A DNA stretch of 64,000 nt from Devosia sp. 66-14 (GTDB lineage: Bacteria; Pseudomonadota; Alphaproteobacteria; Rhizobiales; Devosiaceae), in NCBI GenBank assembly GCA_001899085.1, contig MKVB01000007.1, positions 55,641 through 119,640 on the forward strand. The letters are read 5' to 3'. Of this stretch, positions 1 through 64,000 are shown piece after piece. The notes beneath the pieces were generated by a model. The model made no database searches. It was given only the letters and a program-made list of their open reading frames with translations, and was not told where the DNA came from. Within the stretch, counting starts at the first letter, position 1. Every line of letters begins with the position of its first letter. Both the position numbers and the translations under genes were made by a program.

Positions 1-1
1 C

Positions 2-460
2 GTGCCGCACCGCATCCACGCGACGGGCCGGCTGCGCGGCCGGGTCGAGGTCTCCGAGATCGATGGCGAGCTGTCGCTGCTGGTGCCCGGCGAAGCGGCG
101 CACATCCCGCGCCGGCTCACCGAATGGCTGAAGGCCGAGGCGCAGCGCGACCTCGCCGAGCGCTCGGACATTCATGCCGCGACGCTCGGGGTGGAAGTGA
201 AGTCGGTGTCGATGCGCAGCCAGTCTACCCGCTGGGGCTCGTGCTCCTCGTCGGGCCGGCTCAACTACAACTGGCGGCTGATCCTCGCCCCGCCCTTCGT
301 GCTCGACTATGTCGCGGCGCACGAGGTGGCGCACCTCGTCCACATGAACCACTCGCCGAACTTCTGGAGGGCGGTCGAGCAGGCGCTGCCGGACATGAAC
401 AAGGGCAAGGCCTGGCTCAAGGCGCACGGCAAGGTGCTGATGGGGTACGGGCTGGAGTAG
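2..460 (+). CDS. YgjP/SprT-like zinc metallopeptidase (DUF45), 5'-truncated
   Basis: C-terminal part of a predicted zinc-dependent metallopeptidase of the YgjP/DUF45 group. In the 152 visible residues I see the family motif WGSCSS at about 78-83 and the zinc site HEVAH at 107-111, with a third possible ligand His117. Proteins of this group are usually about 230 residues, so roughly 80 N-terminal residues probably lie before the window, and the GTG at position 2 is probably an internal codon rather than the start. The cellular substrate of the family is unknown. The gene is convergent with lpd. Confidence 0.85.
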   Translation: MPHRIHATGRLRGRVEVSEIDGELSLLVPGEAAHIPRRLTEWLKAEAQRDLAERSDIHAATLGVEVKSVSMRSQSTRWGSCSSSGRLNYNWRLILAPPFVLDYVAAHEVAHLVHMNHSPNFWRAVEQALPDMNKGKAWLKAHGKVLMGYGLE

Positions 461-481
461 GGCCGCCCAACAACCGAGGCC

Positions 482-528
482 GGCAGTCGGCGCACCTCCC
501 CCGTAAACGGGAGAGGAGTCCTGACTGC
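482..528. repeat. Palindromic intergenic element, degenerate copy of the CCTCCCC family
   Basis: Between the convergent peptidase and lpd genes. Outer arms GCAGTC/GACTGC enclose a GC-rich hairpin reading cacctcccccgtaaacggg followed by agaggagtcc. This resembles the elements near 30.8, 38.4, 41.4 and 56.4 kb but is degenerate. It could act as a bidirectional terminator; there is no clear T-tract. Confidence 0.45.
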
Positions 529-547
529 GAGCGCGGAACGCCTTTGG

Positions 548-1954
548 TTAGATGTGGATCGCGCCGTCGCCGCACATCAGCGCGGCTTCCTTCACCGCTT
601 CGCTGAGCGTCGGGTGCGCATGCGTGGTGCGGCCGAGGTCTTCGGCGGAGCCGGAGAACTCCATCAGGACGACGATCTCGTGGATCATCTCGCCGGCGTT
701 CTTGGCGATGATCTGCGCGCCCAGCACCCGGTCGGTGGCGACGTCGGCAAGGATCTTCACATAGCCCTGCGTGGCCAGCATCGCCTTGGCGCGGCCATTG
801 GCGGTGAATGGGAACTTGCCGGCCTTGTACTCGATACCGGCTGCCTTCAGCTCGTCCTCGGACTTGCCGACCCAGGCGACTTCCGGGCTCGTATACATCA
901 CCGAGGGAATGGTGCCGTAGTTCACGTGCGGCTGCTGGCCGGCGATGATCTCGGCCACCGCATGGCCTTCGTCCATCGCCTTGTGCGCCAGCATGGCGCC
1001 GGCCACCACATCGCCGATCGCATAGATGCCCGGCACGTTGGTCCTGAACTGCGCGTCGGTACGGACGCGGCCGCGCTCATCGAGCGCCACCCCGACGCCC
1101 TCGAGGCCCAGCCCCTCGGTGAAAGGCTTGCGCCCCACCGCTACCAGCACCGCATCGGCCTCGGCGAAGCTCGCCTCGCCGCCGCCTGCCGGTTCCAGCC
1201 GGGCGCGGACCGAGCCGTCGCCCTGCTTCTCGATCGCCGTCACCTTGGTAGAGAGCTTGAACTCCATGCCCTGCTTGGTGAGGTTGCGCTGCGTCTGGCG
1301 CGCCGCCTCGCTGTCGAGGCCGGGGAGGATCCGGTCGAGGAACTCGACCACCTGCACCTTGGCGCCGAGCCGGCCCCAGACCGAGCCGAGCTCCAGCCCG
1401 ATAATGCCGCCGCCGATCACCAGTAGGCGCTTGGGCACCTCCTGGAAGGCGAGGGCGCCCGTCGAGGATACCACCTTGTTCTCGTCGATCTCGATGCCCG
1501 GCAGGCTGATCGGCACCGAGCCGGTGGCGATCAGGATGTTCCTGCTCTCGATCGTGGTCGGTGCGCCGCTTTCCGGCGTCACCAGCACCTTGCCCTCGGC
1601 CGGGATCGAGCCGGTGCCGCGGAAGGTGGTGATCTTGTTCTTCTTGAACAGGAACTCGATGCCCGAGACGTTGGCGGTGACGGTATCGTCCTTGTGCGCC
1701 AGCATCTGCTTCAAATTGAGCTGCGGCGTCACATCGATGCCGAACTGGCGGAACTGGTGCCCGGCTTCCTCGAACAGCTCCGAGGCATGCAGCAGGGCCT
1801 TTGACGGAATGCACCCGATATTGAGGCAGGTGCCGCCGAAGGTCGGCCATTTCTCGACCACCGCGACCTTCATGCCGAGCTGCGCTGCCCGGATTGCCGC
1901 GACGTATCCACCCGGGCCGGAGCCGATTACGGTGAGGTCGAAAGTGTCCGCCAT
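548..1954 (-). CDS. lpdA: Dihydrolipoyl dehydrogenase (E3)
   Basis: FAD-dependent dihydrolipoamide dehydrogenase, the E3 subunit shared by 2-oxoacid dehydrogenase complexes. It reoxidises lipoyl groups and passes electrons to NAD+ in the cytoplasm. The 468 residues match the family length. FAD-binding GSGPGGY is at 11-17, the redox-active disulfide CLNIGC at 43-48, an NAD-binding glycine motif lies in the middle, and the C-terminal HAHPT carries the catalytic His near 447, followed by a conserved Glu. No E1 or E2 gene adjoins it here; it is convergent with the peptidase gene. Confidence 0.97.
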
Positions 1955-2105
1955 GATGTCTCCGAGAGGCTCAGACGGCGCCTGGGAAGTGGCGCCTGCG
2001 CTGCCGATATAGGACTGCCAAACGGGTTAAACTACCCGCCCGTGGGAGGGAACCCCCGTCGCATCCGGAGCCATGCGAAATGCGCATGATTCCGCTGCCG
2101 TCCGG

Positions 2106-2609
2106 TCACTTGGTGCAGGCGGCGAGCGTGAAGGTATCGAGCACGTTGCGCTCGCCGGCAAATGCGTCCCCCCGCATCATCGAGTACCAGACATTGACGG
2201 CGAACTCGGGCAACAGCAGCTGCCGCGGCGCCATCTGCGCTTCGAGCGGGATCTCGGCATCATTGGGATATTCTTCGATCCCATCTGCCCCGAGCGCATA
2301 GACCACGCCCTCCCAGAAGCCGCATTGCTCGCCATCGGCCCCGGTGCAGTCGAGGCCCACCGAGCCGCCGGGTTGTCCGAAACCGTTGGGAATGTGGATG
2401 GCGCCGTCGAACCTCGCCTTGACCCCCTTGATGGCGATCTCGAAGGCGGCGATCTGGTTGGCCGCCCCATCGCGCGGCACCGGGCTGAAGCTGAGCCGGA
2501 CGTCGCCGCCCGGCTGTTCATAGATGGCGTGCTGGATCGGGCACTCGATGGCAAGCGCCGGTCCGGCCAGCAGTCCCGCCACGGCAATCGCGGCGATTGG
2601 TTTCAGCAT
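2106..2609 (-). CDS. Small secreted protein of unknown function
   Basis: 167-residue protein I do not recognise. The first 20 residues form a Sec signal peptide (hydrophobic IAAIAVAGLLAG, then ALA before the mature start IECP). The mature part has several Cys residues, including CPIQ just after cleavage, a DCTG segment, QCGFW and a C-terminal AACTK, which suggests a disulfide-bonded periplasmic protein. I chose the ATG at 2607-2609 because the signal peptide begins there; the reading frame continues upstream only as out-of-context sequence over the SDR gene. It lies 59 bp downstream of that SDR on the same strand. Confidence 0.75.
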   Translation of the reverse strand: MLKPIAAIAVAGLLAGPALAIECPIQHAIYEQPGGDVRLSFSPVPRDGAANQIAAFEIAIKGVKARFDGAIHIPNGFGQPGGSVGLDCTGADGEQCGFWEGVVYALGADGIEEYPNDAEIPLEAQMAPRQLLLPEFAVNVWYSMMRGDAFAGERNVLDTFTLAACTK

Positions 2610-2668
2610 CTGCAGTCTCCCCCAAGCTTCACTGCACCTTGGACGCCGCCCGCCACCCGAACCTTGGG

Positions 2669-3427
2669 TCAGGGCGCCGCGGCCCGTCCACCAGTCACGG
2701 CCAGTGTGGTGCCGGTGACATAAGCCGCATCGTCCGACAGCAGCCACAATACCGCCTGGGCGACTTCCTCGGCGGTGCCGGCGCGGGCCAGCGGCACGCT
2801 GGGCGCCAGCTGCTGCGCCCGGTCGGGCACCCCGCCGGTGGCATGGAACTCGGTGTCGATCACGCCCGGCCGCACGCCGTTGACCCTGATGCCTTCCGCC
2901 GCCACCTCGAGCGCCAGGCCCACCGTGAAGGTGTCGATGGCGCCTTTGCTGGCCGCATAGTCGACATAGACGCCCGGCGCGCCGAGCTTGGCGGCGGCGG
3001 AGCTGACATTGACGATGCCGCCGCCGCTGCCGCCATGCTTGCTGGACATCCGCCTGACGGCCGCCCCGGCACAGAGGATCGAGCCGGTGACATTGACCGC
3101 CAGGATGCGGGCAATCCGCTCGGCATCCATGGCATCGACCCGCAGCGACGGCGCGATGGTTCCGGCATTGTTGACGAGGCCTGCGACGCGCCCCAGGCGG
3201 TCGGCAGCGCGAAAAATGTGCTCGACGTCCTCGGCGCTGCTGACATCGCCGCGCACCGCCACCGCTTCGCCGCCCCGCGAGTGGATCTCGGCGCACACCG
3301 CTTCGGCGGCCGCGACATTGCCGGCATAGTTCACCACCACGCCATAGCCGCGCGCTGCCGCGAGCCTGCACACCGCGGCTCCGATGCCCCGGCTGCCGCC
3401 GGTGACGACAAGTACTTTATCGGACAT
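2669..3427 (-). CDS. SDR family NAD(P)-dependent oxidoreductase
   Basis: 252-residue classical short-chain dehydrogenase/reductase. The cofactor loop TGGSRGIG is near residue 10, NNAG near residue 88, and the catalytic Ser and YxxxK (YVDYAASK) in the middle, followed by PGVIDT. It reads like glucose-dehydrogenase/FabG-type SDRs that use NADP; the substrate cannot be inferred. It is followed on the same strand by the small secreted protein gene, possibly co-transcribed. Confidence 0.9.
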   Translation of the reverse strand: MSDKVLVVTGGSRGIGAAVCRLAAARGYGVVVNYAGNVAAAEAVCAEIHSRGGEAVAVRGDVSSAEDVEHIFRAADRLGRVAGLVNNAGTIAPSLRVDAMDAERIARILAVNVTGSILCAGAAVRRMSSKHGGSGGGIVNVSSAAAKLGAPGVYVDYAASKGAIDTFTVGLALEVAAEGIRVNGVRPGVIDTEFHATGGVPDRAQQLAPSVPLARAGTAEEVAQAVLWLLSDDAAYVTGTTLAVTGGRAAAP

Positions 3428-3474
3428 GAGGTCCCTCCCTAGGGAGGCGACTGTACGGCCCGCGCCACGAATGC

Positions 3475-3501
3475 AAAAGGCGGAACCTAATGTCCCGCCT
3501 T
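3475..3501 (-). terminator. Rho-independent terminator of the PBP1A gene
   Basis: On the minus strand the hairpin AAGGCGG / CCGCCTT is followed by TTTT, about 30 nt past the PBP1A stop codon. It also separates that gene from the SDR gene. Confidence 0.6.
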
Positions 3502-3530
3502 GCTACTTTGGGTCGCTGCTGCCCCCGGGG

Positions 3531-5699
3531 TCAGTTGCCGCCGAAGATATCGCCCAGCAGGTCGACCAGGGTGCGGCGCGGGCGCTCCGCCTGTGGCTGC
3601 TCCATCGGCTGCAGCGGTTGCTGTTCGAGACCCGGCTGGGTCATGGCGCCGGGCAGTTCGGCGACCGGGATGCCCTCATGCGCCTTGGTCATGAACTGGC
3701 TCCAGATCTCCACCGGCACATTGCCGCCCGAGAGCTTGGTGCCGACGTCGTTGTCGTTGCCCAGCCAGACGCCTGCGACCATGCGGGCGGTGTAGCCGAC
3801 GAACAGCGCGTCGCGGGCCTTCTGCGAGGTGCCGGTCTTGCCGGCCATCGGCCAGCCGTTGAGCTGGGCCCGCTTGCCGGTGCCGATCTCGACGGCGGCG
3901 TGCAGCATGTCGTTCATCTCGGCGACGATATTGGGCTCGATCACCCGGCCCGGACCGGCGGCTACGGCGTCGTACAGCACCTTGCCGTCGACGGTTTCGA
4001 TGCGGGTGATGACATTGGCGATGACGCCGATGCCGCCATTGGCGAATGGCGCGTAGGCGGCGGTCAGCTCGAGCAGCGAGACTTCCTGGGTGCCCAGCGC
4101 GATCGAGGACACCGCCTGCAGCGGCGAGGAAATGCCCATCCGCATCGCCGCTTCCACCACCTTGTCGGGGCCCACGTCGTTGGCGAGCAGCGCCGAGACC
4201 GTGTTGCGCGACAGCGCCAGCGCCTGGCGCAAGGTCATGTCGCCACCATACTTGCCGTCGGCGTTCGACGGCTTCCAGCCGTTGATGTCGACCGGCCCGT
4301 CGGTGGCGATGGTGTCGGGGGTGTAGCCTTTTTCCATGCCGGCCAGGTAGACGAACGGCTTGAAGGTGGAGCCGGGCTGCCGGCGCGCCGTCACCGCGCG
4401 GTTATACTGGCTCGCCTGGTAGTCGACGCCGCCGACCAGGGCGCGCACCGAACCATCGACATCCATCGCCACCAGGGCGCCCTGGCTGAAGCCCTTGTCC
4501 TTGCCATACTTGGCGACGGCTTCCTTGACCACGAACTCCGCCTCCTTCTGGAGGTCCCAGTTGATCGTGGTGTGGACGATCACGTCCTGCTTCACTTCGC
4601 CCAGATAGGCGGTCATCAGGCTCTCGACCCAGTCGGCGACATAGGATTCGCCGCCCACCACCTTGGTGCGCACCGTCTGGTTGGGGTCGATCGCCGCGGC
4701 CTTGGACTCGGCCGGCGTGATGTAGCCTTCCTTGGCCATGGCCGCGAGCACCAGGCCCTGACGGGCTTGCACCAGCTCGGGCTTGCCCTTGGGGTTGAGT
4801 CGCGACGGCGCCTGCAGCGAACCGGCCAGCATCGCGGCTTCGCCGAGCGACAGGTTGCGCGCCGACTTGCCGAAATAGCGCTGCGCTGCCGCCTCGATGC
4901 CGGTGGCGTTGTTGCCGAAGAACACCCGGTTCAAATAGAGCTCGAGAATGTCGTCCTTGGAATAGTTCTGCTCGAGCCATACCGCGAGCAGCGCTTCCTG
5001 CACCTTGCGGCCCAGCGTCTGGTCGGGGGTGAGGAACAGGTTCTTGGCCAGCTGCTGGGTGATGGTCGAGGCGCCGCGGGTCACTTCACCCGCCTGCACG
5101 CTTTCGAGCGCCACCGAGACGAGGCCGAGCACGTCGATGCCGAAATGGTCGTAGAAGCGCCGGTCTTCGATGGCGACGAACGCCGCCGGCACGTAATAGG
5201 GTAGCTCGCGCAGCGACACCGCTTCGCCGCCGGTCTTGCCGCGGTTGGAAATCAACTGCCCATTGGCGGCGACGATACGGATATTGGCGGCGCGGTCCGG
5301 CACCTTCCACGTGTCGGCCGAGGGCAGCTGCACGGCGTAGTAGACCACCACGGCACCGGCGGCCAGCGCCCCCCAGATGCCCAGGATGAACAGCCACGAG
5401 ATCATCTTCCAGATGACCCCGAACAGCGTCAGCGGGCGGCGTTCGCGCCGGCCACGGCTCTTTTTCTGCTTGGGAGCCCGACCGCGCGGCGTCTTGCCCC
5501 GCGGTGCCCGCTCCTGGCGTTCGTCGTCGACATAGGTGCCGCCGTCGGAAAAGCCCGGCTCGATCCGGGCACCGCGCGCCACCTTCTTCGCCGGTGCCGA
5601 TCGCTCCGAACGCGTGCCCTTTTTGGGCGTGGCGCCGACGCGGTCATCAGGCGAGACGTGAAAATCCATAAACAGGGCCCCGGCATTCTTCTTGCGCAT
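3531..5699 (-). CDS. mrcA: Penicillin-binding protein 1A (bifunctional transglycosylase/transpeptidase)
   Basis: Class A PBP that polymerises and cross-links peptidoglycan at the inner membrane. It has a long basic, disordered cytoplasmic N-terminus, then one membrane segment (ISWLFILGIWGALAAGAVVV). The GT51 domain includes EDRRFYDHFG with the catalytic Glu. The transpeptidase domain has STFK (active-site Ser), SRN and KTGTS. A Pro/Gln-rich tail ends the protein. The frame is open up to 5783; I placed the start at the ATG at 5697-5699 (722 residues), but an ATG at 5667-5669 is equally possible because neither has a strong ribosome-binding site. Confidence 0.95.
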   Translation of the reverse strand: MRKKNAGALFMDFHVSPDDRVGATPKKGTRSERSAPAKKVARGARIEPGFSDGGTYVDDERQERAPRGKTPRGRAPKQKKSRGRRERRPLTLFGVIWKMISWLFILGIWGALAAGAVVVYYAVQLPSADTWKVPDRAANIRIVAANGQLISNRGKTGGEAVSLRELPYYVPAAFVAIEDRRFYDHFGIDVLGLVSVALESVQAGEVTRGASTITQQLAKNLFLTPDQTLGRKVQEALLAVWLEQNYSKDDILELYLNRVFFGNNATGIEAAAQRYFGKSARNLSLGEAAMLAGSLQAPSRLNPKGKPELVQARQGLVLAAMAKEGYITPAESKAAAIDPNQTVRTKVVGGESYVADWVESLMTAYLGEVKQDVIVHTTINWDLQKEAEFVVKEAVAKYGKDKGFSQGALVAMDVDGSVRALVGGVDYQASQYNRAVTARRQPGSTFKPFVYLAGMEKGYTPDTIATDGPVDINGWKPSNADGKYGGDMTLRQALALSRNTVSALLANDVGPDKVVEAAMRMGISSPLQAVSSIALGTQEVSLLELTAAYAPFANGGIGVIANVITRIETVDGKVLYDAVAAGPGRVIEPNIVAEMNDMLHAAVEIGTGKRAQLNGWPMAGKTGTSQKARDALFVGYTARMVAGVWLGNDNDVGTKLSGGNVPVEIWSQFMTKAHEGIPVAELPGAMTQPGLEQQPLQPMEQPQAERPRRTLVDLLGDIFGGN

Positions 5700-5944
5700 G
5701 GCGTATGTCCGGCAGCCGGTTCCCTGATGGGGAGGCCCGCGGACGCCATCGGGCATCCGACCGTCTCGCCAAGCCTCAGCCAACCCGAATACCCGGGCCT
5801 TCGACCAGCGCGGTCCCCTTGGCTATCCAAGTTAAATGTGGCCGGTTTATGTGGGCTTAAGCGTCCCGGTCAAGCGGTGTTGCGCCGAGGTGACATGCAT
5901 CGTTGCCCCCGCCGCGCCGGAGGTGGCGGCGGGAGCCGGAGCGG

Positions 5945-7486
5945 TCAATGCGCTGTACTGGCCACCGCGGTCTCGCGGTAGTTGCGCAAGGCCACGAACA
6001 CCACCATCGCCAGCACGCCGATCAGTGTCGCCGCGGTCAGCAGCACCATGGCATGCGCATCGGAAAAGGCCGCGCGACCCGCCGCTGCGAGGGCTGCGCC
6101 GGCGTCACCGAATCGGTCGGCAGCCGTCATCGTTTCGCCGATCGAATGGCTGGCGCTCGACGGCAACGTGCCGGCCAGTTCCGCCGGCAGCCGGATGGCG
6201 CTCGCATAGCTGGCCGAGAGCAGCACGCCGAACAGCGTGATGCCGAGCCCAGCGCCCAGTTCGTACCCGGTGCCTTCGAGCGCTCCGGCGGCGCCGGCCT
6301 TGTCGGCCGGTGCGCTGCCCATGATGGCGATCGAGGACGCCGTGAGCCCGATGCTGAGCGACAGCCCGAGCGTCGCCATCAGGGCGATGACGCCGAGCCC
6401 CGGGTTGTGGAAGTCGCTGAGCCCGAGGCCGGCGAGGCTGCCGGCAGCCACCAGCAGCGACAGCGTCGCCACCATGCGCAGCCCGAGTACGCCGGTGACA
6501 CAGCCGGCGAGTGGCCCGCCGATCGCCGAGGCGACGACCAGCGGCATCATGAACAGCCCGGCCTCGAGCGGCGAATAGCCGACGACGAACTGCAACTCCT
6601 GCGCCACGGTCAGCTCGACCCCGGCCAGCGCTCCGGAGACCACGATCGCCATCACCATTCCCATGGTGATCGCCGGCTTGCCGAACAGCGTCAGGTCGAG
6701 CATCGGCGTCGCGCTGCGCCTCTGCTGGCGGACGAACCAGGCGAGCAGGGTGAGGCCGGCGAGCAGCGTCGCGCCGGTGATGATCGGCGAATTGCCGGCC
6801 TTGAAACCGGATTTGATCGCATAGACCGTGGCGATCAGGCCGACCAGCAGGACCAGCGCCTGCCCGATGGTCCAGTTGCCGCCGGCCGTCGGCTGGCGCC
6901 GCGGCAGCGTGGCATAGGCCAGCGGCCAGACCAGCAGCATCACCGGAACGTTGATCAGGAACACCGAACCCCACCAGAAATGCTCGAGCAGGGCGCCGCC
7001 GGCCAGCGGGCCGAGCGCCGCCCCGGCCGAGCCGATGGTCCCCCACAGGCCGAGCGCCAGGCCGCGCTCGCGCGGGTCGTCGAAGGTCTGCCGGATTATG
7101 GCCAGCACATTCGGCATCACCATCGAGGCGCCGACCGCCAGCAGCACGCGGGCGCCGATCAGCACGGCTGCCGTCGGGGCGAACGCAGCGATGACCGAAG
7201 CGACGAGAAACACCGCGAGGCCGATCAACAGGGTGCGCCGGTGGCCCAGTCGATCGGCAAGCGTACCCATCGGCACCAGCAGCCCGGCCATCATCAGCGG
7301 GTAGATGTCGATGATCCACAGGATCTCGGTGCCGCTGGCGCCCAGGGCCAGGGTCAGCGACGGCACCGCGATGTGCAGGATCGTCATGTCGATGACGATG
7401 GGGACGAAGGCCAGCAGCACGGCGAATAGCACAAGCCAGCGATTGCGGGGGAGAGACACGACGAACCTCTTGGCGCTCAGGCGCAT
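5945..7486 (-). CDS. MFS multidrug exporter, DHA2 (EmrB/QacA/SmvA-like), 14 TM
   Basis: 513-residue inner-membrane drug:H+ antiporter with about 14 hydrophobic segments. Visible signatures are the motif after TM2 (MGTLADRLGHRRTL) and the TM1 segment ending IVIDMTILHIAVP, typical of SmvA/QacA-type exporters of cationic biocides. It is transcribed divergently from a TetR regulator whose likely operator sits between the two starts. The exact drug range cannot be read from the sequence. Confidence 0.93.
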   Translation of the reverse strand: MRLSAKRFVVSLPRNRWLVLFAVLLAFVPIVIDMTILHIAVPSLTLALGASGTEILWIIDIYPLMMAGLLVPMGTLADRLGHRRTLLIGLAVFLVASVIAAFAPTAAVLIGARVLLAVGASMVMPNVLAIIRQTFDDPRERGLALGLWGTIGSAGAALGPLAGGALLEHFWWGSVFLINVPVMLLVWPLAYATLPRRQPTAGGNWTIGQALVLLVGLIATVYAIKSGFKAGNSPIITGATLLAGLTLLAWFVRQQRRSATPMLDLTLFGKPAITMGMVMAIVVSGALAGVELTVAQELQFVVGYSPLEAGLFMMPLVVASAIGGPLAGCVTGVLGLRMVATLSLLVAAGSLAGLGLSDFHNPGLGVIALMATLGLSLSIGLTASSIAIMGSAPADKAGAAGALEGTGYELGAGLGITLFGVLLSASYASAIRLPAELAGTLPSSASHSIGETMTAADRFGDAGAALAAAGRAAFSDAHAMVLLTAATLIGVLAMVVFVALRNYRETAVASTAH

Positions 7487-7520
7487 CTTCCATTGAGATG
7501 AAGGGAAGCGCTATTTATAT

Positions 7521-7532
7521 CCGTCCAGACGG
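7521..7532. promoter_or_regulatory. Candidate TetR operator
   Basis: Perfect inverted repeat CCGTC-CA-GACGG in the 63-bp gap between the divergent MFS and TetR starts. It has the size and position expected of a TetR-family half-site pair that would control both genes. Confidence 0.5.
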
Positions 7533-7549
7533 TTTGAAAAGAGGTGGGG

Positions 7550-8095
7550 ATGGGCAGACGCCAGACAATTGATCGTGACGGCTTGCTGGATGCGGCCGAG
7601 CGCGTGGTGCTGCGCGAAGGCGCCAACAACCTCACCATCGACGCGGTGGCGCGGGAGGCGGGGGTCAGCAAGGGAGGCGTGCTCTATGCCTTCGAAACCA
7701 AGGATGCGCTGATCGACACGATGATGCGCCGGGTCGTCGCGGACTACGAACGGATGGTCGAAGAGTATCTGCGCCAGACCGCCGACACGCCGCGCAACCG
7801 CCTGCTCGCCCATGTCGACGCCAACCGGCGCGAAGATGCCGCGGTCAACGCCCGCGCCGTCGCGCTGATGACGAGTTTCCTCCGCGCGCCGGCATTTCAC
7901 GCCGAGACGCTGGTATTTTATCGCGAACTGTTCGGGCACGCCGACGCATCGACCGAGGCCGGCCGGCGCATGCGCCTCGCCCTCCTCGCCACCGAGGGCG
8001 CCTTCGTGGTGCGCGGCTTCGGCCTCTATCCGTTCACCGATGCCGAATGGCAGGCCGTGCACGACGACATCGCCGGCATCCTGCTTGCCGCCTGA
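7550..8095 (+). CDS. TetR/AcrR family transcriptional regulator
   Basis: 181-residue repressor. The N-terminal helix-turn-helix spans about residues 10-50 (DAVAREAGVSKGGVLYAFETKDAL), and the rest is a helical ligand-binding domain. The ATG at 7550 follows AGAGG with 6-7 nt spacing, so I prefer it over the GTG at 7544. It is divergent from the DHA2 exporter and probably represses it, being released when a drug binds. The inverted repeat at 7521-7532 would be its site. Confidence 0.9.
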   Translation: MGRRQTIDRDGLLDAAERVVLREGANNLTIDAVAREAGVSKGGVLYAFETKDALIDTMMRRVVADYERMVEEYLRQTADTPRNRLLAHVDANRREDAAVNARAVALMTSFLRAPAFHAETLVFYRELFGHADASTEAGRRMRLALLATEGAFVVRGFGLYPFTDAEWQAVHDDIAGILLAA

Positions 8096-8116
8096 GCGGC
8101 TGAACCGGAGGATGCC

Positions 8117-9016
8117 CTAGCCGGCCGACTGCAGGTCGCCGGCCTTCAGCCGGGCCACGTCGCGCAGTGGCGGCGCGCCGAAGGTGCGGGCATATTCGCG
8201 GCTGAACTGGCTCGGGCTGTCATAGCCGACCCGATGGCCGGCGGTTGCCGCATCCAGCGCCTCGGACAGCATCAGCCGCCGCGCCTCCTGCAGCCGCAAC
8301 TGCTTCTGGTATTGCAGCGGGCTCATCGCGGTCACCGCCTTGAAATGCAGGTGCAGCGCCGAAGCGCTCATCCGTGCTTCGGCCGCCAGCGTCTCGATGG
8401 CGAAGGCGTCGCGATAGTTGAGCTTGATCCAGCCGATGGCGCGGTTCACCTGCTGCAACCGGCTCTCGGCCAGCGCGATCTGCTGCAGCTTGGTGGCCTG
8501 GTCGGAGCGGAGCAGCCGATAGAGGATCTCGCGCTTCAGCATCGGCCCGAGCACTGCAAGGTCCTCCGGCCGCTCCAGCAGCCTGACCAGCCGGATCGCG
8601 GCGTCGAGCAGATCGGGCAGGATCGGACTGACCGCGACGCTCGGCTCCGCCTCGGCTGCCGCGGCCGTCACCCCGCCGACCTCGATCAGCAGCGCGCTGA
8701 TCTCGGCGGCGTCGAGCTCGAGCTTCATGCACAGATACGGCGCCTCGGGCGTCGCCTCCACCACCTGGCCGATGACCGGTGTATCCACCGAGACGACGAG
8801 GAAGTTGGTGGCGTCGTAATTGAGCACGCGGTCGCCGGCGATCACCCGCTTCCTGCCCTGGGCCACGATGCACAGCGCCGGGTGGTGCACGGCATGCATC
8901 GGCTCGGACGGATGCGAGATCCGCACCAGCGACAGGCCTTCGATCGGCGTTGCCTGAATGCCGTCAACGGTTGCGAACTGTGCAATCAGCTCGATGAGCT
9001 CACCCATGCGATCCAT
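8117..9016 (-). CDS. AraC family transcriptional regulator with AraC_N domain
   Basis: 299-residue regulator. The N-terminal cupin-like AraC_N domain (PF06719 type) has LCIVAQGRKRVIAGD and a following YLCMKLELD segment. The C-terminal double helix-turn-helix contains AFAIETLAAEARMSASALHLHF and a second HTH ending in SPSQFSREYARTFG. The ATG at 9014-9016 is preceded by AAGGA at 8-nt spacing, which decides the start; the frame is open up to 9082. It is divergent from the Atu4866-like gene. AraC_N regulators often sit beside oxidoreductase or small stress genes that they control. Confidence 0.92.
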   Translation of the reverse strand: MDRMGELIELIAQFATVDGIQATPIEGLSLVRISHPSEPMHAVHHPALCIVAQGRKRVIAGDRVLNYDATNFLVVSVDTPVIGQVVEATPEAPYLCMKLELDAAEISALLIEVGGVTAAAAEAEPSVAVSPILPDLLDAAIRLVRLLERPEDLAVLGPMLKREILYRLLRSDQATKLQQIALAESRLQQVNRAIGWIKLNYRDAFAIETLAAEARMSASALHLHFKAVTAMSPLQYQKQLRLQEARRLMLSEALDAATAGHRVGYDSPSQFSREYARTFGAPPLRDVARLKAGDLQSAG

Positions 9017-9202
9017 GGCGAATTCCTTCATTCTGTATGCGGAAGACATAGCAGTTCGCGCCAAGGAGTCATCATCGATCACGGAAGTTTGGAGGATTGT
9101 GCAATCACTCAGGAGGATCGGTCTACCGCCTGCGGGCCCTGGTGAGCGATATAGCTGTCACCGCGGATGGCAGAACATCCGCAGTAGAAAGCGAGGACCC
9201 AA

Positions 9203-9337
9203 ATGAACATCGATCTTTCCAGCATCGCCCGGAGCCTGCAGCCCGCGGCCATCCTCGCCATCACCAGCAAACTGTTGAAGCCGGTGACCACCCAGCCGCG
9301 CCGGCCACGCCGCGAGCGGCGGAGCATGAATGGCTAG
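9203..9337 (+). CDS. Possible 44-aa microprotein
   Basis: Short frame with a GAGGACC ribosome-binding-like sequence just upstream. It encodes MNIDLSSIARSLQ, a hydrophobic helix (PAAILAITSKLL) and an Arg-rich end (RRPRRERR). Amphipathic plus basic composition fits a membrane-associated small protein. It lies between the AraC regulator and the Atu4866-like gene. No homologue is known to me, so it may be spurious. Confidence 0.35.
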   Translation: MNIDLSSIARSLQPAAILAITSKLLKPVTTQPRRPRRERRSMNG

Positions 9338-9422
9338 GCGCCGGGTCGTCGCGTTGGTTGCTGGCATGGCGCTGGTCGCCGCGCTTGCCATCGTCGCAGG
9401 CACAACCCTCGGCCTGCCCTAG
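9330..9422 (+). CDS. Possible 30-aa single-TM microprotein
   Basis: Overlaps the end of the 44-aa frame by 8 nt. Starts MARRR, then one hydrophobic segment (VVALVAGMALVAALAIVAGTTLGLP). The overlapping arrangement would allow translational coupling. Very short, so weak evidence. Confidence 0.3.
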   Translation: MARRRVVALVAGMALVAALAIVAGTTLGLP

Positions 9423-9461
9423 AGCGGCCGACCCCCTTCACTCCAGCATGGAGTTTCACCA

Positions 9462-9704
9462 ATGGGAACCAGACACGACTATACCGGCCTGTGGGTCACC
9501 GAGGATGGCGAGATCCGCCAGGCTCTCCTGCCCAACGGCCGCTACATCGAAGCGCGCGGCCATCTCGATGTCGCCTATCAGGGCAACTACCAGATCGTCG
9601 GCAATCACATCGAGTACCAGGACGACACCGGCTTCGTCGCCGACGGCGACTTCATCGCCGGCGTCCTGCACCATGCCGGCATGGTGATGTACGCACGGGA
9701 CTGA
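9462..9704 (+). CDS. Atu4866-like small protein
   Basis: 80-residue protein resembling the Agrobacterium Atu4866 family (PF11512), small beta-rich proteins of unknown function. The pattern TGLWVTEDGEIRQALLPNGRY followed by repeated G-D/N-Y and HIEYQDDTGF stretches is characteristic. No signal peptide is present. It is the last gene of the unit divergent from the AraC regulator and is followed at once by a strong terminator. It is probably AraC-controlled, which is an inference from position only. Confidence 0.8.
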   Translation: MGTRHDYTGLWVTEDGEIRQALLPNGRYIEARGHLDVAYQGNYQIVGNHIEYQDDTGFVADGDFIAGVLHHAGMVMYARD

Positions 9705-9728
9705 TCCTTGGATCGCCGCGAATGGAAT

Positions 9729-9755
9729 AAAGGCCCGCCAACTGGCGGGCCTTTT
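9729..9755 (+). terminator. Rho-independent terminator
   Basis: aaaggcccgcca / tggcgggcctttt forms a stem of about 11 bp with a short loop and flanking A and T tracts, 25 nt past the Atu4866-like stop. The symmetry lets it work in both directions and protect the convergent gene. Confidence 0.85.
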
Positions 9756-9805
9756 GATTTGTCGAGGCAAACGGCGGCGCTTCGCCGTCGCCCGCACCGC
9801 AGGGG

Positions 9806-10141
9806 TTATTTCTGATCCCAGCCGACGATCAGGCCGTCTTCCAGCGTGACCTTGTCGCGATAGCGATTGGCAGCGGTCGGGCGGTATTTGAAGACCTGCT
9901 TGATCTTGGTCTTCATCACCTTTTCCTCGATCGCCGCCGGCTTGCCCCAGCTGTCGAGCAGTTGCGCTTCGGTCATGCCCTGCCAGATGGTCTTGCTGAT
10001 CAGCGCGTCGACCAGCTTTTCGTCGCCACCATATTTCTGCAGCAGCCGGCTGTAGCGGCTGCGCTTGGCCAGCGCGAACGCCGCGAACACCAGGACCGCG
10101 GCCGCGACAAGGATGAGAATGCCGGCGACGACCCACTCCAT
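9806..10141 (-). CDS. Membrane-anchored small protein of unknown function
   Basis: 111-residue protein. Residues 3-24 are one transmembrane helix (VVAGILILVAAAVLVFAAFALA), followed by a basic stretch and a soluble domain with the phrase IWQGMTEAQLLDSWGKP. That phrase resembles the repeat region of SmpA/OmlA-like and DUF2845 proteins (MTxxQVxxxxGxP). It starts 13 bp downstream of gyrB on the same strand and may be co-transcribed. Function unknown. Confidence 0.75.
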   Translation of the reverse strand: MEWVVAGILILVAAAVLVFAAFALAKRSRYSRLLQKYGGDEKLVDALISKTIWQGMTEAQLLDSWGKPAAIEEKVMKTKIKQVFKYRPTAANRYRDKVTLEDGLIVGWDQK

Positions 10142-10154
10142 CGCTGCCTGGGCC

Positions 10155-12623
<2,469 letters not shown>

Positions 12624-12725
12624 TCAGGTCAGCAGGTCCGCTGGAATCGGTCTAGCGGATCGGGTGCTCATACCCAAGGGAAATGGCTATTTTTAGCCCG
12701 TTTTACAAGGCTTAGGGGCCGTTTC

Positions 12726-13850
12726 TCACGGCTCGCGCGCCAATCGCCCATCCTTCACCGTCACCCGTTGCGCGGCGTCGGCAAGCGCCTCGAACAGCAT
12801 GGGGTCGGTGCCGGTCATGAAACATTGGGTGCCCAGGCTGTCGAGCGCCGCAAACAGCGCCGCCCGGCGACCGGGGTCGAGATGCGCCGCCACCTCGTCG
12901 AGCAACAGGAACGGCGCGATCCCCGCCGAGCGTTTGACCAGTCGGGCATGGGCGAGGATCAGCCCGATCAGCAGCGCCTTCTGCTCGCCGGTGGAGCCGA
13001 GCGCCGCCGGCATGTCCTTCTGCGCATGGCGCACCTCGAGGTCGATGCGGTGCGGGCCGACCAGCGTCCGCCCCGCTGCCCGGTCGAGGTTGCGCCTGCT
13101 GCGCCACAGCCCCCTCAGGTCGGCTTCCAGTGCGGCCGAGGACTGCGCCTCGTGCCGGTCCTCGAACAGGGGCGTCAGCGCCAGTCGCGCCGCCGGAAAG
13201 TTCGCTTCGTCGACGCCCGCCGCGATCAAGGCCTGCAGCTCGCCGAGGCTGTCGGCGCGGGCGAAATGCACGGCCGCCGCCGCCGCCGCCATCTGTGCTT
13301 CGACCGCATCGATCCATACCGGGTCGGCATCTTCGTCGAGCAGCCGGTTGCGCTGCCGCATGGTCTTCTCGAAGTCCGACACCTGGGCCGAGTGGCCCGG
13401 GAGCAGGGTGGTCACCAGCCGGTCGAGAAAGCGCCGGCGTTCGCTGGCCGGGCCGGTGAACAAGCCGTCCATTGCCGGGGTCAGCCAGAGCACCCGCAGA
13501 TAGGCGCTCATCTCTTCGATGGTCCGGGCGTTGGCGCCGTTGATCCGCACCCGCCGCCCGCCTTCAGGGCCGCCGGCGCCGGTGCCGATATCGACCGGCC
13601 CCTGCGGGGTCTCGACCGTCGCCGCGACGGCCCAGAGCCCATCCGACCCCTGCGCCGCGACATCTTCGAACGCCGCGCCGCGCAGGCCCCGTCCGGGCGA
13701 AAGCAGCGACACCGCTTCCAGCAGGTTGGTCTTTCCCGCGCCGTTCGAGCCCACCAGCACCAGGTGGCGTCCGTCGAGATCGAGCGCCGCCGACGCATAG
13801 TTGCGGAAGTGCGAGAGGCGAAGCCGGGAGATGTAGCGGGAGGGATGCAT
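12726..13850 (-). CDS. recF: DNA replication and repair protein RecF
   Basis: 374-residue SMC-like ATPase that loads RecA at gaps behind stalled forks (RecFOR pathway). Walker A GSNGAGKTN is near residues 34-42, the ABC signature LGSTGEQKAL is C-terminal, and Walker B FLLLDEVAAHLD follows. The start MHPSRYISRL matches the family opening, but no Shine-Dalgarno sequence precedes it: the palindromic repeat at 13851-13918 directly abuts the ATG and may have altered the leader. Between dnaN and gyrB. Confidence 0.96.
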   Translation of the reverse strand: MHPSRYISRLRLSHFRNYASAALDLDGRHLVLVGSNGAGKTNLLEAVSLLSPGRGLRGAAFEDVAAQGSDGLWAVAATVETPQGPVDIGTGAGGPEGGRRVRINGANARTIEEMSAYLRVLWLTPAMDGLFTGPASERRRFLDRLVTTLLPGHSAQVSDFEKTMRQRNRLLDEDADPVWIDAVEAQMAAAAAAVHFARADSLGELQALIAAGVDEANFPAARLALTPLFEDRHEAQSSAALEADLRGLWRSRRNLDRAAGRTLVGPHRIDLEVRHAQKDMPAALGSTGEQKALLIGLILAHARLVKRSAGIAPFLLLDEVAAHLDPGRRAALFAALDSLGTQCFMTGTDPMLFEALADAAQRVTVKDGRLAREP

Positions 13851-13918
13851 CAGCCAATAGTGAGTAGCGAATAGCCGATAGGGAAAGAACCCCTATTCGC
13901 AAACTCGCTATCTGGCTA
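13851..13918. repeat. Inverted repeat of the AGCGAATAG family
   Basis: Two arms: agccaatagtgagtagcgaa at 13852 and, inverted, around ctattcgcaaactcgctatc. Together they form an imperfect hairpin directly upstream of the recF start. A related element lies at 47690-47750. Confidence 0.6.
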
Positions 13919-13935
13919 CGCGCCTGGCGCGGCGC

Positions 13936-15054
13936 CTACACCCGCATCGGCATCAGCACGTAGAGCGCCTTGGCATCCCCGTCTTCGCGCACCAGCGTCG
14001 GCGAGCCGGCGTCGTTGAACAGGAACACCGCATTCTCCGAGCGGATCTGGCCGATGATGTCTAGCAGGTAACGGGCGTTGAAGCCGATCTCGAAGCTTTC
14101 GGGCTCGAACTCCACTGCCAGTTCCTCGCTCGCCGTGCCGTGGTCCGGGTTGGTGACCGAAAGCTCGAGCTGGCCCTCTTTCATCGACAGCTTGACGGCC
14201 TTGCCGCCGCGATCCGACGCGATGGTCGAGACGCGGTCCACCGCCGTGGCGAAGGTCTGCTTGTCGACGTTCATCTGCTTGTCGTTGTTCTTGGGGGTCA
14301 CCCGGTCGTAATCGGGGAACGTGCCCTCGATCAGCTTGCTCAGCAGCACTACGCTGCCCAGCGTGACGCGGATCTTGGTGTCCGAGAGCTCGACCTCGAC
14401 ATCGCCGTCGGCGCCTTCGAGCAGCTTCTGCACTTCCGATACGGTCTTTTTCGGCACGATGATGCCGGGCATGCCCTTGGCCCCGGCGGGCGCGTCGGAC
14501 TCGGCGCGCGCCATGCGGTGGCCATCGGTGGCGACCGCACGCAGCGTCGGGGTGCCGCCGACCTCCAGCATGTGCATGTAGATGCCGTTGAGGTAGTAGC
14601 GCGTCTCTTCGTTGGAGATGGCGAACTGCGTGCGTTCGATCAGTTCGCGCAGCGTCGGCGCCGGAACCGCGAAACTATGGGTGAAGGTGCCGGACTTGAG
14701 GTCCGGGAAGCTGTCGGGCGACAGGCACGCCAGGTGGAAGCGCGAGCGGCCGGAGGTCACCAGCAGCTGCTCGGTGCCTTCGTTCTCGAGCCGGACCTCG
14801 GCGCCATCCGAGAGCTTGCGGACGATTTCGTAGAGCGTGTGCGCGGGCACCGTGGTGGTGCCGGCCTGGCCGACCATGGCCGGCACGCTTTCGGTCACCT
14901 CGATGTCGAGGTCGGTGGCGCGCAGGTCGAGCTTGCCGTCCGAGGCCTTCAGCAGCACGTTGGCGAGGATGGGGTAGGTATTGCGGCGCTCCACCACGCG
15001 GTGGACATGCCCCAGCGACTTGAGCAGATGGTTGCGCTCGAGAGTGACTTTCAT
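13936..15054 (-). CDS. dnaN: DNA polymerase III subunit beta (sliding clamp)
   Basis: 372-residue clamp that tethers the replicative polymerase. It opens with MKVTLERNHLLKSL and has three clamp repeats and the conserved end LYVLMPMRV. The frame continues upstream to 15132, but family alignment and position favour the ATG at 15052-15054. It heads the dnaN-recF-gyrB run. Unusually, an S66 peptidase gene on the other strand separates it from dnaA. Confidence 0.97.
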   Translation of the reverse strand: MKVTLERNHLLKSLGHVHRVVERRNTYPILANVLLKASDGKLDLRATDLDIEVTESVPAMVGQAGTTTVPAHTLYEIVRKLSDGAEVRLENEGTEQLLVTSGRSRFHLACLSPDSFPDLKSGTFTHSFAVPAPTLRELIERTQFAISNEETRYYLNGIYMHMLEVGGTPTLRAVATDGHRMARAESDAPAGAKGMPGIIVPKKTVSEVQKLLEGADGDVEVELSDTKIRVTLGSVVLLSKLIEGTFPDYDRVTPKNNDKQMNVDKQTFATAVDRVSTIASDRGGKAVKLSMKEGQLELSVTNPDHGTASEELAVEFEPESFEIGFNARYLLDIIGQIRSENAVFLFNDAGSPTLVREDGDAKALYVLMPMRV

Positions 15055-15274
15055 AAACTCAAAACCCCTACCCAGACAGCTATTGCCCGGCCAAAACCCG
15101 GTCAAAACCAAGCGGAAACCGGGCTGCGACATTACAATTCAAGGGGCAAAAGGCAAGGGACAGGCCGAGGCGTGGTGTCGCGTTCCACGGAAATCCCGTC
15201 CGGCAGGCCAAGGCGGTAGCCCGCGGCGCCGCCAAGCCCTATCAAAACCGGACAAAACCGGGGGGAGTGCCGAT

Positions 15275-16339
15275 TTGACTCGTCATGGCGTGGACGCATT
15301 GATCAGGCCTCGTCGGCTCTCTCGAGGCGATCGGATCGCCGTGGTCAGCCCGTCATGGGGCGGGCCCGGAACCGTTCCGGCGCGCTATGCGGCAGGCAAG
15401 CGCCAGTTCGAGCAGGGCTTCGGCATCGAGATGGTCGAGATGGCGCACACCCTGGCGCCCGCCGACTGGGTCCGCGCCAATCCGCAGGCCCGGGCCGAAG
15501 ACCTGATGGCGGCGTTCGCCGATCCCGGGATCGTCGGGATCGTCGCCAGCATTGGCGGCGACGATGCCATCCGGCTGATCCCCTATCTCGATCTCGAGCT
15601 GATCCGCCGCAATCCCAAGGTGTTCATCGGTTTCTCCGACACCACGAGCCTGCATCTGGCCTGCTATGCCGCCGGCATCACCTCGTTTTACGGCCCCAGC
15701 CTGATGGCCGGCTTTGCCGAGAACGGCGGCATGCATCGCTTCACCGCCGAGGGCGTGCGCAAGGCGTTGTTCGAGGTCGAGCCGATCGGCCTCGTTGGCC
15801 CCAACCAGGAGGGCTGGACGGCCGAGCGGACCGATTGGAACGATCCCGTGCTGCAGGCCCAGCCGCGTCGACTGCATCCGGCCGATCCGGTGCGCGTCCT
15901 GCAAGGCAACGGCGTCGCCTCGGGACGGCTGCTCGGTGGCTGCGCCGAGGTGCTGGAGATGGCGAAGGGCACCGGCTGGTGGCCGCCGCTCGCTGCCTGG
16001 GACGGCGCCATCCTGTTCTACGAGACGTCCGAGGATGCCCCTGACCCCGGCTTCGTGCGCTACTGGCTGCGCAACTTCGCGGCGCAGGGCATTCTGCGAC
16101 GGCTCGGCGGCATGCTTCTGGCACGTCCCGATCCAGGCAGCGACCCGACCTACCGCGCCCGGCTCGAAGCCGCTGTCACCGAGACGCTCGCCGAAGAAGG
16201 TTGCGCCACCCTGCCGCTACTGTCCGGCCTCGATTTCGGCCACACCCAGCCGATGCTGACTTTGCCCTATGGCGTCATGGCCCGGATCGATTGCGCCGCG
16301 GCGACGCTGACGATTCTCGAATCGGGAGTTGCGCCATAG
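15275..16339 (+). CDS. S66 peptidase (LD-carboxypeptidase, MccF-like)
   Basis: 354-residue serine carboxypeptidase of family S66. The family includes LdcA, which trims murein tetrapeptides, and MccF, which cleaves microcin C-type toxins. Catalytic residues are visible: nucleophile Ser121 in GFSDTTS, Glu250 in FYETSED and His322 in FGHTQP. The ETSED form is closer to MccF-type members than to E. coli LdcA. The start is a TTG at 15275, chosen because GGGGGAG lies 8 nt upstream. It is divergent from dnaN and inserted between dnaN and dnaA. No signal peptide, so probably cytoplasmic. Confidence 0.92.
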   Translation: MTRHGVDALIRPRRLSRGDRIAVVSPSWGGPGTVPARYAAGKRQFEQGFGIEMVEMAHTLAPADWVRANPQARAEDLMAAFADPGIVGIVASIGGDDAIRLIPYLDLELIRRNPKVFIGFSDTTSLHLACYAAGITSFYGPSLMAGFAENGGMHRFTAEGVRKALFEVEPIGLVGPNQEGWTAERTDWNDPVLQAQPRRLHPADPVRVLQGNGVASGRLLGGCAEVLEMAKGTGWWPPLAAWDGAILFYETSEDAPDPGFVRYWLRNFAAQGILRRLGGMLLARPDPGSDPTYRARLEAAVTETLAEEGCATLPLLSGLDFGHTQPMLTLPYGVMARIDCAAATLTILESGVAP

Positions 16340-16420
16340 GCCGGCATTCGGGTGGCACCTGAGCCCTTGCCTCGCTCCCGGGCGGGTGGCCGAGACGTCC
16401 GTGTCACCTGACAGGCGGCT

Positions 16421-16639
16421 TCACCGGTCGCCGTTCAGCGCCCGTTCCATTGCCGCAAGACGCCGCTCGGCGTCCTCGAGGCGCCGTTCGGAGTCCTCGG
16501 CGTCAAGACGCGCCAGCATCTCGTGCCAGGCCCGGTCGGGCGGCAGCGGCTGGGGTTCGGGGCGCGCCCCCAGGTCGAGGCGCTTCAGACCTGTTCTGAT
16601 CCGCAGCAACAGCCGCGGGGTTCTACGCGATGTCGGCAA
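16421..16639 (-). CDS. Possible small coiled-coil protein
   Basis: 72-residue frame from a TTG. The C-terminal half is a charged helix (LDAEDSERRLEDAERRLAAM) that looks coiled-coil; the N-terminus is Arg/Pro-rich. It is 111 bp downstream of dnaA on the same strand and convergent with the S66 gene. Start codon and ribosome-binding site are weak, so this may not be a gene. Confidence 0.35.
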   Translation of the reverse strand: MPTSRRTPRLLLRIRTGLKRLDLGARPEPQPLPPDRAWHEMLARLDAEDSERRLEDAERRLAAMERALNGDR

Positions 16640-16750
16640 CGCTACTACTCACTAACGGACCCTACTGGGTCAAAACTCATAACTCCGCCGGATCGTTCAG
16701 CCGGCGGTGCCCTCCCCCCGAGGGGTTCCCTGACGGGAGGGCCCGAAATC

Positions 16751-18292
16751 TCATTCTTCGAGCATGCGCTTCAGCAGTTCGATCTCCTGCGCCAGCTCGC
16801 CATCATCCTTGATCATCTGCTCGACCTTGCGGACCGAGTGCAGCACTGTCGTGTGGTCGCGACCACCGAAGCGCCGGCCGATCTCCGGCAGCGAGCGCGA
16901 GGTCAGGGCTTTGGCCAGGTACATTGCGATCTGGCGCGGACGCACCACGTCGCGGGAGCGGCGCGAGGAGAGCAGGTCGTTGCGCGGCACCTTGTAGTGG
17001 CGCGACACGATCCTGAGGATGTCTTCGATTCGCACCCGCCGGGCATCGCGCTGCCGCACCAGGTCGGCCAGCGTGCGCTCGGCCAGCGCCACGGTGATCG
17101 GTTCCTTGGTCAGCTGGTTGGCGGCCAGCAGGCGGTTCACCGCCCCATCGAGATCGCGGCCATGGCTCACCACGACGCGGGCGACATAGTCCAGCACCGC
17201 CGGGGCGAAATGCGCATCCGAGAAGCGCGACACCGCCTGCTCGGCGCGCCGGGTGACGATGGCCCGGCGCAGGTCGAGGTCGAACGAATTGATCGGCACC
17301 ACGAGGCCGCCCGAGAGGCGCGAGCGGACGCGCTCATCGAGCATTTCGAGGTCGCGCGGCGGCGCGTCACCGGCAACCACCACCTGCTTGGCGCCGGTCA
17401 GCAGCGTGCCCAGCGTGTGGCCGAATTCGGTGGCGGATTTGCCCTGCAGGAACTGCATGTCGTCGATCAGCAACAGGTCGACGCGGCGCAGCCACTCCTT
17501 GAAGCCGAGCGCCGACTGGCGCTGCACGGCGGTGATGAAGTGGTACATGAAGTGGTCGGCCGTCAGGTAGACGATGTTCCGGCCCGGCTCGGCCGCTCCG
17601 GCGGCCCAGGCAATGGCGTTGAGCAGGTGGGATTTACCCAGGCCCACGCTCGAATGAATGTAAATTGGGTTGAAGCTGACGGTGTTGTTGGCGGCCGCAT
17701 GGGCCACCTGTTTGGCCACCTGCAGCGCCATCTCGTTGGCCGAGCCGACGACGAAGCTGTCGAAGGTCATCTTGGGGTCGAGCGCCGAGCCCGACAGCGC
17801 GTCGCCGCGCGGCGCCGGCGTCGAAACGGCGGCCTCTCGCACCACGCGGGGCGTTGCCGGCGCTGCCGCAACTTCGGTCTCGATCGCCTCGCTCGCCGCT
17901 TCGGCCTGATGCAGCCGAGGCCGGGCCTGGCCGTTGACGCGCACCGTGAAGTGCAGCCGGGCGAGGCCGGCGGATTCGGCGCGGAACGCTTCGAGGATCT
18001 TCTCGGCGTAGTTCGACTGCACCCAGGAGGACAGGAACCGGGTCGGCACGCTCAGATGGGCAAGGTCGTCGACGATCTCTTCCAGCTCGAGCCGGGCAAA
18101 CCAGGAGTTGAACACATCCTCGCCCACCGCGGCCTTCAGGCGGGCCCGCACGCGCTGGAACAGCTCATTCGAACCGAGTGGCTGGCCGTCCTTGCCCATC
18201 ATCACCGTCCCCTCTTTGCCGCCGCTCTGCCCCTTTCCGTTACCTGCATCCGATACCCAACCTGCACGATCCGCCGCCGCGTTCATCGCCAT
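16751..18292 (-). CDS. dnaA: Chromosomal replication initiator DnaA
   Basis: 513-residue AAA+ initiator that binds oriC and opens DNA. Domain I follows a Gly/Lys-rich N-terminal extension ([22 protein letters not shown], about 44-65). Domain III has Walker A VGLGKSH at about 216-222 and Walker [13 protein letters not shown]. Domain IV has the DnaA-box-binding signature [12 protein letters not shown]. An ATG pair near residue 31 (MMGKDGQ) is an alternative start. Its promoter should lie in the large gap upstream. Confidence 0.97.
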
Positions 18293-18463
18293 CGTGTGTG
18301 AACCCCAAATCCTGTTCTACAGCTGCCCCTTTTGGGCACAGCACCGCCAACCTATTGCCCGCTCTCACAGACAAACCTGTCCTGCCCGCGAACTTCGCCG
18401 CGGTTCAGTCTAACCAAACTTTCAATTGAGCCGAGCCGCTGATCGCGCCCGGACTACCGCAAC

Positions 18464-18483
18464 GTCTTACGTGCTCGTAAGAC
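18464..18483. promoter_or_regulatory. Inverted repeat upstream of dnaA
   Basis: Perfect 7-bp arms GTCTTAC and GTAAGAC separated by gtgctc, about 170 bp upstream of the dnaA start. It is followed by the repetitive string actaatactaatc. Could be a regulator site for dnaA; identity of the binder is unknown. Confidence 0.4.
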
Positions 18484-18988
18484 CAACACTAATACTAATC
18501 AAACCAGACTACGAATGGAGTGTCCCCAAGACTGCCGGCTGCGTCCATGTCGCCTCAGCCACGATCTCAAAGTCAGCATTCCTGCCAGTCATGTCGCTCG
18601 ATTACTCGGTTCTGGCGCCGGGTGTTCCTGAGCGACGAGAGGCATCTTAGAGGGGTGGAATTTTCCAATCAACGGGGGTTTTTTGCCTAGAGGGGGTTGA
18701 CTCGCACCCTTTGCAAAAACCTTTCCGCGGCACTTTGTCCGGGTCGAAATCCAAGGCGCTGTGACTCAAGGGGGAATCGGGTTTTCGTGACGATTTTGCC
18801 GGCTCTGGAATTGTGGCAGCCGTGACACGAATGCGACAATTCATTCCTGACAGGCGGATGAAATTCTCATGACAGGGCCGCTCAAAGGCCCGGAAATGCA
18901 GGGGTTTCGTCCGGGGATAACTCTACATCCAGGTGTCGCAAAGCTGTCACACTGGCGCGGCCTTTCCCGGAACGGCAGCGCCTGGGCA

Positions 18989-19018
18989 TAAAAACAGAAA
19001 AGCTCCCCGGAGGGAGCC
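18989..19018 (-). terminator. Rho-independent terminator of rpsT
   Basis: Minus-strand hairpin GCTCCC-tccg-GGGAGC followed by TTTTCTGTTTTT, about 60 nt past the rpsT stop. Confidence 0.85.
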
Positions 19019-19078
19019 CTTCACATTCACAAAGCTGTCGTGAAACCGTCTTGACGACGGCTCGCGCTCTTGGGCCGA

Positions 19079-19348
19079 TCAGGCCTGCAGAGCCTTCACG
19101 CGGGAGTTGAGGCGGCTCACCTTGCGAGCGGCCACATTGGCGTGGACGATGCCCTTCTGCGACGCACGGACGATCTCCGGCTCGGCCGCCTTGAGGGCAG
19201 CGACGGCAACGGCATGGTCACCGGCAGTGATGGCTTCCTCGACCTTGCGGACGAAGGTGCGCATGCGCGAACGACGCGACTTGTTCACTTCGGTACGGGC
19301 CGCGATCTTGCGCGTGGCCTTCTTGGCGGAAGCAGTATTGGCCATCAA
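19079..19348 (-). CDS. rpsT: 30S ribosomal protein S20
   Basis: 89-residue, Lys/Arg/Ala-rich primary 16S rRNA-binding protein of the small subunit. It starts [13 protein letters not shown] and contains the family segment [15 protein letters not shown]. Adjacency to dnaA and mutM is typical of Hyphomicrobiales. Own terminator downstream. Confidence 0.97.
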
Positions 19349-19496
19349 TTCCTCTTTGGCGCTTCAACCCGCTGGCCCAGCCTAAGCCGGAACATCCAGG
19401 GGCGATGAAATGAAATCGGCGGCATCTCGGGCCGCCAAGTTGGGCGCTGTATAGTCGTGACGAGGTGGGACGTCAACTGGATTCCCGGCTGCCGGG

Positions 19497-20378
19497 CTAG
19501 TGCTGGCACACCGGGCAGAAGAAGGTCGAACGGCCCGACTGCACGATCCGCTTGATCACCCCACGGCAGCCCGGCGTCGGGCAGGGTTCGTTCTCGCGAT
19601 CATAGACGGCAAAGCGGTGCTGGAAATAGCCCGAGTTGCCATCGGCATTGCGAAAGTCCCTGAGGGTCGAGCCGCCGGCGTCGATCGCCTCGATCAGCAC
19701 GGTGCGCACGCCATCGGCCAGGTCTTCGAGGCGCTTGGATGGTTTGCCCGATTTCAGCACCAGGGTCCGCGCCTCGATGTCGGGTCGGATATGGGCGCGG
19801 TGCAGCGCCTCGCTGACATAGATATTGCCCAGGCCCGCCACCACCCGCTGGTCGAGCAGCGCCGCCTTCATCGGCGCCTTCTTGCCGGAAAAGCGTTCCG
19901 CCATCTCGGCGGCGTTGAACCCGTTCGACAGCGGTTCCGGGCCGAGGCCCTCGAGATACGGGCTGTCGGCTTCGTGCTCGTAGAGGTCGACGAAACCGAA
20001 GCGCCGCGCGTCGTTGTAGATGAGCTTCATCGACCCGTGCTCGGGGTGGGTCAGTTCCAGCACCAGGTGGTCGTGCTTGCGATCCTCGTCGGGCTCGTAA
20101 TAGCGCGACGGCTCCTTGAACTTGAAATCCTCGAAACGATAGGCGCCGGTCATGCCCAGGTGGCTGAGCCAGGTCTTGCCGGTCGACAGCCGGAACAGCA
20201 GGTACTTGGCTCGCCGCCCGGTGCTCTCGATGGTCGCGCCCTCGAGCGCCTCCCTGAACCCCTCGGGAAACGGGAAGCGCAGGTCCTTGCGGTTGAGCGT
20301 CACCTTGTCGATATGCGCGCCGGTCACATAGGGCTCGAGCCCGCGGCGGACGGTTTCGACCTCTGGCAATTCGGGCAT
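19497..20378 (-). CDS. mutM: Bifunctional DNA-formamidopyrimidine glycosylase/AP lyase
   Basis: 293-residue base-excision repair enzyme that removes 8-oxoguanine and formamidopyrimidines. The N-terminal PELPEVE supplies the catalytic Pro and Glu. The H2TH region has VAGLGNIYVSEALH. The C-terminal zinc finger is Cys-X4-Cys (CPTPGC) and CPVC. The start is the ATG at 20376-20378, since mature Pro2 must follow Met; the longer upstream frame runs into the Ser/Asn-repeat gene and is not coding in this phase. Confidence 0.97.
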   Translation of the reverse strand: MPELPEVETVRRGLEPYVTGAHIDKVTLNRKDLRFPFPEGFREALEGATIESTGRRAKYLLFRLSTGKTWLSHLGMTGAYRFEDFKFKEPSRYYEPDEDRKHDHLVLELTHPEHGSMKLIYNDARRFGFVDLYEHEADSPYLEGLGPEPLSNGFNAAEMAERFSGKKAPMKAALLDQRVVAGLGNIYVSEALHRAHIRPDIEARTLVLKSGKPSKRLEDLADGVRTVLIEAIDAGGSTLRDFRNADGNSGYFQHRFAVYDRENEPCPTPGCRGVIKRIVQSGRSTFFCPVCQH

Positions 20379-20515
20379 CTGGGGCTTCCTTGTAAGGGCC
20401 CCTTGATGTGGCCGACCGATCGCCTCAGCGCAAGTCCCTGCCGCCCGGCGGCGGCAGGGGTGTGGGAGGCATGTCGCGCCGGGCGGCCTGCAGCCACCGG
20501 CCGCCCGGACACCGA

Positions 20516-20917
20516 TCAATCGTCGTTGTCGGACGAGTTGGAACTCGAATTCGACGACGAGTTCGAGCTGGAGTTCGACGAGCTGTTCGAACTCGAATTG
20601 GAGGAGCTGTTCGAGTTGGAGTTCGAAGAGCTGTTGGAATTGGAGTTCGAGGAACTGTTCGAGTTCGAATTGGACGAACTGTTGGAGTTCGAGTTGGAGC
20701 TCGACCCCGAGGGCACCCAGCGTCCGTTCTCGAGCGTCCACCAGCGACCGCGGAAGTAGCGGCGGTCGTCATCGTCGGCGACGCGCAGCCGGTCGACCAG
20801 CGGAGCCGGATCGACCAGTTGCGCTGCCGCAGGCGGCGCGGGCAGGGCGTGCGCCCCCGATGCCGCCGCCACCAATGTCGCGAGCGCCAGGCTCGAGATC
20901 ACGATTGTCTTGGCCAT
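20516..20917 (-). CDS. Secreted Ser/Asn-repeat protein
   Basis: 133-residue protein of unknown function. A signal peptide (residues 1-24, ending AHA-LPAPP) precedes a short domain with DDDDRRYFRGRWW and NGRWVPSG. Residues about 72-133 are pure low-complexity: four copies of SSSNSNSN, then six of SSSN, ending SSDNDD. The RGRWWxLENGRW part recurs in small alphaproteobacterial exported proteins. Ser codons vary (TCG, TCC, AGC), so the repeat is kept at protein level. It reads toward mutM. A flexible, hydrophilic, exported tail is the only safe functional statement. Confidence 0.75.
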   Translation of the reverse strand: MAKTIVISSLALATLVAAASGAHALPAPPAAAQLVDPAPLVDRLRVADDDDRRYFRGRWWTLENGRWVPSGSSSNSNSNSSSNSNSNSSSNSNSNSSSNSNSNSSSNSSSNSSSNSSSNSSSNSSSNSSDNDD

Positions 20918-21081
20918 TTGATGTCCTTCTCTTGTTACCGAGGCGTGGGGATGCCCGCCGCCTCGGAGAGCTAGGACGACAGCCAGGCCGATCTATTCCG
21001 GGCGATATTTCCGTCGGCAACGGGAATAGAGCAGGCGGTCCATGCGTCTCGCATGTCAGACCATTCACCCGAGGCAACGCC

Positions 21082-21792
21082 ATGCGGCTCTTCACTCCGC
21101 CAACCCGGAAGATCGAGTTCCTCTGCACCCCTGAAGACGAGGGGGTGATCGCGCCTCCCGTCCCTGGAAAGGAGCACCTGCCCGACTGGTTCCGCAAGTT
21201 GCCTGCCGTCGATCGGTCGAAACACGGCACCACCGACACCGGCCTCACGGTAAAGCGCTGCATGCCGTTCATCGATGCCATGACCACCGGCTATGTCCTT
21301 CCGCTGGCCGCAACGGTCCGGCTCGAGATCCGCGACGGCGGCAGGACGGTTACCGCCGGGTGGGACTTCGACAAGACCATGGTCAGCAACCACGGGCCCC
21401 ATCAGGTCGCCGGCCACCCGGCGAGCCCGACGCCGCCCTGCAAGTTCCACAATTACTGGTCGATCCGCACTCCCCGGGGCTGGAGTTGCCTGTTCGTGCC
21501 GGTGCTCAACCGGGCCAATCCCGTGTTCGAGCCGGTGGCGGGGGTCGTCGATACCGACAGCTACACCGCGCCGGTGCATTTCCCGTTCTTCGCCACGGCG
21601 CCCGACGGCCTCTACGAGCTCGAAAAGGGCACGCCCCTGGTGCAGGTGATCCCGTTCCGACGCGACACTACCGACCTTGCGCCGTCGGTCCGGGCCGAGC
21701 GACCCGCCGAGGCGCTGCAACGGCAGCGGGTCACGCGCAGCACCACGGCCTCGACCGGCTGGTACCGCAGGTTCGCCCGCGCCCAACGGTGA
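21082..21792 (+). CDS. DUF6065-like protein of unknown function
   Basis: 236-residue soluble protein without signal peptide or membrane segments. It starts MRLFTPPTRKIEFLCTPEDE and has PPVPGKEHLPDWFRKLP, which reminds me of the DUF6065 group known from bacteria and some phages; this assignment is from memory and tentative. C-terminal motifs include NYWSIRTPRGWSCLFVP. The ATG at 21082 is chosen for the family-like opening. Flanked by the Ser/Asn-repeat gene and the subtilase gene, in an accessory-looking block. Confidence 0.7.
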   Translation: MRLFTPPTRKIEFLCTPEDEGVIAPPVPGKEHLPDWFRKLPAVDRSKHGTTDTGLTVKRCMPFIDAMTTGYVLPLAATVRLEIRDGGRTVTAGWDFDKTMVSNHGPHQVAGHPASPTPPCKFHNYWSIRTPRGWSCLFVPVLNRANPVFEPVAGVVDTDSYTAPVHFPFFATAPDGLYELEKGTPLVQVIPFRRDTTDLAPSVRAERPAEALQRQRVTRSTTASTGWYRRFARAQR

Positions 21793-21861
21793 GGGAATCT
21801 CGCAGCGGAGGCGCGGATGCTCCCTCTGCCTCGAGGTGGGACGGAAAGGGCGCCTGGAAGA

Positions 21862-23142
21862 TCAGCACGGGCTGCCGACCTGGATCAGTCCGTTGCCGAA
21901 TACCGGGTCCCGCCCGGGCGCGCCGAGGTCGATGCTGATCTCTGACAACGCGGCCTGCAGTTCAGCCGGAGTCGCATCCGACCGCCGGCTCTTTGCGACC
22001 GCCAGCGCCGCGGTGACGAAGGGCGCGGCAAAGGAGGTGCCGGTCTGGACCCGTACGCCGCTGACCGAGGCAGCCGTGCTGATACCGACGCCGGGCGCGG
22101 CAAAATCGACATGCGCGCCTTGCCCGGCCCGCCGGTAAACCCGACCTGCTGCATCCACCGCCGTCACCGCCACGACGCTCGCATAGGCCGCCGGATAGCG
22201 CGGCCCGGCGCGTGGACCGTCGTTGCCGACAGCGGCGACGATCGGGATCCCTGCCGCGTCCGCATCCAGCACCGCGCGCTCGATCAACAGGTTCGCCGGC
22301 CCGGCGAGGCTGAGGTTGATCACCTCGACCTCGGCCGCCACCAGCGAGGCGATGGCGAGGTAGAGCCCATAGGCATCGGCCCGTTCATCGCGTCCAGCCA
22401 GCACGAAGGGATCGGCCACGTGGAGCTTTGCCGCCGGCAGCATTCCCGGCACCCGGCCATCGGGGTCGCCCACCAGCAGGGCGACCACCGCCGTGCCGTG
22501 TTTCGGACCCGACGGGGCGGCGCCCACGTCCCCCACGCGTTCGAAACGGATATCGGCGTTTCGCAGCATATCGTGCTCGAGGTTCACGCCGGTATCGACC
22601 ACGCCGATCGCAGGTGCGAACAGGCATTGGCCAACCGGAGGCGCGTAACCGGCCAGTGCCCAGCTGTCGCAGATCTCGGCGACGCAATCGGCAGACGCTT
22701 GATTGCGGTAGTAGCTGTTGGGCGCGACGAGCGCTGAAGGCAGCAGTCCGGCGACGGCCTCGAGGCCCGCGTCCAGTGTTACCCCGCGAGGTAACTGCAG
22801 CAGCGCCAGCCCGCTCAGGCTGTCCTCGCGCAACAGCCGATAGCCGAGCCGCTCGAGTTCGGTGCGGGTCGTCGCATCGAGGCCGAGCACCACCAGTTCG
22901 CTGGGCGCGGCTTCGGGCGGCGGCGGTGGCGCCGTCCTACGGATCCGCTGCGGCGGCTCGTCGTCATCGTCATCCCGGTCGCCGGCGCTGCTGCCATCAT
23001 CGTCGTCGTCGTCGTCATCATCATCGTCCGCCTGCACGGCGATGGCGAACGCGCCCTTGCTGTCGAAGGCCGGCGACCCGAAGATCGGCATGGCGTAGAA
23101 AAGGGTTGCGACGGCAACGATCCGGATCGGCAACGGGGCCAA
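21862..23142 (-). CDS. S8 family serine peptidase (subtilase) with poly-Asp linker
   Basis: Exported subtilisin-like protease. From the TTG at 23140-23142 (SD AAAGGA 8 nt upstream) it has 426 residues; the frame is open to 23244. A signal peptide or anchor (IRIVAVATLFYAMPIFG) precedes 11 consecutive Asp (about 39-49), a second five-Asp run and a Pro-rich stretch. The triad is Asp183 (VVDTGV), His215 (KHGTAV) and Ser370 (GTSFAAP), with oxyanion Asn307. The segment before the catalytic domain (LVVLGLDATTRTELERLGYRL) may be an inhibitor-type prodomain. Divergent from an ECF sigma/anti-sigma pair. Confidence 0.9.
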   Translation of the reverse strand: MAPLPIRIVAVATLFYAMPIFGSPAFDSKGAFAIAVQADDDDDDDDDDDGSSAGDRDDDDDEPPQRIRRTAPPPPPEAAPSELVVLGLDATTRTELERLGYRLLREDSLSGLALLQLPRGVTLDAGLEAVAGLLPSALVAPNSYYRNQASADCVAEICDSWALAGYAPPVGQCLFAPAIGVVDTGVNLEHDMLRNADIRFERVGDVGAAPSGPKHGTAVVALLVGDPDGRVPGMLPAAKLHVADPFVLAGRDERADAYGLYLAIASLVAAEVEVINLSLAGPANLLIERAVLDADAAGIPIVAAVGNDGPRAGPRYPAAYASVVAVTAVDAAGRVYRRAGQGAHVDFAAPGVGISTAASVSGVRVQTGTSFAAPFVTAALAVAKSRRSDATPAELQAALSEISIDLGAPGRDPVFGNGLIQVGSPC

Positions 23143-23277
23143 GGCAGCATTCCTTTCGAGGCAGGGGGCTCGCGATGTTGACGCAGCAGCGAGCATGCCA
23201 TTCCCGCGGCGCACAGAAAAATCGACGATGGCGGGAATAAGCAACCAGCTGCCGCGTCAGATGCAGCAGGAAAGCCA

Positions 23278-23784
23278 ATGACCACTGCCATCGGACCATT
23301 GCTGATCGACGCGCTGCCGCGGCTCCGCCGCTACGCCCTCTCGCTGGCGCGAGCCGCCGACGTCGCCGACGACCTGGTGCAGGCGGCTTGTGAGCGCGCC
23401 CTCGCCACCGCCGCGACGCTCGACGATCGGCAACGCTTCGACGCCTGGATGTTCCGGATCGTCCGCAACCTCTGGTACGACCGGCTGAGACGGCTCAGAA
23501 CGCGTGGCGAAGAGTTCGATGTCACGGTCCGCGACGACCTCGTCGCCATCGAGGGCGAGAAGCTGCCGGAGCGTCGGCTGCTGCTCGGCCAGGCCGCCGC
23601 GGCGATCGACCGACTGCCGGACGACCAGCGCGAACTGCTGCTGCTGGTCTGTGTCGAGGAGCTGAGCTACCGCGACGCCGCCGAAGTGCTGCAGTTGCCG
23701 ATCGGCACGGTGATGAGCCGGCTGGCGCGCGCCCGCCGGCGCGTCGCCGAGGATCTCGGCGTCGAGTCCGGGCGAGTGCTGTGA
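23278..23784 (+). CDS. ECF RNA polymerase sigma factor
   Basis: 168-residue extracytoplasmic-function sigma factor. Region 2 covers about 10-75 (DDLVQAACERALA, FDAWMFRIVRNLWYDRLRR), region 4 about 105-155 (LPDDQRELLLLVCVEELSYRDAAEVLQLPIGT, SRLARARRRV). It is directly followed (7 bp) by its likely anti-sigma factor and divergent from the subtilase gene. It probably directs transcription of this locus in response to an envelope signal. Confidence 0.93.
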   Translation: MTTAIGPLLIDALPRLRRYALSLARAADVADDLVQAACERALATAATLDDRQRFDAWMFRIVRNLWYDRLRRLRTRGEEFDVTVRDDLVAIEGEKLPERRLLLGQAAAAIDRLPDDQRELLLLVCVEELSYRDAAEVLQLPIGTVMSRLARARRRVAEDLGVESGRVL

Positions 23785-23791
23785 GGAAGAC

Positions 23792-24502
23792 ATGACGCAG
23801 AGTTTCGACGACACCGAACTGATGGCCTTCGCCGACGGCGTGCTCGATGAGCCGCGGTTCTCCGAGGTTGCCGCGGCGATCGAGGCCGACCCGCGACTGG
23901 CGGAGCGGCTGGAACTGATCGTCGCCGGCGGCAAGGCAGCGGGCGCGGTTTTCGCTCCTCTGGCCGGGCTGCCCCTCCCCGGCGAACTCACCGCCCGGGT
24001 CAAGGCTGCGATCGCCGCGCACGAGGGCCGCGTCGTGCCGTTCCGCCGCCGCGCGGCCGCCTGGCTGCCGGTGGCCGCCGCCGCTGCCGTCGCCGCGATC
24101 GCTGTCGGGCCGATCGCCTATTTCGCCGGTGGTGGGCGCGAGGCGCCGCTGGTCGCCATCGGTGCGCCGCTGGCGCCGGCGCTCACCGCCGAGCTCGGCC
24201 GCCTGCCGTCTGGCGCCGAGACGCGGCTCGGCAGCGCTGTGCTGAGGACGATCGCCACCTTCACCGATGCCAGCGCCACGCTCTGCCGGGAATTCGAGGT
24301 CGACGGTCCGCTCACGACGGTCGCTGTCGCCTGCCGGAACGGCGCCGAATGGCGTGTCGCGATCGCCATCGACGCGCCACCGGCCAATGACGGCTACGCA
24401 CCTGCCTCATCGCTCGCCGCGCTCGACGCGTTTCTGGGCAGCATCGATGCGGGCCCGCCGCTGCCGCCGGAGGCGGAGGCCGAAGCACTGGCCCGGCCCT
24501 GA
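23792..24502 (+). CDS. Anti-sigma factor, single TM
   Basis: 236-residue membrane protein. The N-terminal cytoplasmic part (DDTELMAFADGVLDE) matches the anti-sigma domains that hold ECF factors. One membrane segment lies at about 87-111 (WLPVAAAAAVAAIAVGPIAYF). The periplasmic part has two Cys and no recognisable domain. It lacks the HxxxCxxC zinc motif, so it is not a ZAS-type anti-sigma. Co-transcribed with the sigma gene. Confidence 0.85.
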   Translation: MTQSFDDTELMAFADGVLDEPRFSEVAAAIEADPRLAERLELIVAGGKAAGAVFAPLAGLPLPGELTARVKAAIAAHEGRVVPFRRRAAAWLPVAAAAAVAAIAVGPIAYFAGGGREAPLVAIGAPLAPALTAELGRLPSGAETRLGSAVLRTIATFTDASATLCREFEVDGPLTTVAVACRNGAEWRVAIAIDAPPANDGYAPASSLAALDAFLGSIDAGPPLPPEAEAEALARP

Positions 24503-24595
24503 CATCGACTGCAGACCCTTGCAACCATGCGCCCGTTTCCCGCATGGCAAGCCTCCGCCCCTTCCGCTATAACGCCGGCAATCCGGAGACAGAGC

Positions 24596-25351
24596 ATGGG
24601 CGAGACCACGCATTTCGGCGAACGGACGGTCGCCCTTGACGACAAGCAGGGCCTCGTCAACGACGTGTTCCACCGCGTCGCCGACCGCTACGACCTGATG
24701 AACGACCTGATGAGCGGTGGCGTGCACCGTGTCTGGAAGGATGCCATGGTGGCGAGATTGGCACCGCCCAAACAGGGCGGAATGCCATACCGCGTGCTCG
24801 ATATGGCGGGCGGCACCGGCGACATTGCCGAGCGCATCGTCAATGCCTCGGTCGGCTATGCCGAAGTCACCGTCTCCGACATCAATACCGACATGCTGCG
24901 GGTCGGTGCGGAGCGCTCGCAGAAATGGCGCTTCCCCAGCCAGGTGAAGTTCGTTGAGGCCAATGCCGAGGAGCTGCCGTTCGAGGACGAGAGCTTCGAC
25001 GCCTACACCATCGCCTTCGGCATCCGGAACGTGCCGCGTATCCCGCTGGCGCTCAAGGAAGCCCATCGCGTGCTGAAGCGCGGCGGGCGCTTCCTTTGCC
25101 TCGAATTCAGCCAGGTCGATACTCCGGTGCTGTCGGAGGTCTACAAGGCCTTCTCCGACCGGGTGATTCCGCCGATCGGCCGCGCCGTCACCGGCGATGC
25201 GCAGCCCTACCAGTATCTGGTGGAATCGATCCGCAAATTCCCGACCCCGGAGCACTTTTCGAAGCTGATCGCCGACGCCGGGTTCAAGCGCGTCACCCAC
25301 ACGCCGTTCACCGGCAATATCGCGGCGCTGCACGCGGCCTGGAAGCTCTGA
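24596..25351 (+). CDS. ubiE: Ubiquinone/menaquinone C-methyltransferase UbiE
   Basis: 251-residue SAM-dependent methyltransferase of ubiquinone synthesis. SAM-binding motif [13 protein letters not shown], family motifs [21 protein letters not shown] near the N-terminus and [10 protein letters not shown] in the middle. The ATG at 24596 is used because MGETTHFGE is the family opening. ubiB starts 4 bp downstream. Confidence 0.97.
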
Positions 25352-25355
25352 CGCC

Positions 25356-26894
25356 ATGGGGCTCGCCGCCTATCTTCGCCTGGCCCGGGCCGGCTTCGTG
25401 TTGGCGCGCGAAGGCGCCTTGTCGATTGCCGATAATGCAGCCCTGCCGCCGGTCATGCGCGCCGGCGTCCGTTTCGGCCGGCTGTTCGAGCGGGGCGAGG
25501 TCCGGCGCTCGGGCCGCGTCGAGCGGCTGACCCGGGCGCTCAATCGGCTCGGCCCCACCTATGTGAAGCTCGGCCAGACCTTGGCGACCCGCCCCGACAT
25601 CGTCGGCGAGGAGGTCGCGGCCGACCTCGCCGTGCTGCAGGACAAGATGGACCCGTTCGACGACAAGCTCGTCCCGGGCCTGCTCGCCGAAGCGCTGGGG
25701 GCGCGGGCCGAGGAGTTCACCGAGTTTTCGGCGCCGGTTGCCGCAGCCTCCATTGCCCAGGTGCACAAGGCGACGCTCACCGACGAGACCGGCCGCCGCA
25801 CCGTGGCGGTCAAGATCCTGCGGCCCGGCATTCGTGAACGCTTCCGCGCCGATATCGAGAGCCAGTATGCCGGCGCCAGGCTCGCCGAGGCCCTGGTGCC
25901 CAAGCTGAAGCGGCTTCGCCCCGTCGACGTGGTGGCGACGCTCGACCGCTCGGCCCGCATCGAACTCGACCTCCGCCTCGAGGCCGCGGCGATCTCGGAG
26001 TTCTACGAGAACATCAAGGACGATACCGGCTTCGTCATCCCCAAGGTGATGTGGGATTTCACTTCCGATACCGTCCTCACCACCACCTGGGTCGACGGCA
26101 TTCCCATTCGCGACAACGCCGCGCTCGATGCCGCCGGGGTCGATCGCAAGGCCCTGGCGAGGAACCTGCTGCAGGCCTTTCTGCGCCATACGGTCCGCGA
26201 TGGCTTCTTCCATGCGGACCTGCATCCGGGGAACCTGTTCGCCGATCCGAAAACGCAGGACATCGTCGCCGTCGATTTCGGCATCATGGGCCGCATCACC
26301 CGACGCGAGCGGCGTTTCCTCGCCGACATCCTCTATGGCTTCATCACCCGCAATTACCGCCTGATCGCCGAGCGGCATTTCGAGATCGGCTATGTGCCGC
26401 GCACCCAGTCGATCGACGAATTCGCACTGGCGCTGCGCGCCATCGGCGAGCCGCAGCATGGCCGCCGCGTCTCCGACATCTCGATGGCCAAGGTGCTGGG
26501 CCAGCTCTTCGCCACCACCGAGCTGTTCGAGATGCAGACCCGGCCGGAGCTGATCCTGCTGCAGAAATCCATGGTGCTGGTCGAAGGCGTGGCGCGGGCG
26601 CTCGATCCCGAACTCGATATCTGGACCATCTCGGAGCCGATCGTCGGCGACTGGGTGCGCCGCTCCGCCGGTCCGCTCGGCCGGCTCGAGGAACTGAAGG
26701 AGCACTTCGATACCGTGGTGGCGACGCTGGGCCGTCTGCCCGCCATCGTGGAGAAGGCCGAGACCGCGCTCGACGACTATGAACGCGACAAGCACTCGCC
26801 CGATCGCCGCTTCAACCGCTTCATGCTGATATCGGCATTCTGGCTCGCGGCGGCGGTGCTGCTGGTCGGTTTGTGGCGCCTTCTCGGGCTGTGA
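25356..26894 (+). CDS. ubiB: Ubiquinone biosynthesis protein UbiB (ADCK/ABC1 kinase-like)
   Basis: 512-residue atypical kinase-like ATPase needed for ubiquinone production at the membrane. KxGQ motif KLGQTLATRPD, invariant Lys in VAVKILRPG, HADLHPGNLF and VDFGIMGR follow in order. One or two C-terminal membrane helices (FWLAAAVLLVGLWRLLGL). In an operon with ubiE. Confidence 0.97.
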   Translation: MGLAAYLRLARAGFVLAREGALSIADNAALPPVMRAGVRFGRLFERGEVRRSGRVERLTRALNRLGPTYVKLGQTLATRPDIVGEEVAADLAVLQDKMDPFDDKLVPGLLAEALGARAEEFTEFSAPVAAASIAQVHKATLTDETGRRTVAVKILRPGIRERFRADIESQYAGARLAEALVPKLKRLRPVDVVATLDRSARIELDLRLEAAAISEFYENIKDDTGFVIPKVMWDFTSDTVLTTTWVDGIPIRDNAALDAAGVDRKALARNLLQAFLRHTVRDGFFHADLHPGNLFADPKTQDIVAVDFGIMGRITRRERRFLADILYGFITRNYRLIAERHFEIGYVPRTQSIDEFALALRAIGEPQHGRRVSDISMAKVLGQLFATTELFEMQTRPELILLQKSMVLVEGVARALDPELDIWTISEPIVGDWVRRSAGPLGRLEELKEHFDTVVATLGRLPAIVEKAETALDDYERDKHSPDRRFNRFMLISAFWLAAAVLLVGLWRLLGL

Positions 26895-27068
26895 TTCGCC
26901 CTCGTCTTCCGGGACGCGGGGAGCACTCGGCGCAGGGTGGCCGGCCGGTGAACGACGGTTCATCAAGCGTTCATCACTGGGGCAATACCGAGGCGGGATG
27001 AGCTTGCGGCGCTTGGGACCGGCTCCTACAACGGGGGCAATGCGGCGGGCGATGTTGAGGAGAATTCC

Positions 27069-27692
27069 ATGACCCTGAAGACTGTTTCCCGGCTCGCCGG
27101 CATCCTGCTGCTGAGCGCCGGGCTGGCCGGCTGTATGGACGTCACGGCCGAGATCGACGTGCTGAGCGAGACCACCGGCAAGACCACCACCGTGATGACG
27201 GTGGGTTCCGAGTTCTACCCGATGATCAAGCAGATGGCCGAGGCCGGTGGCGACAACGCCGGCGGCTCCGAAGCCTTCTGCAAGGAAGAAGGCGACGTGC
27301 TGACCGAGAATGCGGACGGCAGCGGCACCTGTACCTCGATCAAGGAAGGCGACCTGACGACGCTGACCGCCGACAGCGACGGTCCGAATTCCGACACCAG
27401 CATCACCGTGGTGAGCCCGGGCGTGGTGCGCGTGGCCTTCAAGACCAACGAGATGACCAGCCAGATCAACGAAGGCGCCGGCGGCGCCGAGGATGCCCAG
27501 GCCAAGGCGATGATGAAGACCTATTTCGAGGGTCACACCGCCACCATCCGGATCAAGGGCAAGCGCATCACCGAGACCAACATGACCAAAGTCGGCGACA
27601 ACACCGCCGAAATGGTGCTCAACTTCACCGAACTGCTCGACGGCACGGCCAACCTGCCCGAAGAGCTGTTCGCGATCGTCGATACCCGCTGA
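27069..27692 (+). CDS. Predicted lipoprotein, LppM-like
   Basis: 207-residue lipoprotein. Lipobox LAGC places the lipidated Cys at 22, followed by [15 protein letters not shown]. Two further Cys bracket an acidic segment. The layout (a beta-strand opening just after the Cys, repeated TTTVMTVG-type strands) resembles LppM/DUF3153-domain lipoproteins; that is a weak match from memory. It starts 174 bp after ubiB and ends 2 bp before dut, so it shares an operon with dut. Confidence 0.8.
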
Positions 27693-27694
27693 CC

Positions 27695-28153
27695 ATGACG
27701 GATCGGGTCAAAGTCGATTTCATCTGGCTCGATCACGGCCGGGGCCTCGAGGCTCCGCGGCAACAGAGCACGGGCGCGGCAGGGGTGGATCTCCTCGCCG
27801 CGCTCGGCCCGTCCGAGACCATGGTGATCGCGCCCGGCAAGCGGGCGCTGGTGCCATCAGGCCTGGCGATCGCGCTCCCCGGCGGCTACGAGGCGCAGGT
27901 GCGGCCCCGTTCCGGGCTCGCTGCCAAGCATGGCGTCACCGTGCTCAACTCACCCGGTACGATCGACGCCGACTATCGCGGTGAGATCAAGGTCATCCTG
28001 ATCAATCACGGCGACGCCCCATTCACCATCCAGCGTGGCGACCGTATCGCCCAGATGGTGGTGGCACCGGTTACGGGCATAGACTTCGAACTGAAGGAGA
28101 GCCTCGATGCGACTGAGCGTGGCGCGGGCGGTTTCGGCTCGACTGGCCGCTAG
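27695..28153 (+). CDS. dut: dUTP diphosphatase
   Basis: 152-residue trimeric dUTPase that makes dUMP and keeps uracil out of DNA. All five motifs are visible: [38 protein letters not shown] and the C-terminal [10 protein letters not shown]. The last 47 bp overlap the DUF2259 gene. In many Hyphomicrobiales coaBC precedes dut; here the lipoprotein gene takes that place. Confidence 0.97.
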
Positions 28154-28862
28154 CTTCGGCTTTCTGGCCCTGGCGTCCGCCCCGGTCTTTGCCGGGGACG
28201 CGGCCAATTTCGCGGCCCTCGGGTTCTCGGCCGATGGCCGCTATTTCGGCTATGAGGAGTTCGGCGTCCAGGACGGCTCCGGCTTTCCCTACTCCAACAT
28301 TTTCATCCTCGATGTCGCCGAGGACAAATGGGTCGGCGGCTCGCCGTTCCGGCTGACGCTCGAACAGGAGAGCCCGACATTGGCCGGCGTCCGCGCGGCG
28401 GCGATGGCCAAGGCCGCCAAGGCGCTTGCCGATCTCGCCATCAGCGAGCCGGCGGTGATCGAGGCGCTGAACGGCGATGGCGAGGTCGGCCATGACGGCG
28501 CCAGCATCAGCTTCGGTGCCCGCGGCTTCGGTATGGACGAGCCCCCCAATCCGGTGACGCTGAAGCTCGAGAGTTTCGAGTCGACCTCGACCGTGCCCTG
28601 TGTCGACAGTTTCGGCTTCCCCCCGCCGGTGGGTTTCGCGCTGACGCTCGAGGCGGACGGCAAGAGCACCGAACTGCATCGCGACCAGAGCGTTCCCGCC
28701 TCGCGCAACTGTACCGTCGCCTATCGGCCCTACGGCATTGTCGCACCGGTCAACTGGTCGTGGAACGAGCGCACGCCGGTCGCCATCATCTCGGTATTTT
28801 CCCAGGGGTTCGAAGGTCCCGATCGCCGTTTCATCGCCGTGCCGGTTCCGGGGGTGAAGTGA
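28107..28862 (+). CDS. DUF2259 secreted protein
   Basis: 251-residue exported protein of the DUF2259 family (COG5497). Signal peptide to about residue 30 ([18 protein letters not shown]). The mature part starts [34 protein letters not shown], the diagnostic region. Function unknown. It begins inside dut (47-nt overlap) and ends overlapping the moeB-like start by 4 nt, implying translational coupling. Confidence 0.9.
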
Positions 28863-29578
28863 CAGCAACGCTCAGCCCCGACGAGATCAAGCGCTACGCC
28901 CGCCACATCGTGCTGCGTGGCGTCGGCGGCGATGGTCAGCAGAAGCTGAAAGCGGCGCGTGTGCTGGTGATCGGCGCCGGCGGGCTCGGCAGCCCGCTGA
29001 TCGCCTATCTTGCTGCCGCCGGCGTCGGAACGCTCGGCGTCGTCGACCACGACACGGTGTCGCTGTCTAATCTGCAGCGCCAGATGATCCACCAGGCCAA
29101 CGGCATCGGCACCGCCAAGGCCGAGAGCGCCGGCGCGTTCGTCGCCGGGCTCAACGCGCATGTCGAGTATATCCCGCATATCGAGCGGATCACCGCCGGG
29201 AACGCCGGCCGACTGCTGGCCGGCTATCACATGGTGATCGACGGCACCGACAATTTCGGCACCCGCAAGATCGTCGCCGAGGCGGCCGAGGCCGCCGAAA
29301 TCCCGTTGGTTTCGGGGGCGGTGTCGATGTTTGACGGCCAGGTCACGGTGTTCATGCCGGGCAACCGGCAGTTCCGCGATCTCTACCCCGATACTCCCGA
29401 TGAAGCCGACCTGCCGTCCTGCGAAGTGGTCGGCGTCATCGGTGCCGTCACCGGGGTCATCGGCACGCTGATGGCGATGGAGGCGATCAAGCTGATCACC
29501 GGCGTCGGCGAACCCCTGGTCGGGCGACTGCTGCTCTATGATGGCCGCGCCGCCCGCTTCACCGAGCTCACCTACTAG
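28859..29578 (+). CDS. HesA/MoeB/ThiF family E1-like adenylyltransferase
   Basis: 239-residue E1-like enzyme that adenylates the C-terminus of a small ubiquitin-fold sulfur carrier (MoaD or ThiS type). Nucleotide site GAGGLGSP, catalytic Arg in NLQRQ, DGTDNF, and the loop Cys in LPSCEVVGV. Start is the GTG at 28859 overlapping the previous stop. Compared with E. coli MoeB it lacks both zinc Cys pairs: the first position reads FRDLYP, and the C-terminal CxxC extension is absent. Confidence 0.92.
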   Translation: MTATLSPDEIKRYARHIVLRGVGGDGQQKLKAARVLVIGAGGLGSPLIAYLAAAGVGTLGVVDHDTVSLSNLQRQMIHQANGIGTAKAESAGAFVAGLNAHVEYIPHIERITAGNAGRLLAGYHMVIDGTDNFGTRKIVAEAAEAAEIPLVSGAVSMFDGQVTVFMPGNRQFRDLYPDTPDEADLPSCEVVGVIGAVTGVIGTLMAMEAIKLITGVGEPLVGRLLLYDGRAARFTELTY

Positions 29579-29587
29579 GTTTCCGGC

Positions 29588-29625
29588 AGGCCCGAGGCGG
29601 GGATCGCTGTCCCGCCGCCGGGCCT
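29588..29625. terminator. Bidirectional hairpin between convergent genes
   Basis: AGGCCCG-a-GGCGGG and CCCGCC-g-CGGGCCT arms around atcgctgt give a very stable stem between the moeB-like gene and the aldo/keto reductase. No T-tract, so termination is inferred. Confidence 0.5.
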
Positions 29626-29636
29626 CGCCGTGCCGC

Positions 29637-30668
29637 TCAGCGTCCGCCCTCGATCTTCCGATGCCGCTGGTTCACGCCGCCCTTGCCATAGGGGTAGTCT
29701 GCCACCTCGGGCGCGCTGGCATCGGTCAGCTGTTGGGTATGTTCGACGTCGAGCCTGAGATCGGCCGCGGAGAGGTTATCGGCCAGCTGCTCGCGGGTGC
29801 GGGCGCCCAGGATCACCGAAGTGACGGCCGGGCGGTCGGCCAGCCAGGCCAGCGCCACCTGCGCCATCGACACACCGAGCGCCTTCGCCACCGCTTCGAC
29901 CGTCGCGATGATCCGCCAGGTCCGCTCCTGCTCGTTACGCGGGCCATACGATTCCTGCCCGCGATTGGGGTTCTCGCCCAGCCGCGTGGCGCCCGACGGC
30001 AACTGGTCGCGCTTGTACTTGCCGGTGAGCCAGCCGCCGCCGAGCGGCGACCAGGGCAGCAGCCCGATATCGGCGTCGAGCGCCGCCGGGACGATCTCGT
30101 GCTCGATATCGCGGACCAAGAGGTTGTAGTGCGGCTGCAGCGTGATCGGCGGCGCGAGGCCACCCGCCTTGGCGACCCACGACGCCTTGGTCAGCTGCCA
30201 GCCGATGAAGTTGGAGAAACCGTAATAGCCGATCTTGCCGTTGCGGATCGCGTCGTCGAGGAACCGGAGCGTCTCCTCCAGCGGCGTCAGCGCGTCGAAG
30301 GCGTGCATCTGGTAGAGGTCGATATGCTCGACCCCAAGCCGGCTCAGCGAGGCATCGAGCGCCTGGTTGAGATGGCGGCGCGACAGCCCAAGGTCGTTCG
30401 GCCCGTTGCCCATCGGAAAGCGCGCCTTGGTGGTGACCAGCACCTGTCTGGCCGCCTCCGGCCGCGCCTTCAGCCAGCGCCCGACGATCGCTTCGGAGGT
30501 GCCGGCCGAATAGACGTCGGCGGTATCGAGGAAATTGCCGCCCGCCGCCACATAGTCGTCCATCAGCTGGAACGACGTCGCCTCGTCCGCCTCGGCCCCG
30601 AACGTCATGGTGCCCAGCGTCTGCGATGAGACGATGGCGCCGCTATTGCCGAGCTTACGATACTGCAT
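29637..30668 (-). CDS. Aldo/keto reductase
   Basis: 343-residue NADPH-dependent aldo/keto reductase with a TIM barrel (AKR11/12-like). Catalytic Asp/Tyr in LDTADVYSAG, Lys in VLVTTKARFP, and C-terminal cofactor segment VTSVILGAR. The ATG at 30666-30668 has AGGGA 5-9 nt upstream. The substrate is unknown; AKRs of this group act on small aldehydes and ketones. A second member lies at 33.8 kb. Confidence 0.93.
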   Translation of the reverse strand: MQYRKLGNSGAIVSSQTLGTMTFGAEADEATSFQLMDDYVAAGGNFLDTADVYSAGTSEAIVGRWLKARPEAARQVLVTTKARFPMGNGPNDLGLSRRHLNQALDASLSRLGVEHIDLYQMHAFDALTPLEETLRFLDDAIRNGKIGYYGFSNFIGWQLTKASWVAKAGGLAPPITLQPHYNLLVRDIEHEIVPAALDADIGLLPWSPLGGGWLTGKYKRDQLPSGATRLGENPNRGQESYGPRNEQERTWRIIATVEAVAKALGVSMAQVALAWLADRPAVTSVILGARTREQLADNLSAADLRLDVEHTQQLTDASAPEVADYPYGKGGVNQRHRKIEGGR

Positions 30669-30827
30669 GATTTCCCTCGATCGATTGAATCGCTTCAAGG
30701 GCGTTCATAAGCGCTGCGGCTGTCATGGTCGAGTCGAACTATCGGGTCGCAGCAAACTGCTGCATCGCGGCTGTGGCCGCCCCCACCCAGCGACGCTAGC
30801 TCGCTTTGCTCACAAGCTTTGCTGCCC

Positions 30828-30925
30828 TCCCCACAAGGGGGAGGGAGAGCAAGAACCGCAATCACAGTATGCGTCTCCCTCCCCCTTGTGGGGAGGGATC
30901 AAGGGTGGGGGTGGCCACACGCGCC
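30828..30925. repeat. Palindromic pair of the CCTCCCC family
   Basis: ccctccccacaagggggagg near 30828 and its inverted copy tccctcccccttgtggggag near 30882, separated by about 30 bp. Each arm is itself a hairpin. Lies between the AKR start and the ABC-F stop. Confidence 0.8.
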
Positions 30926-30938
30926 GGTTGTCGGCACG

Positions 30939-32750
30939 CTACCCCTCGATCTCCTCGCGCAGCGCTTCGAGCTCCAGCCACTCATCCTCTGCCTTGCTCA
31001 GCGCCGCTTGGGCCTTTTCCAGCGCCTTGCCGGTATCCGTGAACTTCTGCGGGTCACGGGCATAAAGGCTGCCGTCGGCCAGCACCGCGTTGAGCTTGGC
31101 AATCTCGGCTTCGAGCTTGGCGATCTCCTTGGGCAGGGTCTCGAGCGCATGCTTCTGCTTGAAGCTCAGCTTCTGCTTGGCAGGGTGCGAGCTGGTCTGC
31201 GGCAGGGCGGCCTGCCGTCCACCCTTGGCTTTCGGCGCGCTGGCCGGCGCCGTGACGCCGTAGCCGCGCTGGCTCACCATGTCGGAATAGCCGCCCGGAT
31301 ATTCGGTCCATTGCCCGCCGCCATCCGACACTACCACCGAGGTGGCGACGCGGTCGAGGAAGTCGCGGTCGTGGCTGACGACGATCACCGTGCCGGGATA
31401 GTCGGCCAGCATTTCCTGTAAGAGGTCGAGCGTTTCGAGGTCGAGGTCGTTGGTCGGCTCGTCCAGCACCAGGACGTTCGAGGGCAGCGACAGGACGCGC
31501 GCCAGCACCAGCCGGCCGCGCTCGCCGCCCGACAGCTTGCTCACCGCCGTGCCGGCCTGTTCGGGGCCGAACAGGAAGTCCTTGAGGTACCCCATGAAGT
31601 GCTTGGGTTGGCCGTTGATGACGAGGGTGTCCGAGCCGCCGCCGGTGACTGCTTCCTTGAGCGTCATGTCGGCGCTGAGCGTGGCGCGACGCTGATCGAG
31701 GCTCGCGAGTTCGAGATTGGCGCCGAGCCGCACCGTGCCGCTGTCGGGCGGCAGCTCGCCGGTGAGGAGCTTGATCAGCGTGGTCTTGCCCGCGCCATTG
31801 GCGCCGATGATGCCGAGCCGGTCGCCGCGGATCACCCGGGTGGTGAAATCCTTGACGATGACGCGCTCGCCATAGGCCTTGGAGATGTCCTTGGCCTCCA
31901 TCACCATCTTGCCTGAGGTCTCGCCCTCGGCCACCGAGATCTTGACGTCACCCACGTTGCGCTTGAGGTCGCGACGCTCCTGGCGCAGCGCGAACAGCCC
32001 GTCGAGCCGGCGTACGTTGCGCTTGCGGCGGGCGGTGACGCCGTAGGTCAGCCAGTGTTCCTCTCGCACGATCTGCCGGTCGAGCTTGTGCCGGGCGGTT
32101 TCCTCTTCCTCCAGCACCTGGTCGCGCCATTCCTCGAAGCCGCCGAAGCCCTTGTCGAGGCGGCGGGTGACGCCGCGGTCGAGCCAGACGGTCGACCGGG
32201 TGAGGTCGGCGAGAAAGCGCCGGTCGTGGCTGATGATCACCAGCGCCGAGCGGATGCTGGAAAGCTCGTTCTCCAGCCACTCGATGGCGGGGAGGTCGAG
32301 ATGGTTGGTCGGCTCGTCGAGCAGGATGATATCGGGCTCGGGCGCCAGCACCCGCGCCAGCGCGGCCCGGCGAGCCTCGCCGCCGGAGAGCCGCTGCGGC
32401 TCCTCGGCGCCGGTGAGGCCCAGGGCGTTGAGCAGGTAGGTGGCGCGATAGTGGTCGTCACCCGCCTGCATGCCGGCTTCGACATAGGCGAGAACATTGG
32501 GATAGGCCGAGAGGTCGGGTTCCTGCGGCAGATAGCGGATGGTGGCGCCCGGCTGCAGGAAGCGCCGGCCGCCATCGGGCTCGATCTCGCCGGCGGCGAT
32601 CTTCAGAAGCGTCGATTTGCCCGAACCGTTGCGGCCGACCAGTGCCACCTTCTCGCCCGGCAGCAGCGACAGTTCGGCCCCTTCGAGCAACTCGCTGGAG
32701 CCCAGGCGCAGGCGGATTTGCTGCAGGAACAATATGGGCGCGGCGGCCAT
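30939..32750 (-). CDS. uup: ABC-F family ATPase (Uup-like)
   Basis: 603-residue soluble tandem ATPase without membrane domains. Walker A sites GRNGSGKSTL and GANGAGKTTL, signatures LSGGEARR and LSGGERGR, Walker B ILLDEPTNHLD and VLDEPTNDLD. A C-terminal coiled coil (KLEAEIAKLNAVL onward) is the Uup hallmark. ABC-F proteins act on the ribosome; Uup also binds branched DNA and affects transposon excision. Confidence 0.93.
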   Translation of the reverse strand: MAAAPILFLQQIRLRLGSSELLEGAELSLLPGEKVALVGRNGSGKSTLLKIAAGEIEPDGGRRFLQPGATIRYLPQEPDLSAYPNVLAYVEAGMQAGDDHYRATYLLNALGLTGAEEPQRLSGGEARRAALARVLAPEPDIILLDEPTNHLDLPAIEWLENELSSIRSALVIISHDRRFLADLTRSTVWLDRGVTRRLDKGFGGFEEWRDQVLEEEETARHKLDRQIVREEHWLTYGVTARRKRNVRRLDGLFALRQERRDLKRNVGDVKISVAEGETSGKMVMEAKDISKAYGERVIVKDFTTRVIRGDRLGIIGANGAGKTTLIKLLTGELPPDSGTVRLGANLELASLDQRRATLSADMTLKEAVTGGGSDTLVINGQPKHFMGYLKDFLFGPEQAGTAVSKLSGGERGRLVLARVLSLPSNVLVLDEPTNDLDLETLDLLQEMLADYPGTVIVVSHDRDFLDRVATSVVVSDGGGQWTEYPGGYSDMVSQRGYGVTAPASAPKAKGGRQAALPQTSSHPAKQKLSFKQKHALETLPKEIAKLEAEIAKLNAVLADGSLYARDPQKFTDTGKALEKAQAALSKAEDEWLELEALREEIEG

Positions 32751-32822
32751 CGGCTAGTCCAGTTCGAGAGGTTCGGGGGCATAGAGCATGGGGGCGCCGC
32801 GAGATCAACGCGGGGCGCCGGA

Positions 32823-32867
32823 GCGCCTTCAGGAAAAGCTGCAGACTCTTCCGGTTCGAAAGCGCGA
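32823..32867. repeat. Covarying hairpin repeat, copy 1
   Basis: Outer arms GCGCCTTC / GAAAGCGC, inner arms GGAAAAG / CTCTTCC around ctgcaga. Same layout as copies at 34930, 59928 and 61479. Confidence 0.75.
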
Positions 32868-33100
32868 CAAATCAGGACTCATGCCGCCGCAGATGCATGA
32901 ACCGGGGCTGAAACCGTGAGTCACAAGCCGTTCAACTGCGGCTTGGCAAAAGCGCCGGGCCTCGGGCTACGGGGCACGCCGGGCAGGTGGCCGAGGGCCC
33001 GTTTGGGTTCGAGCTCTTCGCTGCTTGCCGGCACTCCCAGAGAGAGACTGGGTTCCGCCTCACGACCAACGCCCTTCGGGTCGGGCGCGTGTGGCGAAAG

Positions 33101-33139
33101 GGCGGATGCCGGACGGTTGGAGTCGGTCCGGCATCCGCC
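33101..33139 (-). terminator. Hairpin terminator of rirA
   Basis: Perfect 14-bp inverted repeat GGCGGATGCCGGAC / GTCCGGCATCCGCC with an 11-nt loop, 17 nt beyond the rirA stop. Only a CTTTC run follows, so it may act by mRNA stabilisation as well as termination. Confidence 0.6.
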
Positions 33140-33156
33140 GCTTTGCTGAGTTCGGC

Positions 33157-33633
33157 TCAGTGCGCCGCTTCGCGGATCAGCACCGGTTCCATGTCTTCGA
33201 ACTTGAGGCCGAGCCGCTCGCGCAACGACCGGCGCTTACTGGCGAGGTCCGCAATAGTATAGCTCTCGAGCACGTTGAAGAACGCCCCCAGCGCCTCCCG
33301 CAGCGCCGCGTTGACGTCGCAGCTTTCGGCCAGCGGGCAGGTCACGTCGCCATCCTCGAAGCACTCGGCCATCGAGAAGCTCTCTTCGGTGAGGCGGACG
33401 GTGTCGAGGAGCGTGATTTCATCGGCCGGCCGGCCGAGCTTGATGCCGCCGCGGCGGCCGCGCACCGTCTCGATCAGGCCGTTCTCGACCAGGGGCTTGA
33501 TCAGCTTGAACAGGAACAGTTCCGAAATCGCGTGCGCCTTGGCGATATCGGCGACCCGGCTGAGGCCGGGCTCGTTCACCGCACAATAGATCAGCGTGCG
33601 GATGGCATAGTTGGACTGGCGAGTCAGTCTCAT
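33157..33633 (-). CDS. rirA: Iron-responsive regulator RirA (Rrf2 family)
   Basis: 158-residue Fe-S cluster regulator that represses iron-uptake genes in rhizobia when iron is sufficient. The winged helix at the N-terminus reads MRLTRQSNYAIRTL. Cys91, Cys99 and Cys105 (C-X7-C-X5-C within AECFEDGDVTCPLAESC) match the RirA cluster ligands exactly in spacing and number. The ATG at 33631-33633 is the family start; the frame is open further upstream. No iron-uptake gene adjoins it here. Confidence 0.95.
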   Translation of the reverse strand: MRLTRQSNYAIRTLIYCAVNEPGLSRVADIAKAHAISELFLFKLIKPLVENGLIETVRGRRGGIKLGRPADEITLLDTVRLTEESFSMAECFEDGDVTCPLAESCDVNAALREALGAFFNVLESYTIADLASKRRSLRERLGLKFEDMEPVLIREAAH

Positions 33634-33739
33634 CGAATCTCCGATTCGGCGCGTCGCGCCGACTTCTTGCTGCTTCCCCACGCAAAGCCCGGATTTTCCG
33701 GGGGATCCCTGCGGCTGGATGGGGTCTGGAACCGTCCAC

Positions 33740-33767
33740 ACTTTATAACGGTTCTAAACTTAGTCAA
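33740..33767 (-). promoter_or_regulatory. Candidate rirA promoter
   Basis: Minus strand TTGACT (33762-33767), 16-nt spacer, TAAAGT (33740-33745), about 110 bp upstream of the rirA start. The AT-rich patch stands out from the surroundings. Confidence 0.4.
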
Positions 33768-33847
33768 GAAAACATGACGCCAGAGTTCAGGATTGTGCGG
33801 CAGCTCTGGATATGCGGACGGGAGATCGGCCCGCCCGCACAAGCTGG

Positions 33848-34894
33848 TCACTTGTCGAGATAGGGGCGGTGCAGCGCCAGGTCGGGCTCACCGAGCCGGT
33901 CCTGCGCGGTAAAGCTCTGGTGCCAGTACGGGTAGGGCAGGTTCGGCTGGCTGACCGCGTCGAGCTTCTGCAGCTCCTCGGTGGTGAGAGTCAGTTCCGC
34001 GGCTTTGAGGTTGTCTTCGAACTGTCCGATATTGCGGCCGCCGACGATCACCGAAGCGACGATCGGCTTCGACAGCAACCAGGCAAGCGACACCTGCGCG
34101 CCGGAAACGCCACGCGCGCCCGCCACGTCGTTGACCACGTCGACGATCTTCCACAGATGCTCGGGATCGTAGATCGGCGGCTCCTTGAAGCCGCGCACCT
34201 GCCGGCCGTCGCTCGGCTTGGAATCGCGGGTGTACTTGCCCGAGAGCCACCCGCCGGCGAGCGGCGACCACACCAGCACCGAGACACCCTGGTCGAGGCC
34301 GGCCGGGATCAGCTCGAACTCGGCTTCGCGCGAGTGCAGCGTGTAGTGGATCTGCTGGGAAACGAAGCGCTGGTAGTTGCGCTCGTTGGAAACCGCGAGC
34401 GCCTTCATCAGGTGCCAGGCCGAATAGTTCGAGCAGCCGATATAGCGGACCTTGCCGGAGCGGACGAGGGTGTCGAGTGCTTCCAGCGTCTCCTCGAGCG
34501 GCGTCTGCCCATCCCACTCATGCACCTGGTACAGGTCGATGACGTCGGTCTTCATCCGCTTCAGCGAGGCTTCCGCCTCACGGATGATGTGCCATCGGCT
34601 GAGCCCGCGATCGTTCGGTCCCTTGCCCCTGGGGAAGCGCACCTTGGTGGCGATCAGCAAGCGGTCGCGCCGGCCATCGGTCAGCGCCTCGCCGATGATC
34701 GTCTCCGACACGCTGCCCGAATAGACATTGGCGGTGTCGATCAGGTTGACGCCGTGGTCGAGGCAGAGGTCGATCTGGCGCTGCGCCTCCTTGACGTTGG
34801 TGTCGCCCCACAACCCGTCGCCGCCGAACGTCGCCGTGCCGATCGACAGCGACGACACCTTGAGGCCGGAACGGCCGAGCAATCGATAGTCCAT
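33848..34894 (-). CDS. Aldo/keto reductase
   Basis: 348-residue aldo/keto reductase of the same broad group as the enzyme at 29.6 kb. Asp/Tyr in IDTANVYSG, Lys in LIATKVRFP, His in YQVHEWDG, and a cofactor segment VASVIVGGR. The ATG at 34892-34894 is preceded by GGAGGG at 4-6 nt, which settles the start. Substrate unknown. Single-gene unit. Confidence 0.93.
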   Translation of the reverse strand: MDYRLLGRSGLKVSSLSIGTATFGGDGLWGDTNVKEAQRQIDLCLDHGVNLIDTANVYSGSVSETIIGEALTDGRRDRLLIATKVRFPRGKGPNDRGLSRWHIIREAEASLKRMKTDVIDLYQVHEWDGQTPLEETLEALDTLVRSGKVRYIGCSNYSAWHLMKALAVSNERNYQRFVSQQIHYTLHSREAEFELIPAGLDQGVSVLVWSPLAGGWLSGKYTRDSKPSDGRQVRGFKEPPIYDPEHLWKIVDVVNDVAGARGVSGAQVSLAWLLSKPIVASVIVGGRNIGQFEDNLKAAELTLTTEELQKLDAVSQPNLPYPYWHQSFTAQDRLGEPDLALHRPYLDK

Positions 34895-34929
34895 GCTACC
34901 CTCCACGAAATCTCGGCGCGGACCCTAAA

Positions 34930-34972
34930 GCGCTTTCAGCAAAAGGTGCAGACCTTTCCGCCCCGAAAGCGC
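34930..34972. repeat. Covarying hairpin repeat, copy 2
   Basis: Outer arms GCGCTTTC / GAAAGCGC (perfect 8 bp), inner arms AAAGGT / ACCTTT around gcag. Upstream of the aldo/keto reductase start. Confidence 0.8.
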
Positions 34973-35099
34973 GACAAACCCAAATGGGAGCGCGACGGCG
35001 CGAGGCGCGCAGCCGGCATCGGCATTAACAAACTGCTACCCGCACGATCAGGCAACTGTCAGCCGCACCGCCGTACTCTGAGGCTCGGAGGTGGTGCAG

Positions 35100-35435
35100 G
35101 TGATCGCTTACATCGTGCAGTTGCCAAAGGGCGACGTTCGGCGTTTCAGGATGTTCAGCAGCATCGTGGTGCAGTGCGAGGAGATACCCAGCATTGTCAG
35201 CATGCGGCCCGGCTACGCGGTGCGGCTGATGCGCGCCGAAACCCAGATGGCTGCCGTCATGGGGCAGATGTTCTCGACCTGGCGGATAGAACCGCTGGTT
35301 GAGACGGCGCCCCCGTCCTCAGGCCGGCCAGTGCTGCTGGACCCGCCCATCCTCGCTCTCAAGAAAGACTCGGTTATCGCCCCTGGTCCTGCGGGCCATG
35401 TCGACCGCAGCGCGCACCGCCCGGTCCAGGGTTGA
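35100..35435 (+). CDS. Doubtful hypothetical protein
   Basis: Up to 111 residues from a GTG at 35100 with GGAG about 9 nt upstream. The first 80 residues (IAYIVQLPKGDVRRF...) look protein-like; the last 35 overlap a better-looking gene on the other strand. No family recognised. Could be a false frame or could end in a diverged tail. Confidence 0.3.
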   Translation: MIAYIVQLPKGDVRRFRMFSSIVVQCEEIPSIVSMRPGYAVRLMRAETQMAAVMGQMFSTWRIEPLVETAPPSSGRPVLLDPPILALKKDSVIAPGPAGHVDRSAHRPVQG

Positions 35436-35519
35436 GTGGTTCGCGAGCACGGTAGGGCCAACGCTCAGCGTCCAGCGGCCCCGATCGGGAGAGACGAGAA
35501 ATCGGAGGGATTGCATCAT
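35319..35519 (-). CDS. Small hypothetical protein
   Basis: 66 residues starting MMQSLRFLVSPDRGRWTLSVG and ending ESEDGRVQQHWPA. The pattern of a Trp-containing strand, an Ala-rich helix (DRAVRAAVDMARR) and a final strand is like small DUF2188-type alpha/beta proteins in rhizobia. It lies 75 bp downstream of the helicase gene on the same strand. Confidence 0.5.
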   Translation of the reverse strand: MMQSLRFLVSPDRGRWTLSVGPTVLANHSTLDRAVRAAVDMARRTRGDNRVFLESEDGRVQQHWPA

Positions 35520-35594
35520 TTTCGCGCGCCGTCCCGTTGCCAGGACCCAAGCGTGCGAAATCTTGCGTTATCGGCTCGTTAACCGTTTGGTCGG

Positions 35595-36692
35595 TCAGGA
35601 CACCACGGTGATCTTCTCGCTGGCGCGGGTAACCCCGGTATAGAGCCAGCGCTGCCGGTCTTCGCGGAAGACGTAGCTCTCGTCGAACAGATACACATTG
35701 TCCCACTGGCTGCCCTGGGCTTTGTGCACGGTGAGGCAGTAGCCGAAAGTGAACTCGTCGTATTGGCGGCGCTCCGGCCAGCTGAGCTGGTCTTCCTCGC
35801 CGGAAAAGAACGCCGCGTGGGTCACCACTTTGGCCTGCGTCGCCTTGGCGCCGGTGACTTCGTCCGGGTCGAGCGTCATCGAGTAGCGGGCGTTGGAGCG
35901 CTTCTTCACTTCCGCCGCGGTCCAGATCTGCCCGTTGAGCAGCTTCTTGATCGGGTTGTTGCGGAGGCAGACCAGGCGATCGCCGGATACCGGCTCGTGC
36001 CTGGGCAACTCCTTGATCTCGCGGATCCGGTCGTTATAGGCGACACGCGTCTTGTTGCGGCCGGCCAGCACCTGGTCGGCCTGCATCACTGCGTCGCGGT
36101 CGACATCGGCACGCGGAATGACGAGGCTCTCCCCGTAGCGTCCGTGCTCGAGATAGCCGCCCTCGCGGATTTCCATCGACATGCGGATGATCGGATTGTC
36201 CGCCGCCTGGCGGTGGATCTCGGTGAGCATATAATCGGGCTCGTCCGCCGTGAAGAAGCCGGCGCCCTGCACCGGGGGCAGCTGGAACGGATCGCCCAGC
36301 ACCAGCACCTTGGTGCCGAAGCTCAACAGGTCGCGGCCGAGCTGCTCGTCCACCATCGAGACTTCGTCGATGACGATCAGGTCGGCGGTCAGCGCCTCGC
36401 TCTCGGGATCGAGCGCAAACTTTGGCTCGCCATCCTTCTCCGAGACCAGCGCGTAGATCAGCGAGTGGATGGTCGAGGCGCCGCGGGCCCCGTACTTGCG
36501 CATCACCATCGCCGCCTTGCCGGTGAAGGCGGCGTATTTCACCGACTTCACTCCTTGCGCGAGGTGCCGGGCGAGCGTCGACTTGCCGGTGCCGGCCCAG
36601 CCGAACAGGCGGAACACCTGCTTGCCGTCCTTGTCCTTCAGCCAGCGCGACACGGCCTGCAGCGCTTCATCCTGTTGCGGCGACCACTCCAT
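35595..36692 (-). CDS. RecD/Dda-like superfamily 1 DNA helicase
   Basis: 365-residue ATP-dependent helicase, much shorter than RecD2, close in plan to phage T4 Dda. Walker A GWAGTGKST near 30-38, GKAA, Walker B IVIDEVSMVDE, GDPFQLPPV, EIHRQ and the C-terminal UvrD-like LTVHKAQGSQW and YTGVTRA. Probably a 5'-3' translocase in repair or fork restart. Its first base overlaps the last base of the upstream FAH gene, so the two may be coupled. Confidence 0.92.
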   Translation of the reverse strand: MEWSPQQDEALQAVSRWLKDKDGKQVFRLFGWAGTGKSTLARHLAQGVKSVKYAAFTGKAAMVMRKYGARGASTIHSLIYALVSEKDGEPKFALDPESEALTADLIVIDEVSMVDEQLGRDLLSFGTKVLVLGDPFQLPPVQGAGFFTADEPDYMLTEIHRQAADNPIIRMSMEIREGGYLEHGRYGESLVIPRADVDRDAVMQADQVLAGRNKTRVAYNDRIREIKELPRHEPVSGDRLVCLRNNPIKKLLNGQIWTAAEVKKRSNARYSMTLDPDEVTGAKATQAKVVTHAAFFSGEEDQLSWPERRQYDEFTFGYCLTVHKAQGSQWDNVYLFDESYVFREDRQRWLYTGVTRASEKITVVS

Positions 36693-37378
36693 CAGGCGAT
36701 GCGCACCGTGACGGTACCGATGCCCGCAATCGAGCCTTCGAGCAGGTCGCCCTTCACCACGGCGGAAACCCCGGCCGGGGTGCCGGTGAAGATCAGGTCG
36801 CCGGGGAACAGTTCGAAATATTTCGAGAGTTCGGCGATCACATGCGGCAGGTCCCAGGTCATGTCGGCGATATCGGCCGATTGGCGAGTCTCGCCGTTGA
36901 CGCGCAGCTCGATGGCGCCCTTGAGCGGGGTCGGGATCCCCTTGGCCGGGACCAGCGTGCCGATCGGGGCGGAATGGTCGAACCCCTTGGCCACCTCCCA
37001 GGGTTTTGCACCCTTCTTGGCCCAGGCCTGCAGGTCGCGGCGGGTCAGGTCGATGCCGACCGCATAACCCCAGACATGGCGCATGGCCTCGGCGACGGCG
37101 ATGTTCCGGCCGCCGGTGCCGATGGCGGCAACCAGCTCGATCTCGTGGTGGTGGTTCTGCGTCTCCGACGGGTAGGGCGAATCGGCGCCCTCGATCACCA
37201 GCGCATCGGCGGGTTTGGCAAAGAAGAACGGCGGTTCGGCATTGGGATCATGCCCCATCTCGCGCGCATGCTCGGCATAGTTACGGCCCACGCAATAGAT
37301 GCGGCGGACCGGAAAGAGCCCTCCGCCGGAGACGGGGACGGCAGGCTGCGGCGGCGGCGCGATAACGTATTCGGACAT
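36692..37378 (-). CDS. Fumarylacetoacetate hydrolase family protein
   Basis: 228-residue FAH-fold enzyme. Members cleave C-C bonds in acylpyruvates or decarboxylate oxaloacetate using Mg2+/Mn2+. Visible are RIYCVGRNYAEHAREMG, FFFAKPADAL, the ligand-bearing HHEIELVAAIG and DLTRRDLQ, and GDLIFTGTPAGV. This form is closest to acylpyruvate hydrolase/oxaloacetate decarboxylase (FAHD1-like). Start at MSEYVIAPPP. Confidence 0.93.
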   Translation of the reverse strand: MSEYVIAPPPQPAVPVSGGGLFPVRRIYCVGRNYAEHAREMGHDPNAEPPFFFAKPADALVIEGADSPYPSETQNHHHEIELVAAIGTGGRNIAVAEAMRHVWGYAVGIDLTRRDLQAWAKKGAKPWEVAKGFDHSAPIGTLVPAKGIPTPLKGAIELRVNGETRQSADIADMTWDLPHVIAELSKYFELFPGDLIFTGTPAGVSAVVKGDLLEGSIAGIGTVTVRIA

Positions 37379-37545
37379 CGTGGTTCCCATGCTCTGAGGC
37401 GCGCACCCTAATCGAATCGGTCGTGGGACAAAATGAGAACTTTGTTCGTCCGCAAGTTCGCTGGGGGTGAAGGATGCACCGTTTGGCGCGCTTGACTTGG
37501 CCGTTGGGCTTGGGCTCGGTTGCCGCGAGCTTGAGGGAGTACGCC

Positions 37546-38388
37546 GTGACCGCCATCGACCCGTTCGACATTCCCAACCTGGTGCCGGATTTCGAGGCGA
37601 TCAAGGACGGCAACCTCGCCGCCAGCGCCCGCACGCGTGCGACGCTGAGGAGCCGGTTCGACCTCGGCTATGGCGACGGCCCGCGGCAGCGGCTCGACCT
37701 GTTCTTCCCCGAGAATGCCAGCGGGCCCTTGCCCATCCACATGTTCATCCATGGCGGCTACTGGTTCCTCAACGACAAGGAGATGTTCGCCTTTCCGGCC
37801 GAGACCATCACCAGGAACGGCGCCATCGCCGCGATCGTCGAGTACACGCTGATCCCCAATGCCCGTGTGGCCCAGCTGGTCGACGAGGTGCGGCAGGCGG
37901 CGCGCTGGCTGGTGGCAAACGCCGAGAGTTTTGGTGGCGATGCAACTGCTTTCTCGGCCTCGGGGCATTCTGCCGGTGGGCACCTCGCGAGTTACCTCGC
38001 GGCGCGGGCGCCGCACGAGACGCAGCCGCCCGAGATCCCGGTGAAGTCGCTGTTGCTGGTCTCGGGGCTCTATGACCTGAGGCCCATCACCACGAGCTAC
38101 CTGCAGCCCAGCCTGTCGCTGACCGACGAGGAAGTGGCAAGCTTCTCGCCGCTTGGCGCCGAGCAGATGGCGGGACCCGAGGTGGTGGTGGCGGTCGGCC
38201 ACAACGAGACCGAGCCGTTCCACCTGCAGGCCCAGGACCTCTGCTTTGCCGCCGCGCAACGCGGCCTCGACTACCAGCGCATCACGCTGCCCGAACTCGA
38301 CCACATGACCATCGTGCGCGATCTCGGCCGGCCCGAGAGCCGCATGGGTGCGCTGCTGGCTGAGACCATCGCCGCGTCGCGGGGGTAG
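37546..38388 (+). CDS. Alpha/beta hydrolase, kynurenine formamidase-like
   Basis: 280-residue alpha/beta hydrolase. HGGYW at about 69-73 is the oxyanion motif of eukaryotic-type kynurenine formamidases; nucleophile Ser142 lies in GHSAGG; the catalytic His is in LDHMTIV. Start GTG at 37546 is chosen because GAGGGAG lies 6 nt upstream; an ATG at 37474 is possible. It may hydrolyse N-formylkynurenine or a related ester. No other kynurenine gene is nearby. Confidence 0.88.
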   Translation: MTAIDPFDIPNLVPDFEAIKDGNLAASARTRATLRSRFDLGYGDGPRQRLDLFFPENASGPLPIHMFIHGGYWFLNDKEMFAFPAETITRNGAIAAIVEYTLIPNARVAQLVDEVRQAARWLVANAESFGGDATAFSASGHSAGGHLASYLAARAPHETQPPEIPVKSLLLVSGLYDLRPITTSYLQPSLSLTDEEVASFSPLGAEQMAGPEVVVAVGHNETEPFHLQAQDLCFAAAQRGLDYQRITLPELDHMTIVRDLGRPESRMGALLAETIAASRG

Positions 38389-38419
38389 ATGCGGTACGAC
38401 AACGGGACCGACGGGCTGG

Positions 38420-38540
38420 TGCGGGAAGATACCCCCCACCCTGTCCCTCCCCCGCAAGGGGGGAGGAGACCAGAACACTGACGCCTGAGTTGGCGTCTCC
38501 CTCCCCCTTGCGGGGAGGGGACAGGGGTACTCTTCCCGCC
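38420..38540. repeat. Large inverted repeat of the CCTCCCC family at convergent gene ends
   Basis: Arms GCGGGAAGATACCCC...CCCTGTCCCTCCCCC and GGGGAGGGGACAGGG...GTACTCTTCCCGC, about 120 bp in total, each arm containing an inner CCTCCCC/GGGGAGG hairpin. Lies between the hydrolase and Dabb genes. Confidence 0.85.
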
Positions 38541-38566
38541 CCCGACCTATCCCCCGTCAGGGTGCG

Positions 38567-38875
38567 TCAAACCTCGATATCGAACACCAGCAGCCCCTTC
38601 ACCCCGCCCTCCAGCGCCGCAACGAGCCTTGCTCCGGCTTCCTTGTGTTTGCTGTCCACCAGATAGGCGTCACGTGCCGCGGCGTTGGGGAAGTCCATGG
38701 TGAAGCCGTCGACAAAGCCCTGGTGCAGACCCTCGGGCGAGACGTTCGGCCCATAGCTCATACGGTCGATCTCGAGATGCACCCCGAGCGCCGCGAGCTG
38801 CCCGTAGATCGACTGCTTCTCGCTTGCCGAGACATCGGCGCGGAACTTCAGGAACACGCAGTGCCGGATGGTCAT
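38567..38875 (-). CDS. Dabb (stress-responsive A/B barrel) domain protein
   Basis: 102-residue dimeric alpha/beta-barrel protein (PF07876). MTIRHCVFLKFRADVS opens the fold; YGPNVSPEGLHQGFVDGFTMDF is the second strand region. Dabb proteins range from plant stress proteins to small cyclases and decarboxylases. Its ATG overlaps the SDR stop by one base, so it is translationally coupled to that SDR and may serve the same pathway. Confidence 0.9.
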   Translation of the reverse strand: MTIRHCVFLKFRADVSASEKQSIYGQLAALGVHLEIDRMSYGPNVSPEGLHQGFVDGFTMDFPNAAARDAYLVDSKHKEAGARLVAALEGGVKGLLVFDIEV

Positions 38876-39621
38876 CAGTAGGTGGTCCTGCCGCCCGAGA
38901 GGTCGAATACCGAGGCGGTGGTAAAACTGTTCTCCTTCGACACCAGCCAGGCGACCATGTTGGCAAGTTCGTCCACTTCGAGGAAGCGGCCGCGCGGGAT
39001 GCGGCTCAGCATGTACTCGATGAACTCCTTGGTGACTTCCTTGAGGATGGCGGTATTGGCGACCGCCGGGGTGATGGCGTTGACCGCGATGTCGTACTTG
39101 GCGACTTCCTTGCCGAGCGCCTTCACCAGGCCAAGCACCCCGGATTTCGAGGCCGCATAGGCGGCGGCATTGGGGTTGCCTTCCTTGCCGGCCACCGACG
39201 AGATGTTGACGATGCGGCCATAATTGCGGGCCTTCATCGAAGGGATCACCACCCGGTTGACGTAGAACGTGCCGTTGAGGTTGATCTCGATGACGCGCCG
39301 CCACTCCTCGAGCCCATACTCGTCGAGCGGCGCGTTCTTGCCGGCAATGCCGGCCGAATTGAGCAGGATCGAAACCGGGCCGACCTCCGCCTCGACGGCG
39401 GCGTGCGCTGCGGCCAGCCCGTCATAATCGGTGATGTCGACCTTCTGGCTCGAAGCGGCGTCGCCCAGCAGCTCCACGGCGAGCTTCAGGGCGTCGGCGT
39501 CCCGGTCCCACAGGCTGACCCTGGCGCCCGAGGCGATGAAGCGCTTGGCGCAGGCAAGGCCGAAGCCCGAGGCGCCGCCGGTGACCACGGCCACCTGCCC
39601 GTTGAGATCGATCTGGTTCAC
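38875..39621 (-). CDS. SDR family oxidoreductase
   Basis: 248-residue classical SDR. TGGASGFGLA cofactor loop, NSAGI, catalytic YAASK, NAITPAV. The combination resembles 3-oxoacyl-ACP reductase/galactitol-type NAD-dependent SDRs. First gene of a two-gene operon with the Dabb protein; a 12-bp palindrome lies 50 bp upstream. Confidence 0.92.
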   Translation of the reverse strand: MNQIDLNGQVAVVTGGASGFGLACAKRFIASGARVSLWDRDADALKLAVELLGDAASSQKVDITDYDGLAAAHAAVEAEVGPVSILLNSAGIAGKNAPLDEYGLEEWRRVIEINLNGTFYVNRVVIPSMKARNYGRIVNISSVAGKEGNPNAAAYAASKSGVLGLVKALGKEVAKYDIAVNAITPAVANTAILKEVTKEFIEYMLSRIPRGRFLEVDELANMVAWLVSKENSFTTASVFDLSGGRTTY

Positions 39622-39670
39622 GTCTGTTCCCTCACTGCCGGTTGGTCCGGCCGTTTCCTCGACGCCAGAG

Positions 39671-39682
39671 CTAACATGTTAG
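39671..39682. promoter_or_regulatory. 12-bp palindrome CTAACATGTTAG, candidate operator
   Basis: Perfect palindrome in the 207-bp gap between the divergent SDR-Dabb and atzG-atzE-like units. Well placed to control either or both. Regulator not identified. Confidence 0.5.
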
Positions 39683-39828
39683 TTGGGCGCCGACCAGTCA
39701 CTCGGAATTCAGAGCCGCGACGATCAAGGTGATTGCCCGGCAAGCCGCTGCTGTGTGAGGGTATTCCCGGCTGGTATCGCGAGAGCAGGGGGCTGCACTC
39801 GGCTGGCCGACGCGAGGCATGACGCGCC

Positions 39829-40017
39829 ATGGCCTACAAACCCTTCGATGCCGATGCGCTGATCGATGCCGCGGCGCCGTTGCTGCAGCTGCGCATCGCA
39901 CCCGAACACCGCGCCGGCATCAAGCTCAACCTGAAGACCGCCTCGAAGATGGCGGCGCTGGTCGAGCAGATCAAGCTCGACGACGACGCCGAACCGGCGC
40001 CGGTCTATCGGGCATGA
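39829..40017 (+). CDS. AtzG-like small subunit (DUF4089)
   Basis: 62-residue helical protein of the DUF4089/AtzG family, GatC-like partners that stabilise AtzE-type amidases. Contains HRAGIKLNLKTASKMAALVE. Its stop overlaps the start of the amidase gene (ATGA), implying stoichiometric translation of the two subunits. Confidence 0.88.
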   Translation: MAYKPFDADALIDAAAPLLQLRIAPEHRAGIKLNLKTASKMAALVEQIKLDDDAEPAPVYRA

Positions 40018-41408
40018 AGGCGACTGCCGACGCCACCGAGATCGCCGAGGCCGTCAAGGCCGGTAAGGTGACGGCGCGCGCTGTGACCGAGGCGGCGCTC
40101 AAGCGGATCGAACGACATAACCCGATGCTGGGCGCCTTCACCGACGTGACGGCCGAGCGGGCGCTGGAGCAGGCCGAACTGGTCGACAGCAAGATCAGCA
40201 ACGCCATGGACCCGGGCCCGCTCGCCGGCGTGCCGTTCGCGGTCAAGAACCTTTACGACATCAAGGGCATACCGACCCGCGCCGGCTCGAAGATCAACCG
40301 CGATAACCCGCCTGCCGCGCGCGATGCCACGCTGGTGACCCGCCTCGAAGCTGCGGGCGCGGTGCTGCTCGGCGGCCTCAACATGGACGAATACGCCTAC
40401 GGCTTCACCGGCGAGAACGCCCATGACGGCCCGTCGCGCAACCCGCATGGGCTCGACCACATGACCGGCGGCTCGTCGGCGGGCCCGGCCGCGGCGGTGG
40501 CCGGCGGGCTGGTGCCGCTGAGCCTGGGCTCAGACACCAATGGCTCGATCCGCGTCCCGGCCTCGTTCTGCGGGCTGTTCGGGCTGAAGCCGACCTATGG
40601 CCGGCTGAGCCGGGCGCACAGCTTCCCGTTCGTTTCGAGCCTCGATCACCTGGGCCCATTCGCCCGCTCGACCCGCGATCTGGCGCTCGCCTATGACGTG
40701 ATGCAGGGTTACGACGAGGCCGACCCGGCGCAGACCAAGCGGGTGAACGAGCCGACCTCGGCGCGGCTGAAGCACCCGATTCCCGGCCTGCGCATTGCCG
40801 TGGCGGGCGACTATTTCCTCGGCACCCCCGAAGTACAGGCGGTGGTGCAGAAGGTGGCGAAGGCCCTCGAGGTGACCAAGACCGTCACGCTGCCCGATGC
40901 CCAGGCTGCCCGTGCGGCTGCCTTCCTCATCACCATGGCGGAGGGCGCAACGCTGCATCTGGACCGCCTGAGGCAGCGTCCCGACGATTTCGACCCCGAA
41001 GTGCGCGATCGGCTATTGGCCGGCACCATGCTGCCTGCCGTCTGGGTGGAGCGGGCGCAGAAGCTGCGCCGGGTGTTCCGCGAACGGGTGCTGAAACTGT
41101 TCGACGGGGTCGATGCCATTCTCGCCCCCGCGACCCCGATGAAGGCGCCGCTGCTGGGGCAGAAGACCGCAATGTTCGGCGGCGTCGAGCTGCCGGTGCG
41201 CCCCAATCTCGGCATCTTCACTCAGCCGCTTTCGTTCATCGGCCTGCCGGTGGCGACGGTGCCGGTCTGGCAATATGGCGAAGACTTGCCGCTCGGCGTC
41301 CAGGTGATCGCGGCGCCCTGGCGCGAGGACGTATGCCTCAGGATCGCCCACCAGCTGGAAACGGCGGGCGTGTGCAAAGCCCTGGTAGCGCAAGGGTTTG
41401 CGGACTAG
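40014..41408 (+). CDS. AtzE-like amidase (amidase signature family)
   Basis: 464-residue amidase with a Ser-cisSer-Lys triad: Lys78 in FAVKNL, Ser154 in GGSSAGPA and nucleophile Ser178 in DTNGSIR. Together with the AtzG-like partner it fits AtzE family 1-carboxybiuret hydrolases, which deaminate small ureido carboxylates. No AtzD, TrzD, biuret hydrolase or AtzF gene is present here, so the substrate may be another ureido or amide compound. Confidence 0.9.
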   Translation: MKATADATEIAEAVKAGKVTARAVTEAALKRIERHNPMLGAFTDVTAERALEQAELVDSKISNAMDPGPLAGVPFAVKNLYDIKGIPTRAGSKINRDNPPAARDATLVTRLEAAGAVLLGGLNMDEYAYGFTGENAHDGPSRNPHGLDHMTGGSSAGPAAAVAGGLVPLSLGSDTNGSIRVPASFCGLFGLKPTYGRLSRAHSFPFVSSLDHLGPFARSTRDLALAYDVMQGYDEADPAQTKRVNEPTSARLKHPIPGLRIAVAGDYFLGTPEVQAVVQKVAKALEVTKTVTLPDAQAARAAAFLITMAEGATLHLDRLRQRPDDFDPEVRDRLLAGTMLPAVWVERAQKLRRVFRERVLKLFDGVDAILAPATPMKAPLLGQKTAMFGGVELPVRPNLGIFTQPLSFIGLPVATVPVWQYGEDLPLGVQVIAAPWREDVCLRIAHQLETAGVCKALVAQGFAD

Positions 41409-41435
41409 GCCGAGCGCCGGAGTTTGCAGCCGCCC

Positions 41436-41482
41436 CCACCCCTGATCCCTCCCCACAAGGGGGAGGGAGAGCGATCGAGTTT
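41436..41482. repeat. Half element of the CCTCCCC family
   Basis: ccaccccTGATCCCTCCCC followed by acaagggggagggagagc, between the convergent amidase and SDR genes. Matches the inverted right half of the 30.8-kb pair. Confidence 0.75.
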
Positions 41483-41498
41483 CGCTGAACTTTCAGTC

Positions 41499-42230
41499 CT
41501 ACGCCGTCCAGCCGCCGTCGATGATCTGCACCTGGCCCGTAGTGTAGGTGGCGCCGGCGAGGTAGACGGCGAGGTCGGCGACTTCCTCCGGTTGGCCGAT
41601 GCGGCCGATCGGCTGGCGCGCGATGAAGGCCTTCTTGGCCGCTTCGAAATCGCCGGTGGCGTGCCAGCGTTCGTGCAGCGACGGCGATTCCACCGTGCCC
41701 GGGCAGATGGCGTTCACCCGGATGCCCTTGTCGGTATAGTCGGCGGCCATCGACTTGGTGAGCCCGACCACCGCTGCCTTCGAAATGGTGTAGGCGGCGC
41801 GGTTCGGCACGGCGGTGACCGACGAAGCGACGGTCGCCATGTTGATGATGCAGCCGTCCTTGCGCTCCAGCATCTGCGGCAGCACCGCCTTGATGGCGCG
41901 GATCTGCGCCCAGACGTTGAGATCGAAGGCGAACTCGAGGTCCTTGTCGGGCATGTCCATGATGCTGCCCGACTGCACCACGCCGGCGCAGTTGAACAGG
42001 ATGTCGATGCGGCCTATCTCGGCCACCGCCTTGTTCACTTCCTCGGTGCTCAGCACGTTGAGCACGCGGGTGGTAACGCCCGGGGTGCCGTCGAGCTCCT
42101 TGAGCTTGGCCGCATTGATGTCGGTGGCGATCACCTTGGCGCCGGCCTTGACGAAGGCATGCACCGAGGCGAGGCCGATGCCCTGCGCCGCGGCGGTGAT
42201 GAGAACGATCTTGCCGCTGATATCGGCCAT
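41499..42230 (-). CDS. SDR family oxidoreductase, 2-keto-3-deoxy-L-fuconate dehydrogenase-like
   Basis: 243-residue SDR. TAAAQGIGLA loop, NCAGVV, YTISKAAV catalytic motif, and PGTVESPSLHERW. That last motif with the following ARQPIGRIGQPEE is typical of the BDH2/2-keto-3-deoxy-L-fuconate dehydrogenase group of rhizobia. The MR-type enolase two genes upstream would supply a matching 2-keto-3-deoxy acid. Confidence 0.9.
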   Translation of the reverse strand: MADISGKIVLITAAAQGIGLASVHAFVKAGAKVIATDINAAKLKELDGTPGVTTRVLNVLSTEEVNKAVAEIGRIDILFNCAGVVQSGSIMDMPDKDLEFAFDLNVWAQIRAIKAVLPQMLERKDGCIINMATVASSVTAVPNRAAYTISKAAVVGLTKSMAADYTDKGIRVNAICPGTVESPSLHERWHATGDFEAAKKAFIARQPIGRIGQPEEVADLAVYLAGATYTTGQVQIIDGGWTA

Positions 42231-42258
42231 GGGAAGTCTCCAGTTCTTGCTAGGTGTC

Positions 42259-43101
42259 TCAGGCGGCGAGATGCGCGTCGCCCGCGCGCCTCGCGGTGTA
42301 GATGGCGGTGGTCATATTGCGCTGCACTTTTCCGCCGAACTGCCGGGCCGCGATTTCGGACAGGCCATCGAGCAGGCGCACCTGCTCCGGTGCCGGCAGC
42401 GCCGTGACGTTGGAATAGGTGGCGTAGAGCGCCCGTACGCCATCTGGGTCGAGCTCGAGCGTCCAGCGCCGGAACTCCGGCGCATCGGCAGCAAAGCCGG
42501 TGGCGGCGAAATCGTCGAGCCGGGCGCTCGACTCGAGGGCGAAAGGGGTCTGGCCCGAGCCGCCACCGGAGGTGCTGTGGCGATGCCCTTCGAACAGTTG
42601 CGTCGTCGCCTCGTGGAACGGGTCGGGCCGGCTGCCATCGCCGAAGACGTTCCAGATCAGCGCAACGGCGCCGCCACGGCGCAGCAGCTTGTGGATGCGG
42701 GTCAAAGCCGGCACGGTGTCGAGCCAATGGAACGCCGTGGCGCTGACCACGAGGTCGAAGCTGGCGGCCGGCAGTTCCGCCTCTTCGAACGGCTCGGCGA
42801 CCACCGACAGGCGCTGGTCTTCCGCGGTGTGGCTGAGAAAGGCGGCGAGCCGGGCATCGGGTTCGACGGCGATGAGGCTGGTCGGGCCATGTGCCAGCAG
42901 CGGCAGGGTCGCCAGACCGGTGCCGGCACCGATCTCAAGGATGTCGATGCCGCCACGCAAACCAGCGCGTTGTGCCAGCGCCTCCCAGGTCTGCCGGGGG
43001 TAAGCCGGTCGGGCGGCATGATAGTTCGCCGGGTCGGCGCCGAACGCTTCCCTGCCAAAACTCCGTTCCAGCCTGGCTGGCGCGTTGGCAACGATCGGCA
43101 C
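42259..43101 (-). CDS. Class I SAM-dependent methyltransferase
   Basis: 280-residue methyltransferase. SAM-binding LEIGAGTGLAT, VEPDARL and the post-motif ATAFHWLD, typical of the UbiE/TAM-like family found with unknown small-molecule substrates. The opening RSFGREAFGADPANYHAARPAYP is conserved in this group. It sits between the enolase and SDR genes on the same strand with gaps of 8 and 28 bp, so it is co-transcribed with sugar-acid genes, an unexpected partner. Confidence 0.9.
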   Translation of the reverse strand: MPIVANAPARLERSFGREAFGADPANYHAARPAYPRQTWEALAQRAGLRGGIDILEIGAGTGLATLPLLAHGPTSLIAVEPDARLAAFLSHTAEDQRLSVVAEPFEEAELPAASFDLVVSATAFHWLDTVPALTRIHKLLRRGGAVALIWNVFGDGSRPDPFHEATTQLFEGHRHSTSGGGSGQTPFALESSARLDDFAATGFAADAPEFRRWTLELDPDGVRALYATYSNVTALPAPEQVRLLDGLSEIAARQFGGKVQRNMTTAIYTARRAGDAHLAA

Positions 43102-43109
43102 GGGTGCTC

Positions 43110-44216
43110 CTACAGATGGATCGAATGCGAGCCTTCGACGGTCATCCGCTCGATGGCGTCGAAATCCCAGGCGATGCCGAGGCCCGGTTTTGCAGACGGG
43201 ATGGCCTTACCATCCCGGATGGTCATCCGTTCAGTCGTCAATTGGTCTAGCTGCGGGATGTATTCGACCCAGCGGCCATTGGGGATGGCGGCGCAGAGCC
43301 CGACATGCAGTTCCATCAGAAAATGCGGGCAGACCGCGATGTTGAACGCCTCGGCCATATGCGCGACCTTCAGCCACGGCGTGATGCCGCCGACCCGGCC
43401 GACATCGACCTGGATGATCGAGCAGGCATGGCGCTCGAGATACTCGCGGAAATGCATTGCCGAATATAGGCTCTCGCCGATGGCGATGGGGATCGAGGTA
43501 TGCTCGACGAGCCGGGTATGGCCGGAAATGTCCTCAGCGGTCAGCGGCTCCTCGAACCAGCCGATGTCGAGCGGCTCATAGGCGCGAGCCCGGCGGATCG
43601 CCTCGTCGACATTGAAGCGCTGGTTGGCGTCGGTGAAGATTTCAAAGCCGGGGCCGACCGCCTCGCGCACCGCCGAAATGCGGCGCACATCCTCGTGGAT
43701 CGGCCGGCCGACCTTCAGCTTGCAGCCGCCGAACCCGTCGGCCTTGGCCCTGAGCGCGTCCTCGATCAGCGCCGCCTCTTCGAGATGCAGCCAGCCGCCT
43801 TCGGTGGTGTAGAGCGGAATGGCGTCCTGCGCCCCGCCGGCGAGGATGTGGAGCGGCAACCCGAGTTTGCGCGCTTGCAGGTCCCACAACGCCGTGTCGA
43901 TGGCGGCGAGCGCGATCGAGGTGATGGCGCCGGTGGTGGTGGCGTGGGTGAGGAATAAGAGGTCGCGCCAGAGCTTCTCGATCTCGTTGGCCTCGCGGCC
44001 GACAATGGCGGGCACCAGCGTGCGCTTCAGCAGCTCGATCACCGAATGGCCGCCGGTGCCGATGGTGTAGCTGTAGCCGGTGCCGGTGACGCCGTCCGCA
44101 TCGGTGATGCGAACGATCGGGGTTTCCTGCGACACGAAGGACTGGATGGCGTCGACCCGCTTCACCTTGGGGACCAGGTCGACCATCAGCACTTCGACCC
44201 GCGCGATCCGCGCCAT
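43110..44216 (-). CDS. Enolase superfamily, mandelate racemase-group dehydratase
   Basis: 368-residue enolase-superfamily enzyme. The KLK motif (GGCKLKVGRP), metal ligands in FTDANQRF, WFEEPL and GESLY, and a catalytic-position His in CPHFLMELH place it in the mandelate racemase group, many of which dehydrate sugar acids to 2-keto-3-deoxy acids. ATG at 44214-44216 selected; the frame runs on upstream. Divergent from the IclR regulator that probably controls it. Confidence 0.92.
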   Translation of the reverse strand: MARIARVEVLMVDLVPKVKRVDAIQSFVSQETPIVRITDADGVTGTGYSYTIGTGGHSVIELLKRTLVPAIVGREANEIEKLWRDLLFLTHATTTGAITSIALAAIDTALWDLQARKLGLPLHILAGGAQDAIPLYTTEGGWLHLEEAALIEDALRAKADGFGGCKLKVGRPIHEDVRRISAVREAVGPGFEIFTDANQRFNVDEAIRRARAYEPLDIGWFEEPLTAEDISGHTRLVEHTSIPIAIGESLYSAMHFREYLERHACSIIQVDVGRVGGITPWLKVAHMAEAFNIAVCPHFLMELHVGLCAAIPNGRWVEYIPQLDQLTTERMTIRDGKAIPSAKPGLGIAWDFDAIERMTVEGSHSIHL

Positions 44217-44340
44217 GGCTTCCTCCCCGAGGCGATGCGCACACCGGCTGAATCCGGCTTGTTGTGCATATGTGAAAAGACTATTCGTGAGTAAGCACGT
44301 GAGGTTTGCGGCGTCAATTGCGCCGAAGGGAGGAAGGCGC

Positions 44341-45099
44341 GTGGTTCCCCTCGAGGATCTGGAGAAGTACCGCGCCCCGGCCCTCGACAAGGGGCTGGAT
44401 ATCCTCGAACTCCTGGCGGCGACCGAGGAGAGCCTCAGCCAGGCCGAGATCGCCAAGGCGCTCGATCGCTCGCCCAATGAAATCTACCGCATGCTCGACC
44501 GGCTGGTGCGCCGCGGCTTCGTACGCCGCACCGCCGCCGACCGTTACGAGGTGACGCTGAAACTGTTCGAGCTGGCGCATGCCCGCCCGCCGCTGCAGCG
44601 GCTGCTGAGCCAGGCCATGCCGGTGATGCGCCGCTTCGCGAGGGATGCGCAGCAGGCCTGCCATCTCGCCATCTATGACCGTGGCAACCTGGTGGTGGCG
44701 GCACAGGTCGACGGGCCGGGCTACTGGAACGTCTCGGTGCGGGTCGGCTCGCGCATCAGCCTGATCAATACCGGTTCCGGGCACGTGCTGCTCGCCTTCG
44801 CCGCCGCGGACGAGCGGCGACTGATGCTCGAGGAGCAGGATCAGCCCGAGCAGTTGACCCCGGCGCTGGAGGAGCGGCTGACCCGGGTGCGCCAGCAGGG
44901 TTTTGAGAACATGCAGAGCCTGCAGATCGCCGGCGTGACCAACCTGTCGGTGCCGATCCTGGGGCCGATGGGTCGGGTGCTGGCGGTGTTCACCTGCCCC
45001 TATTCGGAGCGGCTCGACGTCACGACGGCCCCGGGTTGCGATGCGGCCCTCAAGCTGCTGATCGCCTGCGGCCAGGAGATTTCACAGCGGCGGGGCTGA
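44341..45099 (+). CDS. IclR family transcriptional regulator
   Basis: 252-residue regulator. Winged helix at about 15-75 (ALDKGLDILELLAATEESLSQ, IAKALDRSPNEIYRMLDRLVRRGFV) and a C-terminal GAF-like effector domain (NTGSGHVLLAF). GTG at 44341 is chosen because GGAGGAAGG precedes it. Divergent from the MR-group enolase; likely senses the sugar acid or its keto product. Confidence 0.92.
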   Translation: MVPLEDLEKYRAPALDKGLDILELLAATEESLSQAEIAKALDRSPNEIYRMLDRLVRRGFVRRTAADRYEVTLKLFELAHARPPLQRLLSQAMPVMRRFARDAQQACHLAIYDRGNLVVAAQVDGPGYWNVSVRVGSRISLINTGSGHVLLAFAAADERRLMLEEQDQPEQLTPALEERLTRVRQQGFENMQSLQIAGVTNLSVPILGPMGRVLAVFTCPYSERLDVTTAPGCDAALKLLIACGQEISQRRG

Positions 45100-45130
45100 T
45101 TGAGTTCTGCAACAGCGGCGCCCCAAACGC

Positions 45131-45300
45131 GATGTCATCCCGGCGAAGGCCGGGACCCATTCTGAGATCTGGCGGATCTTGCCCAAGTGCTCCAACATCT
45201 CAGGATCTGCCCCGGCCTGCGCCGGGGTGACACCGTGGGTGGGGGGACACCCGTGACAGAGCCCGTGGTAGCGCATATGCGCTTTCGCGGGGATGACATG
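45131..45300. repeat. Imperfect inverted repeat, GTCATCCCGGCG family
   Basis: Left arm gatgtcatcccggcgaaggc at 45131, right arm ending cctgcgccggggtgacacc at 45234, and a third partial arm (gcgctttcgcggggatgaca) near 45279. Includes the 12-bp palindrome GCGCATATGCGC at 45271-45282. This type is common between genes in alphaproteobacteria. Confidence 0.75.
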
Positions 45301-45341
45301 GTCCATCAAGACACATGCAGGATTTGAGGAGAAACGAGACA

Positions 45342-45671
45342 ATGAAGCGTTATGGCGCGGTGCTGGGGCTGAAGCCCGAGGCGGTGGCCGATTATGTGCG
45401 GGTGCACGCCGCGGTGTGGCCGGATGTGCTCAAGCAGATCAAAAATTCCAACATCCGCAACTACTCGATCTTCCTGAAGCAGCCGGAGAACCTGCTGTTC
45501 TCGTATTTCGAGTATGTCGGCACCGACTATGAAGCCGATATGGCCGCAATGGCCGCCGATCCGGTGACCCAGGAGTGGTGGTCGGTCTGCATGCCGATGC
45601 AGTCGCCGCTGGAGACCCGCAAGGACGGCGAATGGTGGGCCTCGATCGACGAGGTGTTCCACACCGATTGA
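45342..45671 (+). CDS. rhaM: L-rhamnose mutarotase
   Basis: 109-residue dimeric sugar epimerase of the RhaM/YiiL family that interconverts alpha and beta anomers of L-rhamnose or L-fucose. MKRYGAVLGLKPE, YVRVHAAVWPDVL (catalytic His), NYSIFL and the C-terminal EEWW-type segment (TQEWWSVCMPMQ) are diagnostic. 8 bp before the 2-hydroxyacid dehydrogenase gene; likely co-transcribed. Confidence 0.93.
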   Translation: MKRYGAVLGLKPEAVADYVRVHAAVWPDVLKQIKNSNIRNYSIFLKQPENLLFSYFEYVGTDYEADMAAMAADPVTQEWWSVCMPMQSPLETRKDGEWWASIDEVFHTD

Positions 45672-45679
45672 GCCATCCG

Positions 45680-46684
45680 ATGCAACCCAGGCTTGCCTTC
45701 GCCTACGACCCGCAATTCACCGAGCACGTCTTCGCCGCCGAGCAATTGCAGCGGCTGGCCGGCCTTTGCGACATCCTGCGGCATGAGCCGCTGCTCGAGC
45801 TGACCTCGCCCGACGCCCGCGCCGTGCTGGCCGAGACCGAAATCCTCGTGACCGGCTGGGGCCCGCCGCTGATCGATGCAGCGACGCTGGCGACGGCGCC
45901 GAAGCTTCGGCTGATCGCCCATTCGGCAGGCTCGATAAAGTACTTCATCGCACCCGAGGTGGTGGAACGGGTGGCCGTGACCTCGGCGGTGACGGCCAAT
46001 GCCGTGCCGGTGGCGGAGTTCACCGTGGCGGCGATCCTCTTCGCCAACAAGGGCGTGCTGGCCTTCCGCGATATCTATCGGAGCGAGCGCCGGCACCTGC
46101 GCTCGCACCCGCTGATGGCCTCGCAACTGGGCAACTATCAGAAGACCGTCGGCATCATCGGCGCCTCGCGCATCGGGCTGAAAACCATCGAACTGCTGGC
46201 GCCCTACGATTTCGAGCTGCTGCTGACCTCGACCAGCACGACCCCCGAGCAGGCGGCGGCGCTGGGGGTGGAACTGGTCGAGCTCGACGAACTGATGGCC
46301 CGCTCGGACGTGGCCTCGCTCCATGCCCCCGCGCTGCCTTCGACCCGGCACATGATCGATGCGCGACGACTGGCGCTGCTGCGCGATGGCGCCACTTTCA
46401 TCAACACGGCGCGGGGCAGCATCGTCGACCAGGATGCGCTGCTGCGCGAGCTGGTCGCCGGCCGCCTCAACGCCGTGATCGACGTCACCGAGCCCGAGGT
46501 GCTGCCCGCCGACTCGCCGCTCTACGAGCTGCCCAACGTGCTCCTGACCCCGCACATCGCCGGGGCCATTGGCGGCGAGCGCGAACGGCTCGGCACCCTG
46601 ATCGTCGACGAGGTCGAGCGTTTCGTCCGCGGCGAGCCGCTGCTTCACCGGGTGCCGCACGAGTTGCTGGGACAACTGGCCTGA
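45680..46684 (+). CDS. D-isomer 2-hydroxyacid dehydrogenase
   Basis: 334-residue NAD(P)-dependent reductase of 2-keto acids. Nucleotide loop GIIGASRIG, catalytic Arg in NTARGSIVD, Glu in DVTEPE, His in LTPHIAGA. It probably reduces a 2-keto or hydroxypyruvate-type intermediate of sugar catabolism. Starts at the ATG 45680. Confidence 0.93.
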   Translation: MQPRLAFAYDPQFTEHVFAAEQLQRLAGLCDILRHEPLLELTSPDARAVLAETEILVTGWGPPLIDAATLATAPKLRLIAHSAGSIKYFIAPEVVERVAVTSAVTANAVPVAEFTVAAILFANKGVLAFRDIYRSERRHLRSHPLMASQLGNYQKTVGIIGASRIGLKTIELLAPYDFELLLTSTSTTPEQAAALGVELVELDELMARSDVASLHAPALPSTRHMIDARRLALLRDGATFINTARGSIVDQDALLRELVAGRLNAVIDVTEPEVLPADSPLYELPNVLLTPHIAGAIGGERERLGTLIVDEVERFVRGEPLLHRVPHELLGQLA

Positions 46685-46691
46685 GCCTCGT

Positions 46692-46734
46692 TTGACTGTA
46701 CCGAACTTCCTGATACAAACGCCCTTCAGCGTTT
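46692..46734 (+). promoter_or_regulatory. Promoter and inverted repeat upstream of the ArsR-like regulator
   Basis: TTGACT (46692-46697), 16-nt spacer, TACAAA (46714-46719). Overlapping its 3' end is a perfect inverted repeat AAACGC-ccttca-GCGTTT (46717-46734), placed for autoregulation. Confidence 0.5.
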
Positions 46735-46750
46735 GGGAGCGTCACGATTC

Positions 46751-47677
46751 ATGAGCCGCAATTTCCTGCTCATCGACCCCGAGGAGAGGCCGGAAGTCCT
46801 GAAGGCGCTGGCCTCCGAGGTCCGTGTCGCCATCCTCAAACTGCTGCATGTGCAGGGCGCGATGAACGTCAACGACATCGCCGCCAAGCTTGGCCAGCCG
46901 CAGTCGACGGTTTCGTCGAACATGCAGACGCTGGTGGAAGCCGGCCTGGTGCGCACCGAAACCCAGAAGGCCCGCAAGGGCAACCAGAAGATCTGCCATA
47001 GCCTGTTCGACGAAGTGCTGGTCATGTTCAAGGAGGATATCCGCCCCTTGAAGGCCAATGCCATCGAAGTGGCGATGCCGCTCGGGCTCTATACCAGCTG
47101 CGAGGTCTCGGCGCCCTGCGGGCTCTGTTCCACCGAAGGGATCATCGGGCTGCTCGACGTGCCCGATACCTTCCTTGATCCCGATCGCATGAAGACCGGG
47201 CTGATCTGGTTCACCCGCGGCTATGTCGAATACCAGTTCCCCAACAATGCGCGGCTGGCGCAACAGAAGATCACTTCGATGGAGTTCAGCTTCGAGCTGA
47301 GTTCGGAAGTGCCCGGCACCAGCGCCGACTGGCCCAGCGACATCACCGTCGGGGTCAACGGCCAGGACATCGGCACCTGGACCTCGCCCGGCGATTTCGG
47401 CGACAAGCGCGGCGTCTACACGCCCGACTGGTGGAAGCTCAAAGGCAGCCAGTACGGCAAGCTCAAGAGCTTCCGCGTCAACGGCAGCGGCACCTATGTC
47501 GACGGCATGAAGATCTCGCCGGTCTCGCTCAAGGACCTCGACCTCGACACCCACCACTCGATCCGGCTCAGGATCGGGGTCAAGGAAGATGCCAAGCATC
47601 CGGGCGGCATCAACATTTTCGGTCGCGGCTTCGGCAACTACGACCAGGACATCGTGCTCCGGATCGAGACGGAGTGA
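46751..47677 (+). CDS. ArsR-type winged-helix regulator with large C-terminal sensor-like domain
   Basis: 308-residue protein, three times the length of a plain ArsR regulator. Residues about 12-90 are the winged helix (LKALASEVRVAILKLLHV, KLGQPQSTVSSNMQTLVEAGLV). A Cys cluster follows: Cys117, Cys123, Cys126 (SCEVSAPCGLC), plus Cys82. Residues about 150-308 are rich in beta-strand signals and Gly/Trp (VGVNGQDIGTWTSPGDFGDK), like a jelly roll. Adjacent to a GH51 gene, so arabinoside sensing is a fair inference. Confidence 0.85.
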   Translation: MSRNFLLIDPEERPEVLKALASEVRVAILKLLHVQGAMNVNDIAAKLGQPQSTVSSNMQTLVEAGLVRTETQKARKGNQKICHSLFDEVLVMFKEDIRPLKANAIEVAMPLGLYTSCEVSAPCGLCSTEGIIGLLDVPDTFLDPDRMKTGLIWFTRGYVEYQFPNNARLAQQKITSMEFSFELSSEVPGTSADWPSDITVGVNGQDIGTWTSPGDFGDKRGVYTPDWWKLKGSQYGKLKSFRVNGSGTYVDGMKISPVSLKDLDLDTHHSIRLRIGVKEDAKHPGGINIFGRGFGNYDQDIVLRIETE

Positions 47678-47689
47678 GCGGAGAAGTCG

Positions 47690-47750
47690 GTAGCGAATAG
47701 CCAATGGGGAGTAAGCAGGGGCGAACTCGCCGCTCTACTCGCTATTCGCC
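47690..47750. repeat. Inverted repeat of the AGCGAATAG family
   Basis: gtagcgaatagccaatgggg and the inverted ctactcgctattcgcc. Shares GTAGCGAATAGCC and the inverted CTATTCGC with the element upstream of recF. Confidence 0.6.
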
Positions 47751-47773
47751 ACGCACGACTCGCCACCCTCCCC

Positions 47774-47814
47774 TTGACGCGCCGCGACCTGTTCCATATC
47801 AAGCTACGCGATAT
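47774..47814 (+). promoter_or_regulatory. Promoter and operator-like repeat upstream of the GH51 gene
   Basis: TTGACG (47774-47779), 17-nt spacer, TATCAA (47797-47802). An inverted repeat ATATC-N9-GATAT (47796-47814) covers the -10 region and likely start point, a repressor-type position. Confidence 0.5.
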
Positions 47815-47846
47815 AAATCACCAAAGCTGGTCACATGGAGGAGCGC

Positions 47847-49403
47847 ATGCGGGCGACGGTAACGGCGCACAAGGACTATAGCATCTCGAAGATCGACGAC
47901 CGGGTGTACGGGGCTTTCCTCGAACATCTCGGGCGCGCCATCTATACCGGCATCTACGAGCCCGGCCACGCCACCGCCGACAAGAACGGCATGCGCGGCG
48001 ACGTCGCCCAGCTGGTGCGCGAGCTCAAGGTGCCGATGGTCCGCTATCCCGGCGGCAACTTCGTCTCCGCCTATAACTGGGAAGATGGCGTCGGGCCGCG
48101 CGCCGAGCGCCCGACCCGGCTCGATCTGGCCTGGCACACGTCCGACAGCAATGCGGTGGGCGTCCACGAATTCGCCGACTGGTGCGAGCTGGTCGATACC
48201 GAGATGATGCTCGCCATCAACCTGGGCTCACGCGGCCTCGACGATGCCCGCAACTTCCTCGAATACGTCAACGGCCCGACCGGGTCGTACTGGGGCGACC
48301 TGCGCAAGAAGAACGGCCGTGCCGACCCGTTCAACGTCAAGCTCTGGTGCCTCGGCAACGAGATGGACGGCCCCTGGCAGGTCGGCCACAAGACTGCGCA
48401 TGAGTATGGGCGCCTCGCCAACGAGGTCGCCAAGACCATGCGCGCCTTCGACAAGAAGCTCGAGCTGATCGTCTGCGGCTCGTCCAATGCCGACATGCCG
48501 ACCTATCCCGATTGGGAACGCGAGGTGCTCGAGCACACCTACGACAATGTCGACCATATCAGCCTGCACATGTACTTCGCCAACCGTGAGAACGAGCGGG
48601 CGCTGGCCGAAGGCGGCACGGCGGAGGCACTGGCGAAGAACACCGCCAACTACCTGGCGCTGAACGAAAAGCTCGACCGCTACATCGCTACGGTGGCCTC
48701 GACCATCAACTTCGTGAAGGCCAAGAAGCGTTCGAAGCACAACGTCTATATCAGCTTCGACGAGTGGAACGTCTGGTACCACTCCAACAAGCAGGATCGG
48801 AAGATCCTCGACGGCAATGACGGCTGGCCGCACGCCCCGCGCCTGCTCGAGGACATCTACAATTTCGAGGATGTGCTGCAGGTCGGCCTGATCCTCAACA
48901 CCTTCATCCGCCGTTCCGATGTGGTGAAGCTCGCCTGTATCGCCCAGCTGGTGAATGTGATCGCGCCGATCATGACCGACCCCAAGGGGCAGGCCTGGCG
49001 GCAGACCATCTACTATCCGTACTACTTCGCCTCGGTGTTCGGCCGCGGCACCGCCCTGCAGCTCGATGTCAATTCGCCCGGCTACGACGCCGTGCACGGC
49101 GACAATATCGGCTATGTCGACGTCTCCGGCGTCCACAACGAAGAAGACGGCACCATCAGCTTCTTCGCGGTGAACCGTCACGCCAGCGAGGCGATCGATG
49201 TCGATCTCAGCCTCGAAGGGTTCGGCGCCGCGACGGTGATCGACCACCAGGTGATGACGCACGAGAACCTGCGCGCCGTGAACACCGCCACCGCGCAGAC
49301 CAATGTCGCCCCCGCCAAGGGCAGCGGCGCCAAGGTCGATGGCAAGACGCTGAGCGTCAAGCTCCAGCCCTACTCTTACCAGATGATCCGCGTGAAGGTC
49401 TGA
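47847..49403 (+). CDS. Alpha-L-arabinofuranosidase, GH51
   Basis: 518-residue retaining glycosidase that releases terminal arabinofuranose from arabinan and arabinoxylan oligomers. Acid/base Glu172 in GNEMDGPW and nucleophile Glu306 in FDEWNVW; RYPGGNFVSAYNWEDGVGP is a family signature. No signal peptide, so it acts on imported oligosaccharides. The second ATG (47847) is preferred: GGAGG lies 5 nt before it; the ATG at 47835 would place that motif inside the gene. Confidence 0.96.
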   Translation: MRATVTAHKDYSISKIDDRVYGAFLEHLGRAIYTGIYEPGHATADKNGMRGDVAQLVRELKVPMVRYPGGNFVSAYNWEDGVGPRAERPTRLDLAWHTSDSNAVGVHEFADWCELVDTEMMLAINLGSRGLDDARNFLEYVNGPTGSYWGDLRKKNGRADPFNVKLWCLGNEMDGPWQVGHKTAHEYGRLANEVAKTMRAFDKKLELIVCGSSNADMPTYPDWEREVLEHTYDNVDHISLHMYFANRENERALAEGGTAEALAKNTANYLALNEKLDRYIATVASTINFVKAKKRSKHNVYISFDEWNVWYHSNKQDRKILDGNDGWPHAPRLLEDIYNFEDVLQVGLILNTFIRRSDVVKLACIAQLVNVIAPIMTDPKGQAWRQTIYYPYYFASVFGRGTALQLDVNSPGYDAVHGDNIGYVDVSGVHNEEDGTISFFAVNRHASEAIDVDLSLEGFGAATVIDHQVMTHENLRAVNTATAQTNVAPAKGSGAKVDGKTLSVKLQPYSYQMIRVKV

Positions 49404-49410
49404 TACCCCC

Positions 49411-49458
49411 CGGGCGGCGGCCTTGGCCGCCGTCCCGCGGCGACGGCTCCGGCCGTCG
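49411..49458. terminator. Two tandem hairpins after the GH51 gene
   Basis: GGCGGCC-tt-GGCCGCC (49416-49431, with outer CGGG/CCCG) and CGACGGC-tccg-GCCGTCG (49441-49458). No T-tract; likely intrinsic termination or 3'-end protection. Confidence 0.45.
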
Positions 49459-49661
49459 TCCGCTCGTTGCCTGCCTTTTGCCAGAGGGCGGGGATCGCAT
49501 AAGAGTGGAGACAGGTCGCACCGGTCTGTCGGCTACTTCTCGTTCCGGTCCTCCCGGAAAAGTTCTCCGGCGCATCGCTCCCACGAGGCGCTGGAGAGCG
49601 CTTGGGCTTTACCCTCGGGCACCAGGCATGGTTGGCTCCGCGCGCTGCAACGAGGACCGAC

Positions 49662-50438
49662 GTGCCGAAATTCTCCGCCAACCTGTCGTTTCTCTATCCC
49701 GAGCTGCCATTCCTCGAACGTTTCGCCGCTGCCGCGGCAGACGGCTTCCGGGCGGTGGAATATGCCGTGCCCTATGTCGCGCCGGCCGAACAGCTGGCCG
49801 CGCTCAACACCCGTCACGGCCTCGCGCAGGCCCTGTTCAACCTGCCGGCGGGAGACTGGGACGGGGGCGAGCGCGGCATCGCCTGCCACCCCGATCGGGT
49901 AGATGAGTTTCGCGCCGGCGTCGACGTGGCGCTCCGCTACGCGGCCACGCTCGGCTGCGGCAAGGTGAACTGTCTGGCCGGCATCGCGCCGCCGGGGGTT
50001 GCCCGGGAAGTGCTGGAAACGACCTTCGTCAGCAATCTCGAATACGCGGCGCCGCGCTTCGCCGCAGCCGGAGTGGGGTTGCTGATCGAGCCGATCAACC
50101 CGCGCGACATTCCGGGCTTCTATCTGACGACGGCGCACCATGCCGAGCAGGTGCTCGCGGCTGTGGGTTCGGGCAACCTCCAGATCCAGTATGACATCTA
50201 CCACCAGCAGGTGACCGCCGGCGACCTGATCCCGACCTATGAGCAGCTGAGGCATCGCATCGGCCACATCCAGATCGCCGACACGCCCGGCCGGCACGAG
50301 CCGGGAACCGGCGAGATCAATTACCGCTTCGTGCTGAACGAACTCGACCGCCTTGGCTATGACGGCTGGGTCGGCTGCGAGTATCGCCCGCTCGGCGGCA
50401 CCAGCGAGGGGCTCGGCTGGATGGCGCCCTGGCGCTGA
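49662..50438 (+). CDS. Hydroxypyruvate isomerase family protein
   Basis: 258-residue TIM-barrel isomerase related to Hyi and OtnI, which interconvert hydroxypyruvate and tartronate semialdehyde or 2-oxo-tetronates. Family phrases FSANLSFLYPELPFLERFAAA, LFNLPAGDWDGGERGIAC, IEPINPRDIPGF, YDIYHQQ and GCEYRPLGGT. GTG at 49662 with GAGGA upstream gives the usual family length. Confidence 0.93.
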   Translation: MPKFSANLSFLYPELPFLERFAAAAADGFRAVEYAVPYVAPAEQLAALNTRHGLAQALFNLPAGDWDGGERGIACHPDRVDEFRAGVDVALRYAATLGCGKVNCLAGIAPPGVAREVLETTFVSNLEYAAPRFAAAGVGLLIEPINPRDIPGFYLTTAHHAEQVLAAVGSGNLQIQYDIYHQQVTAGDLIPTYEQLRHRIGHIQIADTPGRHEPGTGEINYRFVLNELDRLGYDGWVGCEYRPLGGTSEGLGWMAPWR

Positions 50439-50540
50439 GCCATGCCCCGAGTTGCCCCGGCCTGCCCCGAGTAACCAGCTACGCTGCCGGCTGCCCGCCT
50501 CCTAGGCTCCGCCTGATTGATCGGGTTCGGGCGGCAGGGC

Positions 50541-53207
50541 ATGGTTTACCGGAACGGGGCAGTTCGGCGCGGCGTGGCTGCGGCGGTCGCGGTGAAGCTG
50601 GCGCTCGCCACTGCGTTGGCGCCGGCATGGGCCGCCGATGTCGACATTTCCGCCAGCACCACCACCGGGGTCAACCTCAACCTCTATGCCGGCACCACGG
50701 TCGACATCCTATCGGGGGTCTCGGTCAGCAACACCCTGGGCGGTCCGACAGTGAGCGGCACCGGCACCTGGACCCTGGGCAACCACGGCAGCATCAGCGG
50801 GCAGATCAAGCTCGACGGCGCCGGGTCCAGCGTCACCAATTCGGGCCTGCTCGCCGGCGGCAACGCCATCACGCTGGTCGGCGGCGGCACCGTGGTCAAC
50901 GAGCTTGGCGCGACCATCAATGCGTCGAGCAGCGCCATCAGCATCGGCAAGTTCCCCAGCGGCGGCAATCCCGGCGTCGGCCCGGGCGTCGTCACCAATT
51001 CCGGCACCATCACGCAGGTCGTTTCCGGCGGCGATCTGGTGCTGCTGCAGTTCGGCGGCTCGGTGACCAACACCGCGACCGGCGTGATCACCGGCGACAG
51101 TTCCGGCAATGCCGTCTCGATCGGCCAGGGCACCGAACGCACGGTGATCAACTCGGGCAGCATCATCAACATCAGGCAGACCAGTACCTCCACCGGCGTG
51201 TTCGTGCAGGGCGGGCCCAGCACCATCACCAACAATGCCGGCGGGGTCATCAAGGGCGGCTTCAACGGCGTCTATGCCAGCGCCACCGGGGTGCTCACCT
51301 TCACCAATGCCGGCACCATCGAGTCCACCGGCAGCAGTGCCAGCTCCAAGGCAGTGGAGGCGACCGGCGGTGGTACCTTCATCAATTCGGGCACCATCAC
51401 GTCTGCAGCCGGCGACGGACTCTACCTCAACGCCGCCGGGACGGTGACCAACTCGGGCACCATTACCGGCGCCGTCAACGCCATCAATTTCAACGGCAGC
51501 AGCACCCGCACGCTGAAGCTCGACACCGGCTCGGTGCTCAATGGCCTAGTCAAGGGCGGCACCGGCACCGATAACCTGATCCTGCTCGGCGCGGGCAGCG
51601 AGAGCATCGCGAAATTCATCAACTTCGAAACCCTGTCGATGCAGGGCAGCGCCTGGACGCTCAGCAATTCCGGCAGCTTCGCCACCAGCGCCGAGGTGCA
51701 GGCCGGGGTGCTGAACGTCCTGGGCACGCTCACCAGTGCGACCATCGACATCCGGGCGTTGGGCACGGTCAAGGGCACCGGCACGTTGGCGGGCGCGGTG
51801 AACAATGCCGGCACGGTCGACGTTTCGGCCGGCACGCTGAACGTCGCCGGTAGCTATACCAACGCGACGGGCAGCACCTTCAAGGTCGGTGTCACCCCGG
51901 CAACCGTCGCCGGCCAGCTCGCTGTTTCGGGCGCCGCGACGCTGAGCGGCGGCACCGTCAGCGTCACCGCCGCCAGCGGCTCCTACGCCTTGGGCAGCGC
52001 CTACCGGATTCTCACCGCGGCAAGCGTCAGCGGAACCTTTGCCGATCTCGTCGACGACTCGGCCTTCCTCGAGTTCGTGCTCGACTACGACACACCCGGC
52101 GAGGTGTGGCTGCGCGTTTCGGCGATCGCGAACCTCCCCGTGATCGCCGAGACGCCAAACCAGCTGGCCACCGCCACCGCGCTGCAGGCGCAACCGACAA
52201 GTCCGCTGTTCGATGCGGTGGTGCCGCTGAATACCGCTACGGCGCTCGAGGCGTTCGACGATCTCTCCGGCGAGGTGCACGCCTCCTTGCTGCGGAGCCT
52301 CGCCGATGCCGGCCGGTATCCGCGCGAAGCCGCCCTCGACCGGGTCGACGCTGCATTCGCGGCGATCGCAGAGAGCCAGGTGGGAGCGCGCAACATCTGG
52401 GCCCGTGGCTACGGCGCCGTCGGCACGGTAGAGGGCGACGGCAACGCCGCCGGCTACGATTTCGGCGCTGGCGGCATGCTGCTCGGCGCCGACGGGTTGG
52501 TGAGCCGCGAGGTGTTTGTCGGCATGCTGGCCGGCATTGGCGCTGTAGCGGTCGATGTGCCCGAGCGCGACTCGCGGGCCGAAGCCACCAGCTATCAACT
52601 CGGGCTCTATGGCGGCGCGGCGTTCGGCCAGGTGCGGCTGGCATTCGGGGCGGCGGTGGCGGCCAACCAGGTATCGGTGACGCGCACCCCCAGCTTCACC
52701 GGCTTCAGCGAGACGTTGAACGCCGACTATTCCACCACCACGGCGCAGCTGTTCGGCGAACTCGGCTACGCGTTTGAACTGGGCGACGTGGAGCTGACGC
52801 CGTTTGTGCGGGCGGCGCTGATCGGCCAATCGGGCAGCCGCTACAGCGAGAGCGGCGGCGACGCGGCGCTGAGCGGCGCTTCCGGCGGGATCGGCCTCGG
52901 CGTCCTCAGCGCCGGCCTCAAGGCGGTGCGTCAGTTCGTGGTCGGCGACGGCCTGGTGCTGGCGGCGCGCGGCAGCATCGCGGTGCAGCGCACCACTGGC
53001 GATCAGCCGATGGCGACGCATGGTTTCGCCGGCGGCACCCCGTTCACTGTGAGCGGGGCAAGGCCAGGCGACACCGCCGTGCTGCTCGAGGCCGGGCTCG
53101 GCGGCGAGCTGGCGCCGGGTATGAACCTTGACCTCGGCTATCAAGGCCAGTTCGGCGGTGCGCAGTCGACGCACGCGGTGAAGCTGACGCTGTCGGGCAA
53201 GTTCTGA
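50541..53207 (+). CDS. Autotransporter outer-membrane protein
   Basis: 888-residue type Va secretion protein. Signal peptide (VAVKLALATALAPAWA, to about residue 32). Passenger of about 550 residues made of Thr/Ser/Asn/Gly-rich beta-helix repeats with recurring NSGTI, NAGTI and TGVITG turns. C-terminal beta-barrel (about 620-888) begins ARNIWARGYGAVG and ends LTLSGKF with the terminal Phe needed for outer-membrane insertion. No protease or lipase motif seen in the passenger, so adhesion is the default guess. Confidence 0.92.
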   Translation: MVYRNGAVRRGVAAAVAVKLALATALAPAWAADVDISASTTTGVNLNLYAGTTVDILSGVSVSNTLGGPTVSGTGTWTLGNHGSISGQIKLDGAGSSVTNSGLLAGGNAITLVGGGTVVNELGATINASSSAISIGKFPSGGNPGVGPGVVTNSGTITQVVSGGDLVLLQFGGSVTNTATGVITGDSSGNAVSIGQGTERTVINSGSIINIRQTSTSTGVFVQGGPSTITNNAGGVIKGGFNGVYASATGVLTFTNAGTIESTGSSASSKAVEATGGGTFINSGTITSAAGDGLYLNAAGTVTNSGTITGAVNAINFNGSSTRTLKLDTGSVLNGLVKGGTGTDNLILLGAGSESIAKFINFETLSMQGSAWTLSNSGSFATSAEVQAGVLNVLGTLTSATIDIRALGTVKGTGTLAGAVNNAGTVDVSAGTLNVAGSYTNATGSTFKVGVTPATVAGQLAVSGAATLSGGTVSVTAASGSYALGSAYRILTAASVSGTFADLVDDSAFLEFVLDYDTPGEVWLRVSAIANLPVIAETPNQLATATALQAQPTSPLFDAVVPLNTATALEAFDDLSGEVHASLLRSLADAGRYPREAALDRVDAAFAAIAESQVGARNIWARGYGAVGTVEGDGNAAGYDFGAGGMLLGADGLVSREVFVGMLAGIGAVAVDVPERDSRAEATSYQLGLYGGAAFGQVRLAFGAAVAANQVSVTRTPSFTGFSETLNADYSTTTAQLFGELGYAFELGDVELTPFVRAALIGQSGSRYSESGGDAALSGASGGIGLGVLSAGLKAVRQFVVGDGLVLAARGSIAVQRTTGDQPMATHGFAGGTPFTVSGARPGDTAVLLEAGLGGELAPGMNLDLGYQGQFGGAQSTHAVKLTLSGKF

Positions 53208-53290
53208 AACACCGTCGCCCGTGAAGGGGCAGTCAGTTTGTTTCTCTTTTGTTCCCGTGCTATGGTTGCGGCAGAACAGAGGAACATCCG

Positions 53291-54553
53291 ATGGCCAACC
53301 GAGGCGGAAGCGCCGATCTGCCCTTGCATGGCGGACGCGTGCCGAAATGGCTGAGCGAGCGCATGGCGCGGCTCGGGGCGGTGATCTGCCAGGCGATCGT
53401 CATGGAATATGGCCGCGACGAGCTGCTGAGCCGCCTCGCACATCCATTCTGGTTCCAGTCATTCGGCGCCGTCATGGGAATGGATTGGCATTCCTCGGGC
53501 ATCACCACCAGCGTGATCGGCGCGCTGAAGGGCGGGCTTCGGCCGCTGGAGCGCGAGCTGGGGCTGCATGTCTGCGGCGGCCGCGGTCGGCATTCGCGCA
53601 AGACGCCCGATGAACTGGTGGCGATCGGCAATCGCGTCGGTTTCGATGGCACGGCGCTGGCCCAGGCCAGCCGACTGGTGGCCAAGGTCGACAGCGCGGC
53701 GGTGCAAGATGGGTTCGAGCTCTATCTGCACGGCTTCATCGTTGCCGATGACGGCCATTGGGTGGTGGTGCAGCAGGGCATGAAAGGCGATGCGAAGACG
53801 GCGCGTCGTTATCACTGGCGCTCCGAAGGACTGCGCAGCTTCGTTGAACAGCCGCATGCCGCCATCGAGGGCGCCGCCGAGGGCACCATCGTCAACCTGA
53901 CCGACGTGCGGGCGGCACGCTCGCGCACCGCACAGGTCGATATCCTCGGCGGCATGGGGCCGGATGCCATCGTCAGCGAGGTGGGCCGGCTCGAAGGCAT
54001 CCCCGAACCGGCGCCGATCGAGGACGATCAGCCGCTGCTGCCGCACCTGGTGATGCCCGAGCATCACGACATCCGCCCCAAGGACGTGATGCTGCGCCGC
54101 CTGCACGGCAGCCTCGCCGCCGCGGCCGATCGTGCCCCGAGCGACTTTTCCGAGCTGCTGCTGGTGCCGGGCGTCGGCGCCCGAACGGTTCGGGCGCTGG
54201 CCCAGGTCGCCGAGGTGGTGCATGGCGCGCCGCACCGCTTCGCCGATCCGGCCCGCTTCGCCATGGCCCATGGCGGCAAGGACGGCCATCCGTTCCCGGT
54301 GCCGCTGAAGGTCTATGACGAGACCATCCGGGTGCTGAAATCGGCCGTCGGCAAGGCGAGACTCGGCCGTGACGAGGAACTCGACGCCATCCGGCGGCTC
54401 GACCGGCAATCGCGCCAGCTCGAAGCCGGCGCCACCGGGCCGAGCTTTCACGAGTTCATCGCCGAAGAGCGTCGGCGCGCGCCCGAATATGGCGGGCGCA
54501 CCGTGTTCGATGATATGCCCAGCGCTTATGCTCGCGCCAAGATGCGGGTGTAG
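53291..54553 (+). CDS. DUF763 domain protein
   Basis: 420-residue protein of the DUF763 family (PF05559), found in archaea and scattered bacteria, function unknown. Opens with RGGSADLPLHGGRVPKWL, contains GLHVCGGRGRHSRKTPDEL, FELYLHGFIV and a helix-hairpin-helix (LLLVPGVGARTVRALAQ near 290-306) that suggests DNA or RNA binding. Start at the ATG 53291 with GAGGA upstream. Single-gene unit. Confidence 0.88.
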   Translation: MANRGGSADLPLHGGRVPKWLSERMARLGAVICQAIVMEYGRDELLSRLAHPFWFQSFGAVMGMDWHSSGITTSVIGALKGGLRPLERELGLHVCGGRGRHSRKTPDELVAIGNRVGFDGTALAQASRLVAKVDSAAVQDGFELYLHGFIVADDGHWVVVQQGMKGDAKTARRYHWRSEGLRSFVEQPHAAIEGAAEGTIVNLTDVRAARSRTAQVDILGGMGPDAIVSEVGRLEGIPEPAPIEDDQPLLPHLVMPEHHDIRPKDVMLRRLHGSLAAAADRAPSDFSELLLVPGVGARTVRALAQVAEVVHGAPHRFADPARFAMAHGGKDGHPFPVPLKVYDETIRVLKSAVGKARLGRDEELDAIRRLDRQSRQLEAGATGPSFHEFIAEERRRAPEYGGRTVFDDMPSAYARAKMRV

Positions 54554-54558
54554 CGAGG

Positions 54559-55686
54559 CTAGGATGCCCGCTGCAGTACCTCGGGCGCCGCTGCCGATTG
54601 GCCGACAAATGCCGCGGGGTGGCGGACCAGCAGGTGGATCAGTTCCGACTGGCTGTGCGTGCGGGTCTTCTCGAACACCGATTTCAGGTGCCGGCGGGCC
54701 GTTTCCGGGGAAATCCCGAGCTCGTCGCTGGTCGGCCGCATGCCGCGGGTTTCGACCAAGGTCTGGGCGAAGCTCGCCTCGCGCGGCGTGAGGCCATACA
54801 GGCTCATCAGCGCTGCCGCATCGGGATAGCTGGTGCTTTGCGGGTCGCTGAGCATCAGCAGCGCCACCGCCTCGCGCGCCTCGTGGTGCCGCCATTCGTC
54901 GGGCACCGCGGTGACGAGGGCCGAGAGCGGCGTGTCGGCGCCGGAGCGCTCGATGCGGAAGGCGACCGGTTTGCCGACTACCCCCAGATGCGCGGCGAAC
55001 GCCGCCTCCGGGTTGCCGCGGATGCCCGCCAGATGCAGGAAATCGACCTTCAGGCTGACCCCGTCCAGCGTATCGAGCAGCATGCGGGCCCGACCATTGG
55101 CCCCGATGGCATGACCGCGGCGATCGAGCAGCACCAGCCCATATGGGCTGGTTTCGAACAAGGTGGTCGCCGGCTGCCGCCGCTCGCTCGCCATGCCGCG
55201 CAGCGCTCGCCTCAGATGCAGCATCAACGCCTCAACCGCCTCGATCTCGTCGGGCGAGAACGGCGGCTGGCTGTTCGAGCGGGTGAGGCAGAAGAAGGCG
55301 ACGCGCCCCGGCCCTTGCGGCAGCAGCGCATGCATGAAGTGGCGCAGGCCATTATGGGCCAGGAAGGAGCGGTAGAACTCGGAATTGCCGAGCACCGGAT
55401 CCTGGTCGATCTGCTGCACCAGGGACAGGGTACCGCGCGGCAGCCGCCAGGCCCGCTCCATCAACGGATCGCGCCCGCCATACGAGCCGCACTGATACTG
55501 CACCCACAGATGCGAGGCGCCTTCGGCCATGCCGGTGCCGCGATCCGGCGCCTCGGTGGTCAGCACGGCGTGCACGGCGTCGAAACAGCGTCCGACCTCG
55601 TTGACGAAATCGAGCCAGCTGCGTGTGCCCTCGGCCGCGTCGTAGACCAGGTCGGAGAGCTTGCCGAGCTGCGAAATCAGGCTCAT
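54559..55686 (-). CDS. LuxR-type transcriptional regulator
   Basis: 375-residue regulator. The N-terminal half is a ligand or redox-sensing domain without receiver features; the middle is PAS-like (PYGLVLLDRRGHAIGANGRAR); the C-terminal GerE-type helix-turn-helix spans about 310-365 (LTPREASFAQTLVE, DELGISPETARRHLKSVFEKT). ATG at 55684-55686 with GGAGG upstream. Divergent from the cytochrome gene; the inverted repeat in between recurs upstream of the PQQ dehydrogenase, marking its likely targets. Confidence 0.92.
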   Translation of the reverse strand: MSLISQLGKLSDLVYDAAEGTRSWLDFVNEVGRCFDAVHAVLTTEAPDRGTGMAEGASHLWVQYQCGSYGGRDPLMERAWRLPRGTLSLVQQIDQDPVLGNSEFYRSFLAHNGLRHFMHALLPQGPGRVAFFCLTRSNSQPPFSPDEIEAVEALMLHLRRALRGMASERRQPATTLFETSPYGLVLLDRRGHAIGANGRARMLLDTLDGVSLKVDFLHLAGIRGNPEAAFAAHLGVVGKPVAFRIERSGADTPLSALVTAVPDEWRHHEAREAVALLMLSDPQSTSYPDAAALMSLYGLTPREASFAQTLVETRGMRPTSDELGISPETARRHLKSVFEKTRTHSQSELIHLLVRHPAAFVGQSAAAPEVLQRAS

Positions 55687-55719
55687 CGTTTCGCCTCCTC
55701 CCGGTTGCGCCGCGGACGC

Positions 55720-55737
55720 TGACCCAAACGGGTCATG
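55720..55737. promoter_or_regulatory. Shared operator TGACCCAAACGGGTCATG, copy 1
   Basis: Inverted repeat TGACCC-aaac-GGGTCA between the divergent LuxR and cytochrome genes, 60-77 bp before the cytochrome ATG. Seventeen of 18 bases match the copy upstream of the PQQ dehydrogenase. Confidence 0.7.
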
Positions 55738-55796
55738 CCGAATTGTCGCCAGCATGCCAGAGATCATCATTACGAACACCTGAGTTGAACATTGCC

Positions 55797-56306
55797 ATGT
55801 CTGATACCCGACAGCATCGCTCCAGCAGCCGGCCGGTCTTCGCTCGGTTGCTGCTCGCCGCCATCGCCTCGCTGAGCCTCTTCGCCCCTGCTTTCGCGCA
55901 GGACCTAGCGGCCGATGGCCTCAAGGTCTGGAAGGAGCGCGGCGGCTGCTTCAACTGTCACGGCGATTTCGGCCAGGGCGGCGAAGGCGGGCATTTCCCT
56001 GCCGGCCCGAGCCTGCGCGCCAGCCAACTCGATCCCGATTCGATGCGCGAGATGATCGCCTGCGGCATCCCCGGCACGCCGATGCCCTACAACCTCAAGG
56101 GCGCCTATATCGACACCGAGTGCTATGGCGAAAAGGGCGCGGTGCTGGAAGGCGCGGTGCCCGGCGCCAGCCTCGAGCCGGCCGAACTCGATGCGCTGAT
56201 GGCCTATCTGGGTGAAAAAGTGGTCGGCAAGCGCCGCATCACCAAGGCCGAATGCGTCGAATACTACGGGGACCCCAACGCCGTGGCCTGCGCGGATTAT
56301 CGCTGA
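55797..56306 (+). CDS. Periplasmic c-type cytochrome
   Basis: 169-residue electron carrier. Signal peptide to about residue 35 (LLLAAIASLSLFAPAFA). One heme site CFNCH near residue 52, with a likely axial Met in GTPMPYN. It ends with a Cys-containing tail (ECVEYY, AVACADYR). The most likely partner is the PQQ dehydrogenase nearby, from which it would take electrons in the periplasm; both share the upstream operator. Confidence 0.93.
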   Translation: MSDTRQHRSSSRPVFARLLLAAIASLSLFAPAFAQDLAADGLKVWKERGGCFNCHGDFGQGGEGGHFPAGPSLRASQLDPDSMREMIACGIPGTPMPYNLKGAYIDTECYGEKGAVLEGAVPGASLEPAELDALMAYLGEKVVGKRRITKAECVEYYGDPNAVACADYR

Positions 56307-56367
56307 GACCTCAAGCGGCGCGCGGTGCGCACTTCGAGTTCGCTCCCACCGGCGCTAGTGCTTTGGT

Positions 56368-56430
56368 CTCCTCCCCCCTTGCGGGGAGGGACAGGGTGGG
56401 GGTGTTCTTCCCGCACCGATCTGTCTTTTG
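56368..56430. repeat. Half element of the CCTCCCC family
   Basis: tcctccccccttgcggggag, then ggacagggtgggggtgttct and tcccgcacc: corresponds to the right half of the 38.4-kb element. Between the convergent cytochrome and pentapeptide-repeat genes. Confidence 0.75.
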
Positions 56431-56474
56431 CTGAGGGGCGCAGGCGGGGGGCAGCCCTCGCTGGCCCGTCAGAT

Positions 56475-57935
56475 CTACTTCGCCGTCGAGCCATCCGGCA
56501 TCAATGAATCGGTGAACACCGTCCCCGTCGTCACCGCGTTGCGCAGGTTCGCCCGGCTGAGGCGAACATGCGTCATGGTGGCGTCGGTGAGGTTGGCGCT
56601 TTCGAGCGTCGCGCCCTGGAAATCGGTGTCGTGGAAGTCGGCGCCCGAAAGATCGGCGCCGCGCAGCACCGCGCCGGTGAAATTGCTGTCCTCTGCGCTG
56701 ACCTGGCCGAGCTTGGCGCGGATCAGGCTGGCCTGGTAGAAATACGACCCGGTGAGCGTCGCCGCACTGAAATCGGCGTCGTTGAGCCGAGCGCCGCCCA
56801 GGTCGGTTTTCACCAGCGTGGCGGCCGCGAACTTTGCCTGCCGCAGTTCGATGTCGCCGAGCCGGGCGCCGCTGAGGTCGGCGCCGCCGAAATCGGGGCG
56901 GCTGCCCCGGACCGCGTAGAGCAGGGCGCCGTTCATCCGCGCCCCGACGAACGTCGCCAGGGTCAGGTCGGCGGCGTTGAGATTGGCCTCTGTGAGGATG
57001 GCCCCGGTGAAGTCGGCATTGCGAAGATTGGCCCGGTGCAGCACGGCGCGGGTCAGGTCGGCGCCGGCGAGGTTGGCGTCGCTGAGGTCGCGGCGGCGGA
57101 GATCCGCGCCGCCGAGTGCGCAGCGCGGGCAGTCATTGCTCAGCCCGGCGAGGAAGCGCTGTGTCGGCGTGGCGTCGGCCGGCAGTGTCTCGGTCGGCCC
57201 TGGATCGGCAATGACGGCATCCGCATAAGGCTGCCGCTCGACCACCTCGAGCCGGGCGTCGCTGGCGAAAGCATTGATGCTGTCCTTGCCGGTCACCGGG
57301 TCGATCAGCTTCTGCCCGGGCTTGAGGTAGAAATGCGTCTCGACCGTCGCCGTCCTGGTGTCGGTCTCGATGCTGCAGCGCTGCTTGACGAAGGTCCCTT
57401 CGATTGCCTCCTCGCCGGCCAGACGCGGCAGGTCGGTGCAGCTCCAGTCGGTGCCGAACAGTGCGCGGAAGGTTGCAGCGGCGACATGCGCCTCATAGCG
57501 CTCGCGCTCCGGCGCGCGCGGATCGGTGAAGATGCGGTAGCCGCGGACGGCGCCGCTGTCATCGGCGAGCAGACTCATGATGGCCAGCTGGCCGTTGACC
57601 GCGGTGCGCCGGTTCTGCATCGCGGCGACCGGGTTGCGGTAAGCCAGCGCCATGTATTCGAGCGCATCGTCGTAGCGGAACCACACCTCGTGCAGGCCCG
57701 TCGCGTCGGGGGTGCAATCGGCGAAATCGGCAAAACTTCCGAGCGCCGTCCCGGCCGGCCCGCCATTGGTGCCGCAGGCGGGATCGACGAAATCGGGCCC
57801 CAGTGCGGTAATCGGCGTGCCCAGCGGGATATCCCACAGCTTCGGTGGAACTTGCGCCAGCGCCGGCTCGGCGAGAGCGCCGAGCAGCGCGGTGCCGACA
57901 ATCGCGGCGCAGCAGGCGAGGGGGCGGAGCCGCAT
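56475..57935 (-). CDS. Secreted pentapeptide-repeat protein
   Basis: 486-residue exported protein. Signal peptide to about residue 28 (LACCAAIVGTALLGALAEPALA). Residues about 30-280 form an unrecognised domain with several Cys (DPACGTNGG, DWSCTDLP, QRCSIETD). After a CPRC motif in NDCPRCALGG comes a pentapeptide-repeat helix of about 200 residues (ADLRRRDLSDANLAGADLT and on). Start ATG at 57933-57935. 47 bp downstream of the PQQ dehydrogenase on the same strand, so probably in its operon. Confidence 0.88.
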   Translation of the reverse strand: MRLRPLACCAAIVGTALLGALAEPALAQVPPKLWDIPLGTPITALGPDFVDPACGTNGGPAGTALGSFADFADCTPDATGLHEVWFRYDDALEYMALAYRNPVAAMQNRRTAVNGQLAIMSLLADDSGAVRGYRIFTDPRAPERERYEAHVAAATFRALFGTDWSCTDLPRLAGEEAIEGTFVKQRCSIETDTRTATVETHFYLKPGQKLIDPVTGKDSINAFASDARLEVVERQPYADAVIADPGPTETLPADATPTQRFLAGLSNDCPRCALGGADLRRRDLSDANLAGADLTRAVLHRANLRNADFTGAILTEANLNAADLTLATFVGARMNGALLYAVRGSRPDFGGADLSGARLGDIELRQAKFAAATLVKTDLGGARLNDADFSAATLTGSYFYQASLIRAKLGQVSAEDSNFTGAVLRGADLSGADFHDTDFQGATLESANLTDATMTHVRLSRANLRNAVTTGTVFTDSLMPDGSTAK

Positions 57936-57950
57936 CGGAACCTCGGTGTT

Positions 57951-57974
57951 CGGGGAGGGCCGTGGCCCTCCCCG
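57951..57974 (-). promoter_or_regulatory. Perfect intercistronic palindrome
   Basis: CGGGGAGGGCC-gt-GGCCCTCCCCG, 11-bp arms, in the 47-bp gap between the dehydrogenase stop and the pentapeptide-protein start. No T-tract. Likely an mRNA-stabilising or attenuating hairpin. Confidence 0.6.
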
Positions 57975-57982
57975 TATGAGCA

Positions 57983-59749
57983 TCAGAGGCCGAACACGAC
58001 GACCTGGCTGGCCGCCTCGTACATGCCCAGCCGCGGGCCGGCGCCCTTCGAGCCGCCGACCACGACGGCGATGTACTGCTTGCCATCCACCGCGTAGGAG
58101 ATCGGCGGTGCGCCGATCGGCGTGCCGACGTTGAACTTCCACACTTCCTGCATGGTGTCGGCATCGTAGGCGATGAGATCGCCATCCGGGTTGCCGCCGA
58201 ACAGGAGGCCCCCGGCGGTCGAGAGCAGGCCCGAATTGGTCGGGGCCGGCGTCTTGATCTCGCTGACTTTCTCGCCCGTCTCGGTGTTGACCCCGATGAT
58301 CAGGCCGGGAGCGCCCGGGAAGGCGTAGTCGAAGGTCCAGAAATTGCCGCCGCCCCACATGCCGGGGTTGCCCTGCAGGTCGGTGCGGGTGGGGTCGATA
58401 TGCTCGGTGATGCCCTGGTTGAAGCAGGCGTCGATCGCCTGCACCCAGGTGATCTTACGCTCCGGATCATAGGCCGGCGGCCACCAGGTGGCGGTGGGCA
58501 GCGCCGGGCAGACATCCTGCGCCGTGGTCGGATCGCCGACTTTCAGCGTCTTGTTCTCGGCATAGCTCTGGGTGAGCGAACCCGGGACATATTCGAGCGG
58601 CTTGCCGGTCTTGGGGTCGAGCCCCTTGGTCCAGTTCGGATCGCGGTACGGGGTGCCGAAGATGAAGGCGCCGTTGGTGCGGTCCATGGTGTAGAAGAAG
58701 CCGTTGCGCGAGAACGTGCCGACGGCCTTGCGGGTCTCGCCGCCGACATTGATGTCGTACAGCATCTTCATGTTGATGGTGTCGTAGTCCCAGGTCTCCT
58801 GCGGCACTTCCTGGAAATACCACTTCACCTCGCCGGTATCGGCATCCACCGCCATCGTCGAGTTGGCATAGAGGTTGTCGCCGGGCCGGAACGCCGGGTC
58901 GGCCCAGGGCTGCGCTTCGCCCGTGCCGAAGATGATCAGGTTGGTGTCGGGATCGTAGGACGCCGTCGACCAGACGCCGGCGCCGCCGGTGAGGTAGGCG
59001 TTGTGATCGTCGGCCCAGGTCTCGTGGCCCGGCTCGCCCGGACCGGGCACCGTGTAACGCCGCCACAGCAGCTTGCCGTCCTCGGCGCTGAACGCCGCGA
59101 TCCAGCCGCGCATGCCGGGACCGGCCGCGCTGGTGATGATCTTGTCGCCCACCGCCAGCACGCCGCCGGTGGCGCGCTCGGCACCCGGCACGTTGTCGGG
59201 CCCGCGGGTATCGACCTGCCAGACGATGTCACCATATTCGTCGTCGAGCTTGACCAGCTGCATCTCGTTGCGGGTGACGTAGTAGATATCGTCGCCGAGC
59301 AGCGCGACGCTGCCCATCTTGCTGGCGGTGCCCTGGGCGCCCAGGTCGGTCTTCCAGATGATCTCGCCCTTCGAACCGCTGGAAACGTCGATCTTCATCA
59401 CGTTGTCCCAGGCGTCCTGGACATACATGAAGCCATCCTTGACCAGCGGCGTGGCGCGCTGGCCCGGCGCCTGCGCGCCGATCGAGCCGGGCTGGCCGCC
59501 GCCGATAGCGGTCATGAACTTGATCTTGAGACCACCGACATTGTCCTTGGTGATCTCCTTGAGCGGCGAGTGCGAGAAGCCGGCATAGCTGCCATAGGGC
59601 AACAGCCAGTTCTGCGGTTCGTCCTTCTGCGCGTTGACCAGGCGCTCCGGCGTCACCGGATCAGCCAGCGCCGCTCCGATGCTGACCGTGGCCAATAGCG
59701 TCGCCGCAGCAGCCAGGAGCGCCGCACGAGAGATAGTCTGCTTTGTCAT
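57983..59749 (-). CDS. PQQ-dependent alcohol dehydrogenase (methanol/ethanol dehydrogenase family)
   Basis: 588-residue periplasmic quinoprotein. Signal peptide to about residue 29 (LLAAAATLLATVSIGAALA). Eight-bladed propeller repeats are visible, as are the family segments ASYDPDTNLIIFGTGEAQPW, RPGDNLYANS with the probable catalytic Asp, WDYDTINM and PTATWWPPAYDP. There is no heme domain, so electrons must leave via a separate cytochrome. The usual vicinal Cys-Cys pair before the second blade is missing: that site reads GTASKMGS. The only two Cys are in DVCPALP and DACFNQG. ATG chosen with GGAGG upstream. Confidence 0.94.
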   Translation of the reverse strand: MTKQTISRAALLAAAATLLATVSIGAALADPVTPERLVNAQKDEPQNWLLPYGSYAGFSHSPLKEITKDNVGGLKIKFMTAIGGGQPGSIGAQAPGQRATPLVKDGFMYVQDAWDNVMKIDVSSGSKGEIIWKTDLGAQGTASKMGSVALLGDDIYYVTRNEMQLVKLDDEYGDIVWQVDTRGPDNVPGAERATGGVLAVGDKIITSAAGPGMRGWIAAFSAEDGKLLWRRYTVPGPGEPGHETWADDHNAYLTGGAGVWSTASYDPDTNLIIFGTGEAQPWADPAFRPGDNLYANSTMAVDADTGEVKWYFQEVPQETWDYDTINMKMLYDINVGGETRKAVGTFSRNGFFYTMDRTNGAFIFGTPYRDPNWTKGLDPKTGKPLEYVPGSLTQSYAENKTLKVGDPTTAQDVCPALPTATWWPPAYDPERKITWVQAIDACFNQGITEHIDPTRTDLQGNPGMWGGGNFWTFDYAFPGAPGLIIGVNTETGEKVSEIKTPAPTNSGLLSTAGGLLFGGNPDGDLIAYDADTMQEVWKFNVGTPIGAPPISYAVDGKQYIAVVVGGSKGAGPRLGMYEAASQVVVFGL

Positions 59750-59862
59750 GGAATCCTCCGCGAAGCCGGGCCGGAAAACCGGCTCGGCAGCATGACGGCG
59801 CAGCGGGTGTGTAGCCCCCCGCTTCCTGCCTGCGACAACGTGTTCTGGTGTTGCGCGGTTGT

Positions 59863-59880
59863 CATGACCCGTATGGGTCA
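59863..59880. promoter_or_regulatory. Shared operator TGACCCATACGGGTCATG, copy 2
   Basis: Read on the minus strand toward the PQQ dehydrogenase, whose start is 113 bp further on. TGACCC-atac-GGGTCA, with the same flanking ATG as copy 1. Confidence 0.7.
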
Positions 59881-59927
59881 CGGGGGATCGATCGTTGATC
59901 CGCTAGGCTTCGTTCCCCCGCAGCATG

Positions 59928-59967
59928 GCGCTTTCAGGGAGGTTGCCGACCTCCGGTTCGAAGGCGC
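59928..59967. repeat. Covarying hairpin repeat, copy 3
   Basis: Outer arms GCGCTTTC / GAAGGCGC, inner arms GGAGGT / ACCTCC around tgccg. Inner stem has a different sequence from other copies but pairs fully. Confidence 0.75.
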
Positions 59968-59993
59968 GACTAGACAGAGATGGGAATGCCGCC

Positions 59994-60209
59994 ATGCCCT
60001 CACATCACGCCTGGGTGCCGATCCGCGTGGCGCAGCATGACGGCGAGACGCCGGAGCAATACCAGCGACGACGCGCCGAGATCGAGCGCATCGTCACTGG
60101 TTTTCGCATGGGCCGCTATGCCGAGGCCGAGGCGGAGCGCCTCGAACGGCGCCTCGCCCAGCTGCGCGGCGATCAGTCGAAGAAGCCGGCGTCTTCTTCC
60201 TTGAGGTAG
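59994..60209 (+). CDS. Possible small helical protein
   Basis: 71 residues: MPSHHAWVPIRVAQHDGE followed by a long charged helix (RRRAEIERIVTGFRMGRYAEAE...). The frame extends back to an ATG at 59925, but that would translate the repeat copy. It overlaps the convergent dehydratase gene by 37 bp. No family recognised. Confidence 0.45.
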   Translation: MPSHHAWVPIRVAQHDGETPEQYQRRRAEIERIVTGFRMGRYAEAEAERLERRLAQLRGDQSKKPASSSLR

Positions 60210-61375
60210 CGCTTGGCCGCCTTGGCGTCGATGTCGAGCCCGAGGCCCGGGCCCGGCAACAGGTCGACATGGCTGTCGACGACGATCGGGCCGGAGGGCA
60301 GGCCGGTGACGATCTCGTTCCAGAACTCGTCGGAGGCCGAGGGGTATTCGAAGGCGATGTAGTTGGCCGGCAGCGTCGCGCAGACATTGATCAGCGCGCC
60401 AAGGCCGAGGAGGCCGTTCGCAGTGCCGTGCGGCGCCATCATGATCGAGTGCATATAGGCGTGCTCGGCCACCCACTTCAGCTCGGCGATACCGCCGATA
60501 TCGGCCGGATCGGGGCCGACGACACGCACCGCCTGGGTCTCGATCAGTTCCTTGAAGTTGTGGCGCAGGTAGATCTGCTCGCCGGTATGGATCGGCGTGG
60601 TGGTCGAGTTGGTGAGCTCACGATAGGCCTGCGGGTTGACCCACGGCACGTAGTCGCCGGTGAGCATGTCCTCGAGCCACATGATGTTGTACTTTTCGAC
60701 CGCGTTGGCGAACTTGATCGCGTCGTTGAGGAACCAGCCCGGGCCGCAGTCGAGCGCCAGGCTCACCTTGTCGCCCAGCGCTTCCTTCATCGCGATGACG
60801 CAGTCGAGCATGTAGTTGAAGCCGTGCTCGGAGATCTGCCCCTGGTCCATCGCGCCGTGGTAGCCGGCCTTCTTGCCGATCGGGCCGTAGTGAAAGTCGG
60901 GGTAGCTGTCCTTCTGGCTCGAGTGGAAGCTCAGGCCCTGCTTGACCATGAAGAAGTTCTGCGGCTGCTCGGCCATCCACTTGACGTCGGCGGCGAAGTC
61001 CTCGGGCCGGTCGCCCGAGCGCTTGCGGCGCACCGAGCCGTTATAGACGCGCACCTTGTCGCGCACCTTGCCGCCCAGCAGCTTGTAGGCGGGCACCCCC
61101 GCTGCCTTGCCGGCAATGTCCCACAGCGCATGTTCGATCACCGAAACGGCGGCGCCGTAGGGCTTGAAGCTGCCGCGCTGGCGGATCTTCATCATGCAGC
61201 GCTCGACGTCGGTCGGGTCCTCGCCGATCAGCGCGTCGCGGAAGTGCAGGATGAACGGCTTCAGGTAGGTCTTGGTGTATTCCACCTCGCCGATGCCATA
61301 GATGCCCTCGTCGGTGACGATGCGGACGATCGGATGCTTGCCGATGACGGCAACGCGCAGGTCGGTGATCTTCAT
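60173..61375 (-). CDS. Enolase superfamily sugar-acid dehydratase
   Basis: 400-residue enolase-superfamily member, longer than the one at 43.1 kb. Metal ligands in LALDCGPGW, MWLEDM and TGEQIY; His in APHGTANG. The order and an inserted loop (FHSSQKDSYPDFHYG) resemble galactonate- and mannonate-type dehydratases of ABC-transport operons. It lies 156 bp downstream of the GntR gene on the same strand, with a hairpin repeat in the gap. Confidence 0.92.
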   Translation of the reverse strand: MKITDLRVAVIGKHPIVRIVTDEGIYGIGEVEYTKTYLKPFILHFRDALIGEDPTDVERCMMKIRQRGSFKPYGAAVSVIEHALWDIAGKAAGVPAYKLLGGKVRDKVRVYNGSVRRKRSGDRPEDFAADVKWMAEQPQNFFMVKQGLSFHSSQKDSYPDFHYGPIGKKAGYHGAMDQGQISEHGFNYMLDCVIAMKEALGDKVSLALDCGPGWFLNDAIKFANAVEKYNIMWLEDMLTGDYVPWVNPQAYRELTNSTTTPIHTGEQIYLRHNFKELIETQAVRVVGPDPADIGGIAELKWVAEHAYMHSIMMAPHGTANGLLGLGALINVCATLPANYIAFEYPSASDEFWNEIVTGLPSGPIVVDSHVDLLPGPGLGLDIDAKAAKRYLKEEDAGFFD

Positions 61376-61478
61376 GATAACTCCTCGTGCCCGCCGGGCG
61401 GCAGGCGTCTCCCAATCTGGCCGCCGGGGAGGCGGCCCCTCAAATGACTTTCGGCCGGCGGGGCCTTGGCCCCACCGA

Positions 61479-61520
61479 GCGCTTTCAGGAAAAGTTGCAG
61501 ACTTTTCCGCTTCGAGCGCG
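61479..61520. repeat. Covarying hairpin repeat, copy 4
   Basis: Outer arm GCGCTTTC with imperfect partner GAGCGC, inner arms GGAAAAGT / ACTTTTCC around tgcag (perfect 8 bp). Between the GntR and dehydratase genes. Confidence 0.8.
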
Positions 61521-61531
61521 CGATCGGCACC

Positions 61532-62224
61532 TCATCGGCGCAGGCTCCGCTGGGCAACGCCCATCTGCTCGATGATGTGGCGGCCGGAGCCCTCGACGTG
61601 ACGGGCGACCACCGCGGCCGCGCCTTCGGCGTCCTGTGCGCGGATCGCCTCGATCAGCTCGCGATGTTCGCGCAGCACCGACATGCGGCGGCTCAGCGAG
61701 GTCGGAAAGCGCCGGCTGATGGCGCGCAGGATCTCGCGGTGCTTCCACCACAGCTCCGCCGCGTGGCGGTTGTAATGTCGATCGTAGATGAACTGGTGGA
61801 AGCGCGTGTCGAGCCGGCCGTGCAACATCGGATCGGTGAAGTTCACCGCTTCGATCTCGGCCTGAATGCGCTCCAGCTCGACGATATCGGCGTCCGAGAC
61901 GATCGTCACGAACCAGCGGGTCAGCGCCGGCTCGATCAGCATCTCGATCTCGATGATGTCGCGTACGAAATCGGCGTCGATCGGGCGTACCCGGGCGCCG
62001 CGGTTCGGCTCGATCAGCACGAACCCCTCGCCGCGCAACTGCTGCAGCGCTTCGCGCACCGGATTGGTCGAGGTCTGGTAGTGCTCGGCGAGGTCCGCGA
62101 CCTTCAGCCGCTCATTGGGCCCCAGCCGTCCCGAAACGATGTCCTCGCGGATCATCTCGTAGACGGAGGCCTGCTGCTCGAGGCTGTCCTCGGGCCGATC
62201 CGACTTGACGGTCGCCTCGCTCAT
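61532..62224 (-). CDS. GntR family regulator, FadR/FCD subgroup
   Basis: 230-residue regulator. N-terminal winged helix at about 18-88 (VYEMIREDIVSGRLGPNERL, YQTSTNPVREALQQLRGEGFV) and C-terminal all-helical FCD domain with metal-binding His (FHQFIYDRHY, HRELIEAIRAQD). Divergent from the ABC binding-protein gene and upstream of the dehydratase, so it most likely represses both in the absence of a sugar acid. Confidence 0.94.
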   Translation of the reverse strand: MSEATVKSDRPEDSLEQQASVYEMIREDIVSGRLGPNERLKVADLAEHYQTSTNPVREALQQLRGEGFVLIEPNRGARVRPIDADFVRDIIEIEMLIEPALTRWFVTIVSDADIVELERIQAEIEAVNFTDPMLHGRLDTRFHQFIYDRHYNRHAAELWWKHREILRAISRRFPTSLSRRMSVLREHRELIEAIRAQDAEGAAAVVARHVEGSGRHIIEQMGVAQRSLRR

Positions 62225-62305
62225 TGGTCCTGTTTATGCAGCTTTTTTGAGCAAGCCAAGCCCCGTTCGCACGCAATGCGAGCAAAATAATGTACGACTT
62301 TCGCG

Positions 62306-62337
62306 ATGTTGACATACACTGGTTTTGCTGGAAATCT
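62306..62337 (+). promoter_or_regulatory. Promoter with FadR-type operator for the ABC transporter
   Basis: TTGACA at 62309-62314, with a poor -10 (AAATCT) 17 nt on. The inverted repeat ATGT-tg-ACAT (62306-62315) fits the GT-N2-AC core of FadR-subgroup GntR operators and covers the -35 box. Confidence 0.45.
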
Positions 62338-62462
62338 GCCATACCAGTTGGGAAAAGCCGGCCCCAAGTCCGGTTCCCGAGGCGAGAACAGCGCACGCTG
62401 TAAAGGGCTTTGCCACGGCCGTCGGTCGGGCTGGGCCCTGATTTGAGGAGGAGGATTTCTCA

Positions 62463-63953
62463 ATGCATACGAAGACCGGCCGGCGTCTGCTTGGCCTTTC
62501 GATGGCGGTGCTGAGCGCTGCCACCATGCTGACCACGGCGACCACCGCGTCCTACGCCCAGAGCGTGGACCTTTCCAAATGGTCGCCCGAATACGTCAAG
62601 TCGATCGCCGGCACCAAGCAGTTCGACGCTGCCAAGGATTGCGGCGCGGTCGTGCCGAACGACTACACCGGCAGCGTCAGCTACTGGTACACCGGCCCGT
62701 TCGAGGCCGATCCGGAGATCGCCCATACCCAGGACAAGGCGTTCTGGGCGGCCTTCAAGGCGGCCTACCCGAACATCACGACCGACGTGCAGTCGATCAC
62801 CTACAACGAACTGCTCGACAAGTTCCGCACCTCGCTGCTCGGCAACTCGGCCCCGGCGGTCATCCGCCTGCAGATCCTGGGTGGCGTCGAGTTCGCCGCC
62901 AAGGGCTACCTGCAGCCGCTGAAGCCGGAAGATGTCGGCTACACCGCTGCCGATTTCTGGCCCGGCGCGCTGAAGTCGGTGACCTACGAGGGCGTGAGCT
63001 ACGGTCTGCCGACCAACAACGAAACCATGGCGATGATCTGGAACGCCAAGGTGTTCAAGGATGCCGGGCTCGATCCCGAGAACCCGCCGGCCACCTGGGA
63101 CGATGTCGTCTCCTATTCCAAGACCATCCACGAAAAGCTCGGCATCCCGGGCTACGGCCTCGTGGCCAAGCAGAACGCCGGCAACACGCCGTTCCGCTTC
63201 ATGCCGCAGATGTGGGCCTACGGTGGCGGTGCCCTCGACGAAGCCTCGGCCGAGCCGGGCTACAAGACCGTCGAGATCAACAATGCCGGCTCGAAGGCTG
63301 CCTTGCAGGCCGCCTACCAGATGTATGCCGTCGACAAGTCGGTCCCGACTTCGGCGCTGACCAACACGCAGGGTGAAAACCAGGCGCCGTTCATCGCCGG
63401 CAAGCTCGGCATGATGATCGCCCACCCGGCCGAATACGCCAAGATGACCGACCTTGCATCCAAGGCCACCGGCTCCGACAAGGCGGTTGCCGATGAAGTG
63501 GTCGCCAACATGCGCTACGGTCTGATCCCGACCGGGCCGGACGGCAAGCGTGCCGTGGTGTTCGGTGGCTCCAACATCCATGTCGTCAAGCCCGAGTTCG
63601 TGCAGGGCGGCAAGGTGGACGAGCAGGCCGTCAAGGCACTGATCTGCTTCTGGGACAGCCCGGAATGGTCGACCAAGCTGGCCTGGGTCGGCTCCAACCC
63701 CGGCAACATCAATGGCTTCCTGACCGATGCCATGAAGGAACGCCTCGACACCATCAAGTTCCTCGATGTCACCACCTCGATGCTGCCCAACGGCATCCCG
63801 TTCCCGGTGATCCCGCAGGCTCCGGAAATCATGAACATCATCGTTCCGGACATGCTGCAGAACGCTCTCACCGGCACCATGACGGTCGACCAGGCTGCCG
63901 ATGACGCAGCGACCAAGGTCCAGGCCATCGTCGACGGCGGCGGCGGCATCTGA
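62463..63953 (+). CDS. ABC transporter sugar-binding protein
   Basis: 496-residue periplasmic binding protein of the CUT1-like class. Signal peptide to about residue 33 (LLGLSMAVLSAATMLTTATTASYAQ). YWYTGPFEADPE, FPGAL-type and NNETMAMIWNAKVFKDAGLDPENPPATWDD are typical of family 1 sugar solute receptors. Strong GGAGGAGGA ribosome site. The transporter's permease and ATPase genes are expected just past the window end. Divergent from the GntR regulator. Confidence 0.95.
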   Translation: MHTKTGRRLLGLSMAVLSAATMLTTATTASYAQSVDLSKWSPEYVKSIAGTKQFDAAKDCGAVVPNDYTGSVSYWYTGPFEADPEIAHTQDKAFWAAFKAAYPNITTDVQSITYNELLDKFRTSLLGNSAPAVIRLQILGGVEFAAKGYLQPLKPEDVGYTAADFWPGALKSVTYEGVSYGLPTNNETMAMIWNAKVFKDAGLDPENPPATWDDVVSYSKTIHEKLGIPGYGLVAKQNAGNTPFRFMPQMWAYGGGALDEASAEPGYKTVEINNAGSKAALQAAYQMYAVDKSVPTSALTNTQGENQAPFIAGKLGMMIAHPAEYAKMTDLASKATGSDKAVADEVVANMRYGLIPTGPDGKRAVVFGGSNIHVVKPEFVQGGKVDEQAVKALICFWDSPEWSTKLAWVGSNPGNINGFLTDAMKERLDTIKFLDVTTSMLPNGIPFPVIPQAPEIMNIIVPDMLQNALTGTMTVDQAADDAATKVQAIVDGGGGI

Positions 63954-63974
63954 TCGCCTGACGAGCACTTTCGG

Positions 63975-63995
63975 ACCGGCGGCCCCGCCGCCGGT
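63975..63995 (+). promoter_or_regulatory. Hairpin after the binding-protein gene
   Basis: ACCGGCGGC-ccc-GCCGCCGGT, 21 nt past the stop codon. Such hairpins commonly let the binding protein be made in excess over the permeases. Confidence 0.6.
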
Positions 63996-64000
63996 CTCTT

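What the first reader, a model, noticed from the sequence alone, without database searches (positions are those of the whole stretch)
54559..59880. A LuxR-PQQ dehydrogenase-cytochrome-pentapeptide module tied together by a shared 18-bp operator
Seen directly: TGACCCAAACGGGTCATG lies between the divergent LuxR and cytochrome c genes (55720-55737), and TGACCCATACGGGTCATG lies upstream of the PQQ dehydrogenase on the opposite strand (59863-59880). They differ at one base in 18, are true inverted repeats (TGACCC-N4-GGGTCA), and I found no other copy in the window. Both point the same way relative to their structural gene. Inference: the LuxR protein controls cytochrome, dehydrogenase and the pentapeptide protein, a complete periplasmic alcohol-oxidation unit.
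Basis: partly seen in the sequence, partly recalled or inferred. Interest (0 to 1): 0.75.

Follow-up and report, generated by a model that had tools for sequence, protein, structure and literature searches.

The report
Conserved operator of PQQ dehydrogenase module
A bacterium related to Devosia carries two nearly identical 18-letter palindromes in front of a periplasmic dehydrogenase gene and its cytochrome gene, and relatives keep them in the same places while the DNA around them has changed, so they are very probably the binding sites of the regulator encoded next door; a neat but fairly ordinary gene switch.

Summary
In detail: TGACCCAAACGGGTCATG (55720-55737, +) and TGACCCATACGGGTCATG (59863-59880, -) are the only two copies in the window. 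Perfect TGACCCN4GGGTCA occurs at three places in the 5.72-Mb genome; the third is coding. Two congeners (G004, G006) with ~70% identical dehydrogenase and 44-45% identical LuxR keep both palindromes at the same gene starts, while upstream flanks align no better than shuffled sequence and downstream flanks only weakly better. luxR is inverted there, so site 1 belongs to cytochrome c. LuxR was found in 5 of 136 family genomes; all 5 have a site in the module. In one of them (G035) LuxR and a site accompany a different paralogous dehydrogenase, so the site tracks the regulator, though there it precedes a small ORF. LuxR is the only regulator seen shared by the five loci. Best reading: a one-component GerE regulator (no receiver domain found) binds both sites and co-activates cytochrome c and dehydrogenase-pentapeptide transcription. 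Binding and activation are inferred. The layout parallels the Pseudomonas ped/exa cluster. 'Complete alcohol-oxidation unit' is not shown: the enzyme lacks the Cys-Cys ring and has altered metal-ligand positions.

The parts
54559..55686 (-). LuxR-type regulator, 375 aa; GerE helix-turn-helix at residues 299-352; no receiver or autoinducer domain found
   Evidence: Pfam GerE 25.7 bits (cut-off 23.5) and no other family at E<=0.001; start chosen by ortholog alignment, so the 406-aa ORF from 55779 that runs over site 1 is not used
55720..55737 (+). operator 1, TGACCCAAACGGGTCATG; its 16-bp palindrome ends 61 bp before the cytochrome c ATG
   Evidence: identical 18 of 18 in G014, G004 and G006
55797..56306 (+). 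periplasmic-type cytochrome c, 169 aa, CFNCH haem motif
   Evidence: Pfam Cytochrome_CBB3 27.2 bits (cut-off 27); homologs in L068-L071
56475..57935 (-). secreted-type pentapeptide-repeat protein, 486 aa: N-terminal ~230-aa region plus pentapeptide beta-helix; the two parts match separately in paralogous modules
   Evidence: Pfam Pentapeptide 139.8 bits; model confident mainly from about residue 255, the repeat part; separate matches in L071, L074, L075 and the second module of L069
57983..59749 (-). PQQ-dehydrogenase-like beta-propeller protein, 588 aa
   Evidence: Pfam PQQ 185.1 bits; best solved relative a quinoprotein ethanol dehydrogenase, 6zcv
59863..59880 (-). operator 2, TGACCCATACGGGTCATG; its 16-bp palindrome starts 115 bp before the dehydrogenase ATG
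   Evidence: 17 of 18 (G004) and 16 of 18 (G006), all differences in the two central bases
59994..60209 (+). small ORF (71 aa) divergent from the dehydrogenase across operator 2; possible second target
   Evidence: length checked; a homolog lies 62 bp from the single palindrome of G035 (L071), but homologs occur in 21 of 136 family genomes, only 5 of which are LuxR genomes

Best explanation
The two palindromes are conserved operators of one small regulon. The neighbouring LuxR/GerE-family protein, a one-component regulator with an N-terminal sensor part, binds TGACCC-AWWC-GGGTCA-TG as a dimer upstream of the cytochrome c gene and of the dehydrogenase-pentapeptide operon and most likely switches both on together when it senses its signal. 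Shown: the sites, their positions, their conservation, the near-restriction of the 18-mer to this module, and co-occurrence with the LuxR gene. Inferred: binding by this LuxR, activation rather than repression, the signal, the sensor role of the N-terminal part, and co-transcription of dehydrogenase and pentapeptide gene.
For: Exact pair in the window, nearly unique in the genome. Both sites kept in G014, G004, G006; one in G035; one in G013, whose contig ends inside the pentapeptide gene. Window versus G004, ungapped, site 1: 14/60 upstream, 18/18 in the site, 34/98 downstream; with gaps, the four upstream comparisons of window with G004 or G006 are reached by 73 to 271 of 300 shuffles, the four downstream ones by 4 to 41 of 300. 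Distance from site 1 to the cytochrome ATG is 60-61 bp in 4 of 4, choosing the matching start. LuxR in 5 of 136 family genomes at E<=1e-30; of the 11 perfect palindromes in those 5 genomes 9 lie in the module; over all 136 genomes there are 57, of which 10 in modules (counted by hand). Genes seen shared by all five loci: LuxR, dehydrogenase, cytochrome c, pentapeptide protein (antisense shadows left out). In G035 LuxR and site go with a dehydrogenase 69% identical to that of G004's second, LuxR-less module, which has no perfect site. Paralogous modules in L074, L075 and L076, where no LuxR match was found, have no perfect site.
Against: No binding or expression data. Five LuxR genomes form about three lineages (G000/G014, G004/G006, G035; flanks within the first two pairs are clearly related). 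In G035 the one site precedes the small ORF and overlaps the pentapeptide gene's stop codon, not the start of an enzyme gene. No sigma-70-like promoter was found in the region. The bare palindrome TGACCCN4GGGTCA is more frequent in the family than its backwards control (57 against 4), so 47 copies outside the module need another cause; of 28 such copies checked roughly, 20 fell in likely coding ORFs, 3 were unclear and 5 lay outside, and none had a module gene other than one weak SBP match within 1.5 kb. That coding rule overcalls: it also labels the G006 site 1 as coding.
Confidence: 0.77

Rival explanations
1. The sites are real operators but are bound by a different, unlinked transcription factor; LuxR is a bystander.
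For: Binding not shown; in window and G014 site 1 also lies close to the luxR start (33 bp in the window), so luxR could be a target rather than the binder.
Against: LuxR is the only regulator seen shared by the five loci; the window's GntR gene has no match in L069-L071 at E<=1e-4; LuxR and site co-occur 5 of 5; in G035 they go together with another paralog.
Confidence: 0.13
2. LuxR binds the sites but is a repressor (or autorepressor) that blocks these promoters until a ligand releases it. This overlaps with the best explanation on binding; the odds are for this sub-case.
For: Transcription starts are unknown; a palindrome 60-61 bp from the ATG could overlap a promoter; site 1 lies 33 bp from the luxR ATG in the window.
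Against: GerE-family regulators are mostly activators (recalled); in G004 and G006 luxR no longer shares the site-1 region, so autorepression is not conserved.
Confidence: 0.2
3. Chance palindromes, or copies kept by shared ancestry without function.
For: Family genomes hold about 0.4 perfect palindromes each (57 in 136); the copies elsewhere that were read individually are inside coding sequences, and three non-coding ones lie in hairpin or converging-gene settings (L085, L087, L091).
Against: Two sites in one 4-kb stretch kept while upstream flanks align no better than shuffles; the 18-mer TGACCCAWWCGGGTCATG outside the module occurs only in 2 of 397 order genomes, in the same coding gene.
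Confidence: 0.02

Closest known systems
ped/exa cluster of Pseudomonas (agmR/pedR1-erbR, pedR2-exaE, pedD, pedE-exaA, pedF-exaB; PMC12997753)
   Same: PQQ-type dehydrogenase, small cytochrome c, secreted-type pentapeptide-repeat protein and LuxR-type activators in one locus; pedD follows the cluster's induction (PMC12997753, passages and section 12).
   Different: The Pseudomonas regulators are described there as parts of two-component systems; the window's LuxR has no receiver domain by Pfam. The window enzyme lacks the adjacent-cysteine ring. Relation of the pentapeptide protein to PedD was not tested.
CrbR and its imperfect inverted repeat (ACTU motif) in Pseudomonas (PMC5715377, passages)
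   Same: A LuxR-family activator with an inverted repeat conserved at its target promoters and found by comparing species.
   Different: Two-component regulator of acetate genes; different repeat sequence.
NarL 7-2-7 sites of E. coli (PMC7419079, passages)
   Same: NarL dimer on two 7-base elements as an inverted repeat with 2 bp between (16 bp); a single site just upstream of the -35 element can suffice.
   Different: Different half-site; NarL is a phosphorylated response regulator.
One-component PAS-GerE regulators such as EL222 and VqmA (domain make-up recalled)
   Same: Both appear among weak fold matches of a low-confidence model of the LuxR.
   Different: No sequence relation shown outside the GerE domain; ligand unknown.

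Membership tests
LuxR/GerE transcription factors | C-terminal GerE helix-turn-helix | tested here: met
   PF00196 25.7 bits, cut-off 23.5; ETAR[RH]H[LI]KS conserved in 5 of 5 orthologs
AHL-type LuxR | autoinducer-binding domain | tested here: not met
   no Pfam domain other than GerE at E<=0.001
AgmR/ExaE-type response regulators of the ped/exa cluster | receiver domain with partner kinase | tested here: not met
   no receiver domain; no kinase among genes shared by the five loci
AgmR/ExaE-type response regulators of the ped/exa cluster | controls the linked dehydrogenase and cytochrome genes | not testable with these tools
   needs binding or expression data; conserved sites support it
PQQ-dependent alcohol dehydrogenases (TIGR03075) | score above curated cut-off | tested here: not met
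   381.1 of 480.05 bits; the G004 ortholog and four paralogs are also below, 367 to 434 bits
PQQ-dependent alcohol dehydrogenases | beta-propeller PQQ domain | tested here: met
   PF01011 185.1 bits
PQQ-dependent alcohol dehydrogenases | adjacent-cysteine disulfide ring near PQQ (described for PedE/PedH/ExaA in PMC12997753) | tested here: not met
   loop absent against 6zcv; no CC in 10 of 10 sequences compared, window included, some of them cut at the ends
Lanthanide-dependent alcohol dehydrogenases | second Asp two residues after the catalytic Asp (D-x-D), with Glu and Asn ligands | tested here: inconclusive
   D321-Y-D323 present; position of chain residue E199 of 6zcv is a gap and N281 is Glu278 (alignment; that 6zcv is PedH and the ligand roles are recalled)
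ped/exa-type module | dehydrogenase, cytochrome c and pentapeptide protein together | tested here: met

The most novel reading that the evidence does not exclude
A one-component LuxR sensor with GAF/PAS-like N-terminal part has replaced the two-component control of ped/exa clusters, reads its signal directly, and with a defined 18-bp operator drives a non-canonical clade of quinoproteins that has lost the cysteine ring and moved an acidic metal ligand (Glu lost at one position, Asn to Glu at another), hence possibly a new metal or cofactor use.
Probability: 0.2. Interest if true: 0.5.

Novelty: new variant of a known kind. Interest (0 to 1): 0.36.

Why it matters
It turns a LuxR protein that scores only for its DNA-binding domain into a testable regulator with exact sites and target genes, in a group (Devosia relatives) studied for quinoprotein detoxification of a mycotoxin (search listing and abstract starts). 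The signal LuxR senses could reveal the natural substrate of this dehydrogenase clade. The role of the pentapeptide protein, described as undefined in Pseudomonas (PMC12997753, section 12), could be approached from a small system.

Tried and rejected
Third perfect palindrome in the genome as a further regulon member: rejected. It lies 20 bases into a predicted 277-aa ORF (glycerophosphodiester-phosphodiesterase-like by recognition only), and congener G011, without LuxR, has the same N-terminal residues and the same 16 bases there.

Ten one-mismatch sites in the genome: by a rough length and GC3 rule 7 lie in ORFs and 3 were not assigned (L151, L159, L160). A rule of the same kind overcalls coding, so this is weak. 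None of the ten has an A-W-W-C spacer in either orientation, and none is within 40 kb of a PF01011 match.

G145, G146, G147 palindromes (AATC/AGAC spacers): inside a CDS beside ccmE/ccmF-like genes (names by recognition). G101: no module gene by tblastn; within a long ORF by the rough rule. G217 and G326 18-mers: inside one CDS that looks like PEP carboxykinase (recognition only). Of 47 non-module palindromes in the family, 28 were put through the rough rule; the second one of G006 (C17:449169) and other copies without a locus were not examined, except those named here.

DepA-type deoxynivalenol dehydrogenase: the entry recalled as that enzyme (7wmd) is a distant match (E 5.8e-39, against 7.2e-67 for 6zcv). 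GntR gene at 61532-62224 as the regulator: no match in L069-L071. Small ORF as a firm module member: weak. Promoter scan: none found. LuxR model: low confidence (mean pLDDT 56.7), so the GAF/PAS reading is weak. The genome-contig scan with the LuxR alignment gave only two genomes already held but named them. The order-wide LuxR search scored only 4 candidates per genome in the rows shown and used E<=1e-40, so a divergent ortholog could be missed. The first flank comparison was ungapped, which understates similarity when there are indels; a gapped one with shuffles was added.

Papers: searches (20 of 60 listed; 15 of 44 listed) showed no report of this operator; only listings and abstract starts were seen there, and subscription papers are not held.
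Full report
OBSERVATION. Both 18-mers are present at the stated places and strands; there is no third copy in the window even at 3 mismatches apart from the reverse reading of site 2. Perfect TGACCCN4GGGTCA occurs at three places in the window's 5,719,967-base genome, against none for the backwards control: the two sites, and one coding copy. With the full 18-mer and up to three mismatches, one additional distinct place appears in the whole genome; at that laxity the backwards control gives as many hits, so only the exact matches carry weight.

GENES. luxR (54559-55686, -), cytochrome c (55797-56306, +), pentapeptide protein (56475-57935, -) and dehydrogenase (57983-59749, -) were confirmed by Pfam. 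The LuxR shows only a GerE domain. The dehydrogenase matches the PQQ propeller strongly, its best solved relative being a quinoprotein ethanol dehydrogenase, 6zcv, but it stays below NCBIfam's cut-off for PQQ alcohol dehydrogenases. The genome encodes PqqE and three other proteins matching PF01011, so PQQ synthesis is plausible.

RELATED LOCI. Among 61 genomes searched with the dehydrogenase and LuxR (39 of 61 have some LuxR match, but only 5 at E<=1e-80), the module was fetched from G014, G004, G006, G035 and, broken by a contig end, G013. G014, G004 and G006 have two perfect palindromes, one before cytochrome c and one before the dehydrogenase; G035 and G013 have one each. One search names two of them: G004 is MAG Hyphomicrobiales PMG_193 and G006 is Devosia sp. 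66-22, so the window belongs to a Devosia-like genus (inference from the shared genus label and matching contig lengths).

FOOTPRINT. Ungapped, window versus G004 at site 1: 14 of 60 upstream, 18 of 18 in the site, 34 of 98 downstream; versus G006 17 of 60 and 34 of 98. For site 2 the arms and trailing TG are identical and only the two central bases vary; flanks agree at 15 of 60 and 34 of 128 (G004), 13 of 60 and 30 of 128 (G006). Aligned with gaps, the upstream flanks of window and G004/G006 score no better than shuffles (73 to 271 of 300 shuffles reach them); the stretches between site and ATG score a little better (4 to 41 of 300 reach them). So a perfect site sits in nearly unalignable surroundings: selection on the site. 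G000/G014 and G004/G006 flanks are clearly related, so these are two lineages, G035 a third. CATG follows site 1 after 17 bases in 4 of 4, possibly promoter; site 2 lacks it.

WHICH GENE DO THE SITES SERVE? In window and G014 luxR diverges from cytochrome c; in G004 and G006 luxR runs toward cytochrome c and ends before the site. The site keeps a 60-61-bp distance to the cytochrome ATG in all four, choosing among possible starts the one that fits. Site 2 lies 114-137 bp before the dehydrogenase ATG.

WHICH PROTEIN BINDS? LuxR was found in 5 of 136 family genomes at E<=1e-30 and in 1 of 397 order genomes, the window's own, at E<=1e-40 (the other four LuxR genomes gave no row there and were not in that sample). 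All five carry a site in the module. Perfect palindromes number 57 in 46 of 136 family genomes, against 4 for the backwards control; 10 are in modules; in the five LuxR genomes 9 of 11 are. The palindrome as such is therefore not exclusive to the module, and 47 copies elsewhere exceed the control. Of 28 of these put through a rough test, 20 fell in likely coding ORFs, 3 were unclear, 5 lay outside ORFs; the rule overcalls. Apart from one weak SBP match, none of the 28 had a module gene within 1.5 kb. The 18-mer is more specific: 4 places in 3 of 397 order genomes, two here and two in the same coding gene of two others. Genes seen shared by the five loci are LuxR, dehydrogenase, cytochrome c and pentapeptide protein. 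In G035 the LuxR-linked dehydrogenase is 40% identical to the window's and 69% identical to that of a second, LuxR-less module of G004 without a perfect site. The site therefore follows LuxR. These facts make LuxR the likely binder; they do not prove it. Against a simple picture, G035's site precedes the small ORF and overlaps the pentapeptide gene's stop codon.

MECHANISM. A 16-bp inverted repeat fits a GerE-domain dimer; NarL binds 7-2-7 inverted repeats, and one such site just upstream of the -35 element can suffice (PMC7419079, passages). The LuxR has no receiver domain by Pfam; a low-confidence model has weak fold matches to phytochrome, GAF and PAS sensors and to EL222 and VqmA. I propose a one-component, ligand-controlled activator. 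Activation is a guess from family habit.

COMPARISON. The module parallels the Pseudomonas ped/exa cluster: LuxR-type AgmR, pentapeptide PedD, PedE and cytochrome PedF (PMC12997753, passages and section 12). It differs in regulator type and in the enzyme: no adjacent cysteines in 10 of 10 compared sequences; D-x-D motif present; the Asn-ligand position is Glu in the four sequences of the window clade and Asn in five of the six paralogs compared, Gln in the G035 LuxR-linked one; the Glu-ligand position is lost in the window clade (ligand roles recalled).

VERDICT. A real, well conserved operator pair of a small, patchily distributed regulon. New in detail, familiar in kind.

Noticed in passing
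57983-59749 (residues 278, 321, 323): The dehydrogenase clade with both operators has Glu where 6zcv has its Asn ligand (GTGEAQPW), a gap where 6zcv has its Glu ligand, and keeps D-x-D; five of six compared paralogs keep Asn (one has Gln) and they have Asp near the Glu position. Looks like a swapped acidic ligand.
   Followed up: partly
56475-57935; L071, L074, L075, L069:12952-14546: The pentapeptide protein looks like a fusion of an N-terminal region (its separate form in L071 has no Pfam match) and a beta-helix; in paralogous modules the two match separately, in L075 on opposite strands, which suggests they work together.
   Followed up: partly
59994-60209: Small 71-aa ORF overlapping the end of the enolase-family gene; homologs in 21 of 136 family genomes, some in several copies, no Pfam match above cut-off; one homolog sits 62 bp from the only palindrome of G035.
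   Followed up: partly
L069:9992-16825: G004 carries two adjacent dehydrogenase-cytochrome-pentapeptide modules of different paralog groups, only the first with perfect palindromes.
   Followed up: yes
L085, L087, L091 (position 1501): TGACCCTATTGGGTCA recurs outside ORFs in three genomes of another genus; in L085 it is the core of a longer hairpin, in L087 and L091 it lies between converging genes, so it looks like terminator or stop-codon context.
   Followed up: partly
50517-53207: Large autotransporter (beta-domain at residues 627-876) beside a DUF763 gene.
   Followed up: no
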